This document shows, piece after piece, positions 1-64,000 of a DNA stretch of 64,000 nucleotides (its first letter is position 1; each line of letters begins with the position of its first letter). This stretch comes from Halomonas elongata (GTDB taxonomy: Bacteria; Pseudomonadota; Gammaproteobacteria; Pseudomonadales; Halomonadaceae). Location: assembly GCF_029081005.1 (NCBI RefSeq), contig NZ_JAJQTQ010000010.1:1-64000 (forward strand), given 5' to 3'. A program made the position numbers and the translations under genes. The notes under the pieces are model-generated. The model was not told where the DNA came from, did no database searches, and worked only from the letters and a program-made list of their open reading frames with translations.

Positions 1-76
1 GGTAGGACCAGGCGGATTTGAACCGCCGACCTCCACGATGTCAACGTGGCGCTCTAACCAACTGAGCTATGGTCCT
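1..76 (-). tRNA. tRNA-Val (GAC anticodon)
   Basis: Read on the minus strand, the 7-bp acceptor stem AGGACCA pairs with TGGTCCT. The anticodon stem CCACG/CGTGG encloses loop TTGACAT, giving anticodon GAC (valine). The T arm GGCGG-TTCAAAT-CCGCC is perfect. The discriminator is A and the 3' CCA is genome-encoded, but only CC lies inside the window, so the gene is cut by one base at its 3' end. Other tRNA genes may lie just outside the window. Confidence 0.96.
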
Positions 77-183
77 GCGTCTCCGGGCGATGTTCGCCTC
101 GACAACGGATGCGTATTTTACGCATCCCGAACCAGAATGCAACCCCTGTTCGACACGAAGCGATGCGTTCAACGTCCCGGGGA

Positions 184-1692
184 TCAGTGACTTGAGTCAT
201 GCTCCGTGGGTACCGAGCGAACCCTGTCCACCGCTTCCAGCCAGCCAGCATAGAGTCGGCTCCGCTCTTCTTCCGGCATCTCCGGCTCGAAGCTTCGCTC
301 ACAGCGCCAAAGACCGGCGATCTCCTCGAGATCCCGATACCAGCCGAGCCGCAGGCCTGCCAGATAGGCAGCCCCCAGAGCCGTCGTCTCCAGCACCGTG
401 GGCCGGTCGACCCGCACGCCGAGCATGTCGGCCAGGAACTGCATCACCCAGTTGTTGGCCACCATGCCGCCATCGACCCTCAGGGTGCCGGGGGCGGCCG
501 TCATGTCGTCGTTGATGCAGACCTGCAGGTCCCGTGTCTGGTAGCAGACCGCCTGCAGTCCGGCGGCGACGATCTCGGCAATGCCGGTGTCCCGGGTCAG
601 GCCGAGAATGGCGCCTCGCGCCTTGGGATCCCAGTGCGGCGCCCCCAGGCCGGTGAAGGCCGGCACCAGATAGACGCTGTGCCCACGACGCGTCTTGCGA
701 GCCAGGGCTTCGGTCTCGGCGGCATCGGCGAACAGTTGCAGGCCGTCCCTCAGCCACTGCACGGTCGCCCCCGCGACGAAGATGCTGCCTTCCATGGCAT
801 AGGTCGTCACACCGTTCAGCCGATACCCGACCGTCGTCAGCAACCGGTTGCGCGACACGCCCGCCTCATGGCCGGTATTGACGATCATGAAGCAGCCGGT
901 GCCATAGGTACTCTTGCCCATGCCCGGCGAGAAACAGGCCTGCCCGACCAGCGCCGCCTGCTGGTCGCCCGCCACGCCCGCGATGGGCAGTTCTCCCCCC
1001 AGCCATTCGGCCTCGGTGTGGCCGAAATCGTCGCTGGAATCCTTGACCTCCGGCAGCAGGCTATCGGGAATACCGAAGAGTTCCAGCAATGCCGGGTCCC
1101 AGCGCTGCTCATGGATATTGAACAAGGCGGTGCGCGACGCATTGGTGGCATCCGTGGCGTGTACGCGCCCGCCGGTCAGGCGCCAGATGAGAAAGGTATC
1201 GACGGTGCCAAAGGCCAGCTCGCCCCGCTCGGCGCGCTCCCGGGCCCCGCCTACGTTATCCAGAATCCAGGCCAGCTTGGTGGCCGAGAAATAGGGATCG
1301 ATCAACAGGCCGGTGCGGGACTGAACCACCTCGGTATGCCCCGCCTCGCGAAGCCCCTCACAGGTTTCAGCCGTACGCCGGTCTTGCCAGACGATGGCGT
1401 TGTACAGGGGCTTGCCGGTGATACGGTCCCATACCAGCGTGGTTTCCCGCTGATTGGTGATGCCGATGCCGACGATGTCGTCGAACCCGATCCCCGCCTT
1501 TTCGATGGCCTCCCGGCAGGTAGCGATCACCGTCTCCCAGAGCGCCTCGGGGTCGTGCTCGACCCAACCATCCTCGGGAAACTGCTGCGGGAACTCACGC
1601 TGAGCGGTAATGGCGACATGCCCCTCGCGATCGAAGAGAATGGCGCGGGAACTGGTGGTGCCCTGATCGATGGCGAGCAGATGAGAAGCCAT
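184..1692 (-). CDS. glpK: Glycerol kinase
   Basis: A 502-aa FGGY-family kinase that phosphorylates glycerol to sn-glycerol-3-phosphate in the cytoplasm. The N-terminal phosphate-binding motif DQGTTSSR lies at residues 9-16, [13 protein letters not shown] in the middle, and the adenosine-region motif [14 protein letters not shown] near residue 410. The start MASHLLAID follows an AGGA ribosome site; a longer reading with ten extra residues has no such site. The gene is divergent from glpR with about 220 bp between them, where a GlpR-type operator sits. No glpF facilitator gene is adjacent, unlike in E. coli, so glycerol entry is encoded elsewhere or is passive. Confidence 0.97.
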
Positions 1693-1765
1693 GAAAGCGT
1701 CCTGTTGTTGTGAGAAGCGCAACCCTCGGCGCTTCCAGGTCGGCCAATTTCGTTTTGCAACGGCA

Positions 1766-1783
1766 ATGTTCGTTTACGATCAT
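1766..1783. promoter_or_regulatory. Putative GlpR operator before glpK
   Basis: ATGTTCGTTTACGATCAT is an 18-bp near-palindrome (arms ATGTTCG and CGATCAT, one mismatch) that closely resembles the known E. coli GlpR operator. A weaker copy with the core TTTCGTTTT starts about 20 bp upstream, near 1746. The site lies 74 bp before the glpK start codon, within the glpK-glpR divergent region, so binding could repress glpK and perhaps glpR itself. Confidence 0.7.
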
Positions 1784-1914
1784 AAAGCCTACTCCAGTGA
1801 TCCGGGCCACTCAATTGAAGAAAGCCCATCATCACTACGACCTTCGGCGCATACGGCCGATTCGCTGCATCACTGCCATCGATACAGTAGAATCGTCGAC
1901 ATCAAGGAGTCGCC

Positions 1915-2673
1915 ATGAATCAACAACAACGCCAGGCCAGCATTCTCGAACTGGTAGGACGCCAGGGCTACGCCAGCATCGAGCAGCTCACCGACCATTT
2001 CGCGGTCACGCCACAGACCATACGTCGGGATCTCAACCAGCTCTCGGGCGAGGGCCGCATTCGCCGCGTCCATGGCGGCGCCGGACTCGAGTCGAGTACG
2101 GTCAACACGGCCTACTCGACCCGCAAGACTCTGAATCTCGAGGCCAAGCAGCGCATCGCCGCCCTGCTCGCTCGACAGGTGCCCGATCATGCGTCGTTGT
2201 TCATCAATATCGGCACCAGCAACGAGGTCATCGCCGAGGCGCTACTGCATCACCACGGCCTGGAAGTCATCACCAACAACCTCAATGTCGCCGCCATCCT
2301 GCAGCACAAGGACGATTTCAACGTCATCATCGCCGGTGGCCAGATACGCTCCCGGGACGGGGGCATCATCGGCGAAGCCACCATCGACTTCATCAACCAG
2401 TTCAAGGTCGACTACGGCATCATCGGCATCAGCGGCATCGATGAAGACGGCTCGTTGCTCGAGTTCGACTATCAGGAAGTGCGTGTCGCCCAGGCGATCA
2501 TCCACAATTCCCGGCAAGTCTTCCTGGCAGCCGATCACTCCAAGTTCCAGCGCAATCCCGTGGTACGCCAGGGCAATCTGTCCCAGCTCAACGCCCTGTT
2601 TACCGATCGTGAGCCTCCGGAAAGCATCAAGCGATTGCTGCATCAGCATGATGTGACCCTCTACCTGGCCTGA
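1915..2673 (+). CDS. glpR: DeoR-family glycerol-3-phosphate regulon repressor
   Basis: A 252-aa DeoR-family regulator. The N-terminal helix-turn-helix (residues about 6-57) carries the DeoR signature [18 protein letters not shown] followed by RVHGGAG. The C-terminal sugar-phosphate sensing domain includes [13 protein letters not shown] and [14 protein letters not shown]. An AAGGAG ribosome site precedes the ATG. It lies between glpK (divergent) and glpD (same strand), which supports the assignment as the repressor released by glycerol-3-phosphate. The length matches E. coli GlpR (252 aa). Confidence 0.95.
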
Positions 2674-2786
2674 GCCCTCGCGCTCTCTGGCAACCCGTCG
2701 CCAGCCCCCTTCTTCCTGTATCGGCGCTCGCCGACGCTCTCCCCTGGTCAGCCCGTCTCGTCCGCCATCCGGGACGCGGCGACTTG

Positions 2787-2846
2787 ATGTTCGAATTCGA
2801 TTGTTATATTTTCGTTTTCAAACACATCATGTTCACCTATGAACCC
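2787..2846. promoter_or_regulatory. Triple GlpR-type operator array before glpD
   Basis: Three 18-bp near-palindromes begin at 2787 (ATGTTCGAATTCGATTGT), 2808 (ATTTTCGTTTTCAAACAC) and 2829 (ATGTTCACCTATGAACCC). Successive starts are exactly 21 bp apart, two helical turns, placing all three on one DNA face. Each keeps the GlpR-like half-site ATGTTC or ATTTTC. The last copy ends 27 bp before the glpD start codon. The repressor assignment is inferred from the neighbouring glpR gene. Confidence 0.65.
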
Positions 2847-2873
2847 GGCAGCTTGCCGGTCGGAGCTTGTGCG

Positions 2874-4379
2874 ATGGGCACTTCCATGGATGACACCCTG
2901 GACCTTTTCGTGATCGGCGGCGGCATCAACGGCACCGGCATCGCGACCGACGCCGCCGGTCGCGGCCTGTCGGTCGCGCTGTGCGAACAGGCCGACCTGG
3001 CCAGCGCCACCTCCTCGGCCAGCAGCAAATTGATTCACGGCGGCCTGCGCTACCTGGAACACCACGAGTTTCGTCTCGTCAGGGAAGCCTTGCGCGAGCG
3101 CGAGGTGCTGCTCGCCAAGGCACCGCACATCATCCGCCCCCTGCGCTTCGTGCTGCCGCATCGTGCTCACTTGCGACCCGCCTGGATGCTGCGAGCCGGC
3201 CTGTTCCTCTACGACCATCTCGGCAAGCGTCAACGACTCTCCGGCTCCCGGGGAATTCGCCTGTCGTCATCGCTTGGCTTGAAACCGGACATGCGACGCG
3301 GCTTCGAATACTCGGATTGCTGGGTCGATGACGCTCGGCTGGTCGTGCTCAATGCCATGCATGCCAAACGGCATGACGCCGACATCATGGTCAGGACACG
3401 CTGCATCGCCGCTCGGGATCATGGCGATCATTGGGAAATCGAGCTGGAAGACGGCGACAACGGCCGTCGCTTCACGCGCCGCGCCCGAGCCCTGGTCAAT
3501 GCGGCAGGCCCCTGGGTCGACAGTGTGGTACGCGGCCAGGCAGGTCGGGCCTCACGATACGGCGTCCGCATGATCCAGGGCAGCCACTTGATCGTGCCGC
3601 GACGCAACGCCGACGAACGGGCTTTCATCCTGCAGAACACCGACCAGCGCATCGTCTTCGTCCTGCCCTACGAAGAAGACTTCAGCCTGATCGGTACCAC
3701 CGACCGTCGCTATCAGGGCGACCCGTCCCGGGTCGAGGCCAGCGAGGAAGAGATCGAGTACCTGCTCAAGGTCGTCAACGACCACTTCACCACACCCCTG
3801 ACACGACGCGATGTGCTGCGTACCTTTTCTGGCGTCCGCCCCCTGTGCGACGACGAGTCGGCGGACCCCTCCGCCATGACCCGCGACTATACGCTGGACC
3901 TGGACGACAGCAGCGGCGCGCCGCTGCTGTCGGTGTTCGGCGGCAAGATCACCACCTATCGCAAGCTCGCCGAAGCCGCTCTCGACGAACTCTCCCCTCA
4001 CTTCCCCGCGATGGGCGACAACTGGACGGCGAACACCGCACTACCCGGTGGCGATATCGACGATCAGGAAGGCTTCGCGACCCGCCTCGAGACCGACTTC
4101 CCCTTCCTGAGCAAGACTCAGGCACAACGTTTCGCGCGCAGCTATGGATCGCTCTGCCTGGCGTTCCTGGACGGCACCCGCTGCGCCGAGGATCTCGGCG
4201 AGTCATTCGGCGCCGGCCTGACCGCCGCCGAAGTCGACTACCTGGTGGAACACGAATGGGCGCGTCGACCGGAAGACATCCTGTGGCGACGCACCAAGCT
4301 GGCCTTGCGACTGACATCCGACCAGCAGCAACGCCTGGCGGAGTATCTGACGCGCGAGCGTCTCACCGCTATCGCCTAG
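2874..4379 (+). CDS. glpD: Aerobic glycerol-3-phosphate dehydrogenase
   Basis: A 501-aa FAD enzyme of the inner membrane face that oxidises glycerol-3-phosphate to dihydroxyacetone phosphate and passes electrons to quinone. The FAD-binding motif LFVIGGGINGTGIATDAAGR is at the N terminus, followed by ATSSASSKLIHGGLRYLEH, GFEYSDCWVDDARLV and the family block TFSGVRPLCDDES. The start MGTSMDD was chosen because family members begin a few residues before the FAD motif and GGAG lies about 10 bp upstream; a reading opening at 2784 would overlap the operator array. A possible later start is at 2886. Confidence 0.96.
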   Translation: MGTSMDDTLDLFVIGGGINGTGIATDAAGRGLSVALCEQADLASATSSASSKLIHGGLRYLEHHEFRLVREALREREVLLAKAPHIIRPLRFVLPHRAHLRPAWMLRAGLFLYDHLGKRQRLSGSRGIRLSSSLGLKPDMRRGFEYSDCWVDDARLVVLNAMHAKRHDADIMVRTRCIAARDHGDHWEIELEDGDNGRRFTRRARALVNAAGPWVDSVVRGQAGRASRYGVRMIQGSHLIVPRRNADERAFILQNTDQRIVFVLPYEEDFSLIGTTDRRYQGDPSRVEASEEEIEYLLKVVNDHFTTPLTRRDVLRTFSGVRPLCDDESADPSAMTRDYTLDLDDSSGAPLLSVFGGKITTYRKLAEAALDELSPHFPAMGDNWTANTALPGGDIDDQEGFATRLETDFPFLSKTQAQRFARSYGSLCLAFLDGTRCAEDLGESFGAGLTAAEVDYLVEHEWARRPEDILWRRTKLALRLTSDQQQRLAEYLTRERLTAIA

Positions 4380-4420
4380 TGCCCTGTTTCGGAGGTTCGT
4401 TGAAGAGGTGGCGGCGGCGT

Positions 4421-5017
4421 TTATCGCTCGGGCACCGCCACCACCTCGGCAGGCTGCAAGGGCGGTCGGTCACGGTGGCGGCGCAGGTCCACGCCGGCCA
4501 GCGCCGTCAGCAGGATCTGCAGCGGATCGCCGTGACTCACCAGCAACACGACCTCGCCCTCGTAGCGACGTTCCAGTCCACGCATGACCGCGACCATGCG
4601 CTCGGCGACCGTCTCGACAGATTCGACGCCGAAGTGTTCATGGCTGGCATCCTTGGCATCCCGGGCCCAGGCATCCGCGTAACGGGCGTCCTCGCCGCCA
4701 TCGAGCTCTCCGAACCCCCGCTCGCGCAGGCCGGCGTCCGATGTCGGGGCGACGCCAAAGTATTCTGCCACCCGGGCCGCCGTCTGGGTCGTGCGCAGGA
4801 AGTCGGAATGCACGACCCGTGTTGGTCTGGCCCAGCGCCAGGCCGCCAGGGTCTCTCCCACCTCTGTCTGCCCGCGAGCAGACAGCCCGAACGAGGCGAT
4901 ACCCCGTGCCGGTGAACTGATGATGCGCTCTTGGCGATTGGCCTCGCTGTGGCCGTGGCGCATCAGCAGATAGCCATTACGGAAACTCGGCGAGCCGAAC
5001 GGTAAAGTGTTTGACAT
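4421..5017 (-). CDS. Histidine phosphatase family protein
   Basis: A 198-aa protein of the phosphoglycerate-mutase-like superfamily. The catalytic motif LLMRHGHSEAN has the nucleophilic His at residue 21, and a second histidine motif LVSHGDPLQILL lies near the C terminus. A glutamate-rich region, RERGFGELDGG, supplies the probable acid. The substrate cannot be read from the sequence. It is convergent with glpD and divergent from phnD, sharing with phnD a control region that contains a 34-bp palindrome. The start at MSNTLPFGS has only a weak ribosome site, so the N terminus is uncertain. Confidence 0.85.
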   Translation of the reverse strand: MSNTLPFGSPSFRNGYLLMRHGHSEANRQERIISSPARGIASFGLSARGQTEVGETLAAWRWARPTRVVHSDFLRTTQTAARVAEYFGVAPTSDAGLRERGFGELDGGEDARYADAWARDAKDASHEHFGVESVETVAERMVAVMRGLERRYEGEVVLLVSHGDPLQILLTALAGVDLRRHRDRPPLQPAEVVAVPER

Positions 5018-5051
5018 CGAACTGACACAAACCCTAGATTGCAGAAGAGGC

Positions 5052-5085
5052 TTTCGAAAAAAGACATTCATGTCAATTTTCGAAA
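5052..5085. promoter_or_regulatory. 34-bp palindrome between the phosphatase gene and phnD
   Basis: The sequence is TTTCGAAA-AAA-GACAT-TC-ATGTC-AAT-TTTCGAAA, a two-arm inverted repeat centred at 5068/5069 with 13 of 16 arm positions in the outer and inner boxes pairing exactly and mismatches only in the 3-bp spacers. It lies 40 bp before the phnD start and 34 bp before the phosphatase start, a good position for an operator acting on both genes. It does not fit the Pho box (CTGTCAT direct repeats). The regulator is unknown. Confidence 0.6.
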
Positions 5086-5125
5086 AAAGCACTCCATTTT
5101 ATAACAACAATCGTCGAGGTACGCC

Positions 5126-6118
5126 ATGCGACGCATCCCCGCTCCTGCGGCCCGGCCCGTACTGGCCGCGTCCGCCCTGTTGCCATTACTGCTGGCCACC
5201 GGCCCCGCCATGGCGCAGGAAGACTGCCCCCGCGGTGACCTGGATTCCATCTATTGCGACAGGGATGGTGATCTGGTCGCCGACCGACCGGAGGACGAGT
5301 CCGAATGGGCCAACCCAGACACGCTGATATTCGCCTATACCCCGGTCGAGGATCCGGCAATCTATTCGGATATCTGGCAACCCTTCATCGAGCACATGGA
5401 AGACGTGACCGGGCGCGATGTACGTTTCTTCGCCGTCCAGTCCAACTCCGCCCAGGTCGAGGCGATGCGCAGTGGACGCCTGCATGTTGCCGGTTTCTCC
5501 ACCGGCCCTACTCCCTTTGCGGTCAACCTGGCCGGCGCCGTGCCCTTCGCCTTGATGGGCTCCGACGACGGGCGCTTCGGCTACACCCTGCAGCTGTATA
5601 CCCATGTCGACTCGGGCATCGACGAGGTCACAGACCTCAAGGGCAAACGCGTGGCACACACCTCCCCCACCTCCAACTCGGGCAATCAGGCCCCGCGCGC
5701 CCTGTTCCCCGAACTCGGTATCGTGCCCGGCGAGGATTACGAAGTGCTCTACTCGGGCAGCCATGACCAGTCGATGCTGGGCGTGGTGGCCCAGGACTAC
5801 GATGCCGCCCCGGTGGCCTCGGAGGTCGTCGATCGCATGGCCGCCCGGGGACTGTACGACCCCGATGATGTGAAGATCCTCTACGAATCCGATCCGTTCC
5901 CGACCACGTCCTATACCCATGCCCACAATCTGGCCCCCGAGCTGGTCGAGAAGATCGAGGAGGCGTTCTTCACCTTCGACTTCAAGGGTACCGAGCTCGG
6001 CGAGGAATTCGAGGGCGTGGAGAAGTTCATCCCCATCAACTACCAGGAAAACTGGAAGGTCATTCGTACCATCCAGACGGCCAACGGCGTCGAGTATACC
6101 CCCGACAACCTGCAGTGA
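5126..6118 (+). CDS. phnD: Phosphonate/phosphite-type ABC transporter substrate-binding protein
   Basis: A 330-aa periplasmic binding protein. The signal peptide covers residues 1-30, with hydrophobic core LAASALLPLLLATG and a cleavage site after AMA. The mature protein carries PhnD-family features: an early YTPVEDPAIYSDIWQPF block, the ligand-loop region AGFSTGPTPFAVN, and HTSPTSNSGNQAPRALF with the phosphate-contacting Ser/Thr cluster. It starts the phnD-phnC-phnE-phnE operon. An aspartate-rich insert, DLDSIYCDRDGDLVAD, just after the signal peptide is longer than in E. coli PhnD. No C-P lyase genes are nearby, so the ligand could be phosphite, a phosphonate or another phosphorus compound. 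Confidence 0.9.
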   Translation: MRRIPAPAARPVLAASALLPLLLATGPAMAQEDCPRGDLDSIYCDRDGDLVADRPEDESEWANPDTLIFAYTPVEDPAIYSDIWQPFIEHMEDVTGRDVRFFAVQSNSAQVEAMRSGRLHVAGFSTGPTPFAVNLAGAVPFALMGSDDGRFGYTLQLYTHVDSGIDEVTDLKGKRVAHTSPTSNSGNQAPRALFPELGIVPGEDYEVLYSGSHDQSMLGVVAQDYDAAPVASEVVDRMAARGLYDPDDVKILYESDPFPTTSYTHAHNLAPELVEKIEEAFFTFDFKGTELGEEFEGVEKFIPINYQENWKVIRTIQTANGVEYTPDNLQ

Positions 6119-6205
6119 GTCGGGTTCACGAGCTCAGTCGAGGGCGGCCTTCCACAGCCGCCCGCCTCCTTGCTTCCTGCATTCAGGTATTCACCGGACG
6201 CCGCC

Positions 6206-7009
6206 ATGCTCGAAATCTCCGGCCTGACCAAGCGTTACGGCCAGGACGCGCCGGTTCTCACCGGCCTGGACCTGACCGTTGAAGGCAACAGTATTATCGC
6301 CATCGTCGGCGCCTCGGGCGCCGGCAAGAGCACCATGCTTCGATGCATCAACCGTCTCGTCGAGCCGACCTCCGGCTCGATCCGGCTCAATGGCCATGAA
6401 CTGGTCGACCTGAAGGGCGCCGAGCTGAGGCGCGCCCGTCGCCGCATCGGCATGGTCTTTCAGGGCTTCAACCTCATCGACCGCCTCACCGTGATGGAGA
6501 ACGTGCTCGCCGGTCGCCTGGGCTACGTCAATCTCTTCCAGGCAGTGACGCGGCGCTACCCTGCTTCGGACATCGAGCGCGCCTTCCAGCTCATGGAGCG
6601 AGTCGACATCGCCCACTATGCCAACAAGCGGGCCGATGAACTGTCCGGCGGCGAGCGCCAGCGGGTAGGCGTAGTGCGCGCCCTGATGCAGGAGCCTGAG
6701 GTACTGTTGGCCGACGAGCCCACCGCCTCGCTCGATCCGCGCACATCCGAACAGATCATGATGCTGTTGCAGAGCCTGGCCAGCGAGTTGTCGCTGCCGG
6801 TACTGATCAACATTCACAATGTCGGCCAGGCCAAGACCTACACCGAGCGCATCGTCGGACTGCGCCACGGCAGGATGATCTTCGATGGCCTCCCCGATGA
6901 CTTCACCCATGATGCTCTCGAGGCCGTCTACGGCGGTATCGAGGCCTCGGATGAGTCCATCGCGCCGGCGGCGAAACGGCAACGCGAGGTGCCTCATGAA
7001 CCGTTCTGA
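6206..7009 (+). CDS. phnC: Phosphonate-type ABC transporter ATP-binding protein
   Basis: A 267-aa ABC ATPase that powers the PhnE permeases. Walker A GASGAGKST is at residues 35-43, the signature LSGGERQRVGVVRAL near 150, Walker B VLLADEPTASLD directly after, and the switch His in INIHNVGQAKTY. The INIHNVGQAK block is typical of PhnC. The start MLEISGLTKRYG matches the family N terminus; a longer reading would add twelve unconserved residues. The 3' end overlaps the first phnE by 14 bp, indicating coupled translation. Confidence 0.94.
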   Translation: MLEISGLTKRYGQDAPVLTGLDLTVEGNSIIAIVGASGAGKSTMLRCINRLVEPTSGSIRLNGHELVDLKGAELRRARRRIGMVFQGFNLIDRLTVMENVLAGRLGYVNLFQAVTRRYPASDIERAFQLMERVDIAHYANKRADELSGGERQRVGVVRALMQEPEVLLADEPTASLDPRTSEQIMMLLQSLASELSLPVLINIHNVGQAKTYTERIVGLRHGRMIFDGLPDDFTHDALEAVYGGIEASDESIAPAAKRQREVPHEPF

Positions 7010-7796
7010 GACGCCCCGCACCTGGCGCAAGCCACCCTTCATCGCCAACCCCTGGCTGCGCTACGGCATACTGGCCGTTACCGCCACCTATCTCGTCTGG
7101 GCCTTCGCCACCCTGCCGTTCAACTGGCAGCGCATCGCCGAGGGCCTGCCTCGTTCCGCACGCATCTTCGGCGGCGGCTTCCCGCCGAATTTCTCGCGTG
7201 CCGACCTGCTGTTGACGGGCTTCGTGGAGAGCCTGCAGATCGCCATCCTGGCGACCCTGCTCGGTGTCGCCCTGTCGATCCCCTTCGCCATCATGGCGGC
7301 CCGCAATATCGCGCCGCTGCCCGTCTACCTGCTGGGCAGAGCGGTGATCATCGTGTCGCGCAGCTTCCACCCGGTGATCGTGGCGATCCTGTTCGTCGCC
7401 GCCGTGGGATTCGGCCCGCTCGCCGGCATCCTGACCCTGACCCTCTACTCCATCGGTTTCGTCGGCAAACTGCTCGCCGAGGAGATCGAAGAGATCGACT
7501 GGGGACAGGTGGAGGCCATTCGAGCCGCCGGCGCAGGCTACCTGGCCACCCTCTGCTACGCCGTCTTCCCGCAGATCCTGCCACGCCAGGTCGGGTTGTC
7601 GATGTATCAGCTCGACAGCAACCTGCGCGCCTCTGCGGTCGTCGGTATCGTCGGCGCCGGCGGCATCGGCAGCACGCTGATGAATGCCTTCGGCCGCTAC
7701 GACTACGATTTCGCCTTCGCCATCCTGCTGGTCATCATCGCCGTTATCCTGGTCAGCGAAGGCATCAGTGGCTGGGTGAGGAAACGTTTATGGTAG
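6996..7796 (+). CDS. phnE: Phosphonate-type ABC transporter permease, first copy
   Basis: A 266-aa inner-membrane permease. About six hydrophobic segments are visible, starting with LRYGILAVTATYLVWAFATL. The EAA-loop region with coupling-helix sequence LAEEIEEIDWGQVEAIRAAG is followed by AVFPQILPRQVGLSMYQ, and the block VVGIVGAGGIGSTLM is diagnostic of PhnE. The ATG at 6996 lies inside the end of phnC. It probably forms a heterodimer with the second PhnE encoded next. The arrangement D-C-E-E is common for phosphonate and phosphite importers. Confidence 0.93.
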   Translation: MNRSETPRTWRKPPFIANPWLRYGILAVTATYLVWAFATLPFNWQRIAEGLPRSARIFGGGFPPNFSRADLLLTGFVESLQIAILATLLGVALSIPFAIMAARNIAPLPVYLLGRAVIIVSRSFHPVIVAILFVAAVGFGPLAGILTLTLYSIGFVGKLLAEEIEEIDWGQVEAIRAAGAGYLATLCYAVFPQILPRQVGLSMYQLDSNLRASAVVGIVGAGGIGSTLMNAFGRYDYDFAFAILLVIIAVILVSEGISGWVRKRLW

Positions 7797-8602
7797 AAGG
7801 ACAAACCGAGCCCGCCGTCGACCGGGTGTGGCGCCGCTACGACCGCCGCCAGCGACTGATTCGCTATGCCGTCGTTCTCGCCGTGATGATGGCCGTGGTC
7901 TGGGCGGTGCGTGACATCGATATCTTCTGGCCCTGGGTCTGGGATGCCCCGAATCAGATCTCGAACCTGGGCGCGCGCATGTGGCCCCCCGATCCGACGC
8001 GCCTCGGCGCGATCGTCGCGGCCATGCTGGAAACCGTGCATATCGCGACCCTGGCGACCATGCTGACCATCTTCATCGCCCTGCCGGTCTCCTACATCGC
8101 GGCCCAGAACACGACACCCAATCGCGCCTGCCTGTGGCTCGGGCGTTTCATTCTGGTGGCCAGTCGTTCCGTCAACACTATCATCTGGGCCCTGTTGTTC
8201 GTGGCCATCTTCGGCCCCGGCGTGCTCGCCGGGATTCTGGCCATCATGTTCCGATCGGTGGGGTTCATCGGCAAGCTGATGGGCGAGGCCATCGAAGAGA
8301 TCGACAAACGCCCGGTCGAGGCCATGGAAGCCACCGGCGCGTCCAAGGCCAAGATCATCGCCTATGCGGTGGTCCCCCAGGTGATGCCGGCCTTCTTCGC
8401 CATCATCATCCTCCGCTGGGACATCAACATCCGGGAATCCACCGTGCTGGGCCTGGTCGGCGCCGGCGGCATCGGCGTGATCCTTCAGGGGGCTATCGAT
8501 ACTTTCGCCTGGCCCACCGTGGCTACCATCCTCATCGCCATCATCGCCCTGGTGCTGATCGGCGAGGCGCTGACCAGCCTGTTACGGCGCAAGGTACTCT
8601 AA
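7790..8602 (+). CDS. phnE: Phosphonate-type ABC transporter permease, second copy
   Basis: A 270-aa permease paralogous to the preceding gene, overlapping it by 7 bp. It has the same coupling block, GEAIEEIDKRPVEAMEATGA, and the PhnE motif LGLVGAGGIGVILQG, with about six membrane segments. The N terminus carries a short charged cytoplasmic tail (VDRVWRRYDRRQRLIR). It is the last gene of the operon; a 140-bp MITE-like element begins 11 bp after its stop codon. Confidence 0.92.
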   Translation: MVEGQTEPAVDRVWRRYDRRQRLIRYAVVLAVMMAVVWAVRDIDIFWPWVWDAPNQISNLGARMWPPDPTRLGAIVAAMLETVHIATLATMLTIFIALPVSYIAAQNTTPNRACLWLGRFILVASRSVNTIIWALLFVAIFGPGVLAGILAIMFRSVGFIGKLMGEAIEEIDKRPVEAMEATGASKAKIIAYAVVPQVMPAFFAIIILRWDINIRESTVLGLVGAGGIGVILQGAIDTFAWPTVATILIAIIALVLIGEALTSLLRRKVL

Positions 8603-8612
8603 ACGAACGTAA

Positions 8613-8752
8613 GAGGGTGTTTACAAATTACTACGCTCGACCATACAGCGTTGAAATCCGGCTCGAAGTGCTCATTTTGTACGGCTAAACTCCGCGTTCT
8701 TGCCGAGTTCCGCCTTGTCTGGCTGTCGCTCGTGACTTTTGTAAACACCCTC
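8613..8752. mobile_element. 140-bp MITE-like element with perfect terminal inverted repeats
   Basis: Perfect terminal inverted repeats GAGGGTGTTTACAAA (8613-8627) and TTTGTAAACACCCTC (8738-8752) bound a 140-bp unit. The trinucleotide TAA flanks both ends (8610-8612 and 8753-8755) and fits a target-site duplication. There is no coding capacity inside, so it would need a transposase in trans. The family is unassigned; a 3-bp TNA-type duplication occurs in some IS5-group elements, but that link is a guess. It sits between the phn operon and the next gene. Confidence 0.72.
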
Positions 8753-8853
8753 TAAAGCAACGATGGAGAATACGGCGAACGCCACTCCCCTCGCTCCGGC
8801 ATCCGGGGTATGCTCCGCAGGACACCCGCAGGCATCGACATGGAGGACGTGCC

Positions 8854-9918
8854 GTGCTGTCCATCGTCATCGCAACCCTCGCCACCCTGCTCCTGGGGAT
8901 CACCATCATGGCGCGTCTGCCACTCCACTGGTGGTGGATACGCAGCTGCGAGTTCCCGCGTCTGCAGATCGCCGCACTGGCTCTGCTGGCACTACTGCTC
9001 GCCCCTCTCGCCGAGGCGCCCTGGCGCTGGCTGGCCGTGTCGAGCGGCCTGGCCACCCTGGTGATCCAGGCATGCTACATCCTGCCCTGGACACGCCTCT
9101 GGCCCATCCAGGTTCAGCGCGCTGAGCCCGGTCATGACGACCGCTGCATGCGCTTGCTGGTCGCCAACGTACTGACGCCCAATCGCAATGCCGAAGGGCT
9201 GATCACTCTCATCCACCGGTACACGCCGGATATCGTCCTGACCCTGGAATCCGATGACTGGTGGGGACAACAGCTCGATGCCGCCCTGACCGATCAATGG
9301 CCCCACGCCGTTCGCATCCCCCAGGACAATCTCTACGGCATGCATCTGTATTCTCGACTCCCCCTGGCGGCGCCCCGAGTCGAGCGTTTGATCCAGGACG
9401 ATATTCCTTCCATCTCGACCGGAGTCACCCTGCGCTGCGGAGACGACATCCAGTTGTATGCCGTGCATCCGCGCCCACCGGCACCCAACGAGAGCGAGGA
9501 ATCCTTGTGGCGCGATGCCGAACTCCTGCTTATCGGCAAACGCATCCACGCCGCTCCCGGCCCGACGCTCGTGGCCGGAGACCTCAACGACGTGGCATGG
9601 TCACGCACGACCCGGCGCTTCTGTCGCATCAGCGGCATGCTCGACCCACGTCGAGGCCGCGGCATGTTCAGTACCTTCCACGCGCATTATCCGTTGTTGC
9701 GCTGGCCACTCGACCATGTCTTCTCCAGCGAACACTTCACGCTGCGCGACATGCGACGCCTGCCGGGATTCGGCTCGGACCACTTCCCGATTCTCACCAC
9801 ACTCTGCTATCGCCCCTCCCGCGCCGACGAGCACGAGACGCCCGAAGCGGACCGTGACGAGCACCGGGAAGCACGTGCCACGATCCGCGAAGGCAAGGAA
9901 AGGGAGCAGGAGACGTAA
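8854..9918 (+). CDS. Membrane-anchored endonuclease/exonuclease/phosphatase (EEP) family protein
   Basis: A 354-aa protein with two or three N-terminal membrane segments (residues about 1-80) and an EEP-fold domain after residue 98. EEP motifs in order are LLVANVLTPN, the metal-binding glutamate in VLTLESDDWW, MHLYSRLPL, VHPRPPAP, VAGDLNDVAWS and LDHVF followed by FGSDHFPI with the catalytic Asp-His pair. This arrangement is common in uncharacterised membrane-bound EEP proteins that may act on nucleic acid or phospholipid outside the inner membrane; the substrate is unknown. A heptamer array starts at its stop codon. Confidence 0.87.
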   Translation: MLSIVIATLATLLLGITIMARLPLHWWWIRSCEFPRLQIAALALLALLLAPLAEAPWRWLAVSSGLATLVIQACYILPWTRLWPIQVQRAEPGHDDRCMRLLVANVLTPNRNAEGLITLIHRYTPDIVLTLESDDWWGQQLDAALTDQWPHAVRIPQDNLYGMHLYSRLPLAAPRVERLIQDDIPSISTGVTLRCGDDIQLYAVHPRPPAPNESEESLWRDAELLLIGKRIHAAPGPTLVAGDLNDVAWSRTTRRFCRISGMLDPRRGRGMFSTFHAHYPLLRWPLDHVFSSEHFTLRDMRRLPGFGSDHFPILTTLCYRPSRADEHETPEADRDEHREARATIREGKEREQET

Positions 9919-9996
9919 GCTGGAAGCTGGAAGCTGGAAGCTGGAAGCTGGAAGCTGGAAGCTGGAAGCTGGAAGCTGGAAGCTGGAAGCTGGAAG
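9917..9996. repeat. Heptamer tandem array, unit AAGCTGG (AGCTGGA), 11 copies
   Basis: Eleven perfect copies of AAGCTGG run from 9917 to 9993, followed by AAG. The array starts within the TAA stop codon of the EEP-family gene. Downstream, at about 10035-10072, degenerate pieces (CTTCCAGCTT, AAAGCTTATGACTTCAAGCT) look like relics of the same repeat. It belongs with the arrays at 28529 and 31112, which share the form AGCTNNN. Confidence 0.97.
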
Positions 9997-10088
9997 ACAG
10001 CATGAACCCCGACGGCATGGGGTCAAGGCTTTTTCTTCCAGCTTAAAGCTTATGACTTCAAGCTACCGGCGCAGCCGGGCGAAGCCGG

Positions 10089-11468
<1,380 letters not shown>

Positions 11469-11622
11469 TTCCGCTTCCTCGTCGGCATTCCTCCTCTCAC
11501 CATGGCGATGCCGAGGAAGGCTTGCAAGGCACCCGTGAACGATTCCTGGTCGCAATGCCTGACACCATGAACGGGAACGACATGACCGAACCGGGACGAC
11601 TCGACATCTTTTCACATCCTGC

Positions 11623-11666
11623 ATGTTGCAACGCACAAAATTGCCTGCTATTGTGCATTGCAACAT
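11623..11666. promoter_or_regulatory. Large inverted repeat in the phasin promoter, candidate PhaR operator
   Basis: ATGTTGCAACGCACAA (11623-11638) and TTGTGCATTGCAACAT (11651-11666) are 16-bp arms with one mismatch around a 12-bp spacer. The TTGCAA/TGCACAA words are the type bound by the PHA-responsive repressor PhaR in other PHA producers. A -35-like TTGCAA at 11626, then 17 bp, then TATTGT at 11649 lies within the repeat and would drive the phasin gene 67 bp further on. Regulator identity is inferred. Confidence 0.6.
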
Positions 11667-11732
11667 ACACGAGAAGGCATCGGCGGATCGCCCAGGCCTT
11701 CACCGAAGACCGACCCCAGGAGGGTTCAGACG

Positions 11733-12107
11733 ATGCGCGACTTCAATACCCAGCAGTTCACCGAGCAATTCGAATCCCTGTTCTTCGCCCCGGCACGTGC
11801 TTATGCGTCGCTGTCCGTGGATTTCACCGAGAAGATGCTGCGCGCTCAGCTGGACGCCGGCCAGGCCTACACCGAGACGGGTATCACCCAACTCCGTTCC
11901 CTGCTCGACATCAAGGATGCCGAGGGCCTGCGCTCCTACATGGAAGACCAGCAGAAGGTCGCCAAGGAACTGACCGAGCGCTTCAAGGGTGATGCAGAGA
12001 AAGTCGTCTCCCTGCAGCAGGACTTCGTCCAGCAGAGTCAGAAGCTGACCGACGCCAACGTCAAGCAAGCTTCCGAGAACGTCGAAAAGGCCACCCGCAA
12101 GGCCTGA
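11733..12107 (+). CDS. phaP: Phasin family protein
   Basis: A 124-aa all-helical protein of the short phasin family, which coats polyhydroxyalkanoate granules. It shows the early block QFTEQFESLFFAPARAYASL, then long amphipathic helices rich in Gln, Lys and Glu and free of Cys and Pro-rich stretches. The start was chosen at MRDFNTQQF because AGGAGG precedes it closely; upstream in-frame codons run through the promoter. A strong terminator follows. PHA synthase genes are not in this window. Confidence 0.9.
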   Translation: MRDFNTQQFTEQFESLFFAPARAYASLSVDFTEKMLRAQLDAGQAYTETGITQLRSLLDIKDAEGLRSYMEDQQKVAKELTERFKGDAEKVVSLQQDFVQQSQKLTDANVKQASENVEKATRKA

Positions 12108-12132
12108 TCACCCGCTCTGAAGGACACTTCGA

Positions 12133-12161
12133 GGGCCACCGCTACTGGCGGTGGCCCTTTT
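12133..12161 (+). terminator. Rho-independent terminator after phaP
   Basis: A 10-bp perfect stem GGGCCACCGC/GCGGTGGCCC (12133-12142 with 12148-12157) with a 5-base loop is followed by TTTT. It begins 25 bp after the phasin stop codon. Confidence 0.9.
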
Positions 12162-12197
12162 GCGTTAAGCTCTCCCCGCACACAGGGCCAATGCCAA

Positions 12198-12467
12198 GGA
12201 AGCACTGAACAAATAGACGAGCGGAGCAAAGGCTAGGCCCGTTCCTGACGGGCCATCGCATTTCCCACTTCCTTGTGGGTCATGCAAGGCGCCCGGAGCG
12301 CAAGAACCGGAGCCTATGCGGTATAGGTGAGGATTCTGAGCACCGTGAACAAATTCGCCAGGAGCGAATTTGAACCGTCTTTTTTTAGACGGGCCCGTAG
12401 GGTAGTCGCCAAGGATGGCGACTATAAACCAGCAATTTGCCCGCATAGGCATTTGTGCAGTGTTTCC
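12198..12467. mobile_element. 270-bp hairpin-rich MITE-like element
   Basis: The ends GGAAGCACTGAACAAAT (12198-12214) and ATTTGTGCAGTGTTTCC (12451-12467) are inverted repeats matching at 15 of 17 positions. Inside are five perfect hairpins: GGCCCGT/ACGGGCC (12236-12254), CCCAC/GTGGG (12264-12279), AAATTCGC/GCGAATTT (12351-12371), CCGTCT/AGACGG (12375-12392) and TAGTCGCC/GGCGACTA (12403-12424). A long-range pair GCCTATGCGG (12312) with CCGCATAGGC (12441) also occurs. There is no clear target duplication and no open reading frame of note. It fills most of the gap between phaP and the lipoprotein gene. Confidence 0.65.
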
Positions 12468-12483
12468 CCTAACGGGAGACGCT

Positions 12484-13023
12484 ATGCGACATTTCCTCCT
12501 GCCCCTTCTGCTGGGCATCGTTCTCGTGGGCTGTCAGGCCCTTCCGCCATCGAGTGGCACGCAACGCGACGACTCGGTCGACATCACCGATATCGGCGAC
12601 GAGCCTGACCGTGATGCCGGGCGCGTGACTCGTCAGGTCGACTTTCCCGAAGATGAGTATGCCGCCCTCGAAACGTCCGGCAACGCCGCCCTCAGTGGCC
12701 GCCTGACCCTCGACACCGCCTCCGGCACCGTGGTCGGCGCCGGCGAAACCATCTCCGTGGCTCCGGTCACCACCTACTCCGCCGAGGCAGCCGAGCAGGC
12801 TCTGGCCGGCCGCGCAGTGGAACGGGCGGATCCTCGCGCCCGCGCCTACACCCACACCACGCGCACCGACGGCGATGGCTACTTCATGCTGCGCGGCCTG
12901 CCCGCCGGCAACTTCTATGTGTCGGGCAGCCTGGTCGACCCTGCAAGCGGCCAGCGTCGAGTCGTCATTCACGAGGTTGACCTGGGTAACGGACAGCACC
13001 GCGAGATACGGCTGAAACGATAA
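12484..13023 (+). CDS. Putative lipoprotein with a carboxypeptidase-regulatory-like domain
   Basis: A 179-aa predicted outer-membrane or periplasmic lipoprotein. The signal MRHFLLPLLLGIVLVGC ends in a lipobox (LVGC) with Cys at residue 17. A negatively charged linker follows, then a beta-rich domain with GYFMLRGLPAGNFYVSGSL, the pattern of carboxypeptidase-regulatory-like folds. GGGAG precedes the start. Function is unknown. The gene begins only 17 bp after the MITE-like element, whose right end may therefore carry or disturb its promoter. Confidence 0.75.
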   Translation: MRHFLLPLLLGIVLVGCQALPPSSGTQRDDSVDITDIGDEPDRDAGRVTRQVDFPEDEYAALETSGNAALSGRLTLDTASGTVVGAGETISVAPVTTYSAEAAEQALAGRAVERADPRARAYTHTTRTDGDGYFMLRGLPAGNFYVSGSLVDPASGQRRVVIHEVDLGNGQHREIRLKR

Positions 13024-13112
13024 GCCCCGCCGATGGCGACCTGTCGGGTAGCGATCTACGCTGAGGAAGGAGTCTCACGCCAATACAGAGACGCCAACGG
13101 AGGAGGCAGGCA

Positions 13113-14012
13113 ATGGACGAGAGGAAGATCGGCGGCACGCCCCGAGGTAACAGCGCCGGCATGCACCTCGCCTGGCTGGCCGTGCCCCTGGCACTGACCC
13201 TGGCGGCACCGACCGCCCAGGCCGCGTCACTGGAGGAGCTTCGCCAGCAGGGCAGCATTCGCGTCGCCGTGGCCGACGAGGTGCCCTATGGCTATCTGGA
13301 TGACGATGGCCAGGGACAGGGCGCCGGCCCCGAGGTCGCGCGCCACGTGCTCGATGAGCTCGGCATCGACGACATCGAGTGGGTCACCACGTCCTTCGGT
13401 GACCTGATCGCGGGCCTCGAAGAGGGACGTTTCGACATGGCCGCCGCCGAGATGGCGATTCGCCCCGAGCGCTGTGAACGCGTGCTCTTCTCGGCACCCA
13501 ATACCTCCTATGGCGAAGGGCTGCTGGTCAGGGCCACCAACCCTCTCGACATTCGCGGTTACGAAGACTTCGCCAGGCGTGACGACATCAGCGTCGCCGT
13601 CCTGGAGGGGGCGACGCAGGTCGATATCCTTCGGGCACTTGGCGTTCCCGACGAACGGATGAGCACCATCGAGGCCAATGATGCGGCCATCGAGACGCTA
13701 CTCTCCGATCGCGCTGACGCCTATGCCGGCACTGGCCTCACGGTCAGCCAGCTCGGCGACCAAAGCCCGGAGGTCGAGGTGGTGGAAGGTTTCAAGGATC
13801 CGAAGGTGGACGGCGAGATCGTGCGCAGTTGGGGCGGCTTCACCTTCCCCGACGACGCCGGGACATTGCGGGATGCTTTCGATGAGACACTCACCGACTA
13901 CCGCCACACCCAGGCGTGGGAAGACACCCTGACCCGTCACGGTTTCACTCAGGATGACGTTCTCAACGCCTTCCGTTTCGAGACCGAATGGCTATGCAGC
14001 CAACGGGAATGA
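13113..14012 (+). CDS. Orphan EhuB-like periplasmic binding protein (ectoine/amino acid type)
   Basis: A 299-aa family 3 solute-binding protein. A signal peptide ends at AQAAS near residue 38. Features shared with EhuB, the ectoine/hydroxyectoine binding protein, include RVAVADEVPYGYLDDDG, AAAEMAIRPERCERVLFS and a GLTVSQL block. A GGAGGAGG ribosome site precedes the ATG; a second ATG at 13161 would also leave a signal peptide. No permease or ATPase gene is adjacent, so it is an orphan component that must partner with a distant transporter or have a sensory role. The ligand is inferred, not shown. Confidence 0.75.
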   Translation: MDERKIGGTPRGNSAGMHLAWLAVPLALTLAAPTAQAASLEELRQQGSIRVAVADEVPYGYLDDDGQGQGAGPEVARHVLDELGIDDIEWVTTSFGDLIAGLEEGRFDMAAAEMAIRPERCERVLFSAPNTSYGEGLLVRATNPLDIRGYEDFARRDDISVAVLEGATQVDILRALGVPDERMSTIEANDAAIETLLSDRADAYAGTGLTVSQLGDQSPEVEVVEGFKDPKVDGEIVRSWGGFTFPDDAGTLRDAFDETLTDYRHTQAWEDTLTRHGFTQDDVLNAFRFETEWLCSQRE

Positions 14013-14017
14013 ACGGC

Positions 14018-14719
14018 CTACCAGCCCAGTGCCTGCTTGACGAAAGGAATGGTCAGCTTGCGCTGGGCCGACAGGGAAGCACGGTCGAGCGTCTCCAGCA
14101 CCTCGAACAATGCCTCCAGTCGCCTCGGCCCGCGGTGCAGGATATAACGGGCGACGTCATCGGATAACTGCATGCCGCGCCCCCCGGCACGCAACTGCAG
14201 GGCCTCGAGTCGTCCCTGGTCATCGAGCCCGGGGACCTGGAAGGTCATGCCCCAGGTCAGGCGGGATGCCAGATCGGGCAGGCTGACCGCCAGTTGCCGA
14301 GGCGGTGCCGAAGCGGCGACGATCAGCCGCCGCCCCTCGTCACGCAGTCGATTGAAGGCGTGAAACAACGCCTCTTCCCAACGCTTGCGGCCGACCACCC
14401 GATCCAGATCGTCGATGGCCACCAGGTCGAGCCGCTCTACTTCCTCGAGCATCAACGGCGGAAAGTGACCAAGCTCCTCGAGCGGCAGGTAAAGGGCCCG
14501 CCGATCCCGATCGGAAGCGGCATGGCAGGCCGCCTGCAGGAGATGGCTTCGCCCCACGCCATCGGCACCCCATAGATAGAGAAACGGCTCGCCATTCTCT
14601 TCCAACTGATGCTTCAGGCATGCCACCAGGGTCGCACTGGGCCCTGGATGAAAGTTGGCGAAGGTGGCGTCGTCACGCAGTCCCACCCCCAGTGGCAGCT
14701 GCGCGGGTGCTCGACTCAT
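14018..14719 (-). CDS. hda: DnaA regulatory inactivator Hda
   Basis: A 233-aa AAA+ protein resembling the DnaA ATPase domain, which with the loaded beta clamp promotes DnaA-ATP hydrolysis after initiation. The N-terminal clamp-binding type sequence AQLPLGVGL is present. The P-loop region is degenerate as in Hda (LWGADGVGRSHLLQA), then a Walker B-like VAIDDLDRV. Absence of the DnaA DNA-binding domain separates it from DnaA. It overlaps the upstream transporter gene by 4 bp, an arrangement often seen in gammaproteobacteria. Confidence 0.93.
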   Translation of the reverse strand: MSRAPAQLPLGVGLRDDATFANFHPGPSATLVACLKHQLEENGEPFLYLWGADGVGRSHLLQAACHAASDRDRRALYLPLEELGHFPPLMLEEVERLDLVAIDDLDRVVGRKRWEEALFHAFNRLRDEGRRLIVAASAPPRQLAVSLPDLASRLTWGMTFQVPGLDDQGRLEALQLRAGGRGMQLSDDVARYILHRGPRRLEALFEVLETLDRASLSAQRKLTIPFVKQALGW

Positions 14720-15792
14720 GGCGACTCCTCGTTCGAAGGTTGACGGTCAGCGTCATAGAGCGAGCTGTTTTTATAGCGCTCATGCAGATAACGCAATACC
14801 ACCATGACCATCGCCGCCACCGGCAACGCCACCAGTACGCCGGTGAAGCCGAACAGCTGACCGCCAGCCAGCACGGCGAAGATCACCGCCACGGGATGCA
14901 GGCCGATCTTGTCGCCCAGCAGCTTGGGCTGCAGCACGATGCTCTCGATGAACTGGCCAAAGCCGAAGACCACCGCCACGCCCAGCAGCATCCATATCTC
15001 GCCGGACTGGAAGAAGGCGACCAGACCGGCGACCGAGATGCCGACGATCACGCCGAGATACGGCACGATGCTCGCCAGGCCCGACAGCAGGCCGATCAGC
15101 AACCCGAACTTCACGCCGAGCAGGGTCAGGCCGATGGCATAGATGATGCCGAGGCACAGCATGACGATCAGTTGCCCTCGCAGGAAGGCCGAGAGGACTT
15201 CGTCGCACTCCCCCGCCAGGCGGACCGCCGTCGGTTCCCAGCGACGAGGCAGCGACCCCCGCACCTTGGCCACCAGGACGTCCCAGTCCAGCAGCAGGTA
15301 GAAGGTGACCACCGGAATCAGCGCCAGATTACCGACCATCGCGACCAGTGCCAGCCCTGACTTCGACACCTTGGTCAACAGGGTCGCGGCGAAGGTGCCG
15401 GTTTCCTTCCAGTTGTCGACGAGCGTCTGTCGCATCTGATCGAAATCGGTACTCAGATCCATCCCGGTCATCGACTGGACCCGCGGTACCACCGTACTCT
15501 GGACCCAGCCGAGGATAGCGGGCAACGACTCGATCAACTGGCCCAGCTGCCGCCCCAGGACAGGGATGACGAGCACCAGGCTCGTGACGATGACCAGTGT
15601 CAGCAGCAGGAACACCAGCGATACAGAAAGCCGCCGCGAGAGTCCCTTCTCTTCCAGCCGGTCGGCCAGTGGATCGCCGAGATAGGCCAGTACCATGCTG
15701 ACGAAAAATGGCATCAGCACCGGCTCGATACTGATGAAGAACCACAACCCCAATGCCGCCAGTATGGCCGCGATCCAGCCTTGTCTACGCAT
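14716..15792 (-). CDS. AI-2E family transporter (PerM-like)
   Basis: A 358-aa polytopic membrane protein of the AI-2E transporter/PerM family. Hydrophobic segments include [20 protein letters not shown] near the N terminus and a cluster between residues 210 and 340. Family motifs include a central extramembrane stretch (residues about 90-145), [15 protein letters not shown] and the block [14 protein letters not shown]. The transported molecule is unknown. It forms a two-gene unit with hda and is divergent from purM. Confidence 0.9.
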
Positions 15793-15950
15793 CCTGCTCT
15801 CCCTGTGCGATGCCCGGTGTGGCGGTGCGTGCCACGCTACGTGATGCTACAATCTGCGCCCGATCTTGCCCACCGCGGCGTCCTTGCGCCACTTTGATGG
15901 CCAAGGCACCAGGGCGCGCCTTCGACAGCAATGTTCATACAGGACAGGCC

Positions 15951-17024
15951 ATGACCGACTCCACCAAGCGCCCGAGCGGCGCCTCGCTCAGCTACAAGGA
16001 CGCCGGCGTCGACATCGACGCCGGTAATGCCCTGGTCGACCGCATCAAGGGCGTCGCCCGTCGCACGACACGTCCCGAAGTGATGGGTGGCCTGGGCGGC
16101 TTCGGCGCTCTGTGCCAGCTCCCCGCCGGCTACCGTGAGCCTGTTCTGGTCTCCGGCACCGACGGTGTGGGCACCAAGCTGCGCCTGGCCATGGACCTCG
16201 GTCGTCACGACACCATCGGTATCGACCTGGTGGCCATGTGCGTCAACGACCTGGTGGTTGCCGGTGCCGACCCCCTGATGTTCCTCGACTACTATGCCAC
16301 GGGCAAGCTCGATGTCGACATCGCGGCGGATGTCGTGACCGGCATCGGCCAGGGCTGCGAACAGGCCGGTTGCGCCCTGGTCGGTGGCGAAACCGCCGAG
16401 ATGCCCGGCATGTACGAGGGCAGCGACTACGACCTGGCCGGTTTCTGCGTCGGCGTGGTCGAGAAGGACGAGATTCTCGACGGCCAGAAAGTCGGCGAAG
16501 GCGACGTCCTGTTGGGCATGGCCTCGTCCGGACCGCACTCCAACGGCTACTCGCTGATCCGCAAGATCCTCGAGCTCAGCGAAGCGTCACTGGACACCGC
16601 CATCGACGGCCGCTCCCTGGGCGATGCCCTGATGGCCCCGACCCGCATCTACGTCAAGCCGCTGCTGTCCCTGCTCAAGGAAACCGACATCCCGGTCCAC
16701 GCCCTGTCCCACATCACCGGGGGCGGCCTGCTCGAGAATCTTCCCAGAGTCCTGCCCGAGGGCGCCGCCGCTCGCATCGACGCGGCCAGTTGGCAGCGTC
16801 CGGCCGTCTTCGACTGGCTCAAGACCCAGGGCAATGTCGACGAACACGAGATGCATCGCGTGCTCAACTGCGGCATCGGCATGGTGCTGGTCGTGCCGGC
16901 GGACCGTGCCGACCAGGCCCGCGCCCACCTCCAGGCCCTGGGCGAGACGGTGTATCGCATCGGAGAGATCGTCGCACATGGCGAGAATGACGACGTGGTC
17001 CGACTGGAGAACCTGAACGAATGA
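15951..17024 (+). CDS. purM: Phosphoribosylformylglycinamidine cyclo-ligase
   Basis: A 357-aa AIR synthetase catalysing step five of purine synthesis (FGAM plus ATP to AIR). Motifs: [14 protein letters not shown] at residues 13-26, [13 protein letters not shown], the [21 protein letters not shown] block and [11 protein letters not shown]. The start MTDSTKRPS follows AGGACAGG closely; upstream in-frame codons are in the divergent control region and are not conserved. It overlaps purN by 4 bp (ATGA). Confidence 0.97.
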
Positions 17025-17755
17025 GCGAGACAGACTACCCGAGTGACACCCTTCAGGACTTTACTCCCGAACCCGCCGAGGCACGGCGGGTCGTGGTCCT
17101 GATTTCCGGCAACGGCAGCAATCTCCAGGCATTGATCGAGGCGCAGGAGCACGACCGTCTCGGCGGCGAGATCGTGGCGGTGGTATCCAATCAGCCCGAC
17201 GCCTACGGCCTCAAACGCGCTCGCGATGCCGGCATCGATGCCGTGGCCCTGCCACATCGGGAGTACGAGAGTCGCGAGGCCTTCGACGGCGCGCTGATCA
17301 AGGTCATCGAACGCCACGAACCCGACCTCGTGGTGCTGGCCGGTTTCATGCGCATACTCACCCCGCGCTTCGTCCAGCGTTTCCTGGGCCGGATGCTCAA
17401 CATCCATCCCTCGCTGCTGCCAGCCTATCAGGGCCTGCACACCCACGCCCGGGCACTCGCCGATGGTGCGGTCGAGCACGGCTGCAGCGTGCACTTCGTC
17501 ACCGAAGAGCTGGACGGCGGCCCGGTGGCACTCCAGGCCGAGGTAAGGGTCGACCGCACGGACTCCGAAGACAGCCTGAAGGACAAGGTGCAGGCCCGCG
17601 AACACCTGATCCTGCCCATCGCCGTGAACTGGTTCCTCGAAGGCCGCCTCAAGCTGGCGGGCGACGCCGTCACCATGGACGGCACCCCTCTGCCCGCTAC
17701 CGGCATGCGCCTTTCCCACGACGATGCCGCCGAGGAGCTGGACGAAGACGACTGA
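17021..17755 (+). CDS. purN: Phosphoribosylglycinamide formyltransferase
   Basis: A 244-aa GAR transformylase that uses 10-formyl-tetrahydrofolate in purine synthesis. [18 protein letters not shown] begins near residue 26, and the catalytic block [18 protein letters not shown] carries the Asn and His. [13 protein letters not shown] holds the catalytic Asp region. The acidic N-terminal extension (about 25 residues) and C-terminal acidic tail (AAEELDEDD) are longer than in E. coli PurN and fit a halophile proteome. It is translationally coupled to purM. Confidence 0.96.
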
Positions 17756-17761
17756 ACACTT

Positions 17762-17795
17762 TACCAGCCCCCGCTGACCACATCGGGGGCTGGTA
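17762..17795. terminator. Hairpin between purN and the convergent autotransporter remnant
   Basis: A 12-bp perfect stem TACCAGCCCCCG/CGGGGGCTGGTA with a 10-base loop begins 6 bp after the purN stop codon. There is no clear T tract on the plus strand, so it may act as a bidirectional or Rho-assisted terminator for convergent genes. Confidence 0.7.
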
Positions 17796-17805
17796 GCGTC
17801 GCCAC

Positions 17806-19757
17806 TTAGAAGGCCAGGCTAGCGCCAACCTCGAAATGGGCGGCGACGTCATTCCATGTCTCGGCACCGCCCCTAGATGCAGCCTGCCATTCTCGCCGAG
17901 CCGCATGCGCCAGCCGGCATCGACGCGCAGGTAGTGATCGCTGTCGCGCTCCATGTCATCGGCACTCCATGCATTGCTCGGCAGGCTGGCCAGGCGCACC
18001 TCGGCCGCTTCCGCGGTCGTCCCCCAGGTGCTCGCCGAGTGCCGCCTCGGCATAGAGGCCATATCCGTCCATCAATCCTCGATCGGCCATGAACCCTAGC
18101 TCGACACGCCGTTCCTCCAAGTCCTGGGAGGACACGATCAAGGCATTGGCGGCCGACTCCGCCTCGCGATAACCATCGATGTCAGCCTCAACGTGGCGAT
18201 ACGCCACGAAAGGCGCGGTGTACCAGGGCGAACCACTGTCCGTGAGTCGATAATCGAATCGCACTTCAGCACTGACCCCATCCCCCTCCGGATCACCCGA
18301 GAGCGTGCGCGAGGACGGGCCCAGCCGCACATGACGATCGAGATCCAGCTCGAAATCACCATAGCTGGCGACTGCCTGCACACCGACAGGCTCCAGGTGC
18401 TGCCTTGCGAACAGGCTGAAGACCTAGCCTTCCATGTCGAAGTCACTGTCATTGTCGAGGTCGAACTCGCCGTAGCGTTGGCTGACCGACACCCCGCCAT
18501 ACCCATGGCCAAACGGCAACATCACGCCTATCCCGGCGCCCTTCTGGGTGTGCTGTCGAACGATGGCCGGCTCTCGGATCGCCTGCCATGCTCACTGCCT
18601 TCGGTAGCCGACCCGATGACAAAGACCCGGGCACCCTCCACCTGGGCACCCGGACGCAATTCATTGCTCAAACCGCGCTGAGTGGCGTCCAGCGCGCCAA
18701 CGACCAGCCTCGGCGCCAGCCCCAGCACGCCGGGAGCACTCAGCAGTGCATAAGCGTAATCGCCCAGAATATGCTGCCCCGCCGTCGTCGGGTGCACACC
18801 ATCATTAAACAGAAGCTGATCGGGCGCTTCATGAGCGCCGCCCTGCCCGTAAGGCGTGACATTACAGGCACCGACGAAACAAGCCCGCTCCAGCGGCACA
18901 TCGTCGGCGAACCCGAACTCGCCCGGCGACGCCAGGACCTCGGCCATCAAGCCATCAGTATTCAGGCGGATGATGTCGACACTGCCATCCAGCGCAGCCA
19001 GCCGCTGCCCCAAGGCCTCATTGAAGACCTTGACCAGCGCCGAGGTCCCTGCCACCTGGGCCGGGCCAGCCGTCTGACCGGTGGGAGTCTGTCCGATATC
19101 CGGTAGGTTGGCGACCATGATGCTACCCGCCCCCGCCTCGGCCAAAGCATCCACCGCATCGGCCAGGGTATGAGCGGCGCTGACGGCTTCCTCCGGCCCT
19201 GTCACCTGGCCACTCAAGAAATCATTGCCGCCGCCGTTGATGTAGTAGAGCGCCTCCGGGTCGGCCATGCCGCCGACAGCGGGGAGATAGCCGTTCTGGG
19301 TCCGGTCGAATGGCGTTCCCGCCTGCACAACCGAGCCACCCTCCTGGGTGATCGAGGCCCATATCTGGCCGGTGGTATACCCGCCCACCGCATAATTGGT
19401 GCCATCCGGCAAGCCGGCCTGCTGCCGGACGATGGAAGCCGAAGGAACCGCGGAGAGCCCCAGCTTTTGTGCCAGCAACTGCGTCGCTACTGGCCCATAG
19501 GGTGTAGTGTCGTGGTCCGGCCCCAGCCGGTTGGTAAAGCGTTGCGTATTCAGCCCGCCCAACTCGCCATCCGGAAACTGCCCCGTGTCGCTCAGGCTGT
19601 CGCCGAACACATAGACGCTGGAATAAGCTATTGCCGGAGCCGAGGCCATGAGCCCGACCACTCCCATTCCGGCACAGAGGATGGTAGCCGTCAGGCGGCG
19701 AAGCTCGAAGTATTGAGTTATTCCAGCCGTGGTTCCAGAGGGAAGTCCCTTGATCAT
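17806..19757 (-). pseudogene. Decayed GDSL esterase autotransporter (EstA-like)
   Basis: The 5' part encodes a signal peptide and a GDSL esterase passenger: VFGDSLSDTGQF with the catalytic Ser, YYINGGGNDFLSG, and DGVHPTTAGQHIL with the Asp-His pair. The 3' part encodes an autotransporter beta-barrel ending in EVGASLAF with the typical terminal Phe. The reading frame is broken at least four times: a shift near 18588, an in-frame TAG at 18424-18426 and shifts near 18020 and 17875. The intact passenger could still be translated and exported to the periplasm but not anchored or secreted by this barrel. An intact homologue would be about 650 aa, as for Pseudomonas EstA. Confidence 0.85.
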
Positions 19758-20010
19758 TATCGTGTCTTTTTGTCTTATTGCCCTGTTGCCTTGAAGATCG
19801 GTGCGATCCAGCGCCACCGATACCTGAAAAGATTGGCAGCAAAACGTACGATTCAATCAAGTGTTTGCAACATTTTTTACCAAGAGCTCATTACAACCTC
19901 CGGGGAAGCCCGGATAACAGACACACGAATGAAAGTTGGGCACCCTGTGGTCACGTAGAAACCTGGTGGAAAAGCGCCGCCCGGGGAATGTCGCCACCAA
20001 GGAGGTCGGA

Positions 20011-20370
20011 GTGACGTACGACGAATACAATGACGTTTGCCGTTCCCTGCCGGCGACCACCTACGTCATGCAATGGGGCGGTTCTCATGTCTGGAAGGTC
20101 GGAGGCAAGGTATTCGCCATCGGCGGCTGGGAGAAGCTCGATACGCCGGCATTCACCTTCAAGGTGTCGGAGCTCGACTTCGAGGTGCTGCGCGATCAGC
20201 CAGGATTCAGACCCGCTCCCTACCTGGCCTCGCGCGGCCTGAAATGGATACAGCTATACGACGACCGTCAATGCCCGAACGACGAGTTGAGCCACTATCT
20301 CAGCGAATCGCATCATCTAGTGACGATGGGGTTGAGCAAAAGGTACCGACGGGAGCTCGGCCTCGAATAA
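20011..20370 (+). CDS. MmcQ/YjbR family protein
   Basis: A 119-aa small protein of the YjbR (CyaY-like fold) family. It shows the typical order: an N-terminal helix with LPATTYVMQWGGSHVWKVGGKVF, a strand-rich middle with TFKVSELDFEVL, and a C-terminal WIQLYDD region followed by SHHLVTMGLSKRYRRELG. The start is a GTG placed 5 bp after AAGGAGG; the in-frame ATG at 19936 has no such site. Family members are called DNA-binding by annotation, but their role is largely unknown. Confidence 0.85.
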   Translation: MTYDEYNDVCRSLPATTYVMQWGGSHVWKVGGKVFAIGGWEKLDTPAFTFKVSELDFEVLRDQPGFRPAPYLASRGLKWIQLYDDRQCPNDELSHYLSESHHLVTMGLSKRYRRELGLE

Positions 20371-20455
20371 CCGCATCGCGAGCCTGCCACGACAAAAGCC
20401 GAAGGGACTGACAAGCAACCTGGCAGGTCGCCCCTCCGCTTCGGCACAGGCTCAT

Positions 20456-21022
20456 TCAGGTCCGTGGCAGCGTCACCCCACGCTGCCCCATGTACTTGCC
20501 CCCACGATCCTTGTAGGAGGTGGCGCAGACCTCGTCGGATTCCAGGAACAGCATCTGGGCCACCCCTTCGTTGGCATAGATCTTGGCCGGCAGGTTGGTG
20601 GTATTGGAAAACTCCAGGGTCACATGCCCTTCCCATTCCGGCTCGAGCGGCGTCACGTTGACGATGATGCCGCAACGCGCATAGGTGGACTTGCCAAGGC
20701 AGATGGTCAACACGCTGCGGGGAATGCGGAAGTATTCGACGGTGCGCGCCAGGGCAAAGGAATTGGGCGGAATCACGCAGACATCGCCCTTGATGTCGAC
20801 GAAGCTCTTGTCGTCGAACCCCTTGGGGTCAACCACCGCCGAGTGGATGTTGGTGAACACCTTGAACTCATCGGAACAGCGGACATCGTAACCGTAGCTG
20901 GACGTCCCGTAGGAGATCACCCGCTGGTCGTTCACATAACGTACCTGATCGGCCTCGAAGGGCTCGATCATGCCCTCCTGCTCGGCCATGCGACGGATCC
21001 AGTTGTCGGATTTGATGCTCAT
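20456..21022 (-). CDS. dcd: dCTP deaminase
   Basis: A 188-aa enzyme making dUTP from dCTP for thymidylate synthesis. [17 protein letters not shown] is near residue 37, and the active-site block [20 protein letters not shown] carries the Ser, Arg and nearby Glu of the catalytic site. The C terminus [14 protein letters not shown] closes over the nucleotide. The start [14 protein letters not shown] matches the E. coli type with AGGAC upstream; a longer frame adds 21 unconserved residues. The length equals the family norm (about 190 aa). Confidence 0.97.
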
Positions 21023-21098
21023 GGGGTCGTCCTGGTGGGTCGAAACAAGGCCCGCCATGATAGCGGGCACGACGCCTGTCGTCACGGTTCAACGAAGC

Positions 21099-21902
21099 TC
21101 ATTCGCTGAACGAGATCTCCGGCCCCTCGTCGGTCGGTCCGCCCAGTTGCTCGGCCACCTGCCGCGCCATGTCCCGGAAGGTATCGGTCACCTCGCCATC
21201 GGGATCGGCCACGACGGTCGGACTGCCGCCATCGGCCTGCTCGCGAATGGCCAGGGTCAGCGGCAGGCGACCCAGCAGACGCGTATCATACTCTCCCGCG
21301 ATGCGCTCGCCTCCGCCCTCGCCGAAGATCGGCTCGCTGTGACCACAATTCGAGCACACATGCAGGCTCATGTTCTCCACCACGCCGAAGGTAGGGACAT
21401 TGACCTTGCGGAACATCTCGATGCCCTTCCGAGCATCCAGCAGCGCGATGTCCTGAGGCGTGGTCACGATCACGGCACCGTCCACCGGCACCTTCTGCGC
21501 CAGCGTCAGTTGGATGTCTCCCGTACCAGGCGGCATGTCGATGAACAGGACATCCAGGTCATCCCATACCGTCTGGGTGAGCAGTTGCTGGAAGGCGCCG
21601 GCCACCATCGGCCCACGCCACACCGTCGGTTCGCGAACATCGATCATGAACGCCATGGACATGGCCTGCAGGCCGTGAGCCTCCAGGGGCTTGAGACGAT
21701 TCTCCCCGGCGGATGCCGGCCTCGTTCCTTCGGCAACGCCCAGCATGCGAGCCTGGCTGGGTCCATGAATATCGGCGTCGAGGATGCCGACGCGATACCC
21801 CTCGGTGGCCATGGCCAGAGCCAGGTTGGCGGTGACGGTGGACTTGCCGACGCCCCCCTTGCCGGACGCCACGGCGACGATATGCTTGACCCCTTCGATC
21901 AC
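21099..21902 (-). CDS. Mrp/ApbC-type iron-sulfur carrier ATPase (short form)
   Basis: A 267-aa P-loop ATPase that holds and delivers Fe-S clusters. The deviant Walker A GKGGVGKST is at residues 14-22. ILDADIHGPSQARMLG and DVLFIDMPPGTGDIQLT follow, and the cluster-binding pair CSNCG is near residue 190. It lacks the N-terminal MIP18/DUF59 domain found in many bacterial Mrp proteins and starts directly with the ATPase, as in E. coli ApbC after removal of its leader. It lies just upstream of dcd on the same strand, with a 76-bp gap. Confidence 0.93.
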   Translation of the reverse strand: MIEGVKHIVAVASGKGGVGKSTVTANLALAMATEGYRVGILDADIHGPSQARMLGVAEGTRPASAGENRLKPLEAHGLQAMSMAFMIDVREPTVWRGPMVAGAFQQLLTQTVWDDLDVLFIDMPPGTGDIQLTLAQKVPVDGAVIVTTPQDIALLDARKGIEMFRKVNVPTFGVVENMSLHVCSNCGHSEPIFGEGGGERIAGEYDTRLLGRLPLTLAIREQADGGSPTVVADPDGEVTDTFRDMARQVAEQLGGPTDEGPEISFSE

Positions 21903-21926
21903 GACTCGCTCCTTTTACGCTTGGGG

Positions 21927-21942
21927 CCGACCGTACGGTCGG
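21927..21942. promoter_or_regulatory. Perfect 16-bp palindrome before mrp
   Basis: CCGACCGTACGGTCGG is a perfect 16-bp palindrome 24 bp upstream of the mrp start codon. The position would suit an operator, but no regulator family could be assigned. It does not match the AT-rich IscR sites known upstream of Fe-S genes. Confidence 0.4.
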
Positions 21943-22004
21943 GTGATGCCAGTATACCTGTCCCCTCACCGCGTGATGCAACGTCACGCATGTCCATGAA
22001 CGAC

Positions 22005-22030
22005 GAAGGACGCGCCAAGGCGCGTCCTTC
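22005..22030 (-). terminator. Terminator after the coiled-coil protein gene
   Basis: A 12-bp perfect stem GAAGGACGCGCC/GGCGCGTCCTTC surrounds only two bases (AA). It lies 22 bp past the stop codon of the coiled-coil gene on the minus strand and before mrp. The very short loop would open a base pair or two in practice. No long T run follows. Confidence 0.65.
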
Positions 22031-22051
22031 TCATCGACGATACGGCGGAAC

Positions 22052-23125
22052 TCAGATTTCCTGAGCCGTTTCGTCCTGGCTCGACTCGGAAGATGACTGA
22101 TCCTGAGTCTCCTCCGATTCGGACGATTCACCCTCGGTCGCCTCGGTGGACGACGCCGCTTCCTCGCCACCCTGCGACTCGGACGATTCACCCTCGGTCG
22201 CCTCGGTGGACGACGCCGCTTTCTCGCCGCCCTGAGACTCGGACGATTCACCCTCGGATGCGTCGGTGGACGATGCGGCTTCCTCGCCACCGGCTTTCGA
22301 CTGGGCCTGTTCGCCACTCGCCTCGCTGGCCGGCGCCACCTGGGCGTCCAGATCGGCCAGGGCATCGCGCCAACCGGCCAACTGGCTCTTCAACTCTGCC
22401 AACTGCTGGCTGCGCGCCTCGACCTTGCTGTCGAGCCCCGCGAGCTCCTCACGCCCTTCCTGAAGCTTGGTCTTCAGCGCTTCCAGCTTGCTGCTGGCGT
22501 CATCGCGCTGGGCCTGCAGTTGCTGATGTTCCTCGCGCAACGGTTCCAGGGACGCCTCGAGCTCACCGCTCTGCTGCTCGAGCTCGGCGACCTGTTCAGC
22601 CAGGTTCTCTCGTTGCTGCTCGGCCTGCTGACGGGCTTCCACGGCCTCGTCGCGAGCCGTCAGGGCCTCGTCACGAGCCTGCGTGGCTTCTTCTGCCTGC
22701 TGCCGGGTTTCCTCCAGAGAGGCCTGGCGTTCCTCGAGTCGCTGCTCGGCCTCGGACACCTTGGATTGCAGGGGCTCGAGGGCGGCATTGGCTTCCTCGA
22801 GTTGTGTCCTGGCCTGCTCGACGTCGACGGTAACGCTCTCCAGCTCTGCCTCGGCGGCCTGACGCTGCTGTTCGAGCTCGTCGGTACGCGCTTGAAGTTC
22901 CTCGACCTCGGATTGCGCTGCCTCCTGTTCGGCCACCTGGCTCTTGAGGGTCTCGTTCTCTGTCTGAACCGCTTCCAGGCGTGATTGCAGTGAACGGCGC
23001 GCCTCGTTACTGGAACTGACGCTGGACTGGGCGAACAATGCCCAGATCACGGCCACCACGGCCACGGCGGCCAGCACCCTGACGCGGTTGTCCTGGAAAA
23101 GCTGTCGCATGGAACTGTCTGACAT
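22052..23125 (-). CDS. Membrane-anchored coiled-coil protein with an acidic repeat tail
   Basis: A 357-aa protein of unknown function. One membrane helix (residues about 15-32, VRVLAAVAVVAVIWALF) is followed by a long heptad-rich coiled coil of Glu, Gln, Leu and Ala to about residue 265, then a Ser/Glu-rich disordered tail. The tail has three 20-residue repeats encoded by a 60-bp tandem repeat, with core EATEGESSESQGGE. A GGGGGAG site precedes the start MSDSSMRQLF. The topology suggests the coil lies in the periplasm. Parts resemble many unrelated coiled-coil proteins, so homology by name would be unsafe. Confidence 0.8.
   Translation of the reverse strand: MSDSSMRQLFQDNRVRVLAAVAVVAVIWALFAQSSVSSSNEARRSLQSRLEAVQTENETLKSQVAEQEAAQSEVEELQARTDELEQQRQAAEAELESVTVDVEQARTQLEEANAALEPLQSKVSEAEQRLEERQASLEETRQQAEEATQARDEALTARDEAVEARQQAEQQRENLAEQVAELEQQSGELEASLEPLREEHQQLQAQRDDASSKLEALKTKLQEGREELAGLDSKVEARSQQLAELKSQLAGWRDALADLDAQVAPASEASGEQAQSKAGGEEAASSTDASEGESSESQGGEKAASSTEATEGESSESQGGEEAASSTEATEGESSESEETQDQSSSESSQDETAQEI
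22118..22296. repeat. 60-bp tandem repeat, three copies, in the coiled-coil gene
   Basis: Three consecutive 60-bp units (22118-22177, 22178-22237, about 22238-22296) encode a repeated Ser/Glu-rich peptide. The first two differ at a handful of positions, while the third (5' end of the coding direction) is more diverged. Because 60 is a multiple of three, copy changes keep the frame. Confidence 0.92.
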
Positions 23126-23353
23126 CGGCTTTCTCCCCCGACATGGGTCGATGTGTATGGCATTGGCCCCTTCCCGGGCCATGCGCGATGGGTCGATTCA
23201 GCATACACCCTGGGGCGCCTCTTGGCGTCAACTCTTCGCCAACACCGGATAACGTCCTTGTGCATGGACGGATATCCTGGCGCGCCATGCGGCAATTGAC
23301 GCGAATCGCGTCGGACAGCGTATCATGCCAGGAGATCCTCGACCGGCTTGCCC

Positions 23354-24286
23354 ATGTCCGACTCCCCGACATTCCCGCCCAGCCGACGCTACCTCTCCAC
23401 GCTCGCCAGCCGAGTGGCTCGCTTCGCCTGGCGCGTCCTGGCCACCTTTCTGCGCAACCGCGGCATCCTGCTGGCGGGCGGTGTCGGCTACAACGTTCTG
23501 CTGTCGATCGTGCCCTTGTTCGCCCTGCTGGTCGTGTTGCTGGCAGGCGTGGTGGACGAGCAGCAATTGATGGGGGTGCTGGCAGTCCAGGTCCGCCACC
23601 TCACCCCCGCCTATGCCGAAGTGGTGCTCGATGCGGTGCGCTCACTGCTCGACTCGCGTGATGCCATCGGCATCCTCGGCATTCCGGTACTGCTGGTCTT
23701 CAGTTCCTTCGCCTTCCGCATGCTCGAGGATGCCCTGGCGATCATCTTCCATGCCTCGGATACCCATGCCGATCGTTCGGTATGGGTGTCGGTGCTGATG
23801 CCCTATGCCTTCATGCTGGTGCTGGGGGCCGGTCTGTTGAGTCTGACGCTCATGGTCAGCCTGGCCAACACCGTCAATACGGTCTGGATGGCACTGCTCG
23901 GGCGTGAGCTGCCGTTTACGGGCCTCTCCGGCCCAATGCTCAACCTGACCAGTTTCGTCGGTGTCTTCCTGCTGTTCAGCGCCATCTACAAGGTCATGCC
24001 GGTCGTCCGGATCGCCCTGCACCGCGCCCTGGTCGGCGGCTTCGTCGCCGCATTGCTCTGGGAAGGGGCCCGCGCGCTGCTGGTCTTCTATTTCACCAAC
24101 CTTTCCTTCGTCAATGCCGTCTATGGCTCCCTGGCGACGCTGATCGTGATCCTGCTGATTCTGGAGATCGGTGCCATCATCCTGCTGCTCGGCGCCCAGG
24201 TCATCGCCGAACTGGAACGCAACACGCGTCTGGGCCTTCCCTGGCACGTCGATTCCCGCCACCAGGCCGTCACCCACGTGGACTGA
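23354..24286 (+). CDS. YihY/BrkB family membrane protein
   Basis: A roughly 310-aa inner-membrane protein of the YihY (formerly RNase BN) family with about six membrane segments. Family blocks include GGVGYNVLLSIVPLFALLVV near residue 44, FRMLEDALAIIFHA, and WEGARALLVFYFTNLSFVNAVYGSLATL before the last helices. The start is uncertain: ATG at 23354 is given, but a TTG at 23348 lies closer to the AGGAG at 23330. Molecular function is not established. It is divergent from the coiled-coil gene. Confidence 0.88.
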   Translation: MSDSPTFPPSRRYLSTLASRVARFAWRVLATFLRNRGILLAGGVGYNVLLSIVPLFALLVVLLAGVVDEQQLMGVLAVQVRHLTPAYAEVVLDAVRSLLDSRDAIGILGIPVLLVFSSFAFRMLEDALAIIFHASDTHADRSVWVSVLMPYAFMLVLGAGLLSLTLMVSLANTVNTVWMALLGRELPFTGLSGPMLNLTSFVGVFLLFSAIYKVMPVVRIALHRALVGGFVAALLWEGARALLVFYFTNLSFVNAVYGSLATLIVILLILEIGAIILLLGAQVIAELERNTRLGLPWHVDSRHQAVTHVD

Positions 24287-24303
24287 CCGCTCCGACATCC
24301 CGC

Positions 24304-25734
24304 TCAGAACGTGGACAGCCCGCTGGCCTCCATCAATCGATACCGCCACCAGGCCATGGCGCCCACGTCATCGGCCTCGACATACTCGCGACTGGTGGCG
24401 CGCGTCGGCGCCGAATGCCAACGACGCTCGACATGCTCGATGGCATCGGCCAGCGCCGACAGTGTCGACGGTCCCGTCAGGCGTACGCTGGTCTCCAGAT
24501 TGAGATCATCCAGGTTACGCCGCGTATAGTTGGCCGACCCCAGGATCATCGACGCCTCGTCTCCCGCAGCGGGGCGATGGAGCAGCAACTTGGTGTGACA
24601 CTGCTCGCCCCGGGTTACGCACCACCGTACTTCGATACCGGCCGAGTCGAGCTCCTCGGCCACCGGCCGATTGGGAATACCGCCCTTCTGGATCCCGAAG
24701 GCCTCGCGGTTGGCATCGAGCAGCACGCGTACCGTTACACCACGACGCCGCGCCTCGACCAGGGCCTCGATCAAGGGCCGGTGGGACAGATAGAAGACCG
24801 CGGCATCCAGCCGATCCCCGGACGCCGCCTCGCGCACCATTCGCAACAAGGCATCGCGAATCGCGCCTTCGGTCAACACGTTCAGACGCGCTTCCGACGG
24901 TTCGGTGGACGGCCCGGGGGGCGGCGGACCCGGCAGGTTCACGCCGGACCAGGCTGCCACCGGACGCTCCGAGGCCAGCAGGTCGAGCGCCGCCGGACCT
25001 TCGAAGCGCAACGCCAAGTTATCGTGCAGGCTGCTCGCGTCATGAGGATTGGCGGAGGTCACCAGCCCCGCCCAGTCTTTCCCCTGATCCACCACCAGCG
25101 TCTTGCGATGGTTGGCGCGGAAGTTGAGCATCGACAGGTAGCTGCGCAGGGTCACGTGCCCTCGCCCGAGGGCATTGGGCAGCCAGCCGCCGTCGAGGTC
25201 ATTGCCCAACCGATCGAGGCCCAGGTGCCAGATACCGGACCAGAGCGGATTGGACGCACGCAGCCGGTCCAGATCGGTCATCACGACCTTGATGCCCGCC
25301 TTGCGCAGCCGCTCGAGATGCTCCAGCGCCAAGCCGCCGTACAGGGTGTTCAGCGGGTCGGTGATCACCACCGCCTCGAGGTCTGGATAGCGGGAACGCT
25401 GCTCGACCAGCGCATCGGTGAGGCGAGACGAGAGCGGCACGAAATCGTCATTCCCCGCTGCATCGCCCGCGAAGTCGTTGAACAGGAACATGTCCATCAC
25501 GATCAGGCGGCGAGCCTGGCCGATCATCGCCAGCACTTCGTCGAATATTGCCTGGTCGAGATGCCGCTGCCCCGAATCGTCATACCAGGTCTCGTCGACG
25601 AGCAGACGCGCCTCGACGACGCGCCGTTCGGGATGCGCCAACCCGATGCCCTCCGGCAGCGGCTTGTAACGCTGCCAGGCAGCCATGCTCCCCCACAGCG
25701 CCATCGCGATGGCCAGAACTCCCCATAACCACAT
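24304..25734 (-). CDS. Phospholipase D-like protein (cardiolipin synthase type)
   Basis: A 476-aa PLD-superfamily protein with one N-terminal membrane helix (LWGVLAIAMALWGSMAAW). The first HKD motif, NHRKTLVVDQGKDW, is complete (His, Lys, Asp) and followed by GLVTSAN. The second, CHTKLLLHRPA, has His and Lys but Arg where Asp is expected, followed by MILGSANYTRRN. Such enzymes transfer phosphatidyl groups or cleave phosphodiesters at the membrane. The start after GGAGG (MWLWGVLAI) gives the signal anchor at the N terminus. It is convergent with the YihY gene. Confidence 0.88.
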   Translation of the reverse strand: MWLWGVLAIAMALWGSMAAWQRYKPLPEGIGLAHPERRVVEARLLVDETWYDDSGQRHLDQAIFDEVLAMIGQARRLIVMDMFLFNDFAGDAAGNDDFVPLSSRLTDALVEQRSRYPDLEAVVITDPLNTLYGGLALEHLERLRKAGIKVVMTDLDRLRASNPLWSGIWHLGLDRLGNDLDGGWLPNALGRGHVTLRSYLSMLNFRANHRKTLVVDQGKDWAGLVTSANPHDASSLHDNLALRFEGPAALDLLASERPVAAWSGVNLPGPPPPGPSTEPSEARLNVLTEGAIRDALLRMVREAASGDRLDAAVFYLSHRPLIEALVEARRRGVTVRVLLDANREAFGIQKGGIPNRPVAEELDSAGIEVRWCVTRGEQCHTKLLLHRPAAGDEASMILGSANYTRRNLDDLNLETSVRLTGPSTLSALADAIEHVERRWHSAPTRATSREYVEADDVGAMAWWRYRLMEASGLSTF

Positions 25735-25911
25735 GGACGTGCCGCCTCCCTGGCGGGTATTTCCGAGTCTCGGCATGCCGTCGCTCCCGGCTGATGGTGG
25801 CCCGATTCCGTGGCCATGCCGAGCAGCATACCGTCTTGCCGTCAAGGGTGCAGGCTCGTCCCGGCTGCGTCATGGGGATAACAGGCGTCACGAGAGACAC
25901 CGAGGGTGAGG

Positions 25912-26502
25912 TCAGGACAAGGCGAAGAAGGCACCGGTCGCCGCAATCACCGCGCCGACAACACGCAGCGGACGACTCTCACGGGCCTTCAGCCAGCCAC
26001 CGGCCAATCGCACGGTCAGGGTAATCGCCAATGTCGCCAGGCTGAAGCCCGCCAGGTAGGCGACAAGCGAGGCGCCATGCGGCATCTCGGTGCCATGGGC
26101 ATGGCCATGGAAGAGCATGAAGCCCACCACCAGAAGGCCGCCCAGCAAGCTCGGCAAGCGCGCCAGGGTCGCGACCAGCACCCCGGCCAGCAGCACCGAC
26201 AGCGCGATGGCGCTTTCTACCCCAGGCAGGCCGACACCGACGACGGCCAATCCCGCACCGATGATCATGCCGCCCACCGCGAGACAGGGCACAGCCAGGC
26301 GGAGTCGACGTGACTGACCGAGGCTCCATAGACCAATGGCCGCCATCACCAGCAGATGATCGGGACCGAACAGCGGATGTACCAGACCGGCCATGAAACT
26401 ACCCTGTTCGGCGCCATGGCCGGGGTGTGCCATGGCCAGGCCGGACACGAGCAGCAGGCCGGGAACGGCGAGCCAGAAACGGAAATAAGGCAGAGGGGGC
26501 AT
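25912..26502 (-). CDS. ureJ: HupE/UreJ family nickel-related membrane protein
   Basis: A 196-aa protein with a cleavable-looking first segment ending MAHPGHGAEQG, then about six membrane helices. The HupE/UreJ pattern is clear: HPGHG after the first segment, HPLFGPDHLLVMAAIGLWS, and HGHAHGTEMPHG in a later helix, giving clusters of metal-ligand histidines. It is the last gene of the urease cluster, 52 bp after ureG, and probably imports Ni2+ for urease. AAGGAG precedes the start. Confidence 0.88.
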   Translation of the reverse strand: MPPLPYFRFWLAVPGLLLVSGLAMAHPGHGAEQGSFMAGLVHPLFGPDHLLVMAAIGLWSLGQSRRLRLAVPCLAVGGMIIGAGLAVVGVGLPGVESAIALSVLLAGVLVATLARLPSLLGGLLVVGFMLFHGHAHGTEMPHGASLVAYLAGFSLATLAITLTVRLAGGWLKARESRPLRVVGAVIAATGAFFALS

Positions 26503-26554
26503 GGTGATCTCCTTGTCGTGATCGAGGGTCATCGGATGCGTGAGCTTCAAGGGG

Positions 26555-27196
26555 TCAGTCGTCCACGGCGGCGCGGCGTTCATCGAGACGGTCAGGCAAC
26601 ATCCCCCGCTCGAGGAGGAAATCGACGATGGTCTCCAGCCCCACCCCATCGTGCAGATTGGTGAACACGAAGGGTCGCTCGCCACGCATCATGGCCGCGT
26701 CGCGTTCCATCACCTCGAGCGAGGCATGAACCTGTTCGGCGATATCGATCTTGTTGATGATCAGCAGGTCCGACTTGGTAATGCCCGGCCCCCCCTTGCG
26801 CGGGATCTTGTCGCCGGCCGAGACGTCGATGACATACAGCGTCAGATCGGACAATTCCGGACTGAAGGTCGCCGACAGGTTGTCGCCGCCGGACTCGACC
26901 AGCACCAGCTCGAGTCCGGGGTGACGTGCCTGGAGATCATCGATGGCGGCGAGGTTCATCGAGGCATCCTCGCGGATCGCGGTATGTGGACAGCCACCGG
27001 TCTCGACCCCGAGGATCCGATCGGCGGGCAATGCCTGATGGTGCGTCAGAAAATCGGCATCCTCGCGGGTATAGATATCGTTGGTCACCACGGCGATATC
27101 GTAGCGCTCGCGCAGCGCCAGACAGAGCTGCTTGAGCAGCGCCGTCTTGCCAGAACCTACCGGCCCCCCGACGCCGACGCGCAAACAATGTTTCAT
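26555..27196 (-). CDS. ureG: Urease accessory GTPase UreG
   Basis: A 213-aa SIMIBI GTPase that supplies GTP hydrolysis for nickel insertion into urease. The P-loop GGPVGSGKT lies at residues 10-18, [12 protein letters not shown] contains the Cys-Pro-His nickel-binding motif, [16 protein letters not shown] follows, and [11 protein letters not shown] gives guanine specificity. The start [11 protein letters not shown] has AAGGAG upstream; longer readings to 27280 lie in a purine-rich leader. The gap to ureF (155 bp) is larger than elsewhere in the operon and may hold an internal signal. Confidence 0.97.
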
Positions 27197-27351
27197 AGTC
27201 TCGCTCCTTGCATGAATTCCCCTTCCGGGCAGTGACAAGAAGAAAGAGGGAAGGAGGAAGAGGGGAGACGAGCTGGCCACAAGATGTTGGGCGACAGGAG
27301 TCTTCCTTCCTTCACTCTTCCAGCGGCGTTAGCCGCGCTTCCCTCTCCCCG

Positions 27352-28047
27352 CTAACTCCTGAACAACCGCGAATACTGGGTCTCGTGCAGGGCACTGGCG
27401 AGCGCCAGGCCGGGCAATGCCGGCCCCAGGTCGTCGTCCGGCAGCCTCGATGCCGTCGCGACCGCGTCGGCGAGGGCCGGCCGCGTGCGCTCGATGATGC
27501 GCTGGGCCGAGGTCTGCCCCAACGGCAATGCCTTGCAGGCCACCGCCAGCTGGTTCTCGAGCCAGGCCCAGGCAAAGCCCAGAAGCGCTTCTTCTTCGTC
27601 GATACCACGCCGCCAGGCGGCCAGGCCGAACATCACCACATAGCCCGGGGACTCGGGCAGGCTCGGCGTCGTCGGCAAGAGATCCAGGTTCCCCAGCAGT
27701 CTCACCAGCGCCGCCCCCAGACGATGTTCCTCCTCGAGCAGTTCCCGGGTCTCGCGATTGGCCTGGAGCCAGTCGTTCCAGTACGTCAATGACGCCGCGT
27801 CGCCGGCCTCCCAGGCCCGCATGACACGGACCAGTACCGGCAGGTCGCAGCGTGTCAGGCCATCATCGAGCACACCCTGCACCCAGGCCTCGAGACGCCT
27901 TTCGTCACTTACCCAACCGAGCTCGAAGGCGCTCTCCAGCCCCTGCGACCAGGCGAAGGCGCCGATCGGCAAGGCCGGGCTGACCAGCTGCAGCAAGCCC
28001 GTCAGTGCCAGCGGGTCTCGATGACTCGGATTCGTCTCAGTGGGCAT
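27352..28047 (-). CDS. ureF: Urease accessory protein UreF
   Basis: A 231-aa helical scaffold that with UreD and UreG forms the urease activation complex. Family blocks: LLQLVSPALPIGAFAWSQGLE near the N terminus, RCDLPVLVRVMRAW, and a C-terminal LPLGQTSAQRIIE. The start at MPTETNPSH overlaps the 3' end of ureE by 11 bp, which argues for coupling; a nearby ATG at 28059 is a possible alternative. No strong ribosome site is visible. Confidence 0.94.
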   Translation of the reverse strand: MPTETNPSHRDPLALTGLLQLVSPALPIGAFAWSQGLESAFELGWVSDERRLEAWVQGVLDDGLTRCDLPVLVRVMRAWEAGDAASLTYWNDWLQANRETRELLEEEHRLGAALVRLLGNLDLLPTTPSLPESPGYVVMFGLAAWRRGIDEEEALLGFAWAWLENQLAVACKALPLGQTSAQRIIERTRPALADAVATASRLPDDDLGPALPGLALASALHETQYSRLFRS

Positions 28048-28507
28048 GATCATGGCCATGATGTTCCGCCGCGCCATAGGCCCCGGGCTCGGGATCGAAC
28101 GGCGCCTCGTGATGCTCGAGTCGAGCGCCCAGCCGGCTCGCCAGGTCTTCCAGGACATGATCCGGCGCAAAGCGCACCCAGCCATGGTGCTCATCGCCGC
28201 CGATCGCCAGGGTCACGTGTCGGTTGCCCAGGTGATAGCACAATCGGGCCAGCGGCAGGCCGGCCGGCACATGGGCGGTCACCACCGGTTCACTGGCGGC
28301 ACGCACGGCGATCACGTCCCCCTCTTCCGTGCCCAGACCCTCGCCATCACGAAGCACCGGGCCGCGTTCCAGGAACAACCCCAACTCACGCCCGGTGTCG
28401 CTCGTTGCCTTGAGGCGGCCCCGTACGCGCCGCTCATAGGGCAGCGTCAGGGTATCGGTGGCCTGGCCCACCGCGATGGGCCCCAGGCGTTCAGTCAGTT
28501 TCAGCAT
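28037..28507 (-). CDS. ureE: Urease accessory nickel chaperone UreE
   Basis: A 156-aa dimeric nickel-binding chaperone. The N-terminal domain begins KLTERLGPI and contains LTLPYERRVRGRLKA. The metal-binding domain contains LCYHLGNRHVTLAIG with the interface His, then HVLEDLASRLGARLEHHEAPF. The His-rich tail AEHHGHDHAH at the C terminus would bind extra nickel. Upstream, towards ureC, is a 32-bp heptamer array. Confidence 0.95.
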   Translation of the reverse strand: MLKLTERLGPIAVGQATDTLTLPYERRVRGRLKATSDTGRELGLFLERGPVLRDGEGLGTEEGDVIAVRAASEPVVTAHVPAGLPLARLCYHLGNRHVTLAIGGDEHHGWVRFAPDHVLEDLASRLGARLEHHEAPFDPEPGAYGAAEHHGHDHAH

Positions 28508-28528
28508 CGTCTACCTCAGTCTCGAGCC

Positions 28529-28558
28529 GCTCGTAGCTCGTAGCTCGTAGCTCGTAGC

Positions 28559-28560
<2 letters not shown>
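28529..28560. repeat. Heptamer tandem array, unit GCTCGTA (minus strand AGCTACG), about 4.5 copies
   Basis: Four perfect GCTCGTA units (28529-28556) plus GCTC. On the minus (coding) strand it reads AGCTACG. It abuts the TGA stop codon of ureC (28559-28561), just as the array at 9917 abuts a stop codon. It separates ureC from ureE inside the urease operon. Confidence 0.93.
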
Positions 28561-30276
<1,716 letters not shown>

Positions 30277-30280
<4 letters not shown>

Positions 30281-30645
30281 GACGGCTCTCCCTTGTCGGC
30301 GTCGACAGATGATGAAACTCGCGCGGCAGCGGGCGCACTAGAGAGCGGCCCCATCACCTCGCCGCGAAAACCGAAGACATGCCGGCTGCCGACATAGGGA
30401 ATCAGCGTGACATCGCGGCTCTGCCCCGGCTCGAAGCGAATCGCCGTGCCGGCGGCTACGTCGAGACGATGCCCTCGTGCCTTCTCGCGATCGAAAACCA
30501 GCGCCGGGTTGGCCTCGGCGAAGTGGTAGTGGGAACCGACCTGGACCGGTCGATCGCCGGTGTTGGCCACCTCGAGGGTGATGCGTTCACGTCCCTCGCA
30601 CAGCGCGATCTCGCCGTCCTGCAACTGATATTCACCGGGAATCAT
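30277..30645 (-). CDS. ureB: Urease beta subunit
   Basis: A 122-aa structural subunit of the urease heterotrimer. It begins MIPGEYQ and carries the family blocks [40 protein letters not shown] and [13 protein letters not shown]. The C-terminal extension after GEVMGPL is about 20 residues longer than in many UreB proteins and Ala/Ser-rich. It overlaps ureC by 4 bp and follows ureA by 30 bp. AGGAG lies before the start. Confidence 0.97.
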
Positions 30646-30675
30646 GTCGTGGCTCCTTTCCTCACGCCGTCCCCC

Positions 30676-30978
30676 TCACACAATGGGGTCATGGATAGTG
30701 ACCAACTTGGTCCCGTCGGGGAACGTCGCCTCCACCTGCACCTGATCGATCATCTCCGGGACGCCTTCCATGACATCGTCACGCCCGAGGATCTCCCGTC
30801 CCTCGCCCATCAGGTCGGCCACGCTGCGGCCGTCACGGGCTCCCTCCATGATCTGGCAACTGATCAACGCCACGGCCTCGGGATAATTCAAGCGGAGGCC
30901 GCGTTCACGTCGACGCTCCGCCAGCAGGCCCGCCGTGAACAGCAACAGCTTGTCCTTGTCTCTGGGGGTCAGTTCCAT
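30676..30978 (-). CDS. ureA: Urease gamma subunit
   Basis: A 100-aa subunit, exactly the usual UreA length when started at [12 protein letters not shown], with GGGAG upstream; an upstream in-frame codon at 30993 would add five residues. Blocks: [56 protein letters not shown] and [14 protein letters not shown]. Between ureA and ureD is a 263-bp gap with a heptamer array. Confidence 0.97.
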
Positions 30979-31111
30979 AGCAGTAGCTCCCAAACCATGT
31001 CGTTTGCATTCGGTGTCCAGGCTGTCGCCTGCCAGCTGGAAGAGCGGCGCTCCGCGCCTGGAAGCGTGAAGCTGGAAGGAACCGCATTGCCTGGATAACG
31101 GAGACTTCCAA

Positions 31112-31187
31112 CTTCGAGCTTCGAGCTTCGAGCTTCGAGCTTCGAGCTTCGAGCTTCGAGCTTCGAGCTTCGAGCTTCGAGCTTCGA
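31112..31187. repeat. Heptamer tandem array, unit CTTCGAG (minus strand AGCTCGA), 10 copies
   Basis: Ten perfect CTTCGAG units run from 31112 to 31181, followed by CTTCGA. On the minus strand the unit is AGCTCGA, so it shares the AGCTNNN form with the arrays at 9917 and 28529. Degenerate pieces of a related repeat (AGCTGGAAG, CCTGGAAGCGTGAAGCTGGAAGG) lie at 31034-31080. It occupies the ureD-ureA gap. Confidence 0.97.
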
Positions 31188-31241
31188 CAAGATGATGTTC
31201 GGTGCTCGGAGCTCGTCACTCGTCGCTGAGGCGAAGCCTCG

Positions 31242-32150
31242 TCAGGTACTCCAGATTCTCGGCTCCTGGGCCTTGCGCCCGGTCAGCCGAGGCCGCAGCA
31301 CGTCCCAGGCACGCCGGCACAGGTCCCAGGCCTCGTTTCGCGAATTCCCCAGATAACGCAACAGCAGGACACCATGGCGGGCCGTGACGGCCCAGCGATG
31401 CGAGCCGGGCAGGTCATCGCGCAAGGCTGCAACCGCCTCTGCTTCGTCTTCCTCGGAGAGTCCTGCCGCCCAGAGCGAAGCCTGAACCGTGGCCCCACCC
31501 TGCCCCCAGTGGCCATGAAAGCGAGGGTGGGTGGGGTCCAGAGGTTGGCGTTCCAGCCACAGCGGACGCCCCTCCCGCGTCAGGTGAAAGCGTTGTTCCA
31601 GGTGGCCCGAGGCAAAGGGCAGATCGCTGGCTGGACGACCCAGCGCCAGCACCTCCCAGCCCAGGCAGCGGGCATTGCCGGTGAGTTCGATGGTGGTGAC
31701 CTGCTCGCCCCGCGAACCATCGAAGGCAATGGTTTCCTGAGGCAACCACTCCAGCACGCCGTCATCGGCGACCTCGAGGCGGGTGTGCTGCCGCCAGGGC
31801 ACGCCCTGGCTGTCGGCGCGGTAGAGCTTGTTGGCGGCCGGCGTCGTCAACAACGCCCGGGCACCGGCTCCCACCTCGACATCGATGTTCAATGCATCGC
31901 CGCTGACCACGCCACCGGGAGGATGCAGCAGGTAGACATGGCAGGTGCCGGGGCAGCCGCCCGTATCGCGCCCCTCCGGATAGAAGGGCCGCTGGACCCG
32001 CAATGGCCCCTGGTGACGCGCCCGGGATAGTCGAGTCACGGTATCCCGTGCCGCAAAGCCGAGATCCAGCGACGCCACCCAGCGACGGCCGGCATCGAAG
32101 CGGTGGCCCGACTCGAGATAAGGAGAAATGGCACGCGGGATGGCCGTCAT
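31242..32150 (-). CDS. ureD: Urease accessory protein UreD
   Basis: A 302-aa accessory protein that binds apo-urease and recruits UreF-UreG. Blocks: GPLRVQRPFYPEG, HVYLLHPPGGVVSGDALNID, ALLTTPAANKLYRA, and VLEWLPQETIAFDGSR. The start MTAIPRAISP has AGGA upstream; an extension to 32264 would cross the predicted sigma-54 promoter. It is the first gene of ureDABCEFG-ureJ. Confidence 0.95.
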   Translation of the reverse strand: MTAIPRAISPYLESGHRFDAGRRWVASLDLGFAARDTVTRLSRARHQGPLRVQRPFYPEGRDTGGCPGTCHVYLLHPPGGVVSGDALNIDVEVGAGARALLTTPAANKLYRADSQGVPWRQHTRLEVADDGVLEWLPQETIAFDGSRGEQVTTIELTGNARCLGWEVLALGRPASDLPFASGHLEQRFHLTREGRPLWLERQPLDPTHPRFHGHWGQGGATVQASLWAAGLSEEDEAEAVAALRDDLPGSHRWAVTARHGVLLLRYLGNSRNEAWDLCRRAWDVLRPRLTGRKAQEPRIWST

Positions 32151-32193
32151 CGACAAGGGTCCTGTGAATCCGATGGCTGTTGCCCTTACCCGC

Positions 32194-32209
32194 AGCAAGT
32201 CACGTACCA
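32194..32209 (-). promoter_or_regulatory. Predicted sigma-54 promoter of the urease operon
   Basis: On the minus strand TGGTACGTGACTTGCT matches the sigma-54 consensus TGGCACG-N4-TTGCW with one difference and correct GG-to-GC spacing. It ends 44 bp before the ureD start codon, leaving a short leader. Together with the NtrC-type palindrome about 110 bp upstream it indicates nitrogen control. Confidence 0.75.
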
Positions 32210-32319
32210 ACCTGGTGAAATCACCAAAAATATTTTTAAAATCAAAAACCTGCTTTGTACACAAAGAAGTATCCGCCCGCCGATTTGCACCACCGACGCC
32301 GACGCGCGGAAGGGTTATC

Positions 32320-32334
32320 GCACCATCCGAGTGC
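32320..32334. promoter_or_regulatory. Candidate NtrC site upstream of ureD
   Basis: GCACCATCCGAGTGC fits the NtrC enhancer pattern GCAC-N7-GTGC, and one further base pair on each side (C/G) extends the symmetry. It lies 111 bp upstream of the sigma-54 -24 element, within the usual range for an enhancer. A single site is visible; NtrC often uses two. Confidence 0.55.
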
Positions 32335-32369
32335 GGAAGATCGAGGAGCGCACCGTCATGAAGCGGCGC

Positions 32370-33068
32370 CTAGACACTCAAGTGCTCCTTGATCAAGGCA
32401 TCGGACAGTTCGCCGATCCCGCCACGGGCTACCGGCCGACCACGGTCCAGTATCGTGAAACGATCGGCATACCTGCGCGCAAAGGGCAGCTTCTGCTCCA
32501 CCAACAATACCGTCAGGCCATCCTCGGCGATCAGCCGGCGGATCACCTCGCCGATCTGGGTGACGATATTGGGCTGGATGCCCTCCCCCGGCTCGTCGAG
32601 AATCAGCAGGCGCGGTTCCAGTACCAGGGCACGGCCGATGGCCAGCTGCTGCTGTTGACCGCCGGAGAGATCACCGCCACGGCGATGCTTCATCTCCTCG
32701 AGCACCGGGAATAGCTCATGGACGCGCTCGGGGATGGTTCGCCGACCATCGCCGCGGGCGGCCAGGCCGGTTCGCAGATTCTCCTCGACGGTGAGCAGCG
32801 GAAAGATCTGCCGCCCCTGGGGCACATAGCCGATACCCAGCCGAGAGCGGTCTTCCACCCGTCGGCGAGTCAGTTCCGTGTCGTCGGCGTAGCGGATGTT
32901 CCCGGAAGCCACCGTGACCTCGCCCATGACCGCCTTCATCAGGGTGGTCTTGCCCACTCCGTTGCGGCCCATCACACAGGTGCACTGCCCCGCCGGCACC
33001 TCCAGATCCAGGTCCCAGAGGGTATGGCTCTCGCCGTAGTACTGGTTCAGCTTGTCGACGCTCAGCAT
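32370..33068 (-). CDS. urtE: Urea ABC transporter ATP-binding protein UrtE
   Basis: A 232-aa LivF-type ATPase of the high-affinity urea importer. It starts MLSVDKLNQYYGESHTLWDL, as UrtE proteins do. Walker A GRNGVGKTT, Walker B LLILDEPGEGIQ, and the signature DLSGGQQQQLAIGRAL are present. The QYYGESHTLW block and PGEGIQPNI distinguish it from generic LivF. The ATG overlaps the urtD stop by one base. It is the last gene of the urt operon. Confidence 0.95.
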   Translation of the reverse strand: MLSVDKLNQYYGESHTLWDLDLEVPAGQCTCVMGRNGVGKTTLMKAVMGEVTVASGNIRYADDTELTRRRVEDRSRLGIGYVPQGRQIFPLLTVEENLRTGLAARGDGRRTIPERVHELFPVLEEMKHRRGGDLSGGQQQQLAIGRALVLEPRLLILDEPGEGIQPNIVTQIGEVIRRLIAEDGLTVLLVEQKLPFARRYADRFTILDRGRPVARGGIGELSDALIKEHLSV

Positions 33069-33907
33069 CAGGCGGCCTCCTCCTCGGCACCCAGGTAGAC
33101 CTCGATTACCTTCGGGTCATTGGAGACCGTGTCCATGCTGCCCTCGGCCAGCACGCTGCCCTGGTGCAGCACCGTCACGGTGCGAGCGATGGAGCGCACG
33201 AAGCCCATGTCATGCTCGACGACGACCACCGACTGCTTGCCCTTGCCGGCCAGTCCGGTGAGCAGCTCGGCGGTACGCTCCATCTCCTGCTCGGTCATGC
33301 CGGCCACCGGTTCGTCGACGAGCAGCAGTCGCGGACGCTGCATCAACAGCATGCCGATCTCCAGCCACTGCTTCTGACCGTGGGAGAGGGTTCCCGCCGT
33401 CGCGTAGCGCAACTCGACAAGGCCGATGGTCGCGAGCACTTCCTCGATGCGGTCACGTCCTTCGCCGGTCAGGCGAGCGATCAGCGTGGGCAGGACCCGC
33501 TTGTCGGCGGCCATGGCCAGCTCCAGGTTCTCGAAGACCGTCAGCGCCTCGAAGACCGTGGGCTTCTGGAACTTGCGACCAATGCCGAGGCTGGCGATCT
33601 CCGGCTCGTTCAGGGTCAGCAGGTCATGGCGGCTGCCGAACCACACCGAGCCGATGCCGGGCCGGGTCTTGCCGGTGATGATGTCCATCATGGTGGTCTT
33701 TCCGGCGCCGTTGGGGCCGATGATGCAGCGCAGCTCGCCATCGTCGATGGTCAGGTTCAAGTCATTGATGGCCTTGAAGCCGTCGAAGCTGACGTTGACG
33801 TCCTCCAGGTAGAGGATGGGGCCGTGGCGCACATCCACCGGGGAGTGCGCCGGAACCAGGAAATCGAAGACGCGCTCCCGGTTGGCCAGGGACTTGAGGA
33901 TGTTCAT
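33068..33907 (-). CDS. urtD: Urea ABC transporter ATP-binding protein UrtD
   Basis: A 279-aa LivG-type ATPase. MNILKSLANRERVFDFL is an N-terminal extension typical of UrtD. Then ILYLEDVNVSFDGFKAINDL, Walker A GPNGAGKTT, signature TLSHGQKQWLEIGMLLMQ and Walker B LLLVDEPVAGMTEQE follow. The open frame continues upstream to 35035, but that stretch is out of frame with urtC and not coding. The start overlaps urtC by 4 bp. Confidence 0.95.
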   Translation of the reverse strand: MNILKSLANRERVFDFLVPAHSPVDVRHGPILYLEDVNVSFDGFKAINDLNLTIDDGELRCIIGPNGAGKTTMMDIITGKTRPGIGSVWFGSRHDLLTLNEPEIASLGIGRKFQKPTVFEALTVFENLELAMAADKRVLPTLIARLTGEGRDRIEEVLATIGLVELRYATAGTLSHGQKQWLEIGMLLMQRPRLLLVDEPVAGMTEQEMERTAELLTGLAGKGKQSVVVVEHDMGFVRSIARTVTVLHQGSVLAEGSMDTVSNDPKVIEVYLGAEEEAA

Positions 33908-35037
33908 GCGGTGCTTTCCCCCGTGGTCGGTTGGGTCGTCGCGGTATGGCTTGCACGTCGCCAGGGACGCAGGCTCAGCAGGCCGGCGATGCCCCTGGGC
34001 AGGAAGACGGTGACCAGCACGAACATGCCGCCCAGAGCGAACAGCCAGGCATCGGGCATCACGCCGGTGAAGACCGTCTTGGCGTAGTTGACCAGCAGCG
34101 CACCGATCACCGCCCCATAGAGGGTCGCACGGCCACCCAGGGCCACCCACAGCACGACTTCGATGGAGAAGATCGGAGAGAACTCGCCGGGATTGATGAT
34201 GCCCACCTGAGGCACATAGAGGGCGCCGGCCACCCCGGCAAGCATCGCCGAGACCACGAAGACGAACAGTTGGAAGCGCTCGACCCGGTAGCCCAGAAAG
34301 CGCGTGCGTGCCTCGGCATCGCGGCAGGCCACGCTGACCCGGCCCAGCTTGCTGGCAACGATCGCCCGACACAGTACATAGCCCAGCGCCAGGGCGATGC
34401 CGGTAGCAAGGAACAGGCCCAGCCGGGTGCCATCGCTTCTCAGGTCGAAGCCCAGCAATTCGCGAAAGTCGGTGAGGCCGTTGTTGCCGCCGAAGCCCAT
34501 CTCGTTGCGGAAGAAGGCCAGCATCAGGGCGAAGGTCATGGCCTGGGTGATGATCGACAGGTAGACGCCGGTGACCCGCGAACGAAACGCCAGGAACCCG
34601 AACACCAGGGCCAGCAGGCCCGGCGCCAGGAGCACCATCAGGAAGGCGAACCCGGGCATGTCGAAGCCCAGCCAGTACCAGGGCAGGCTGTCCCAGTCCA
34701 GAAACACCATGAAGTCCGGCAGCACCGGGTCGCCATAGGTGCCCCGGTCGCCGATCTGGCGCATCAGGTACATGCCCATGGCATAGCCCCCCAGGGCGAA
34801 GAAGGCGCCATGACCGAGACTCAGGATGCCCAGGTAGCCCCACACCAGGTCGACGGCAACCGCGAGCAACGCATAGCTCAGATACTTGCCGAGCAGTGTC
34901 ACCGCGTAGGTGGAAACGTGCAGAGGATGGCCCGCCGGCACGGCCAGGTTGAGCAGGGTGACCAGTGCCAAGGCGGCCAGCAGGACACTCAGGAACAGCC
35001 GGGTCGAGCGTTCGGAAAAAGGTCGTGTCAGCCACAT
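33904..35037 (-). CDS. urtC: Urea ABC transporter permease UrtC
   Basis: A 377-aa LivM-type inner-membrane permease with about ten hydrophobic segments. Recognisable blocks include DLVWGYLGILSLGHGAFFALGGYAMGMYLMRQIG in two overlapping helices, NNGLTDFRELLGFDL, LGYRVERFQLFVFVVSAMLAG and the conserved NPGEFSPIFSIEVVLWVALG. It pairs with UrtB. It begins 6 bp after urtB ends and overlaps urtD by 4 bp. Confidence 0.95.
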   Translation of the reverse strand: MWLTRPFSERSTRLFLSVLLAALALVTLLNLAVPAGHPLHVSTYAVTLLGKYLSYALLAVAVDLVWGYLGILSLGHGAFFALGGYAMGMYLMRQIGDRGTYGDPVLPDFMVFLDWDSLPWYWLGFDMPGFAFLMVLLAPGLLALVFGFLAFRSRVTGVYLSIITQAMTFALMLAFFRNEMGFGGNNGLTDFRELLGFDLRSDGTRLGLFLATGIALALGYVLCRAIVASKLGRVSVACRDAEARTRFLGYRVERFQLFVFVVSAMLAGVAGALYVPQVGIINPGEFSPIFSIEVVLWVALGGRATLYGAVIGALLVNYAKTVFTGVMPDAWLFALGGMFVLVTVFLPRGIAGLLSLRPWRRASHTATTQPTTGESTA

Positions 35038-35043
35038 GATGGT

Positions 35044-36645
35044 CTAGCCCTCCGCCGCTCGGCCCTTCTGTGGAAAGAGTCCGCGGGGGCGCTTCTGGAT
35101 GAACAGGATGATGAACACGAGCACGACGATCTTGGCCAGCACCGCACCGGCCCAGGGCTCCAGCACCTGGTTGATGACGCCCAGCGACAGGCCCGCCACC
35201 AGAGTGCCCCAGAGATTCCCCACACCGCCGAACACCACCACCATGAAGGAGTCGATGATGTAGTTCTGGCCCAGGTTGGGACCCACGTTGGTGAGCTGCG
35301 AGAGCGCCACCCCGGCCAGCCCTGCGACCCCGGAGCCCAGTGCGAAGGTCAGGATATCCACCCGGGTGGCGCGGATGCCCATGGCACGTGCCATGGCACG
35401 GTCCTGGGTCACCGCCCGCACTTCAAGGCCCAATCGGGTACGACGCATGACCAGCATCAGGCCGGCGAACACCACCAGGGCAAAGCCCAGTACATAGAGC
35501 CGGTTGAGGGTCAGCGAGAGGCCCTCGTTGAGCATCAAGGAACCACTCATCCATTCCGGCGTGACCACCGTGCGGTTCTGCGGGGAGATGACCGTGCGCA
35601 CCAGCTGCTGCAGGATCAGGCTGACGCCGAAGGTGGCCAGCAGAGTCTCCAGCGGCCGCCCCTTGAGGAACTGGATGACGCCTCGTTCGATGGCCACCCC
35701 GGCCAGCGCCGCCACCAGGAAACCGGCAGGGATCGCCAGCAGCAGCGCCAGGCCCGGCTGACCGGGCAGCAGCTGTTGCATGGCCCAGGTGGTATAGGCG
35801 CCGAGCATGATCAGTTCGCCGTGGGCCATGTTGATCACGCCCATCACGCCGAAGGTAATGGCCAGACCGATGGCCGCCAGTACCAGCACCGAGCCCAGCG
35901 AAAGCCCGAAATAAAGCGTCTCCAGCCCGCGATTGAGCATCATCTTCTGCTCGATATCGGCCAGGGCCGAGGTCGCGGCGGCAGCAAGCTCGGCATCCTC
36001 GCTGCGACTGGCGGCATTCAGCGCCGAACGGACTCGGGTGTTGAGACTGCCGGCCAGGACATCCACCGCCGCGGCATCGCCCTCCTCCAGACGGTGGATG
36101 GCCAGCGCTTGCTCGAGCAGGCGACGCACCTCGGCGTCCTCCTCCTCGCCGATGACTACCCTGAGCGGCTCGGCCAGGCTGGCATCGACGTCACCGAGCA
36201 GTGCTCTGGCCGCCTCGCGACGCTCGCCCACCTGCTCGGCATGCAGATCGATCACCGCCAGCGCCCCCTGCAATTGGCCGCGCAGCGCGTTGTTGATACC
36301 GATGCGGTCCAGCTCGCGACGCGACATCTCGCCGGCATCCTCGAAGCTCAGCGCATCGACCACCGGCCAATGGCGGCCGCGGTTCTCGACGACCACGACG
36401 AAGCGGCCGGTGTCCTTGTGACGCTGCAGCTTGCCGCCGAGCAGCGCTTCGAGCCAACGGCGGCTGCGCGCGTCGCCGCTGGCGATGATAGTCTCGACAG
36501 CCTCGCCCTTGTCGGCGTAGGAATCGGTATCGAGAGAATCCAGCAGGGCCTGGCCGGGATCGTCCTGTGCCTGGGCGGCCAACGGCAGGCCGAACAACAG
36601 GCAGAGACACAGCAGGCCCGACAGGCAGCGTGGAAGCATCCTCAT
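35044..36645 (-). CDS. urtB: Urea ABC transporter permease UrtB
   Basis: A 533-aa LivH-type permease with the long periplasmic N-terminal region characteristic of proteobacterial UrtB. A signal peptide (residues 1-25, MRMLPRCLSGLLCLCLLFG) is followed by about 200 helical residues, then the membrane domain with AIGLAITFGVMGVINMAHGE, ERGVIQFLKGRPLETLLATF, MARAMGIRATRVDILTFALG and the closing NQVLEPWAGAVLAKI. AGGACA lies upstream of the first ATG; ATG at 36639 is possible. Confidence 0.93.
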   Translation of the reverse strand: MRMLPRCLSGLLCLCLLFGLPLAAQAQDDPGQALLDSLDTDSYADKGEAVETIIASGDARSRRWLEALLGGKLQRHKDTGRFVVVVENRGRHWPVVDALSFEDAGEMSRRELDRIGINNALRGQLQGALAVIDLHAEQVGERREAARALLGDVDASLAEPLRVVIGEEEDAEVRRLLEQALAIHRLEEGDAAAVDVLAGSLNTRVRSALNAASRSEDAELAAAATSALADIEQKMMLNRGLETLYFGLSLGSVLVLAAIGLAITFGVMGVINMAHGELIMLGAYTTWAMQQLLPGQPGLALLLAIPAGFLVAALAGVAIERGVIQFLKGRPLETLLATFGVSLILQQLVRTVISPQNRTVVTPEWMSGSLMLNEGLSLTLNRLYVLGFALVVFAGLMLVMRRTRLGLEVRAVTQDRAMARAMGIRATRVDILTFALGSGVAGLAGVALSQLTNVGPNLGQNYIIDSFMVVVFGGVGNLWGTLVAGLSLGVINQVLEPWAGAVLAKIVVLVFIILFIQKRPRGLFPQKGRAAEG

Positions 36646-36760
36646 GGGCGTGTCCTGTAGGAAGTGGGGAGGTGTCGCCTCTCTGAAGCCAGGCCCGTGC
36701 ATGTTTCAGAGCTATCGACGTCGGAGGAATCGCTCGGGGCTGTTCCGTCGACAAGCCTTC

Positions 36761-36823
36761 GAGAAGGCGCTATGAACCCATCCCTGGGCGCTACCGACGC
36801 CTTTCCTGGCGTCGGACCTTCTC
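36761..36823. repeat. Palindromic intergenic element between urtA and urtB
   Basis: Outer arms GAGAAGG (36761-36767) and CCTTCTC (36817-36823) enclose CCCA-TCCC-TGGG and a perfect 8-bp hairpin CCGACGCC-TTTCCT-GGCGTCGG (36794-36815). The heptamer GGCGCTA occurs twice inside. It lies in the 261-bp urtA-urtB gap and looks like a REP-type element rather than a gene; it could moderate downstream expression so that urtA exceeds urtB. Confidence 0.6.
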
Positions 36824-36906
36824 TTCGGCTTGTCCCCGGCGCCCCTCGCTTTGCGCCATAACGATAGCCCTGGCGCGCACCCGGCCTGAAAACGTCTTGG
36901 CGGGGG

Positions 36907-38226
36907 TTATTCCTCGGGCGCTTCTTCCTCGGCCTGGCTGCCGCCGCAGCTGCCGCGCACCACGTTATAGTTCCCGCACTCCAAGGGCTTGCGCCAGTCG
37001 CTGATCAGGTCCCGGGAGCCTTCCAGATAATCGGACCAGGCGTCACCGGCCACGGTGGAGGGCGTCTCCCAGACGATGGAAAACTGGCCGTTATCCTGAA
37101 TCTCGCCGATCAGCACCGGCTTGGTGATGTGATGGTTGGGCATCATGGTGGCGTAACCGCCGGAGAGGTTCGGCACCGAGACACCGATGATGGCGTCCTT
37201 GACTGCATCGACATCGGTGGTACCGGCCTTGCGTACCGCCTCGGCCCACATGTTGAAGCCGATGTAGTGGGCCTCCATGGGATCGTTGGTCACCGCCATC
37301 TCATCGCCGGTATGCTCGATCCAGGCATCGATGAAGTCGTAGTTGGCGTCGGTATCGACGCTCATGAAGTAGTTCCAGGCAGCCATGTGCCCGACCAGCG
37401 GGGCGGTATCGATGCCGGTGAGTTCCTGCTCGCCCACCGAGAAGGCCACCACCGGAATGTCGGCGGCCTCGATGCCCTGATTGCCGAGTTCCCGATAGAA
37501 GGGCACATTGGCATCGCCATTGATGGTGGAGACCACCGCGGTCTTCTTGCCCTGGTTGCCGAACGCCTTGATCTCGGAAACGATGTTCTGCCAATCGGAA
37601 TGGCCGAAGGGTGTGTAGTTGACCATGATGTCGTCGTCCGCAACCCCGTGCGACGTCAAGTAGGCCTCGAGGATCTTGTTGGTGGTACGCGGATAGACAT
37701 AGTCGGTGCCGGCCAGCACCCAGCGCTCCACCCCGACGTTGTTCATCAGATAGTCGACGGCGGGAATGGCCTGCTGATTGGGCGCGGCACCGGTATAGAA
37801 GACGTTCTCGGAGGACTCCTCGCCCTCGTACTGCACCGGGTAGAAGAGCAGGCCGTCGAGTTCCTCGACGACCGGCAGCACCGACTTCCTCGACACCGAG
37901 GTCCAGTTGCCGAAGATGACATCGACCTCTTCCTGGGCCAGCAGCTCACGAGCCTTCTCGGCGAACAGCGGCCAGTCCGAGGCAGGATCGACCACCACGG
38001 CCTCCAGCTTGCGACCCAGCAGACCACCCTGGGCGTTCTGCTGCTCGATCAGCATCTCCACGGTCTCCTTGAGCACCGTTTCACTGATCGCCATGGTGCC
38101 GGACAGCGAGTGCAGGATGCCCACCTTGATGGGGTCTTCCTGGGCCAGAGCGGGAGCGGCGAAGCACAGACTCAACAATGGGGCGGCCAACCAGCGAGGG
38201 CGCATGGTGCGACGACGTGGGGTCAT
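36907..38226 (-). CDS. urtA: Urea ABC transporter substrate-binding protein UrtA
   Basis: A 439-aa periplasmic urea-binding protein. The signal peptide ends at ALAQED near residue 30. UrtA blocks: IKVGILHSLSGTMAISE, GNWTSVSRKSVLPVVEE, LLFYPVQYEGEESS, NVFYTGAAPNQQ, VGVERWVLAGTDYVYPRTTN. The C-terminal tail EEEAPEE is acidic. AAGGAG precedes the ATG. It is the first gene of urtABCDE and is preceded by a sigma-54-like promoter. Confidence 0.97.
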   Translation of the reverse strand: MTPRRRTMRPRWLAAPLLSLCFAAPALAQEDPIKVGILHSLSGTMAISETVLKETVEMLIEQQNAQGGLLGRKLEAVVVDPASDWPLFAEKARELLAQEEVDVIFGNWTSVSRKSVLPVVEELDGLLFYPVQYEGEESSENVFYTGAAPNQQAIPAVDYLMNNVGVERWVLAGTDYVYPRTTNKILEAYLTSHGVADDDIMVNYTPFGHSDWQNIVSEIKAFGNQGKKTAVVSTINGDANVPFYRELGNQGIEAADIPVVAFSVGEQELTGIDTAPLVGHMAAWNYFMSVDTDANYDFIDAWIEHTGDEMAVTNDPMEAHYIGFNMWAEAVRKAGTTDVDAVKDAIIGVSVPNLSGGYATMMPNHHITKPVLIGEIQDNGQFSIVWETPSTVAGDAWSDYLEGSRDLISDWRKPLECGNYNVVRGSCGGSQAEEEAPEE

Positions 38227-38326
38227 GATGATCTCCTTGCGATCCGGGTCATTGTTCTTGGAAGCAGGTCATCGGAAGCCGGGGCATGTACCCGTAAGCC
38301 ACCTTTCTGCCATCTTCAAGAGGATC

Positions 38327-38342
38327 TGCAAGAGCCGCACCA
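38327..38342 (-). promoter_or_regulatory. Predicted sigma-54 promoter of the urt operon
   Basis: On the minus strand TGGTGCGGCTCTTGCA has the sigma-54 GG-N10-GC arrangement and matches TGGCACG-N4-TTGCA except at two positions in the -24 box. It ends 100 bp before the urtA start. A degenerate NtrC-like GCAC-N7-GAGC lies near 38482-38496. The rest of the 337-bp gap holds only the tctA terminator. Confidence 0.65.
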
Positions 38343-38503
38343 GAACCGTTGCCACCAGAATTATTGGTTCAATATCAATCGAGTAACGTTAAGAACATCG
38401 ACGTTCATCTCACCGACGTCCTCTCCTGGTGCAATCTGCGGACGGAAACCGCCCCGAATCGGTGCCAACATCCACCACCCTGCACCCTGATCGAGCGCCA
38501 ACG

Positions 38504-38540
38504 AAAAAACGGGGGCACCGGTCCAGGCCGGTACCCCCGT
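38504..38540 (-). terminator. Terminator of the tctCBA operon
   Basis: On the minus strand a 13-bp stem with one mismatched pair, ACGGGGGTACCGG/CCGGTGCCCCCGT, with a 6-base loop is followed by TTTTTT. It begins 23 bp past the tctA stop codon. Confidence 0.92.
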
Positions 38541-38563
38541 CAGGGCGTCATCCAGGTTGAAGG

Positions 38564-40090
38564 TCAGTCGCCTTCGGGACCTCCGGTCCCGGTGGCCGCC
38601 TTCATGCGCCGACGCAGGATGGGCCCGACGATATAGGGCAGGATCAGCCCAAGGCCGGCGAACACCCACAGGCCGATGGCTAGGCCACTGTTCCAGAGAA
38701 CGGTCCAGTCGCCGTCGGAAATGTCCATGGCATGGCGGAGGTTCTTCTCCATCTCCGGCCCCAGCAGCAGGCCGAGAATCACCGGCACCAGCGGAATCTC
38801 GAGCTTTCTCAGCACATAGCCCGCCACCCCGAAGGCCACCATGAAGTAGAGATCGAAGGTCGTGTTGCTGATCGAGTAGATGCCCACGAAGGCGATCATG
38901 GTCACGATCGGCAGCAGATACATCGGCGGCACCGACAGCAGCTTGACGAAGATGCCCACCAGCGGAATGTTGAGCACCAGCAGCAGGAAGTTGCCGATCA
39001 ACAAGGCCGCGATCACGCCCCAGACGATGTCGGCGTTCTGGGTGAACATCAACGGGCCCGGCGTGATGTTGAGCGAGATCAGCAGCGCCAGCAGCACAGC
39101 GGTGGTACCACTACCGGGTACGCCCAGCGTCAGCATGGGCACCAGCGCACCGCTGGAGGCACCGTTGTTGCCGGCTTCTGGTCCCGCCACACCACGCGGG
39201 TCCCCTTCGCCGAAATAGCCCTTCTTGCCGACGACCTTCTTTTCCAGCGTATAGCCGATAAAGCTGCCCAGGGAGGCCCCTGCCCCCGGCAGTACCCCCG
39301 CGATGAAGCCCAGCACGCCACCCCGGATGCTCGACGGCATGATCTCGCGAATGTCCTTCCAGGAGAGCGTCAGCTTGTTGACGGTCATCTTTTCCTTGCC
39401 ACCACCGGCCTTGTCCTCGATGAAGAACAGCAGCTCGGAGATAGCGAACAGCCCGACGATGGCGATGATGAAGTCCACCCCTTCGTAGAGCTCCAGCACC
39501 CCGAAGGTATAGCGCTGCACCCCGGTCGTATCGATACCCACGGTGGCAATCATCAGGCCGATGCAGGCAGCGACCACCGTCTTCATCGGATTCTTGCCGG
39601 TAATGCCGCCCAGGGTCGCGAAGGCCAGCAGGAAGAGCGCGAAGTATTCCGCCGGACCGAAGGTCAGGGCGAAGTCGGCCAGCAAGGGCGCCAGCAGAAT
39701 GAGCCCGATGGTGGCAATCAGGCTGCCCATGAACGACGCCACGGCAGAGATCGCCAGGGCCTCGGCAGCCTTGCCCTTCTGGGCCATGGGATAGCCATCC
39801 AGACAGGTCATCATCGCCGGCTCGTCGCCGGGAATGTTGAGCAGGATCGAGGAGATGCGGCCGCCGTACATGGCACCGGCATAGACCGCGGTGAGCATGA
39901 TCAACGCGGTCTCGGGCTGCAGCCCCAGCGTGAAGGCCAGCGGAATCAGGATCGCCACGCCATTGGCCGGCCCGAGGCCCGGCAGGGCGCCGATCAGGGT
40001 GCCGAGGAAGGCCCCCAGCAAGGCGAACATCAGGTTGTGCGGTGCCAACGCGACCGCAAAACCGTCCATCAAGTAACCCAGGGTTTCCAT
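38564..40090 (-). CDS. tctA: Tripartite tricarboxylate transporter large permease TctA
   Basis: A 508-aa inner-membrane permease of the TTT family with about eleven or twelve hydrophobic segments. Family motifs: LGTLIGALPGLGPANGVAIL near residue 30, AGAMYGGRISSILLNIPGD, and the C-terminal half repeat GVLPGAGASLGSFIGY with NNGASSGALVPMLTLGVPGS. It imports citrate-like carboxylates with sodium or protons in concert with TctC. It starts on the last base of the tctB stop codon. Confidence 0.96.
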   Translation of the reverse strand: METLGYLMDGFAVALAPHNLMFALLGAFLGTLIGALPGLGPANGVAILIPLAFTLGLQPETALIMLTAVYAGAMYGGRISSILLNIPGDEPAMMTCLDGYPMAQKGKAAEALAISAVASFMGSLIATIGLILLAPLLADFALTFGPAEYFALFLLAFATLGGITGKNPMKTVVAACIGLMIATVGIDTTGVQRYTFGVLELYEGVDFIIAIVGLFAISELLFFIEDKAGGGKEKMTVNKLTLSWKDIREIMPSSIRGGVLGFIAGVLPGAGASLGSFIGYTLEKKVVGKKGYFGEGDPRGVAGPEAGNNGASSGALVPMLTLGVPGSGTTAVLLALLISLNITPGPLMFTQNADIVWGVIAALLIGNFLLLVLNIPLVGIFVKLLSVPPMYLLPIVTMIAFVGIYSISNTTFDLYFMVAFGVAGYVLRKLEIPLVPVILGLLLGPEMEKNLRHAMDISDGDWTVLWNSGLAIGLWVFAGLGLILPYIVGPILRRRMKAATGTGGPEGD

Positions 40091-40545
40091 CAGCCAACCT
40101 CCAGGAACGACAGCAGACCCAGCGGCAGTGCAAGGCCCAGGGCGAAGTTGAACACCAGAAACACCACCACGCCGGCCAGGGCCCCGGTCATGTAGGCCCT
40201 GGGCAGGTCAGCGCCCATGCGCCAGCACAAGGTGCCCACCGCCAGGGTGGTGCTGATGATGAAGCCGAGCGGCTGCAGCAACGCGGTGTAGAGCAGCAGG
40301 ACCACTACCGCAATGACCAGCTCGATGCCGGTACGGCTCCATGGCCAGGCGTTGTCCGGATCCGGCCGCACGATCAGGTAAAGGCTGCTCAGCACGAGCA
40401 CCACGGCCAGAAGATAGGGAAAGGTTTCGGGTCCGACTGCCTCGGACCCGCCAAACGGCACGGGGAACTGGCTGGCGCCCCAGCCGTACGCGACGGCCAG
40501 GACGATCAGCAGAACACCGAAGATACGGTCGTTGAAGGTCATCAC
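40090..40545 (-). CDS. tctB: Tripartite tricarboxylate transporter small permease TctB
   Basis: A 151-aa small membrane subunit with four hydrophobic segments (IFGVLLIVLAVAYGWGA, TFPYLLAVVLVLSSLYL, ELVIAVVVLLLYTALL and a C-terminal pair). The GSEAVGPETFPYLLAVVL block is typical of TctB, which is otherwise poorly conserved. It sits between tctC (4-bp overlap) and tctA (1-bp overlap). Confidence 0.92.
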   Translation of the reverse strand: MMTFNDRIFGVLLIVLAVAYGWGASQFPVPFGGSEAVGPETFPYLLAVVLVLSSLYLIVRPDPDNAWPWSRTGIELVIAVVVLLLYTALLQPLGFIISTTLAVGTLCWRMGADLPRAYMTGALAGVVVFLVFNFALGLALPLGLLSFLEVG

Positions 40546-41528
40546 TTGATCAACCCGATATCCTTGGAGAGTGTTTCGATGTCATCGATCTGGTTCTTGA
40601 CGAATTCTTCGAACTCGCCGGCGCTCATGTGGAACGGCATCAAACCGTTCTGCTTCATGACAGCCTTCCACTCATCGCTCTGGTAGATGGTGTCCATGGC
40701 GTCGGTCCAGTACTGCTTGGCGTCGTCGGAGATATCCGCCGGCATGTAGAAGCCTCGCCAGTTGGGGCCGATGGCATCGATACCCTGCTCCTTGGCGGTC
40801 GGAATATCGCTGAACTCACCGGGCAGGCGTTCTTCGGACAGCACCGCCAGCACCCGCAGGTCGCCGGACTCCATGAAGCCCTGGGCCTCGGAAATATCAC
40901 CGGTGAAGGCATCGACGTGGCCACCGACCACCTGGGTCATGGCTTCACCGCCATTGTTGTAGGAGAGATAGGGAACGCGCGGCAGGTTCTCCACGCCGGC
41001 CGCCTGGGCGGCGATCAGTACCTTGAGGTGATCCCAGCCACCCTTGGCGCTACCGCCAGCGAACTTGACGCTGCGCGGATCCTCCTTGAGCGCATCCATC
41101 AGTCCCGGCAGGTCCTCGTACTCGGCATCGTCGGCGACGGCGATGACGCCATAATCGGCACCCAGGGCACCGATCCAGTTGACCATGTCGGCGTTCATGC
41201 CGGGGAACTGCCCCTGGGCCAGGCGCGTCGTCGTGGCGGTGGAAGCCGCCACCAGCAACTGGTCGTCGCCGGCGCGCTTGCTGACGGTATGGGCATAGGC
41301 CACGCCACCGCCGGCACCGGCCATGTTGATGGTCTGTACACTGGCCGGAACCAGGTCCAGCTCCTCGAGGACGGTACCGACACTACGGCAGGTGAAATCC
41401 CAGCCACCGCCCGGATCGGCGGGCGCCAGGCATTCCATCTTGCCCTCCGGTTCGAAGGCCATGGTGGAACTCGCGCCGACCGTGAAGGCGGCGACGGCAA
41501 CGAAAGTGAGCGGCGTCTTGATGGACAT
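40542..41528 (-). CDS. tctC: Tripartite tricarboxylate transporter binding protein TctC
   Basis: A 328-aa periplasmic receptor of the Bug/TctC family with a signal peptide ending near TMAFE. The mature N terminus MECLAPADPGGGWDFTCRS is the TctC form (Bug proteins usually have VPFPPGG). Later blocks: NMAGAGGGVAYAH, KFAGGSAKGGWDHLKV, VPYLSYNNGGEAMTQVVGGH. It is the first gene of tctCBA and is divergent from the IclR-TctD-TctE operon, which probably controls it. Confidence 0.95.
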   Translation of the reverse strand: MSIKTPLTFVAVAAFTVGASSTMAFEPEGKMECLAPADPGGGWDFTCRSVGTVLEELDLVPASVQTINMAGAGGGVAYAHTVSKRAGDDQLLVAASTATTTRLAQGQFPGMNADMVNWIGALGADYGVIAVADDAEYEDLPGLMDALKEDPRSVKFAGGSAKGGWDHLKVLIAAQAAGVENLPRVPYLSYNNGGEAMTQVVGGHVDAFTGDISEAQGFMESGDLRVLAVLSEERLPGEFSDIPTAKEQGIDAIGPNWRGFYMPADISDDAKQYWTDAMDTIYQSDEWKAVMKQNGLMPFHMSAGEFEEFVKNQIDDIETLSKDIGLIK

Positions 41529-41586
41529 TGTTGTTGTCCCCTGAGGTCGATGAAATGAAGATCGCTTGAAGGACGCTGACGGCTAG

Positions 41587-41602
41587 CTTACAATTCTGTA
41601 AG
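41587..41602. promoter_or_regulatory. Inverted repeats in the tctC-iclR divergent region
   Basis: CTTACAATTCTGTAAG is a perfect 6-bp-arm inverted repeat with a 4-bp spacer. It is followed by TTCTG-N5-CAGAA (overlapping it) and TTCC-N7-GGAA near 41615-41629. The cluster lies 59 bp before tctC and 112 bp before the IclR-like gene. It may bind the IclR-like protein, TctD or both; which one is not visible. Confidence 0.5.
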
Positions 41603-41713
41603 GCAGAACAACGTTCCTCAGAATGGAAAGCTAGGCGTGACGCTTCGGCGGGTCAACGCCTTCCCAGGTAAATTGCGACCAAAGTTCAATCTCGTGAGAC
41701 AAAGGGGCATGGC

Positions 41714-42313
41714 ATGGCACAGGATCGTGTGGAAGCCGTCGAGCGCGCCTTGACGGTACTCGAGGCCTTCGATTCCCCCCAGGAACACTTCACCCTCGCC
41801 GACCTGGCCCAGGCCACCGGTTTCTACAAGAGCACCCTGCTGCGCCTGCTCGGCTCGCTGGAGCGACACGACTATGTACAGCGCGGCAGTGACGGTCGCT
41901 GGCGCCTGGGCGGCAGTCCGTCACGCCTGGCGCGTCGTCACGCCCCGTCGCGTCAACTGGCCACGCGCATCCAACCCCTGCTGGATCGACTGACTGCCGA
42001 GACAGGCGAGACCGCGGCCTTGCTGGAGGCACAGCCAGGGATCGCCGAATGCCGGCTGGTGGCGCTGCCCGACGCCGACCTGCGCCATGACCTCAGGCCG
42101 GGCCAGCGTTGGGAGATCGACACCGCGGGAGATCCACGGCCGCTACTGCCGGGCGGCACCATGGAATGCCGAGTGCTGGACGACGCTCCCGAGTCCCCCT
42201 CCCTGTGGCTGACGCTCTCGGGGCCGGCGAGCCGACTCAGCCCGCAACGGGCACGCCGTGCCCTCGACGGCGCCGTGGCAAGACTCCACGAGACCGAGGA
42301 GACGGCGTCATGA
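41714..42313 (+). CDS. IclR-like transcriptional regulator, short form
   Basis: A 199-aa protein with a clear IclR-type winged helix: VEAVERALTVLEAFDSPQE, then FTLADLAQATGFYKSTLLRLLGSLERHDYVQRGSDGRWRLG in two adjoining motifs (residues about 5-67). The effector domain after residue 80 is short and diverged: usual IclR proteins are about 250 aa. It is the first gene of a four-gene operon, overlapping tctD by 4 bp, and is divergent from tctCBA. Confidence 0.88.
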   Translation: MAQDRVEAVERALTVLEAFDSPQEHFTLADLAQATGFYKSTLLRLLGSLERHDYVQRGSDGRWRLGGSPSRLARRHAPSRQLATRIQPLLDRLTAETGETAALLEAQPGIAECRLVALPDADLRHDLRPGQRWEIDTAGDPRPLLPGGTMECRVLDDAPESPSLWLTLSGPASRLSPQRARRALDGAVARLHETEETAS

Positions 42314-42972
42314 CGGTACTGCTGGTGGAAGACGACCGTCTGCTGACCGAGACTCTGGTCGGCGCTCTGGAACTCGAGGGGCATCGTGTCCGTCATCTGG
42401 CCGATGGCGTCGAAGCCTGCGCCGCCCTCGATGCACCGGATCACGGCCACGCCCTGATCCTGCTGGATCTCAACCTGCCCGGCTGCAGCGGACTGGAGGT
42501 GCTGGAAACCTTGCGTCGGCACGATAACGATACCCCGGTACTGATTCTCACCGCACGCGGCGCCGTGGAGGACCGGGTTCGCGGGCTGGACCTTGGCGCC
42601 GACGACTATCTCGCCAAGCCCTTCGCTCTGGACGAGCTGGAGGCCCGGATTCGTGCCCTGTTGCGCCGTCGCGAACGCCATCAGGTACTTCAGGTCGGCT
42701 CGCTGCGCTTCGACGGCCTGGCACAACGCTTCAGCCTCGCCGACGCCCCCCTGTCGCTGCCCCCACGTGAGCAACGCCTGCTGGCCTGCCTGATGCATCA
42801 TGCCGGCGAACCGGTGGACAAGGCGCGGCTGGCCGAGGAAGCCTTCCAGGGCGAACCCATGGGCGACAACGCCATCGAGGTCTATGTCCACCGCCTGCGC
42901 AAGCGCCTGGGCGATGACGGCGTCGCGCTGCGCACCGTGCGCGGCATCGGCTACCTGCTGGAGGCGACGTGA
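42310..42972 (+). CDS. tctD: OmpR-family response regulator TctD
   Basis: A 220-aa response regulator. The receiver domain has the acidic pair D8-D9, the phosphorylation site D53 (LLDLNLPG), the Thr in LILTARG and the Lys in YLAKPF. The C-terminal winged helix has LPPREQRLLACLM and NAIEVYVHRLRKRLG. The TctD name rests on adjacency to tctE and tctCBA. It starts within the stop codon of the IclR-like gene. Confidence 0.92.
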   Translation: MTVLLVEDDRLLTETLVGALELEGHRVRHLADGVEACAALDAPDHGHALILLDLNLPGCSGLEVLETLRRHDNDTPVLILTARGAVEDRVRGLDLGADDYLAKPFALDELEARIRALLRRRERHQVLQVGSLRFDGLAQRFSLADAPLSLPPREQRLLACLMHHAGEPVDKARLAEEAFQGEPMGDNAIEVYVHRLRKRLGDDGVALRTVRGIGYLLEAT

Positions 42973-44342
42973 TCACTCGGGACAGCCTCTATAGCCGCTT
43001 GCTGACGTGGTTATTGCTGCCCCTGCTGGCCCTGGGCGGGCTGATGCTGTTCCAGGCCTGGCTCGATGCCCGCCAGACGGCCGATCGCGCCTTCGATCGG
43101 CTGCTGGAGGCCGCGACCCTGGCGATCGCCGAGCAGGTCCAGTGGCAGGACGACCGGCTGTGGCTCGATCTGCCGCCCGCCGCGCTCGAGATGCTGGCCA
43201 CCGACGCCGAGGAACGCGTCTTCTACGCGATCTACGACAACCGGGGACGCTTCGTGACCGGTAACGCCGAACTGCCGGGCATCGACAGTGATGGTGCCAA
43301 CGCCGATGACGGACTCTATTATCGCGACATCCAGTGGCGCGGCCTGGCCCTGCGCGAGGGCGTCCGACGCACACGTCTCGAAGACTGGCGACAGCGCGAG
43401 CGCTTCGATGTGCGCGTCGCGCATACTCGGGAAGGACGCGAGCGCTTGGCCAGCCAGCTGCTGCGCGGCAACCTGGCCTATATCCTCGGCATGGCCCTGC
43501 TGGCAGCCGCCACCCTGGTGATCGCCATTCGTACCGCCCTCGCCCCGCTCACCCGCCTGCGCCGCGCCATCCGTGCCCGGGACCCGCGCACCCTGGCGCC
43601 GCTGGAACTTCCCCTGCCCCGCGAGCTGGCCGAACTGCGCGAGACGCTCAACGAATTGCTGGCACGCATGCGCCGCGTGCGCGCCAACCAGGAACGCTTC
43701 ATCGGCGATGCCTCGCATCAGCTGCGCACTCCCCTGGCGGGGCTATCGGCCCGCGCCGAGCTGGCCCTGCGTCAGGACGATCCGACCCAGTGGCGCCAGG
43801 CACTGGTCGCCATGCAGGACACCAGTGCCCGCACCTCGCGGTTGGCCATTCAGCTGCTGTCGCTGACCCGGCTCGACAATCCCGAGTACCGACCGGAACT
43901 TTCCCCCGTCGCCCTCGACGATATCGCCAGGCAAGCCGTCAAGCAGCACTGGAGCGCCTGCCATCGTGACGGCATCGATCTCGGCGTGGAGACGCCGCAG
44001 ACCACGGTCAAGGTCCAGGGGCTCGACTGGCAACTCGAGGAGGCGCTGGGCAACCTGATCGACAACGGACGCCGCTACGGGGCTCGCCGGATCACCGTAC
44101 GGGTCGCCGACGCGCCCCCGGTTCTCGAGGTCGAGGATGATGGCCCCGGCATTCCCGAAGCCAGGCGCCTGCTGATGCTGCGTCCTTTCCACCGCGGCAG
44201 TGACGATCCGGATGGCTCCGGCCTGGGCCTGGCCATCGTCGACGGCATCGCCAGGACCCATGGCGCGCGCCTCGGTCTCGAGGACGGCCACGACGGCCAA
44301 GGGCTGAGGGTCACCCTGATCTTCCCCGGAGCCCTCTCATGA
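42969..44342 (+). CDS. tctE: Sensor histidine kinase TctE
   Basis: A 457-aa inner-membrane sensor kinase starting with GTG, overlapping tctD by 4 bp. Membrane helices are at residues about 10-30 and 171-188 around a periplasmic sensor of about 140 aa. The HAMP-like linker is followed by the dimerisation helix with the phospho-acceptor H250 (GDASHQLRTPLAGL), then N box LGNLIDNGRRYG, G boxes VEDDGPGIP and GSGLGLAIVDGIA. The TctE-type N-terminal block SLYSRLLTWLLLPLLALGG fits. Confidence 0.93.
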   Translation: MITRDSLYSRLLTWLLLPLLALGGLMLFQAWLDARQTADRAFDRLLEAATLAIAEQVQWQDDRLWLDLPPAALEMLATDAEERVFYAIYDNRGRFVTGNAELPGIDSDGANADDGLYYRDIQWRGLALREGVRRTRLEDWRQRERFDVRVAHTREGRERLASQLLRGNLAYILGMALLAAATLVIAIRTALAPLTRLRRAIRARDPRTLAPLELPLPRELAELRETLNELLARMRRVRANQERFIGDASHQLRTPLAGLSARAELALRQDDPTQWRQALVAMQDTSARTSRLAIQLLSLTRLDNPEYRPELSPVALDDIARQAVKQHWSACHRDGIDLGVETPQTTVKVQGLDWQLEEALGNLIDNGRRYGARRITVRVADAPPVLEVEDDGPGIPEARRLLMLRPFHRGSDDPDGSGLGLAIVDGIARTHGARLGLEDGHDGQGLRVTLIFPGALS

Positions 44343-45403
44343 AGCCCCTCGCCCTGTTGTTCATCCTGCTGTTTCCGCTCACCGCCACCGCCGAGGCGAT
44401 GCGCTATCCGGCCGCCTCGGGCCCCGAGCGGCCGGAACGACTGATCGTGCACGGCGCCCTGGACGTGGCATACATCCAGCCGTTGCTGGACGACTTCCAT
44501 CGTCGCCATCCGGACATCGACCTGACCTATCGCAACCTGGACACCCTGCCGCTCTATCGCCGTTTCCTGGCCACGCCCGACGAGGCCGATGTTCTCATTT
44601 CCTCGGCCATGCCCTGGCAGTACCGACTCGTCAACGATGGCCACGCTCGCCCCCTGGACACCCCCGCGTCGCGCGACTGGCCCGCCTGGGCGCGCTGGCG
44701 TCAGGAGCTTTTCGCCTTCACCTTCGAGCCCATCGTCATGGTGGTACGCCGTGAGCTGCTGGAGCGATATGGTCGACCGGACAGCCATGCCGAGCTGCTG
44801 GCCACCCTGCGCGACCACCGTGACGACCTGCGCGGCCGGGTCGTCACCTACGACCCGGAGCGCAGTGGCGCCGGCTATACCTACGCGATCGAGGAATCAC
44901 GGCTCTCGCCCCGTTACTGGGACTTGATCGCGGCGCTGGGCGATGTCGACACATCCCTGGTGGACACCACCGGCGAGATGCTGGAGGGCCTCACCGATGG
45001 ACGTTACTGGATCGGCTACAACCTGCTGGGCAGTTATGCGCACCGTGTCGTCGAGGACGACCCCGATCTCGAGATGGTGGTCCCGGATGACTATACCCTG
45101 GTGATCCAGCGCCTGGCCTTCATGCCTCGACAGGCGCCGCATCCACGCAACGCGCGACGCTTTCTCGACTATCTGATCGACGAGACCGGGCAAGCCGTGA
45201 TCGCCAGCCAGACCGCTCTGGGCGCCATTCATCCCGAACTTGACGGCCCCGGCACGGCGGATGCCTGGCGCGCCGAACGCGGCAACGCCTTGCGTCCCCT
45301 GACGCTGGGCCCGGGGCTGCTGGCGACCCTCGACGACCTGAAGCGCCAGGCGCTGCTGACACGCTGGCGACGCGAGTTCAACCGCGATGATGAAGACCGC
45401 TGA
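44339..45403 (+). CDS. Periplasmic binding protein coupled to TctDE
   Basis: A 354-aa solute-binding protein of the iron/family 1-8 type fold with signal peptide MKPLALLFILLFPLTATAEA. The mature part shows VHGALDVAYIQPLLDDFHRR, ADVLISSAMPWQYRLVNDGH and YTYAIEESRLSPRYW. No ABC permease or ATPase is nearby. It overlaps tctE by 4 bp, so it is made with the kinase and may be a ligand-sensing accessory that presents a solute to TctE; the ligand is unknown. Confidence 0.85.
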   Translation: MKPLALLFILLFPLTATAEAMRYPAASGPERPERLIVHGALDVAYIQPLLDDFHRRHPDIDLTYRNLDTLPLYRRFLATPDEADVLISSAMPWQYRLVNDGHARPLDTPASRDWPAWARWRQELFAFTFEPIVMVVRRELLERYGRPDSHAELLATLRDHRDDLRGRVVTYDPERSGAGYTYAIEESRLSPRYWDLIAALGDVDTSLVDTTGEMLEGLTDGRYWIGYNLLGSYAHRVVEDDPDLEMVVPDDYTLVIQRLAFMPRQAPHPRNARRFLDYLIDETGQAVIASQTALGAIHPELDGPGTADAWRAERGNALRPLTLGPGLLATLDDLKRQALLTRWRREFNRDDEDR

Positions 45404-45471
45404 GAGGCGGTTTCAAGGAAGGGAAAAGGCAGGATAGGGTCCGGGTTCCCCGGACCACTACAACGTCGTCC

Positions 45472-45888
45472 TCAGCGTACGTAGCTGAGCTCCACCGGCG
45501 CGACTCCCCGACCCAGCATGCCAAGCTCCCGAGCGGCACGCTTAGAAAGATCGATGACGCGCCCATCGACATAGGGGCCTCGATCATTGATCAGAACCTC
45601 GACCTGACGGCCAGTATCGCGGCGCGTCACCACCACCTTGGTACCGAAAGGCAGGGACTTGTGGGCCGCTGTCATCGCCCGCTGGTCGAAGGGTACGCCA
45701 CTGGCAGTGGTCCGTCCCTGAAAACGGTCGCTGTAATAGGACGCCACCCCTTTCTGGATCGGCGTCAGGCCAGATTCACTGGCCACGCCATCATTCGCGC
45801 AGCCACACAGCATAAAGAGCGCCACGGCAAGCACACCATGTCGCAGGAATCGGCGCCTTGCGCCATTCATCTTGTCGGAAAACCCCAT
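45472..45888 (-). CDS. RlpA-like septal ring lipoprotein (double-psi beta-barrel)
   Basis: A 138-aa short RlpA-family protein. The signal [12 protein letters not shown] ends in a lipobox (LCGC). The DPBB domain has [34 protein letters not shown] and [18 protein letters not shown] with the catalytic-type His and Asp. It lacks the C-terminal SPOR domain of full RlpA, so septal peptidoglycan targeting is not expected. Between it and the preceding convergent gene is a hairpin (45438-45456). Confidence 0.87.
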
Positions 45889-45941
45889 GCATCACCTCAC
45901 GACGGCTTGTACGCCGATATACCGGTCTCCTCTTTCGGTAA

Positions 45942-46811
45942 TCAGGCGCCTCGAGACGTGTCGGACGGCGTCGGGTGCTTTCCCTGCAACCAGCCGGCAG
46001 CGCCGGCTCGTGCGTTGTCGAACCAATCCAACGCGTCATGCAACGTCACCACATCGCCGACGATGATCAGTGTCGGCGGTCGAATCTTATCCACATTATC
46101 CGCCGAAGGCAAATTGGCCAGGGTGCCCAGGTGTACCCTCTGACGCCGCGTGGTCCCCTGCTCGATCAGCGCCAGCGGCGTATCGGGCGCCAATCCATGG
46201 GCCTGCAGGCGCTCGCCGATGATCTCGAGGCTGCCCAGTCCCATGTAGAACACCAGGGTCTGCCCCGGGTGGGCCAGGGTCGGCCAATCCAGTTCACAGC
46301 CACCATCACGCAGATGGCCGGTAATGAAACGCACCGATTGCGCATGATCACGGTGGGTCAGAGGAATGCCGGCATAAGCGGCACACCCCGACGCGGCGGT
46401 GATGCCCGGCACGACCTCGACCATGACACCGGCGCCGACCAGGACCTCGAGCTCTTCGCCACCTCGGCCGAAGATGAAGGGGTCCCCGCCCTTGAGCCGC
46501 ACGACCCGCTTCCCGGCTCTCGCCCAGTCGACCAGCGCCTGGTTGATGCCCTCCTGGGGCACACTGTGACTCGAACGCTGCTTGCCGACGTACAACCGTC
46601 GAGCATTCGGGTTGGCCAACGCCAGGATTTCCTCGCTCACCAGACGGTCATGCAGGATCACTTCCGCCGACTGCAGACGGCGCAGCGCCTTGATGGTCAA
46701 CAGCTCCGGATCCCCGGGCCCGGCGCCCACCAGGCTGACCCGCCCCGACATCGACGGGGAAGTCGACGGCGGCAAGGCATCGCTCGACGGGGCTCGGGAG
46801 GCGGCGCTCAT
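45942..46811 (-). CDS. cobA: Uroporphyrinogen-III C-methyltransferase
   Basis: A 289-aa SAM-dependent methyltransferase making precorrin-2, the branch point to siroheme and cobalamin. Motifs: [19 protein letters not shown] after a 22-residue low-complexity leader, [41 protein letters not shown] in two parts, and a C-terminal [16 protein letters not shown]. It lacks the CysG dehydrogenase/chelatase domain. The start has AGGAAAT upstream; ATG at residue 21 is an alternative. Confidence 0.95.
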
Positions 46812-46932
46812 ATTCCATATTTCCTGTCTGAAAAAATTTTATATGCAATAAAGTAATAAAATTGCCTGAAAATTACCACTAATGACGCAGCCCAAGCATA
46901 TAACCGAATGATTGAGAGGCGGCCGAAATGAC

Positions 46933-46957
46933 ATCGCCCCCGCATAGCGGGGGCGAT
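46933..46957. terminator. Terminator between cobA leader and the NSS transporter
   Basis: An 11-bp perfect stem ATCGCCCCCGC/GCGGGGGCGAT with a 3-base loop lies 25 bp past the stop codon of the minus-strand transporter gene. The T tract is weak on that side (GTCATTT). Confidence 0.8.
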
Positions 46958-46981
46958 ATTCAAGGGCCGGAGCTTGCGACC

Positions 46982-48442
46982 TCAGGAACAGAAGGCGCGT
47001 TTCAGCCCCGGACGGGTCAGTTCGCCGATCAGGGTGACGACAGCCAGCACCAGCGCCAGCCAGGGCCATTGCGCGGCGAAATCGATATCGAGCCAGCCCA
47101 GGGCATCGACGAAGATCAACAGGATGCCGAGCGGACTCACATAGCGCACCATGAACAGCCAAAGCCCGTGGATCATCGGCGACAGGCCGAGCTCCTCGCG
47201 CAGCATCTCGCTTCGAAGCACGAAACCGGCGAACAGCGCCATGCCCAGACCTCCCAGGGGCATCATCAGACGTGACGTCAAGAAGTCCAGCCAATCGAAG
47301 AAGTGCTTGCCGAGCAGCGTCCATTCGGCGCCGACATTGAACGACAGCATGGCCATCGTGCTGATCACCCAGAGCACGATGCCGGTACCCCAGGACGCCA
47401 CGCGCCGGCTGAGCCCCTTGTTATCGGTGAGCCAGGAGACGGTAGCCTCGACCATGGAAATCGACGAGGTCAGCGCCGCCATGGACAGCATCACGAAGAA
47501 CAGGATGCCGAACAGGGTGCCCAGGGGCATGGCCTGAAACGCCAGCGGCAGACTCATGAAGATCAACCCGGGCCCGCTGCCCGGCTCCATGCCATTGGCA
47601 AAGATCACCGGGAAGATCGCCAGGCCCGCCATCAGCGCTACCAGCGTGTCGGCTACCGCCACGGTCAGGGTGGTACGACCGATGGACGCCTCACGCGGCA
47701 GATAGCTGCCATAGGTGAGGATGGCCCCCGAGGCCAGCGAGAGGGTGAAGAAGGCATGGCCCATGGCCGCCAGCATGCCCTCGCTCGAGAGGCTCGAGGC
47801 ATTGAAGGCGAACAGGAAATGCAGGGCATCGCCGAAGCCCCCCGAGAAGGCGCCATAGCCGATCATGATGATCAGCATGATGACCATGCCGGGCATCATC
47901 CAGCTGACACTCTTCTCGATACCGGACTGGACCCCCTTGCCGACGATCACCATGGTGGCCACCGCCACTACCGTGCTCCAGGCGCCGAGGCTCCAGGGGT
48001 TGGCATTGTTGGCGGAGAAGATGGCGGCCATGTCATCGACACTGGAGCCCGCCAGGCCACCACTGATCATCTTCCACAGGTAGGCGAAGGACCAGCCTGC
48101 CACGACCACGTAGAAGCACAGGATCATGAAGCCGCACAGCATCGCCATCCAGCCAAGCAGTGACCAGGCCGACGAGCGGCCCGCCTCGCTGGCCATCCGG
48201 CGAATGGCATCGATGGGACTACCACGGCCGCGTCGCCCGAGGGCGATTTCGGTCATCATGACCGGCACCCCGACCGACAGGATGCAGGCCAGATAGACGA
48301 GCACGAAGGCGCCACCCCCGTACTCACCGGTCATGTAGGGAAATTTCCAGACATTGCCCAGGCCGACCGCGGAGCCGGTGGCCGCCAGGACGAAGCCCCA
48401 GCGGCCGAGCCACTGGGTACGGGGTCGTTCAGTCTTTGTCAT
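46982..48442 (-). CDS. Sodium-dependent transporter, NSS/SNF family
   Basis: A 486-aa transporter with eleven or twelve membrane helices. The helix-1 signature WGFVLAATGSAVGLGNVWKFP contains the sodium- and substrate-binding NxxxFP-type region. Other blocks: GVPVMMTEIALGRRGRGSPI, FFTLSLASGAILTYGSYLPR and TSSISMVEATVSWLTDN. It is related to LeuT and TnaT and probably imports an amino acid or osmolyte with Na+; the substrate is not determinable. Confidence 0.94.
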   Translation of the reverse strand: MTKTERPRTQWLGRWGFVLAATGSAVGLGNVWKFPYMTGEYGGGAFVLVYLACILSVGVPVMMTEIALGRRGRGSPIDAIRRMASEAGRSSAWSLLGWMAMLCGFMILCFYVVVAGWSFAYLWKMISGGLAGSSVDDMAAIFSANNANPWSLGAWSTVVAVATMVIVGKGVQSGIEKSVSWMMPGMVIMLIIMIGYGAFSGGFGDALHFLFAFNASSLSSEGMLAAMGHAFFTLSLASGAILTYGSYLPREASIGRTTLTVAVADTLVALMAGLAIFPVIFANGMEPGSGPGLIFMSLPLAFQAMPLGTLFGILFFVMLSMAALTSSISMVEATVSWLTDNKGLSRRVASWGTGIVLWVISTMAMLSFNVGAEWTLLGKHFFDWLDFLTSRLMMPLGGLGMALFAGFVLRSEMLREELGLSPMIHGLWLFMVRYVSPLGILLIFVDALGWLDIDFAAQWPWLALVLAVVTLIGELTRPGLKRAFCS

Positions 48443-48583
48443 GTTACACCAGGATCACGGAACTCTTGTTGTCGCCCGTCACGAGACATAGCAGCCTCTG
48501 GCCAGCCTATATTGTGACGGATTTTGTCGTGATTGGGCAGAGAGACGAAGGATTGTTCTGAAACTGACTCGCCTAACGCCCAG

Positions 48584-48605
48584 CCCCCGCCGTCGCTGGC
48601 GGGGG
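48584..48605 (-). terminator. Hairpin after hppD
   Basis: An 8-bp perfect stem CCCCCGCC/GGCGGGGG with loop GTCGCT lies 19 bp past the hppD stop codon on the minus strand. There is no marked T tract. Confidence 0.75.
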
Positions 48606-48623
48606 TTGTCGGGAAGTCACGGG

Positions 48624-49724
48624 TCAGTCGTCCTTGAGTACGCCACGACGAATCTGATCTTCCTCGATGGATTCGAACAGGGCCTTGAAATTGCCTTCGC
48701 CGAAGCCATCGTTGCCCTTGCGCTGAATGATCTCGAAGAAGATCGGGCCGATCACGGTCTTGGTAAAGATCTGCAGCAGGACGCCCTGGTCGGGGCCGCC
48801 ATCCACCAGCAGGTTCAACTCGCGCAGTTCCTCGAGATTCTCTTCATGATTGGGCACCCTGGCGTCGACCTTCTCGTAATAGGTCTCCGGGGTGGTCATG
48901 AAGGTGATGCCCTTGGCCTTGAGCGCACGCACCGTGGCATAGATATCATCGGTGGCCATGGCCAGATGCTGAATGCCCTCGCCGTTGTATTCGCGCAGGA
49001 ACTCGGCGATCTGGGACGTATCATCGGCAGATTCGTTGATCGGAATGTGCATCTTGCCGCAGGGCGCCGTCATTGCTCGGGAATGCAGACCGGTCTTCTT
49101 GCCTTCGATATCGAAATAACGATTCTCGCGGAAATTGGCGAGACGCGTATAGAAATCCGCCCACACATCCATCTGGCCCCGATCGACATTGTGGGTCAGG
49201 TGATCCAGCACCTGCAGGCCGGCGCTGTTGTCGCTCGCACTCGTGCCCGGGATCGGCTCGAAATCGATGTCATAGATACTGCGACCATCGCCGTCCACCT
49301 TGTGGTCGACGAAGTACAGCAGGGAACCACCGATACCCTCGACGGCCGGAATCCCCATCTCGCCGGGGCCGACCTGCACGTCCACGGCCTTGGCACCGGC
49401 TTCGACGGCATGCTCGAACGCCTGCTTGGCATCGGCGACACGCCAGGCCATCGCACAGGCCGACGGTCCATGCTTGGCGGCGAATTCGGCGGCATGGCTA
49501 CCAGGTTCGGCATTCAGTACGAAATTGATGTTCTCCTGCTGGAACAGGCTCACTGCCTTGGAACGGTGGCGGCGTGTTTCGGTAAAGCCCAGGGTCAGGA
49601 ACAGCGAGCGCAGGGCCTCGAGGCCCTCGTCGGTGGGCGCGGTGTATTCGACGAATTCGAAGCCATCGGTACCGATGGGGTTGGTCTTGCTGATGGTCCG
49701 GGGCGTCTGGGCGGGAGCGTTCAT
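48624..49724 (-). CDS. hppD: 4-hydroxyphenylpyruvate dioxygenase
   Basis: A 366-aa non-haem iron enzyme that turns 4-hydroxyphenylpyruvate into homogentisate in tyrosine breakdown. There are two vicinal-oxygen-chelate domains. Motifs: NPIGTDGFEFVEYTAP, LDHLTHNVDRGQMDVWADFY with an iron His, IQHLAMATDDIYATVRALK with the second His, and the C-terminal FTKTVIGPIFFEIIQRKGNDGFGEGNFKALFES region with the Glu ligand. GGAGG precedes MNAPAQTP. The downstream homogentisate genes are not in the window. Confidence 0.96.
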   Translation of the reverse strand: MNAPAQTPRTISKTNPIGTDGFEFVEYTAPTDEGLEALRSLFLTLGFTETRRHRSKAVSLFQQENINFVLNAEPGSHAAEFAAKHGPSACAMAWRVADAKQAFEHAVEAGAKAVDVQVGPGEMGIPAVEGIGGSLLYFVDHKVDGDGRSIYDIDFEPIPGTSASDNSAGLQVLDHLTHNVDRGQMDVWADFYTRLANFRENRYFDIEGKKTGLHSRAMTAPCGKMHIPINESADDTSQIAEFLREYNGEGIQHLAMATDDIYATVRALKAKGITFMTTPETYYEKVDARVPNHEENLEELRELNLLVDGGPDQGVLLQIFTKTVIGPIFFEIIQRKGNDGFGEGNFKALFESIEEDQIRRGVLKDD

Positions 49725-50289
49725 GCATCCTCCGATGTCGGTTGTGGTTGTATCGGCTGTGGCCGTCATGCCGGGCACTCGGCCCTGAGATGCCTCCAGC
49801 CTAGTGCTCCCCCAACGGCGCCGGAATGCCGGATTCGCCGGTATCGGCCGGCACCGTTCGAGATCCTCCACCTCCTGTCGTAAAGATTATGTGACGAGCC
49901 CCTTTGCGGCCCGTTGCACCCCTTTTTCGTGTAACGAAAAGTTTACATGGCGTCACGCCAGGATGACACGAAGGCAGAGCCATCGCAGTTGAACCTGCCG
50001 AGAAGCCCCGGTGACATATCGGCGACAACGCTAACGGCGCGAGTTCCGGGCGCTCCCGGCCATGTGCTGCAGACGAATAAGTTTGCGTGCTAATATTAAT
50101 TGCCGTGGCGCTGCATCGCGGGCCACCGGCATCCAGGCGGCTTTATATAGAAGGTCAAAAGGGTTGATTACCAAGAACAATTGGGCCTGGTCTACGCTCA
50201 TTACTTATAACGGGGTCCTATCGGACCAGATGCAGCACCCCGGCCCGGTACACTCTCCCACTCGCGTCTGAAGGACCAGGAGGACTTCC
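49725..50289. other. 565-bp divergent control region between hppD and cfa
   Basis: No credible gene is seen. Besides the TyrR-type box at 49930, the region has an AT-rich stretch CTAATATTAATT near 50090. Near cfa there is a possible sigma-70 promoter (TTGGGC at 50181, TATAAC at 50206, spacing 19) followed by a small hairpin GGTCC-TATC-GGACC at 50214-50227 in the cfa leader. Confidence 0.45.
49930..49947. promoter_or_regulatory. TyrR/PhhR-type box upstream of hppD
   Basis: TGTAACGAAAAGTTTACA matches the TyrR box TGTAAA-N6-TTTACA with one difference and keeps the invariant G-N14-C. It lies 205 bp upstream of the hppD start. The TyrR/PhhR regulator gene itself is about 3.4 kb away. It overlaps an inverted repeat TTTTCGT-GTA-ACGAAAA (49924-49940). 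Confidence 0.7.
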
Positions 50290-51441
50290 ATGACCAGCGA
50301 ACCGCACCTTGGACCCGTTGCCCTGCCCGACTCGCGGGCTCGCCATACCGTCGAGAAACTGCTGGACGGCTCGGGCGTTTCCCTGAACGGACACGCGCCT
50401 CAGGATATCCAGGTCTATCATCCCGATCTCTTCTCGCGCGTCCTGCGTCAGGGCACCCTGGGGCTGGGAGAGGCCTACATGGACGGCTGGTGGGAAGCCG
50501 ATCGCATCGACGAGATGGCGCATCTGATGCTGCGTCACGGGCTGGGCGAACACGCCAAGACACGTTCGGAACGCTTGAAGTATCGCCTGCAGTCGGGGGC
50601 CATCAACCTGCAGAGTCGCGCCAGGGCGTATATCGTCGGCGAGGCACACTATGACCTCGGCAACGACCTTTTTCAGCGCATGCTGGACGACACCATGTGC
50701 TACTCCTGCGGCTACTGGAAGCACGCAAGCAATCTGCACGAGGCCCAGGTGGCCAAGCTCGATCTCGCCTGCCGCAAGCTGGATCTGAAGCCCGGCATGC
50801 GGGTTCTGGACATCGGATGCGGCTGGGGCAGCTTCGCCGAACACGCCGCACGCCATTATGGTGTCGAGGTCACCGGCATCACCATCTCACGCGAGCAGGC
50901 CGAACTGGCCCGAGAGCGCTGCAAGGGGCTGCCGGTCGAGATCCTTCTCGAGGACTATCGCGACCTGGAAGGGACCTTCGACCGCATTGTCTCGATCGGC
51001 ATGTTCGAACACGTCGGCCACCGCAACTACGCCACCTACTTCGATACGGTGCAACGCCTGCTGGCGAAGGACGGCCTCTTCGTCCTCCACACCATCGGCT
51101 CCAACAAGTCGGATATCGGTGCCGACCCCTGGATTCATCGCTATATCTTTCCCAACGGCGTCCTGCCGTCGATCAAGCACATCGCCAATGCCAGTGAAGG
51201 CAAGCTGTTGATGGAAGACTGGCAGAACTTCGGCGCCGACTACGACCATACCCTGATGGCCTGGCTGGCCAACGTCGATGCTCACTGGCACGAGATCGCC
51301 GACCGTTACAACGAACGCACCCGCCGGATGTTCCGCTATTACCTATCGGTCTGTGCCGGCGCTTTCCGGGCCCGGGACCTGCAACTCTGGCAGGTCGTCT
51401 ACTCACACCGGCGGGATGGTCGCTACGATGCCCCTCGCTGA
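50290..51441 (+). CDS. cfa: Cyclopropane-fatty-acyl-phospholipid synthase
   Basis: A 383-aa SAM-dependent enzyme adding a methylene bridge to unsaturated membrane phospholipids. The N-terminal part has GLGEAYMDGWWEADRIDEM. The SAM site is VLDIGCGWGSFAEHAARHYG near residue 173. Catalytic-pocket blocks include HYDLGNDLFQRMLDDTMCYSCGYW in two motifs, SIGMFEHVGHRNYATYF and IHRYIFPNGVLPSI. AGGAGG precedes the ATG. The length matches E. coli Cfa (382 aa). Confidence 0.97.
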   Translation: MTSEPHLGPVALPDSRARHTVEKLLDGSGVSLNGHAPQDIQVYHPDLFSRVLRQGTLGLGEAYMDGWWEADRIDEMAHLMLRHGLGEHAKTRSERLKYRLQSGAINLQSRARAYIVGEAHYDLGNDLFQRMLDDTMCYSCGYWKHASNLHEAQVAKLDLACRKLDLKPGMRVLDIGCGWGSFAEHAARHYGVEVTGITISREQAELARERCKGLPVEILLEDYRDLEGTFDRIVSIGMFEHVGHRNYATYFDTVQRLLAKDGLFVLHTIGSNKSDIGADPWIHRYIFPNGVLPSIKHIANASEGKLLMEDWQNFGADYDHTLMAWLANVDAHWHEIADRYNERTRRMFRYYLSVCAGAFRARDLQLWQVVYSHRRDGRYDAPR

Positions 51442-51460
51442 CACCTTCCCCCTCCGCTTG

Positions 51461-51505
51461 ATGGCCTGGCTGGCGAACGTCGATGCCTACTGGCGCGGGA
51501 TCGCC
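51461..51505 (+). pseudogene. Short relic duplication of cfa
   Basis: This 45-bp stretch matches 51256-51300 inside cfa at 40 of 45 positions. It encodes MAWLANVDAYWRGIA, against MAWLANVDAHWHEIA in cfa, and the same frame reaches a stop at 51518-51520. Flanking sequence does not match. It looks like the remains of a tandem partial duplication 20 bp after the cfa stop codon. Confidence 0.75.
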
Positions 51506-51578
51506 GGTCACTGTCCATGAACGAGCCTGCCGGAATCCGGTCCTTTCCCCCCGACACCATTGCTCATTTATGCACAAT

Positions 51579-51598
51579 TTGTAGTTGTTATCCTACAA
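51579..51598. promoter_or_regulatory. Inverted repeat upstream of the diguanylate cyclase gene
   Basis: TTGTAG-N8-CTACAA (51579-51598) overlaps a second symmetric pair AGTTGT-TATCCT-ACAACT (51583-51600). It lies about 160 bp before the diguanylate cyclase start. The regulator is unknown; the TTGTAG/CTACAA words resemble GntR-type sites only loosely. Confidence 0.35.
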
Positions 51599-51761
51599 CT
51601 GTTGCGGGATGCTCGATGCGATCCCCCAGCGTATTATGGCGAGCCGAGGTTGGCGCTCGACACCATTTCCTGTTCTCGGGAAAAGGTGTGACGTCACGTC
51701 GAACAACAGAAGAATGACGACACCTTTACCTGTACGCAGCAGGAACCACAAGGATTACCGC

Positions 51762-52676
51762 ATGTCACCCACCGATGTCATGCCCGATACACGATGCCCC
51801 GACTCGCACACCCTGATGTTACTGGCTGAACGGCTCCCCGGACTGCTTTTCCAGCTACATCGCAGCGAAGATGGCCACCTCCACTTTCCCTACCTCGTCG
51901 GCAGTGGCACGCGCCTTCTCGATGTAGCGCCGGAACAGCTTGCCGAGGATGCCACCCCCGCTCTCCAGCGACTCGACGAGACCGACTACCCTCGCATGAT
52001 GGCGTCGATCGAGCGTTCCGTACGCTGGCAAACGCCGATCATGGGCAAGTTCCGGCTGACCACGCAGGATGGTCAGAGTCGCTGGATCGCCGTCCGCGCA
52101 CAACCCGAACAGGTCGAGTCCGGCGTACTCTGGCATGGCATGATGCTGGATATCAGCGAACAGGTCGCCGAGGAAGATCGCCTGCGACAGCTCTCGGATA
52201 CCGATCCCCTCACCGGCCTGGCCAACCGGCGCAAGCTTCTGAAGCGCCTGGACGAGGAGATATCATTGAGCAATCGGCATGCCATCCCGCTTTCCTTGAT
52301 GATGCTCGACCTGGATCACTTCAAGCACATCAACGACACCTGGGGCCACCTGCAAGGCGACGATGTGCTGGCGAGCCTGGCTCGACATGCCCGGGACCTG
52401 CTTCGCGAAGAAGATCTCATGGCACGCCTGGGCGGTGAAGAGTTCGCCCTCGTGCTGCCCCTGACGCCACGCGGCAACGCCGAGCGGCTCGCCGAGCGAC
52501 TGCGTCGTCACATCGCCGATCATGACTTCGGCATCGGCCCCGGCAACGTGACCGCCAGCATCGGTATCGCCGAGCACCGGGTCGGAGACGCCCGCGACGT
52601 CCTGCTCGAGCGTGCCGACGAAAACCTCTATGCCGCCAAGCGTGGAGGCCGGAACCAGGTCATTTCCAGCCGCTGA
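51762..52676 (+). CDS. PAS-GGDEF diguanylate cyclase
   Basis: A 304-aa protein. The N-terminal PAS-like domain (residues about 15-135) ends with LWHGMMLDISEQVAEEDRLRQL. The GGDEF domain starts at DTDPLTGLANRRKLLKRL and has the active-site loop ARLGGEEFALVLP and LDLDHFKHINDTWGH, so cyclic-di-GMP synthesis is expected. No RxxD inhibitory site is obvious before the GGEEF. No membrane helix is seen, so it is probably cytosolic. AAGGA precedes the chosen ATG; an upstream ATG at 51714 is possible. Confidence 0.9.
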   Translation: MSPTDVMPDTRCPDSHTLMLLAERLPGLLFQLHRSEDGHLHFPYLVGSGTRLLDVAPEQLAEDATPALQRLDETDYPRMMASIERSVRWQTPIMGKFRLTTQDGQSRWIAVRAQPEQVESGVLWHGMMLDISEQVAEEDRLRQLSDTDPLTGLANRRKLLKRLDEEISLSNRHAIPLSLMMLDLDHFKHINDTWGHLQGDDVLASLARHARDLLREEDLMARLGGEEFALVLPLTPRGNAERLAERLRRHIADHDFGIGPGNVTASIGIAEHRVGDARDVLLERADENLYAAKRGGRNQVISSR

Positions 52677-52714
52677 TGCCCTTTTCCTGTGTCGCCGCCA
52701 TCACGCACGCCGGC

Positions 52715-53320
52715 TCATCGCCGACACGCCCACTGCGTCGCCAGATGAACGGGCAGATACAACAGCAATGGCCAGACCAGCATCAAACCGATCAGATAGA
52801 CGATGGGGTCGAGCAGGCTCTGCGGTGCCCCGAAGGGACCGTGCACCCAGTTGACGTTGCGCCAGGGCTCGGTCAGCAGGAAGGCGGCCGGTACCGCCAG
52901 CCAGGTCAATGCGGCCTGCCAGACGAACGCTCGGGGCGCATAGCCCAGACGCACGACCCCCGCTCCGGCGACCAAGGGCAGGATCAAGTGGTAGAGCGAC
53001 AGCAATCGCACGCCCAGTGGCGTGTCGGCGTCGAACATGTACTCGGTACCACCGATGGGATGCCATCCGGAAACCCAGGCGATACCCGCGTCCAGCGCCC
53101 AGAGACTCCCCACCAGGGCGGTGGCCAGCCATTGCATGGAGACAATCAGCCGACTCTCGGCCCACAGGCCCACCAGCAACAGGAAGTTGGCCAGATTGCA
53201 TAACCAGAGATAGTTCTGGACGCCGACCTTGACGGCTACCGCCGGCGCCCAGAACAGGATCCACAGCGTGAAGGCCACCTTCAGCCACAGGGGCAGACGC
53301 CCCCGGTGAATGACATTCAT
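52715..53320 (-). CDS. Hypothetical membrane protein
   Basis: A 201-aa protein of unknown function with about five to six membrane segments, for example LKVAFTLWILFWAPAVAVKV, LCNLANFLLLVGLW, LLSLYHLILPLVAGAGV and DPIVYLIGLMLVWPLLLYLP. Conserved-looking polar spots inside helices (NYLWLCNLANF, SLYHLILP) and the loop LTEPWRNVNWVHGPFG hint at a family of small uncharacterised membrane proteins. It overlaps the tyrR stop codon by 4 bp, so it is translationally coupled to the regulator gene. Confidence 0.75.
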   Translation of the reverse strand: MNVIHRGRLPLWLKVAFTLWILFWAPAVAVKVGVQNYLWLCNLANFLLLVGLWAESRLIVSMQWLATALVGSLWALDAGIAWVSGWHPIGGTEYMFDADTPLGVRLLSLYHLILPLVAGAGVVRLGYAPRAFVWQAALTWLAVPAAFLLTEPWRNVNWVHGPFGAPQSLLDPIVYLIGLMLVWPLLLYLPVHLATQWACRR

Positions 53321-54882
53321 GTCCCCTCTCCCCCACCGAGGCCATGGCGCTTGAGCTTGTTGGCAATGGTGGTGTGCGAGACACCCAGGCGTTTCGCCAG
53401 TTGACGACTCGACGGGTTCTGAGGATAGAGGGTGGTCAGCACCCGACGCTCGACCTCACCGAGGATATCGGCCAGCGAGCCGTCCAGATCGATACCGGCC
53501 AGGCCCGGCGCCTGTCCGACGTCGGGCAGACGCAACTGACCGGGCTCGATGGTTCCCCCCTCGCACAGCGAGACGGCCTGGAAGAGCACATTCTCCAGTT
53601 GGCGCACGTTGCCTGGCCAGTGATAGGCAGTCAACCGCGCCACGGCAGCCGGCGACAGGCTCGGCAGCGGGCAACCGATCTGTCGCGCGGCGCGATCGAC
53701 GAAGTGTCCGGCCAGTGCCTCAATGCCATCCAGGCAGTCGCGCAAGGGCGGCACCGTCAGGGTGAGCACATTGAGGCGATGATACAGGTCCTGACGGAAT
53801 CGCCCTGCACTGCAGAGGCTCGGGAGATCCTGTTGAGTGGCGCAGATCACTCGCACGTCCAGATAGGTCTCTTCATCGCTGCCGACCCGCCGGAAGCCAC
53901 CATCCTGAAGGAAGCGTAGCAGCTTGACCTGCATGCGCGGGCTGGTCTCGCCCACCTCATCGAGGAAGATGGTGCCGCCGGCCGTCAGTTCCAGCAGGCC
54001 GAGCTTGCCCTCCGGACGTGCGCCCTCGAAGGCGCCCGGGGCATAGCCGAACAGCTCGGTCTCGGCCATGGATTCCGGCAGCCCGGCACAGTTCAGCGCC
54101 ATGAAGGGAGACTGCCCCCGTGCGCTGGCCAGGTGACAGGCTCGAGCCAGCAGTTCCTTGCCGGTACCGGTCTCGCCCTGAATCAACAGGGGCGCGTCCA
54201 GCGGCGCCATGCGTCGAGCCTCGCGGATCAAGGCCTCGAGTCGGGGGCTCGATTGAAACAACGACTCGAACCCCCGCGACTCCTGACGCTGTACCTGATA
54301 GATGCGCTCGCCGATACGATCGGCACGATGCAGCGTGACCACGGCACCGGCCAGCGAGGCCACATCCTCGAGGTTCTCGCGATGCAGCGGCGCGATGTCG
54401 GCGAGGTAGGTGGCGTCATGCAGGCGAATGCGAAGCCCGTTGACCCGGGCATTGTTGCGCCGAATCAGTGCCGGCAGGTCCAGGTCGGGCAGATAACGGT
54501 CCAGCGACAGTCCCGGCACCTCGTCGACGCGCACCCCCAGCAGTTGGCCGGCGGCGCGATTGGCCGCCACCAGATGCCCCTCCATGTCGATGGACATCAC
54601 CGGGTCGGAGAGCGACGACAGGAGTGCATCGAGCTCGAGATGGCGGCGCTCGCTGGGCATCAGACTGACGCGGCGCACACCGAACACTCCCGGCACCTGC
54701 TCCAGTTCGGGCCTCAGCGTGGTGAGCTGGGCATTGAGCAGGTTGGGCACATGCAGGTAGATGGCATTGCCATGTTCTCCACCGACCTCGCCATGGGCCA
54801 CATTGAGCCCGTAGTCGGCAAAGTGGGCAACGATATCGCGCAGAATACCGATCCGATTCTGGCAATGAAATCTCAAGCGCAT
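53317..54882 (-). CDS. phhR: TyrR/PhhR aromatic amino acid regulator
   Basis: A 521-aa regulator. ACT domain at residues 1-70 (MRLRFHCQNRIGILRDIVAH), PAS domain about 78-180 (DPVMSIDMEGHLVAANRAAG), then an AAA+ domain with Walker A GETGTGKE, a GAFEGA in place of the sigma-54-contacting GAFTGA, and Walker B-like GTIFLDEVGE. The C-terminal helix-turn-helix is SRQLAKRLGVSHTTIANKLK. E. coli TyrR lacks the GAFTGA loop, whereas Pseudomonas PhhR keeps it. It is divergent from phhABC. The weak ribosome site leaves the start slightly uncertain. Confidence 0.95.
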   Translation of the reverse strand: MRLRFHCQNRIGILRDIVAHFADYGLNVAHGEVGGEHGNAIYLHVPNLLNAQLTTLRPELEQVPGVFGVRRVSLMPSERRHLELDALLSSLSDPVMSIDMEGHLVAANRAAGQLLGVRVDEVPGLSLDRYLPDLDLPALIRRNNARVNGLRIRLHDATYLADIAPLHRENLEDVASLAGAVVTLHRADRIGERIYQVQRQESRGFESLFQSSPRLEALIREARRMAPLDAPLLIQGETGTGKELLARACHLASARGQSPFMALNCAGLPESMAETELFGYAPGAFEGARPEGKLGLLELTAGGTIFLDEVGETSPRMQVKLLRFLQDGGFRRVGSDEETYLDVRVICATQQDLPSLCSAGRFRQDLYHRLNVLTLTVPPLRDCLDGIEALAGHFVDRAARQIGCPLPSLSPAAVARLTAYHWPGNVRQLENVLFQAVSLCEGGTIEPGQLRLPDVGQAPGLAGIDLDGSLADILGEVERRVLTTLYPQNPSSRQLAKRLGVSHTTIANKLKRHGLGGGEGT

Positions 54883-55028
54883 GGGGGTCTCTTCGATCGG
54901 AAAGCGAGCGACGCGACATTCGGCGTCAGGGCGATGTGACTGGAGTGTCAAGATAACGTGACAGGTCGCCCATCACAACGTGCGACATCTCACGCCGCCC
55001 CGTCAGGAACGTCCATCAAACCGATGAC

Positions 55029-55046
55029 CGTAACGTTTTTCTTACA
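55029..55046. promoter_or_regulatory. TyrR/PhhR-type box upstream of phhA
   Basis: CGTAACGTTTTTCTTACA matches TGTAAA-N6-TTTACA at the core GTAA-N10-TTAC and keeps G-N14-C. It lies 126 bp before phhA and 147 bp before phhR. A second 18-bp element, TGTCA-AGATAACG-TGACA at 54946-54963, has perfect 5-bp arms and may be a diverged site for autoregulation of phhR. Confidence 0.65.
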
Positions 55047-55172
55047 CTTCTTGCCCCGCCGACACGCCCATCGGCCACGCACGGTACTGCCATCCCGGCG
55101 TCGCGGTGCCTAGACTCGAGGACACTCCATTCCCTGGGGCCACAACAACCTCAATCCGCCGCGGGAGACCCC

Positions 55173-56003
55173 ATGAAGGCACACGACGACCAGATCACCA
55201 GCAAGACCGGGTACCGGGTCCACATGCCGGACGACAACGGACACATCGCCTGGTCGACACGCGAGAACGCCACCTGGCAGACCCTTATGGAACGACAGCT
55301 CGCGCTGGTCGAAGGGCGCGTCTGCCAGGAATACCTGGATGGCCTCGAACGCCTGGCGCTACCGGTCGACCATGTCCCTCAGCTCGCCGACATCGACCGT
55401 GTCCTCAAGCCCGCCACCGGCTGGGAAACCGCCCAGGTTCCGGCACTGATCCCCTTCGACACCTTCTTCGAGCTGCTCGCCGCCCGGCGCTTCCCGGTGG
55501 CCACCTTCATCCGCGCCCCGGAGGAGATGGACTACCTCAAGGAACCGGACATCTTTCACGAAATCTTCGGCCACTGTCCGATGCTCACCAACCCGGCCTT
55601 CGCCGAATTCACCGCCACCTACGGCCGTCTGGGGCTGGAGGCGACCCCCAAGGAGCGCATCTACCTGGCACGGCTTTACTGGTTGACCGTCGAATTCGGC
55701 CTGGTCGATACCGCCGAGGGGCGGCGCATCTATGGCGGCGGCATTATCTCCTCGCCCAAGGAGACACTGCACGCCCTGTCCGACACCCCGGTCCATGCGC
55801 CCTTCGATCCCATGGATGCCCTGCGCACTCCCTATCGCATCGACATCCTGCAGCCGCTCTACTACGTGCTGGACGGCCTGGAAACGCTGCATGACCTGTC
55901 GGAACGCGACATCATGGGCATGGTCCACGATGCCATGGAGCTCGGCCTGTTCGAACCGCGATTTCCCCCCAAGCCCAGGCCGGCCGACGTCGCCAGCACT
56001 TGA
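55173..56003 (+). CDS. phhA: Phenylalanine 4-monooxygenase
   Basis: A 276-aa single-domain phenylalanine hydroxylase producing tyrosine with tetrahydropterin and O2. The iron ligands are H129 and H134 in FHEIFGHCP and E174 in LTVEFGL. Other blocks: ATFIRAPEEMDYLKEPD and IYGGGIISSPKE. There is no ACT regulatory domain, as usual in bacteria. GGGAG precedes the ATG. It leads the phhA-phhB-aminotransferase operon. Confidence 0.97.
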   Translation: MKAHDDQITSKTGYRVHMPDDNGHIAWSTRENATWQTLMERQLALVEGRVCQEYLDGLERLALPVDHVPQLADIDRVLKPATGWETAQVPALIPFDTFFELLAARRFPVATFIRAPEEMDYLKEPDIFHEIFGHCPMLTNPAFAEFTATYGRLGLEATPKERIYLARLYWLTVEFGLVDTAEGRRIYGGGIISSPKETLHALSDTPVHAPFDPMDALRTPYRIDILQPLYYVLDGLETLHDLSERDIMGMVHDAMELGLFEPRFPPKPRPADVAST

Positions 56004-56078
56004 ACGAGCCGCGGGCCCTTGAGTCCGCGGCCCGGCATCCCCAAACAATCCAGGACACCCCGACAACAAGGAGCCATC

Positions 56079-56417
56079 ATGAGCGAGCTTTCCGAACAGC
56101 AGTGCGAGGCCTGCAGCTGGGACGCCCCCCACGTCACCGAGAGCGAGATCGAGCAGTATCGCCGCACCATCCCCGAGTGGCAGATCGTCGAGCGCGATGG
56201 CATCATGCAACTGGAGCGGATCTTCACGTTCCGCAACTTCCGGCAGGCCCTGGCGTTCACCAACGAGGTCGGCGACATTGCCGAGCAGGCGGGGCATCAC
56301 CCGGCGCTGCTGACCGAATGGGGCAAGGTCACCGTGACCTGGTGGTCCCATGAGATGAAGGGCCTGCACAAGAACGATTTCATCCTAGCCGCCAGAACCG
56401 ACGAGGTAGCGAAGTAA
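56079..56417 (+). CDS. phhB: 4a-hydroxytetrahydrobiopterin dehydratase
   Basis: A 112-aa pterin carbinolamine dehydratase that regenerates the PhhA cofactor. Family blocks: [21 protein letters not shown] in overlap and [32 protein letters not shown] with the paired His of the active site. AAGGAG precedes MSELSEQQ. The stop TAA is immediately followed by the ATG of the next gene. Confidence 0.96.
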
Positions 56418-57605
56418 ATGTTCGAGCAAATTGAGCGGGTCCCCGGGGATGCCATCCTCGGGCTCATCGAGGCCTTCAAGAAGGACACCAATCCCCAGAA
56501 GGTCGATCTCGGCGTCGGCGTCTATCGCGACGCCCAGGGCAATACCCCGGTAATGCGCGCGGTCAAGGACGCCGAAGCCCTGCTGCTCAAGAACGAGTCC
56601 ACCAAGACCTACATCGGTTCTCATGGCGACCCGGCCTACGGTGAGGTCATCCTGCCGATGGTGCTTGGTGAAGACTCGCCGGTGCTCGAGGCCGGTCGCG
56701 CCAGCGCCACCCAATCGCCCGGCGGTACCGGCGCCCTGCGTCTGGCGGCCGACTTCATCGCCACCCAGTTGCCGGGCAAGGACGTCTGGGTCAGCGACCC
56801 GACCTGGCCGAACCACCTGGGCATCTTCCCGGCGGCCGGCATCACGCTGAAGAAATACCCCTACGTCGACGCCGAGAACCGTCTCGACTTCGACGGTATG
56901 CTCGCGGCCCTGAAGCAGATCCCCGAAGGGGACGTGGTGCTGCTGCACGCCTGCTGCCACAACCCGACCGGCTTCGACCTGTCGCGCGAACAGTGGCGAC
57001 AGGTGCTGGAGGTGCTCAAGGAGCGCCGCCTGCTGCCGCTGGTCGATTTCGCCTATCAAGGCTTCGGCGAGGGGCTGGACGAGGACGCTTTCGGGCCGCG
57101 CCTGCTGGCCGAGAACCTCGACGAGGTCATCATCACCAGCTCCTGCTCCAAGAACTTCGGCATCTACTGCGAGCGCACCGGCTGCTTGATCATGATCGCC
57201 AAGGACGCCGAGCAGAAGGAGAACGTGCGCTCCCAGGTGGCCATCGTCGCCCGCGAGAACTACTCCAACCCGCCGGCCCATGGCGGCGCCATCGTCTCCG
57301 AGATCCTGCACTCGGACGAACTGACCGGCGTGTGGCGCGAGGAGCTCACCGAGATGCGCGACCGCATCAATACCCTGCGTCGTGAGTTCGTCGAGGCCCT
57401 GAAGCCCTATGGCCTGGATCAGAAGTATGCCCACGTGGCCGAGCAGCGCGGCATGTTCTCCTATACCGGCCTGACGCCGGACCAGGTGGACCGCCTGCGT
57501 GACGAATTCAGCATCTACATGGTGCGCTCGGGCCGTGCCAACGTGGCCGGTTTCTCTCAGGAGAACCTGCCCTACCTGGCCAAGGCGATCGCCGCGGTCA
57601 ACTGA
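56418..57605 (+). CDS. phhC: Aromatic amino acid aminotransferase
   Basis: A 395-aa class I PLP aminotransferase close to TyrB/AspC. Blocks: VDLGVGVYRDAQGNTPVMRAV, QSPGGTGALRLAADFI, SDPTWPNHLGIFPAAG, HACCHNPTGFDLS and the PLP-binding Lys in SSCSKNFGIYCERTG. Its place directly after phhAB (zero-base gap) points to transamination of tyrosine to 4-hydroxyphenylpyruvate, the HppD substrate. The symbol follows the Pseudomonas phhC precedent. Confidence 0.94.
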   Translation: MFEQIERVPGDAILGLIEAFKKDTNPQKVDLGVGVYRDAQGNTPVMRAVKDAEALLLKNESTKTYIGSHGDPAYGEVILPMVLGEDSPVLEAGRASATQSPGGTGALRLAADFIATQLPGKDVWVSDPTWPNHLGIFPAAGITLKKYPYVDAENRLDFDGMLAALKQIPEGDVVLLHACCHNPTGFDLSREQWRQVLEVLKERRLLPLVDFAYQGFGEGLDEDAFGPRLLAENLDEVIITSSCSKNFGIYCERTGCLIMIAKDAEQKENVRSQVAIVARENYSNPPAHGGAIVSEILHSDELTGVWREELTEMRDRINTLRREFVEALKPYGLDQKYAHVAEQRGMFSYTGLTPDQVDRLRDEFSIYMVRSGRANVAGFSQENLPYLAKAIAAVN

Positions 57606-57630
57606 TCGACCGACACCGTTCGGAACCAGA

Positions 57631-57654
57631 ATGCCCGGGTCGAGACCCGGGCAT
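57631..57654 (+). terminator. Hairpin after the phhABC operon
   Basis: A 10-bp perfect stem ATGCCCGGGT/ACCCGGGCAT with 4-base loop lies 25 bp past the aminotransferase stop codon. No T tract follows. Confidence 0.75.
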
Positions 57655-57701
57655 CCTGTGTCGAGGTGGCCACGCCACGATGAGCGGTGCATCACCACGC
57701 G

Positions 57702-57734
57702 AAAACGGCCCACGGGGATTCCCGCGGGCCGTTT
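57702..57734 (-). terminator. Terminator after dadA
   Basis: Stem AAACGGCCC/GGGCCGTTT with an inner CGGG-GATT-CCCG stem lies 27 bp past the dadA stop. On the minus strand the right arm ends in CGTTTTCG, a modest T tract. Confidence 0.8.
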
Positions 57735-57761
57735 GTTCGTTGCCGGACCCGATGTCGACGA

Positions 57762-59021
57762 TCAGGCCGCGTAGCGCGATACGTCGAGCCCCTGCGGGTC
57801 GATGCGTGGATCGCGCGCCGCCATCAGATCGGACAGCAGTTGGGCACTGCCGCAGCTCATGGTCCAACCCAGGGTGCCGTGACCGGTGTTGAGCCACAGG
57901 TTGTCGTAGCGAGTGGCACCGACGATCGGCGTGGAATCCGGGGTCATGGGCCGCAGCCCGCTCCAGAACTCGGCACGGTCGACATCGCCCCCTTCGGGAA
58001 AGACATCGCGCACCACCATGTCGATGGTCGCCCGACGCCTCTCCGGCAGGCTCAGGTCGTGGCCAGCCAGCTCGGCGGTACCGCCTACGCGGATCCGGTC
58101 GTCGAAGCGCGAGATGGCCACCTTGTAGGTCTCGTCCATCACCGTGGACTGGGGCGCCCCGCCGTCGTCGACCACCGGCACGGTCAGGCTGTAGCCCTTG
58201 ACCGGGTAAATCGGCAGGCGGATATCCAGGTCCTTGACCAGCCGCGGCGAGTAGCTGCCCAGGCAGACCACGTACGCATCGGCGGTGAGCTCGCCGGCAC
58301 TGGTGAGCACCCCCTCGACGCCGGCATTGCCGCGGCGAATGCGCTGGATATCGACACCAAAGCGGAAGGTGACGCCCAGGCGCTCGCGGCAATAGTCGGC
58401 CAGTCGGTTGGTGAACAGATGACAGTCGCCGGTCTGGTCATCGGGCAGATGCAGACCGCCGACGAACTTGCCGGGCACTCGGGCCAGCGCCGGTTCCACG
58501 GCCTTGATCGCCTCGGCATCGAGCAGATCGTGGCGCACGCCGCATTGCTCGAGGACCTTCATGTCCTTGGCCACGGCATCCACCTGGCTGTCATGACGGA
58601 ACAGTTGCAGCAAGCCACGCTGGCGATCCTCGTAGCGGATGCCGGTCTCGGCGCGCAAGGCGTCGATGCAGGCCCGGCTGTGTTCGGCGACACGCACCAT
58701 GCGCTCCTTGTTGACCGCATAGCGCTCGGCGTTGCAGTTGCCGAACATCTTCATCATGAAGCGCGCCATGGTCGGATCCATGCGCGGCTGGATCTTCAGC
58801 GGCGCGTGCTCCTGGAACATCCACTTGACCGCTTTCCGGGGAATGCCCGGCGCGGCCCAGGGCGAAGAGAAGCCGAAGGACACCTGGCCGGCATTGCCGT
58901 AGCTGGTTTCCATGGCCGGCGCCGACTGACGATCCACCACGGTGACCTCGTGGCCCTGCCGGGCCAGATAGTAGGCGCTGGTGACGCCGACCACGCCGCT
59001 GCCGAGAATCAGAACCTTCAT
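57762..59021 (-). CDS. dadA: D-amino acid dehydrogenase
   Basis: A 419-aa membrane-associated FAD enzyme oxidising D-amino acids, mainly D-alanine, to 2-oxo acids. The FAD motif [17 protein letters not shown] covers residues 4-20. DadA blocks: [25 protein letters not shown] in two parts, [33 protein letters not shown] and [28 protein letters not shown] site precedes the ATG. No dadX racemase gene is adjacent. A strong hairpin lies in its leader. Confidence 0.96.
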
Positions 59022-59057
59022 GCTCTCCCCCTTCGTTTGTGCTTGTTGCCATGGACG

Positions 59058-59088
59058 CGAGGCGCCCGGATGTCGCTCCGGCGCCTCG
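59058..59088. promoter_or_regulatory. Strong hairpin in the dadA leader
   Basis: CGAGGCGCCCGGA (59058-59070) and TCCGGCGCCTCG (59077-59088) form a 12-bp stem with one bulged C and a 6-base loop, 36 bp upstream of the dadA ATG. Upstream is an AT-rich promoter region with two copies of TAGGTAAA about 30 bp apart on the minus strand. The hairpin may affect mRNA stability or act as an attenuator; no leader peptide is evident. Confidence 0.5.
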
Positions 59089-59218
59089 GGAGAGCAGTAT
59101 AAAGACGATGATCAAGGCATTTATTCTGTTTTTACCTATTTATTCACTATTAAAAATCAAAAATTATTTACCTAGTAGTCTGAAAAAACGAAAAGAACAT
59201 ATTCTGTAGCACAAAAAA

Positions 59219-60571
59219 CTACACAGATTCTGCCGCCATGCGCCGCGGACTGGAGAGCACCCGGCGCAGCAATCCCCAGGCCGCCAGGCCGGCCAGCAGA
59301 TTCCCCAGGGCCGCACCGACCGCCAGCCCCGTCAGACCGGCCAGCCAGGCGCCGCCCCATAGGCAAGGCAGATAGAACACGAACAGTCGCGCCGCGGACA
59401 TCAGCATGGCGCGCAGTGGCCAGCCAAGGGCATTGCCGGCGGACACCACCAGCATGCAGACCCCCAGGGCCGCATAGCTCGGCAGCATGAATCGCACCAA
59501 TATGGCCAGATCCCCGCGCACGTCGGGGTTACCCGACAACGCCTGAGCCACCCAGGGCGAGGCCACGGCCAGGATCAGTCCCAGCGCCAATTGCCAGACC
59601 ACCACGACCCGCAAGGCCAGGCGTAGCAGACGATGTACCTGCGCCCAATCCCCGGCGCCGTAACAACGTCCCAACCAGGGCGGCAGCGACATCGTCATGG
59701 CCAGCACGACCATCAAGGAGACGGTCTCGAGCCGGTTGGCCAGCCCCCAGGCCGCGACCTGGGCCTCGCCCAGGCCTGCCACCGCCGAGATGGCAAGCAT
59801 CGCCGCCAGGGGCGGCATCAACTGGCTGATCATCGCGGGGCCGGCGATACCGGCGAAGGGCCGGAACGAAAGGCGCAGCTCGCCCATGAGGCCCTGGCCC
59901 GTCAGCCAGCCTCGCCCTGCCAGTCGCCCCCCCAGTATCACCAGCCCCAGGGCGAAGGCCAGCACCGTGGCGATGGCCGCTCCGGGCAATCCCAGACCGG
60001 GCCAGGTGCCAACGCCGAAGATCAGCAAGGGATCGAGCGCCAGATTGGCCAGGCTGGTCGTCACCATCAGCACCCCCGGCAAGCGCGTGTTGCCATGGGC
60101 GCGGAACAGGCTATAGCCGAAATACAGGCAGGCCCCCAACCAGGCAGCGAGCAGTTGGGGGCTCCAGTAGGCCCGAATCAACGCCAGGGATCCGGGCTCC
60201 GCTCCGAGCCGCAGGAAGATGGGCGCCTGAGCCCACCACAACACCAGTGCCAACAGCGCGATCACGCCGGTGCCACTCAATAGCACCAGGCTCCCCAGGC
60301 GTCTCGCCCTGGTCGGCTCGCCCGCGCCCAGGGCACGCGATATCAAGGCGGCGATGGCGATGCCCATCCCCACCTGGACGCCGATGATCAGAAAGCTCAG
60401 CGGAAAGGTAAAGGACTGCGCGGCGAGAGGGGCCGTACCCAGCCGCGCGATGAAGGCGCTGTCGACCAGCTGGAAACCGAGCAGGGACAGCACGCCAATG
60501 GCCATCGGCCAGGTCTGGCGCCATAGCGCCACGCCCAGCGATGGCGCAGGGGTCGTATCGGTGTGACTCAC
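59219..60571 (-). CDS. MATE family efflux transporter
   Basis: A 450-aa multidrug and toxin extrusion protein with twelve membrane helices in two homologous halves. DinF-like features: the first helix LLGFQLVDSAFIARLGTAPLAA, the matching GQVAAWGLANRLETVSLMVV region in the second half and GLAVGAALGNLLAG near the end. The start is a GTG preceded by GGAG at the right distance. It probably exports cationic compounds in exchange for Na+ or H+; the substrate is unknown. Confidence 0.92.
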   Translation of the reverse strand: MSHTDTTPAPSLGVALWRQTWPMAIGVLSLLGFQLVDSAFIARLGTAPLAAQSFTFPLSFLIIGVQVGMGIAIAALISRALGAGEPTRARRLGSLVLLSGTGVIALLALVLWWAQAPIFLRLGAEPGSLALIRAYWSPQLLAAWLGACLYFGYSLFRAHGNTRLPGVLMVTTSLANLALDPLLIFGVGTWPGLGLPGAAIATVLAFALGLVILGGRLAGRGWLTGQGLMGELRLSFRPFAGIAGPAMISQLMPPLAAMLAISAVAGLGEAQVAAWGLANRLETVSLMVVLAMTMSLPPWLGRCYGAGDWAQVHRLLRLALRVVVVWQLALGLILAVASPWVAQALSGNPDVRGDLAILVRFMLPSYAALGVCMLVVSAGNALGWPLRAMLMSAARLFVFYLPCLWGGAWLAGLTGLAVGAALGNLLAGLAAWGLLRRVLSSPRRMAAESV

Positions 60572-60641
60572 GATGACTCCGGGTCGTCCACGAAAAGGGG
60601 GTCATTCTACGCCATCTCGATGACCATCGTGGTGTATCGCC

Positions 60642-62462
60642 CTACCTGGACCAGCCCGCCGTGCCATCCAGCAGTACCTGGATGTCCGGTGCCGGCATGG
60701 GGCGATAGAAGAAATACCCCTGGGCCAGATCGCAGTGCATCTCGCGTATCAGGGCGAGTTGTTCGGCATTCTCGACACCTTCGGCCACGACTTCGAGTCC
60801 CAGGCGATGCCCGATGAAGATGGCCGCTTCCATGATGGCGCGATCCTCGGGCTGCCTGGGTGCATCTCGCATGAAGGTTCGGTCGACCTTGAGAGCCGTG
60901 ACCGGAAAGTGCTTGAGATAGCTCAGCGAGGAATAGCCGGTACCAAAGTCATCGATGGCAATACGCACGCCCCGATGGTAAAGGCGTCTCAAATTCTCCA
61001 GCACCAGGGGGTCAGCCTCGATAAGGACGTTTTCGGTCAGCTCGATACCGACATCCCGAGACGTCAGGCCATGTCGCTCCAGGCACGCCTCGAAACGCGA
61101 CAAGGTGTCAGGTCGCAACATCTGACGGCCCGAGAGATTGATGTCGACACGCGAGTCCAGGAAGCCCGCCCTGCGCCATGCCGCCTGTTGCCGACAGGCT
61201 TCCTCCATGACCCAGTCACCCAGTCGGTGGATCAGGCCCGATCGCTCTGCCAGCGGGATGAATTCCCCTGGAGAAACGAAGGAAGAGGCACCTCGTGGTT
61301 GCCAGCGCAGCAGGGCCTCGAGGTTCTCGATACGACCGCTGACCACGGAGACCTGAGGCTGGTAATGCAGGCTCAGTTCGCGATGTTCGATGGCCTGCTC
61401 GAGCTGTTCGACCATGCGCTGCTGACGCACCAGTTCGTCATGATGGTGCTGCTGGAAGAACTGCAACCCGCCCGGACCATCCAGCTTGGCCCGGTTCTTG
61501 GCCACATCGGCGTTGCGGATCAATTCCCGGGCGCTCAGGCCGTTTTCGGGGAACAAACTGACCCCGAGCGCCGCCGTGACCCGGCGCTCTCCGTTATCCA
61601 CCGCGAATGGCCGACGCAGGGTCTGCTGAACCTTGCCGACGAGTCGACAGACATCTTCACGCTGGTTGACCCCCGGAAAGGCCAGCACGAATTCATCGCT
61701 CGCGACCCGGGACATCAGATCGGTCAGTCGCTGCTCCAGCCCCAGCCGTCGGGCCAGCTCGACCAGTACGCTATCCCCTTGCTCATAGCCCAGAGCGTCG
61801 TTGATCTCGGAAAACCGATCGACATCGAGATAGATCAACGCCAGGCCGGCGCGCCGACGCAGACAGCCTTCCAAGGCCTCTTCCAGTTCGGTTTCGAAGG
61901 CATGGCGGTTGGGCAGGTGGGTCAGGGCGTCGAAATGCGTGACGAAAGCCAGGTCACGACGCGCGCGCTTCTGGTCGGACAGGTCGACATCGACGCAGAA
62001 CATCAAGGGGGACTCGGTGTGCTCACCGAGCATTACATGGTGGGAGAACACCGGCACCCGTTCACCACTGTGGTGCTTGAGTTCAATTTCCTCGGCCGGT
62101 ATCTCCCTGCCCTCCGCGATCCAGGCGCGATGCGCCTCGATCATCCCGTCGCGCATCTCGTCGGGAATGATCAGGTCCTCGAGCAGCCTGCCGCTCGCCT
62201 CATCGGCGGTGTAACCGTAAAGCGTTGTACTGGCCTCGTTCCAGTAGATGACGCGGCGGTCTCGATCATAGCCCTGTACCGCGACCCTGGGGAGGCTCTC
62301 GAGCAGCGCACGAAAGCGCTGTTCACTTTCCTGATACTGGCGCCTGACGCGCTCCACGTCGTCCGGCGACGTCAGGGCCGTATGGGGTTGCGGTACATGC
62401 CCTCGACCTCTCACCCCTATGCGACTCAACCACCGTCGCAGACGCGAAGCGCGACCGACCAT
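60642..62462 (-). CDS. PAS-GGDEF-EAL cyclic-di-GMP phosphodiesterase
   Basis: A 606-aa protein: PAS domain (about residues 45-165, including YDRDRRVIYWNEASTTLYGY), GGDEF-type domain (170-330) with degenerate loop VASDEFVLAF (ASDEF instead of GGDEF), and EAL domain (345-600). EAL active-site blocks are complete: NLEALLRWQP, VDINLSGRQM, IELTENVLIE, IAIDDFGTGYSSLSYLK, LKVDRTFM and EGVEN. It should hydrolyse c-di-GMP; the GGDEF part may bind GTP as a sensor. Start chosen at MVGRASRL after GAGG; ATGs at 62468 and 62522 are possible. Confidence 0.9.
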   Translation of the reverse strand: MVGRASRLRRWLSRIGVRGRGHVPQPHTALTSPDDVERVRRQYQESEQRFRALLESLPRVAVQGYDRDRRVIYWNEASTTLYGYTADEASGRLLEDLIIPDEMRDGMIEAHRAWIAEGREIPAEEIELKHHSGERVPVFSHHVMLGEHTESPLMFCVDVDLSDQKRARRDLAFVTHFDALTHLPNRHAFETELEEALEGCLRRRAGLALIYLDVDRFSEINDALGYEQGDSVLVELARRLGLEQRLTDLMSRVASDEFVLAFPGVNQREDVCRLVGKVQQTLRRPFAVDNGERRVTAALGVSLFPENGLSARELIRNADVAKNRAKLDGPGGLQFFQQHHHDELVRQQRMVEQLEQAIEHRELSLHYQPQVSVVSGRIENLEALLRWQPRGASSFVSPGEFIPLAERSGLIHRLGDWVMEEACRQQAAWRRAGFLDSRVDINLSGRQMLRPDTLSRFEACLERHGLTSRDVGIELTENVLIEADPLVLENLRRLYHRGVRIAIDDFGTGYSSLSYLKHFPVTALKVDRTFMRDAPRQPEDRAIMEAAIFIGHRLGLEVVAEGVENAEQLALIREMHCDLAQGYFFYRPMPAPDIQVLLDGTAGWSR

Positions 62463-62740
62463 GTCCATCCTCGTTGCTGTGGGAAGAAGTCGGCATGGAG
62501 TCTGAGAAACCTCATGCGACATCCATGACCGAGCATGATGCAAACTGTCATCGATGTCACGCAAGTTCAACCGTCATCGTCGCGATGATGCCCCCGAAAT
62601 GAACGACTTGTCGCTTGCGGCAGCGCCGAACCCTTTCGACCCTTTGACATTTGGTTACATTTCTTCTCCTTTCCTTACTGTTGCCTGGAATCCTCCGGCA
62701 ACGCTTCGGGCGATACGGCCCTCAGGAAAGGAGTCATTCC

Positions 62741-63532
62741 ATGAAACTCGATACCCTCAAGTACGGTTTCGATAGTACTACCATGCCACCGGACCCCCTC
62801 GGCGATTACTGGTCGTCCGAGGTAACCTCGCAACTGGCACACCAGGACTGGGCGATGACCGACCTTCGAGATCGCCTCGACCTGCCTGCCTGGCAGACCT
62901 TCACCGCGGATCTACCGAGGGATCCCTACGTCAATCAGCGCTGGAAGCGCATGTCGTGGCTGTCCCTCGACCGGGCCGGCGAGGTCCAGGACATGGGGTC
63001 CTGCCCCATGGCTCAGGGGGGAGCCTTCAACGATGCCGAGAGCATGGCCGACCGGCTGCGCTACTATGCGCCCTTGACCGAGACCTTTCTACAGCGTCCC
63101 GACGTCAAGGCCTTCGTGCGGGCCTGGGCCAGGCTCTGGGGCCTCCAGGCCAATGAGCCGATCCTGATGCAGATCACCGGCGTCAGGGGCGAGGGGCAGA
63201 TCGATCCGCTCCAGGGCCAGGGCATCCATGCCGATGGGTGCAAGGCCTTGAGCATCATGGTGGTCAGTCGTCACAACGTGACCGGTGCCGACAACCATCT
63301 CTATGTCGACAAGGCCGGTACCCGACCGGTGGCCGATGCGACGCTCGACCCGGGCGACATCCTGCATCTGCGAGACGACCGGCTCTACCACAGCGTGGAT
63401 GCCATCACTCAACAGGATACCGAGGCGCCCTTCGAGCGGTTCATCATCATTATCAACAGTCGGTTCGTGGATCCGTTCCAGAACCGTATCCTGCGGCGCC
63501 ACTTCCCCGACGCCGTGCTCAACGAGGCGTGA
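62741..63532 (+). CDS. 2-oxoglutarate/Fe(II) dioxygenase, PF10014 type
   Basis: A 263-aa cytosolic protein resembling the 2OG-Fe dioxygenase family that includes bacterial L-isoleucine 4-hydroxylase (IDO). The iron triad is probably H163 and D165 (QGIHADGC) with H217 (RLYHSVD), and R233 (FERFIIII) is the likely 2-oxoglutarate anchor. The block SIMVVSRHNVTGADNHLYVD is typical. It may hydroxylate a free amino acid, but the substrate cannot be deduced. AAAGGAG precedes the ATG. It stands alone, divergent from the GGDEF-EAL gene. Confidence 0.87.
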   Translation: MKLDTLKYGFDSTTMPPDPLGDYWSSEVTSQLAHQDWAMTDLRDRLDLPAWQTFTADLPRDPYVNQRWKRMSWLSLDRAGEVQDMGSCPMAQGGAFNDAESMADRLRYYAPLTETFLQRPDVKAFVRAWARLWGLQANEPILMQITGVRGEGQIDPLQGQGIHADGCKALSIMVVSRHNVTGADNHLYVDKAGTRPVADATLDPGDILHLRDDRLYHSVDAITQQDTEAPFERFIIIINSRFVDPFQNRILRRHFPDAVLNEA

Positions 63533-63578
63533 TCAGCCTCCCCAACCGGATGGCGGCGTTCGTCGCCATCCCCTGACG

Positions 63579-63613
63579 AACGACACCCCCGGCATTCGCC
63601 GGGGGTGTCGTTT
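63579..63613 (+). terminator. Terminator after the dioxygenase gene
   Basis: A 15-bp perfect stem AACGACACCCCCGGC/GCCGGGGGTGTCGTT with loop ATTC, followed by TCCTT after the stem's own T residues. It also serves the convergent YceI gene, since its other arm ends in AA on that strand. Confidence 0.9.
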
Positions 63614-63660
63614 CCTTCACCGTCTTGCGGTCATGTGACTCGCCATCGGCGAACGTCAGC

Positions 63661-64000
63661 TCATTGACGAATCCCCTCGAACGTCACATACAGCTCGAGC
63701 TCATGCATCGACTCGGGGAAGCTCGACATGTCGATGCCGTAATCGGCGAGCGTCAAGGTAGTGCTGCCTTCGAAGCCGGCACGATAGTTCCCCCATGGAT
63801 CGTCGCCCTCGCCGAGCAGGGTGACCGGCATCTCGATCTCGTTGGTCTCACCGTGCAGCGTCAGATCACCGGTCAGCACGCCCTCGTTCTCGCCGGTGGA
63901 CTCGAAGCCGGTGGACGTGAAGGTGGCCGTGGGATACTCACCGACGTCGAGAAAGTCATCGCTCTTGATGTGCTTGTCGCGTTCGGCGTGATTGGTGGTC
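63661..64000 (-). CDS. YceI family protein (truncated by the window edge)
   Basis: The C-terminal 112 residues of a YceI-family protein, a periplasmic lipocalin-like fold that binds isoprenoid quinones. Visible blocks: HIKSDDFLDVGEYPTATFTS, VLTGDLTLHGETNEIEMPVT, YRAGFEGSTTLTLADYGIDM and the C-terminal ELELYVTFEG. The N terminus, signal peptide and start lie beyond the window, so the start given is the edge, not a start codon. Confidence 0.93.
   Translation of the reverse strand, partial: TTNHAERDKHIKSDDFLDVGEYPTATFTSTGFESTGENEGVLTGDLTLHGETNEIEMPVTLLGEGDDPWGNYRAGFEGSTTLTLADYGIDMSSFPESMHELELYVTFEGIRQ

Follow-up and report, generated by a model that had tools for sequence, protein, structure and literature searches.

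A mobile element with IS5-type ends and a conserved, modular fold in Halomonas elongata

Introduction

Bacterial MITEs, which are non-autonomous transposons, are usually treated as transposon leftovers. The element described here lies in a 64,000-nucleotide stretch of Halomonas elongata DNA (contig NZ_JAJQTQ010000010.1; hereafter the window), and its nearest known kinds are the repeats ERIC, BOX, and MRSC-65-2, BOX being compared by modular plan only. ERIC, the enterobacterial repetitive intergenic consensus of about 127 bp, is a multi-copy repeat with one long stem-loop (PMC2267715). BOX of Streptococcus pneumoniae is described as having a middle module that can be absent or repeated with little disturbance to the rest of the fold (PMC3049150). 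MRSC-65-2 is presented as a single long stem with strong covariation, widespread, with dozens of copies per genome, and sometimes near a transposase (PMC11109978).

Comparison with these systems reveals both likenesses and differences. The E. coli ERIC copies examined are intergenic, with a median of 6 places per genome; by eye, two of them (L155 and L156) show the GGAG-stem-TGA center of our type I elements, and an AGCGAG...CGCAG pair stands at the base in two E. coli copies. ERIC was rejected as the family of the element, as none of our three covariance models matched it significantly (R1, 4.2 bits, E 1.1; R2, 9.2 bits, E 0.12; R3, 8.3 bits, E 0.17). A deep common origin of the element and ERIC is still conceivable. 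The likeness to BOX is one of plan only and consists of a modular repeat with terminal repeats and target duplications (PMC3049150). BOX carries boxA, boxB, and boxC in series, whereas the Halomonas element is a single long hairpin that takes up several kinds of self-folding module at recurring points, and its core can be traced across a phylum. With MRSC-65-2 the element shares a single long covarying stem and many copies per genome, both found in our tests. MRSC-65-2 was likewise rejected, as its conserved UYCCGG repeat is absent: two sites on either strand occur in 0 of the 50 copies of the window genome and 0 of 36 diverse cores, and at least one site occurs on the minus strand in 10 own and 3 diverse sequences and on the plus strand in none and 1, respectively.

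The repeat families Ppu-4 and Ppu-9 of Pseudomonas putida and Bor-1 of Bordetella might be further members (PMC2267715). From IS5-family MITEs the element has its ends, its 4-bp duplications such as TTAG, CTTG, and CTAA, and an IS5-family partner; it differs from them in a conserved folded interior and plug-in modules. Rfam 15 provided no family: neither of its two matches in the window falls on the element, 18 related loci gave none, and the element region reached E 0.04 at best, below gathering. An Rfam match to the 5' ureB small RNA at 29830-30115 of the window (124 bits, E 2.9e-32) presumably reflects the urease coding region itself. A literature search, superficial for most entries, turned up no published description in which we recognized the element.

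We consider the element to be, with fair probability, a non-autonomous IS5-family transposon (MITE) whose fold has been selected on one strand, most likely as RNA. What we file as new is a MITE that is structured, takes up plug-in domains, and changes its ends. Its interior structure is kept by compensatory change across a phylum, and as its ends vary while the structure stays and domains are added at recurring points, selection of selfish DNA through an RNA fold becomes testable. Among the loci tested here, the three covariance models find repeats that Rfam misses at its gathering score.

The copy in the window

The element occupies positions 12198..12467 of the window on the plus strand, defined here as the better-folding strand, and its 270 bp comprise a type I center with modules A and D. 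A left terminal inverted repeat, GGAAGCACTGAACAAAT (12198..12214, plus strand), and a right one that reads GGAAACACTGCACAAAT inward (12451..12467, minus strand) bound it; each is 17 nt long, and they are complementary at 15 of 17 positions (88%), as stated in a preliminary description of this DNA. The predicted fold of the plus strand has an energy of -127.9 kcal/mol, whereas 200 shuffles average -86.8 (z -8.36) and none of them folds as well; all five local hairpins noted in that description form in the predicted structure. Two of them (12236-12254 and 12264-12279) make up the 51-nt module A (12232..12282, plus), which is inserted after core position 34. The other three (12350-12372, 12375-12392, and 12403-12424) belong to module D (12350..12426, plus), near core position 100-103, which measures 77 nt here, owing to an extra T, versus 73 nt in most copies; its ends can be shifted by a few bases.

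The type I central hairpin region, GAACC-GGAG...TGA-GGATTC (12304..12336, plus), forms a hairpin if folded alone; the minimum-energy fold of the whole copy pairs it elsewhere, with 2 of the 33 central-hairpin positions paired within that hairpin. The one feature of the preliminary description that does not hold up is a 10-bp long-range pair between 12312-12321 and 12441-12450. It is present as sequence, but the predicted fold leaves it unused, and CCGCATAGGC, one of its halves, is found in 2 of the 50 own copies, making the pair private to the window copy. What stands is a 270-bp element with matching ends and dense hairpins, and the suggestion that it is composite gains a precise sense, that of a core with insert modules.

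Copies and target sites

A blast search with the element gave 53 matches in the 4.18-Mb window genome, many of them partial and mosaic. The end sequence, at up to 2 mismatches, occurs at 69 sites in this genome against 1 for the reversed pattern, and pairing of ends defines 50 end-bounded elements of 142 to 332 bp. This set of own copies is a lower bound, model R1 indicating further places in the same genome. The number of copies implies that the element is mobile, in line with the expectation, set out in advance, that a mobile element would not be single copy. Exact 4-bp target duplications flank 26 of the 50, whereas 1000 shuffles gave a mean of 2.7 and never more than 9, and 3 further copies have exact 5-bp duplications; TTAG, CTTG, CTAA, and CTCA are frequent among the duplicated sites. 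The remaining 24 own copies without an exact 4-bp duplication include the window copy, whose site is eroded (CCAA / CTAA).

By a home-made gene finder, one own copy of 50 lies wholly within a predicted frame, and the rest lie between frames or overlap a frame edge; in 12, converging frame ends come within 2 bp of the element's right end. Orientation relative to the upstream and downstream genes, as called by this gene finder, shows no clear bias (15 +/+, 15 -/+, 13 -/-, and 6 +/-).

Several observations concern the elements as insertions. Two elements, L083 and L197 (152 and 155 bp), have similar ends and a different interior, so that ends of this kind enclose more than one cargo; L083 belongs to the 50 on the strength of its ends, despite its other interior. 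Mini-elements of 46-79 bp (L191-L195) keep both ends with a much shortened interior. At L196 (G066:C1:1162302-1164285), two end-bounded elements flank about 1.65 kb, in the manner of a composite transposon. In G279, a 5.4-Mb genome of the same order, the copies L337, L338, and L340 sit within a terminator-like hairpin, whose arms and T-run still match on either side of them. A general preference for terminators as insertion sites was considered and rejected: such insertion is seen at L337 and L340 and by eye at L338, and the excess over 55 copies is weak (P 0.05-0.08). Carriage by plasmids or phages was also dismissed, one Halomonas core giving no match in either collection by blastn at E 1e-5; another family member gave one partial match to a Nitrosomonas plasmid. 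One element from the genome of another family had no match in E. coli.

A core with plug-in modules

The own copies range from a core of 142/143 bp to larger forms of about 193, 208, 216, 267-283, and 332 bp. In the larger forms, self-folding inserts are added to the core, of which A measures 51 nt, B about 66, C 16, and D 73. The insert survey covered 141 distinct end-bounded elements, most of them from Halomonas and some from related genera; 4 were dropped as weakly aligned, and of the 137 aligned to the core, 90 lack an insert and 47 have one. As part of these sequences was found with the window element as query, the numbers are counts and not frequencies. Inserts of at least 10 nt fall after core positions 26-36 (21, all 51 nt), 55-56 (8, of 66-68 nt), 87-92 (16, all 16 nt), 97-107 (30, most of 71-76 nt), and 118-120 (3).

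In the consensus fold, modules A and C enter in unpaired columns, module D at a helix end or, in some copies, one base inside the helix, and module B just inside the central helix, among its first pairs. The four main insertion points are at, or 1-2 bases from, the ends of core helices, so that most core pairing remains possible. Two internal loops rich in purines, one CGAG/GCAG and the other GGAG or GAGA/TGA or CGA, interrupt the conserved hairpin of about 109 nt, whose central hairpin exists in two alternative types, I and II. The 5-nt tip loop of type II (L065, L084, L041, and others) takes 17 forms in 33 copies. A role for this loop as a guide or target match was rejected, its own flanks being matched in 3 of 33 copies versus 2.2 when shuffled.

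Covariation and spread over the phylum

Compensatory changes in the stems, which the preliminary description had named as a test for a functional RNA, are present and strong. In alignment A1 (23 Halomonas cores), two-sided changes occur in 11 of 41 predicted pairs, a number reached in 0 of 500 shuffles, and 98.0% of cells are paired versus 94.6% when shuffled and at most 50.2% with partners slid; further pair types, one of the five measures, does not exceed the shuffles (366 of 500). A1 takes in 23, and A2 15, of the 50 own copies. In A5, a trimmed alignment of 18 sequences, 23 of 27 pairs change on both sides. In A6, with 36 diverse cores at a mean column identity of 66%, all 18 predicted pairs do so (0 of 500 shuffles), with 89.7% of cells paired as opposed to 65.0% after shuffling (0 of 500) and at most 48.9% after sliding, and with further pair types matched in 1 of 500 shuffles. 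The structures were predicted from the same alignments as were tested, which gives them an advantage over the slid controls. Three odd or partial sequences, L143, L149, and L151, do not enter A4, A5, or A6, and a fourth, L154, does not enter A5 or A6; L046, L069, L084, and L140 are in A5 and absent from A6, which also omits L161, L177, L185, and L186 and the short L166, L169, L174, and L176. L341, a duplicate of L139, was dropped. Compensatory change of this strength indicates that the structure has been kept.

Model R1, built on the core, finds matches in 75 of 90 genomes of the genus at E 1e-4 and, with the threshold at E 1e-3, in 23 of 293 from the order. Its distant matches differ in their end sequences, and many of these ends are still able to pair. 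Model R2, with the ends left out, matches 98 of 369 genomes of the class (78 of 272 genera), and model R3 matches 67 of 398 in the phylum, including 24 that lie outside the class. The samples overlap, the E-values of all three models are rough, and copies per genome are lower bounds. The part that recurs across class and phylum is the inner 109-nt core. Pairing extends beyond it: in 44 R2/R3 elements, the 16 flanking positions on each side, which lie outside the model, pair in 74% versus 42% when shuffled, and in 29 of the 44 flanking pairing is at least 75%, with left arms that differ mutually by 58%.

RNA or DNA

Folded as RNA, the plus strand does better than the minus strand in 50 of 50 own copies and in 33 of 41 diverse ones; after dinucleotide-shuffle correction it is the better strand in 49 of 50 and 36 of 41, respectively (p 2e-7 for the diverse set). 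RNAalifold energies for plus versus minus in three alignments are -47.0 vs -27.3, -69.7 vs -57.2, and -15.4 vs -9.4. When G-U pairs are disallowed, the strands become nearly equal, and the strand signal is therefore an asymmetry of G-U over A-C. In the outer arms of own copies G-U exceeds A-C by 80 to 8, in copies that share ancestry, and in the arms of 36 diverse copies by 19 to 9, which is suggestive only; helices chosen without G-U give ratios of 7:2, 10:7, and 5:3.

This asymmetry points to RNA, and single-stranded DNA that tolerates G-T would fit it too. An alternative that we hold to be less likely is that the fold matters as DNA: transposition or replication would use a hairpin, either cruciform or in a single strand, or the arms would correct each other by hairpin-templated repair, which yields paired changes with no selection on RNA. 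It gains from the disappearance of the strand signal when G-U is barred, from pairing that extends to the transposon ends themselves, and from the lack of a promoter-like site or clear orientation bias. Less easily reconciled with it are strand-specific folding beyond composition in 36 of 41 diverse copies, an RNAalifold preference for plus in all three alignments, and the conservation, by eye, of internal loops that are not self-complementary, although G-T tolerance in single-stranded DNA could mimic the asymmetry.

The preliminary description had offered a structured RNA as one reading of the element. The structure is indeed kept, but a consensus scan for a sigma-70-like promoter across 12050-12560 called none and copies show no clear orientation bias; on account of these two results, we infer rather than observe an RNA function. 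If the element is a MITE whose fold is selected on one strand, a transposase would act in trans on its ends, and modules may have spread by recombination among copies. Selection would then fall on the folded strand, most likely as RNA read through in mRNA leaders or 3' ends, where the closed hairpin may keep the insertion compact and harmless or may be recognized by an RNase or RNA-binding protein. A broader proposal, which we hold to be unlikely, is that of a phylum-wide mobile structured RNA, in which one covarying core is combined with different IS5-like ends in different lineages and with plug-in hairpin domains, and the transcript aids spread. Such a transcript might recruit a transposase or host factor, or mask insertions inside mRNAs.

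An IS5-family partner

A search of 14 genomes for PF01609 gave matches in 8 and none in the other 6; among these 14, matching ends on both sides of such a gene occur in G071 and G360 only. In G071, a complete genome of the same genus, two ends stand 1226 bp apart around a gene for a 332-aa protein, an IS5-family transposase by its match to NF033581 (303 bits), with PF01609 and PF05598 also matching. The left end of this element has 2 and the right 3 mismatches of 17 to the MITE end. G360, from a different family, has two PF01609 elements with inverted ends about 1.2 kb apart and 3-4 mismatches of 17 to the local MITE ends. G441 and G552 have single ends only, and G342, G404, G407, and G512 have no convincing matching ends.

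The window genome yielded no full IS5-type element with such ends. A PF01609 partner there was considered and rejected, as the candidates are only two IS fragments, at contig ends, whose own ends differ. Two contigs of this genome (L104 and L105) start with the tail of a DDE transposase gene that is nearly identical in both and probably belongs to a different IS collapsed in assembly.

The partner raises the question of whether the element is an ordinary MITE, derived by internal deletion of an IS, with folding a by-product of long inverted repeats. Ends common to an IS5-family element, the multi-copy state, and the single copy of 50 wholly inside a predicted frame would all suit such an origin. 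We judge it improbable, as the interior does not resemble a transposase gene after deletion and by eye, past the ends, is like neither end of the G071 IS, all 18 core pairs change two-sidedly at 66% mean column identity, and the same core occurs with different ends in many genera. The structure is unusual for a MITE, as the preliminary description had remarked, but the element is a MITE nonetheless.

The insertion site and its neighbors

Upstream of the element lies a gene at 11733..12107 (plus), whose product is putatively phasin-like, and downstream lies a gene for a 179-aa lipoprotein (12484..13023, plus). The lipoprotein gene is matched in 87 of 90 genomes of the genus. Its best 30 matches, one being the window itself, supplied 29 relatives' loci for comparison; the element is present at the site in 0 of the 29, and the phasin gene is retained upstream in 25. 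R1 matches in L228 and L237 fall downstream of the lipoprotein gene and not at the site. A relative has gggccaatgCTAAagaaag where the window has gggccaatgCCAA-[element]-C-CTAA, from which it follows that the element inserted into CTAA. The left remnant of the target is CCAA (12194..12197), CTAA in the empty site of near relatives, and the right copy is CTAA (12469..12472), preceded by one additional C at 12468. As judged from these loci, the element entered its CTAA site, with the phasin gene on one side and the lipoprotein gene on the other, after this lineage had split from its relatives.

Shared terminal inverted repeats, target duplications of about 4 bp, multiple copies, and a length of 142-332 bp, which leaves no room for a 332-aa transposase, are the features of an IS5-family MITE. 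Ends, target duplications, empty site, and IS5 partner together identify the element as an IS5-type MITE, and at the level of sequence our data show it to be mobile, structured, and modular. That it is instead a host regulatory RNA, a small RNA or lipoprotein leader repeated by chance, is very improbable: its plus orientation between a conserved upstream stretch and a start codon would agree with this, but all 29 relatives' loci examined lack the element there, and other copies adjoin genes in both orientations.

A terminator-like hairpin (12141-12155) separates the phasin-like gene from the element, and near relatives conserve a stretch upstream of the site, ttgcgttaagct, which by eye is taken for a promoter. 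Just 3' of the element, GGGAG at 12474-12478 resembles a ribosome site. The placement of the element just before a lipoprotein start is confirmed, with the ATG at 12484 following after 16 bases and opening a protein with a lipobox-like LVGC. The element would make up most of the lipoprotein leader in the window, the transcript itself being a prediction. The lipoprotein frame also stays open back into the element (12415-12483), with an ATG at 12415, and the element could thereby supply an alternative start for the lipoprotein.
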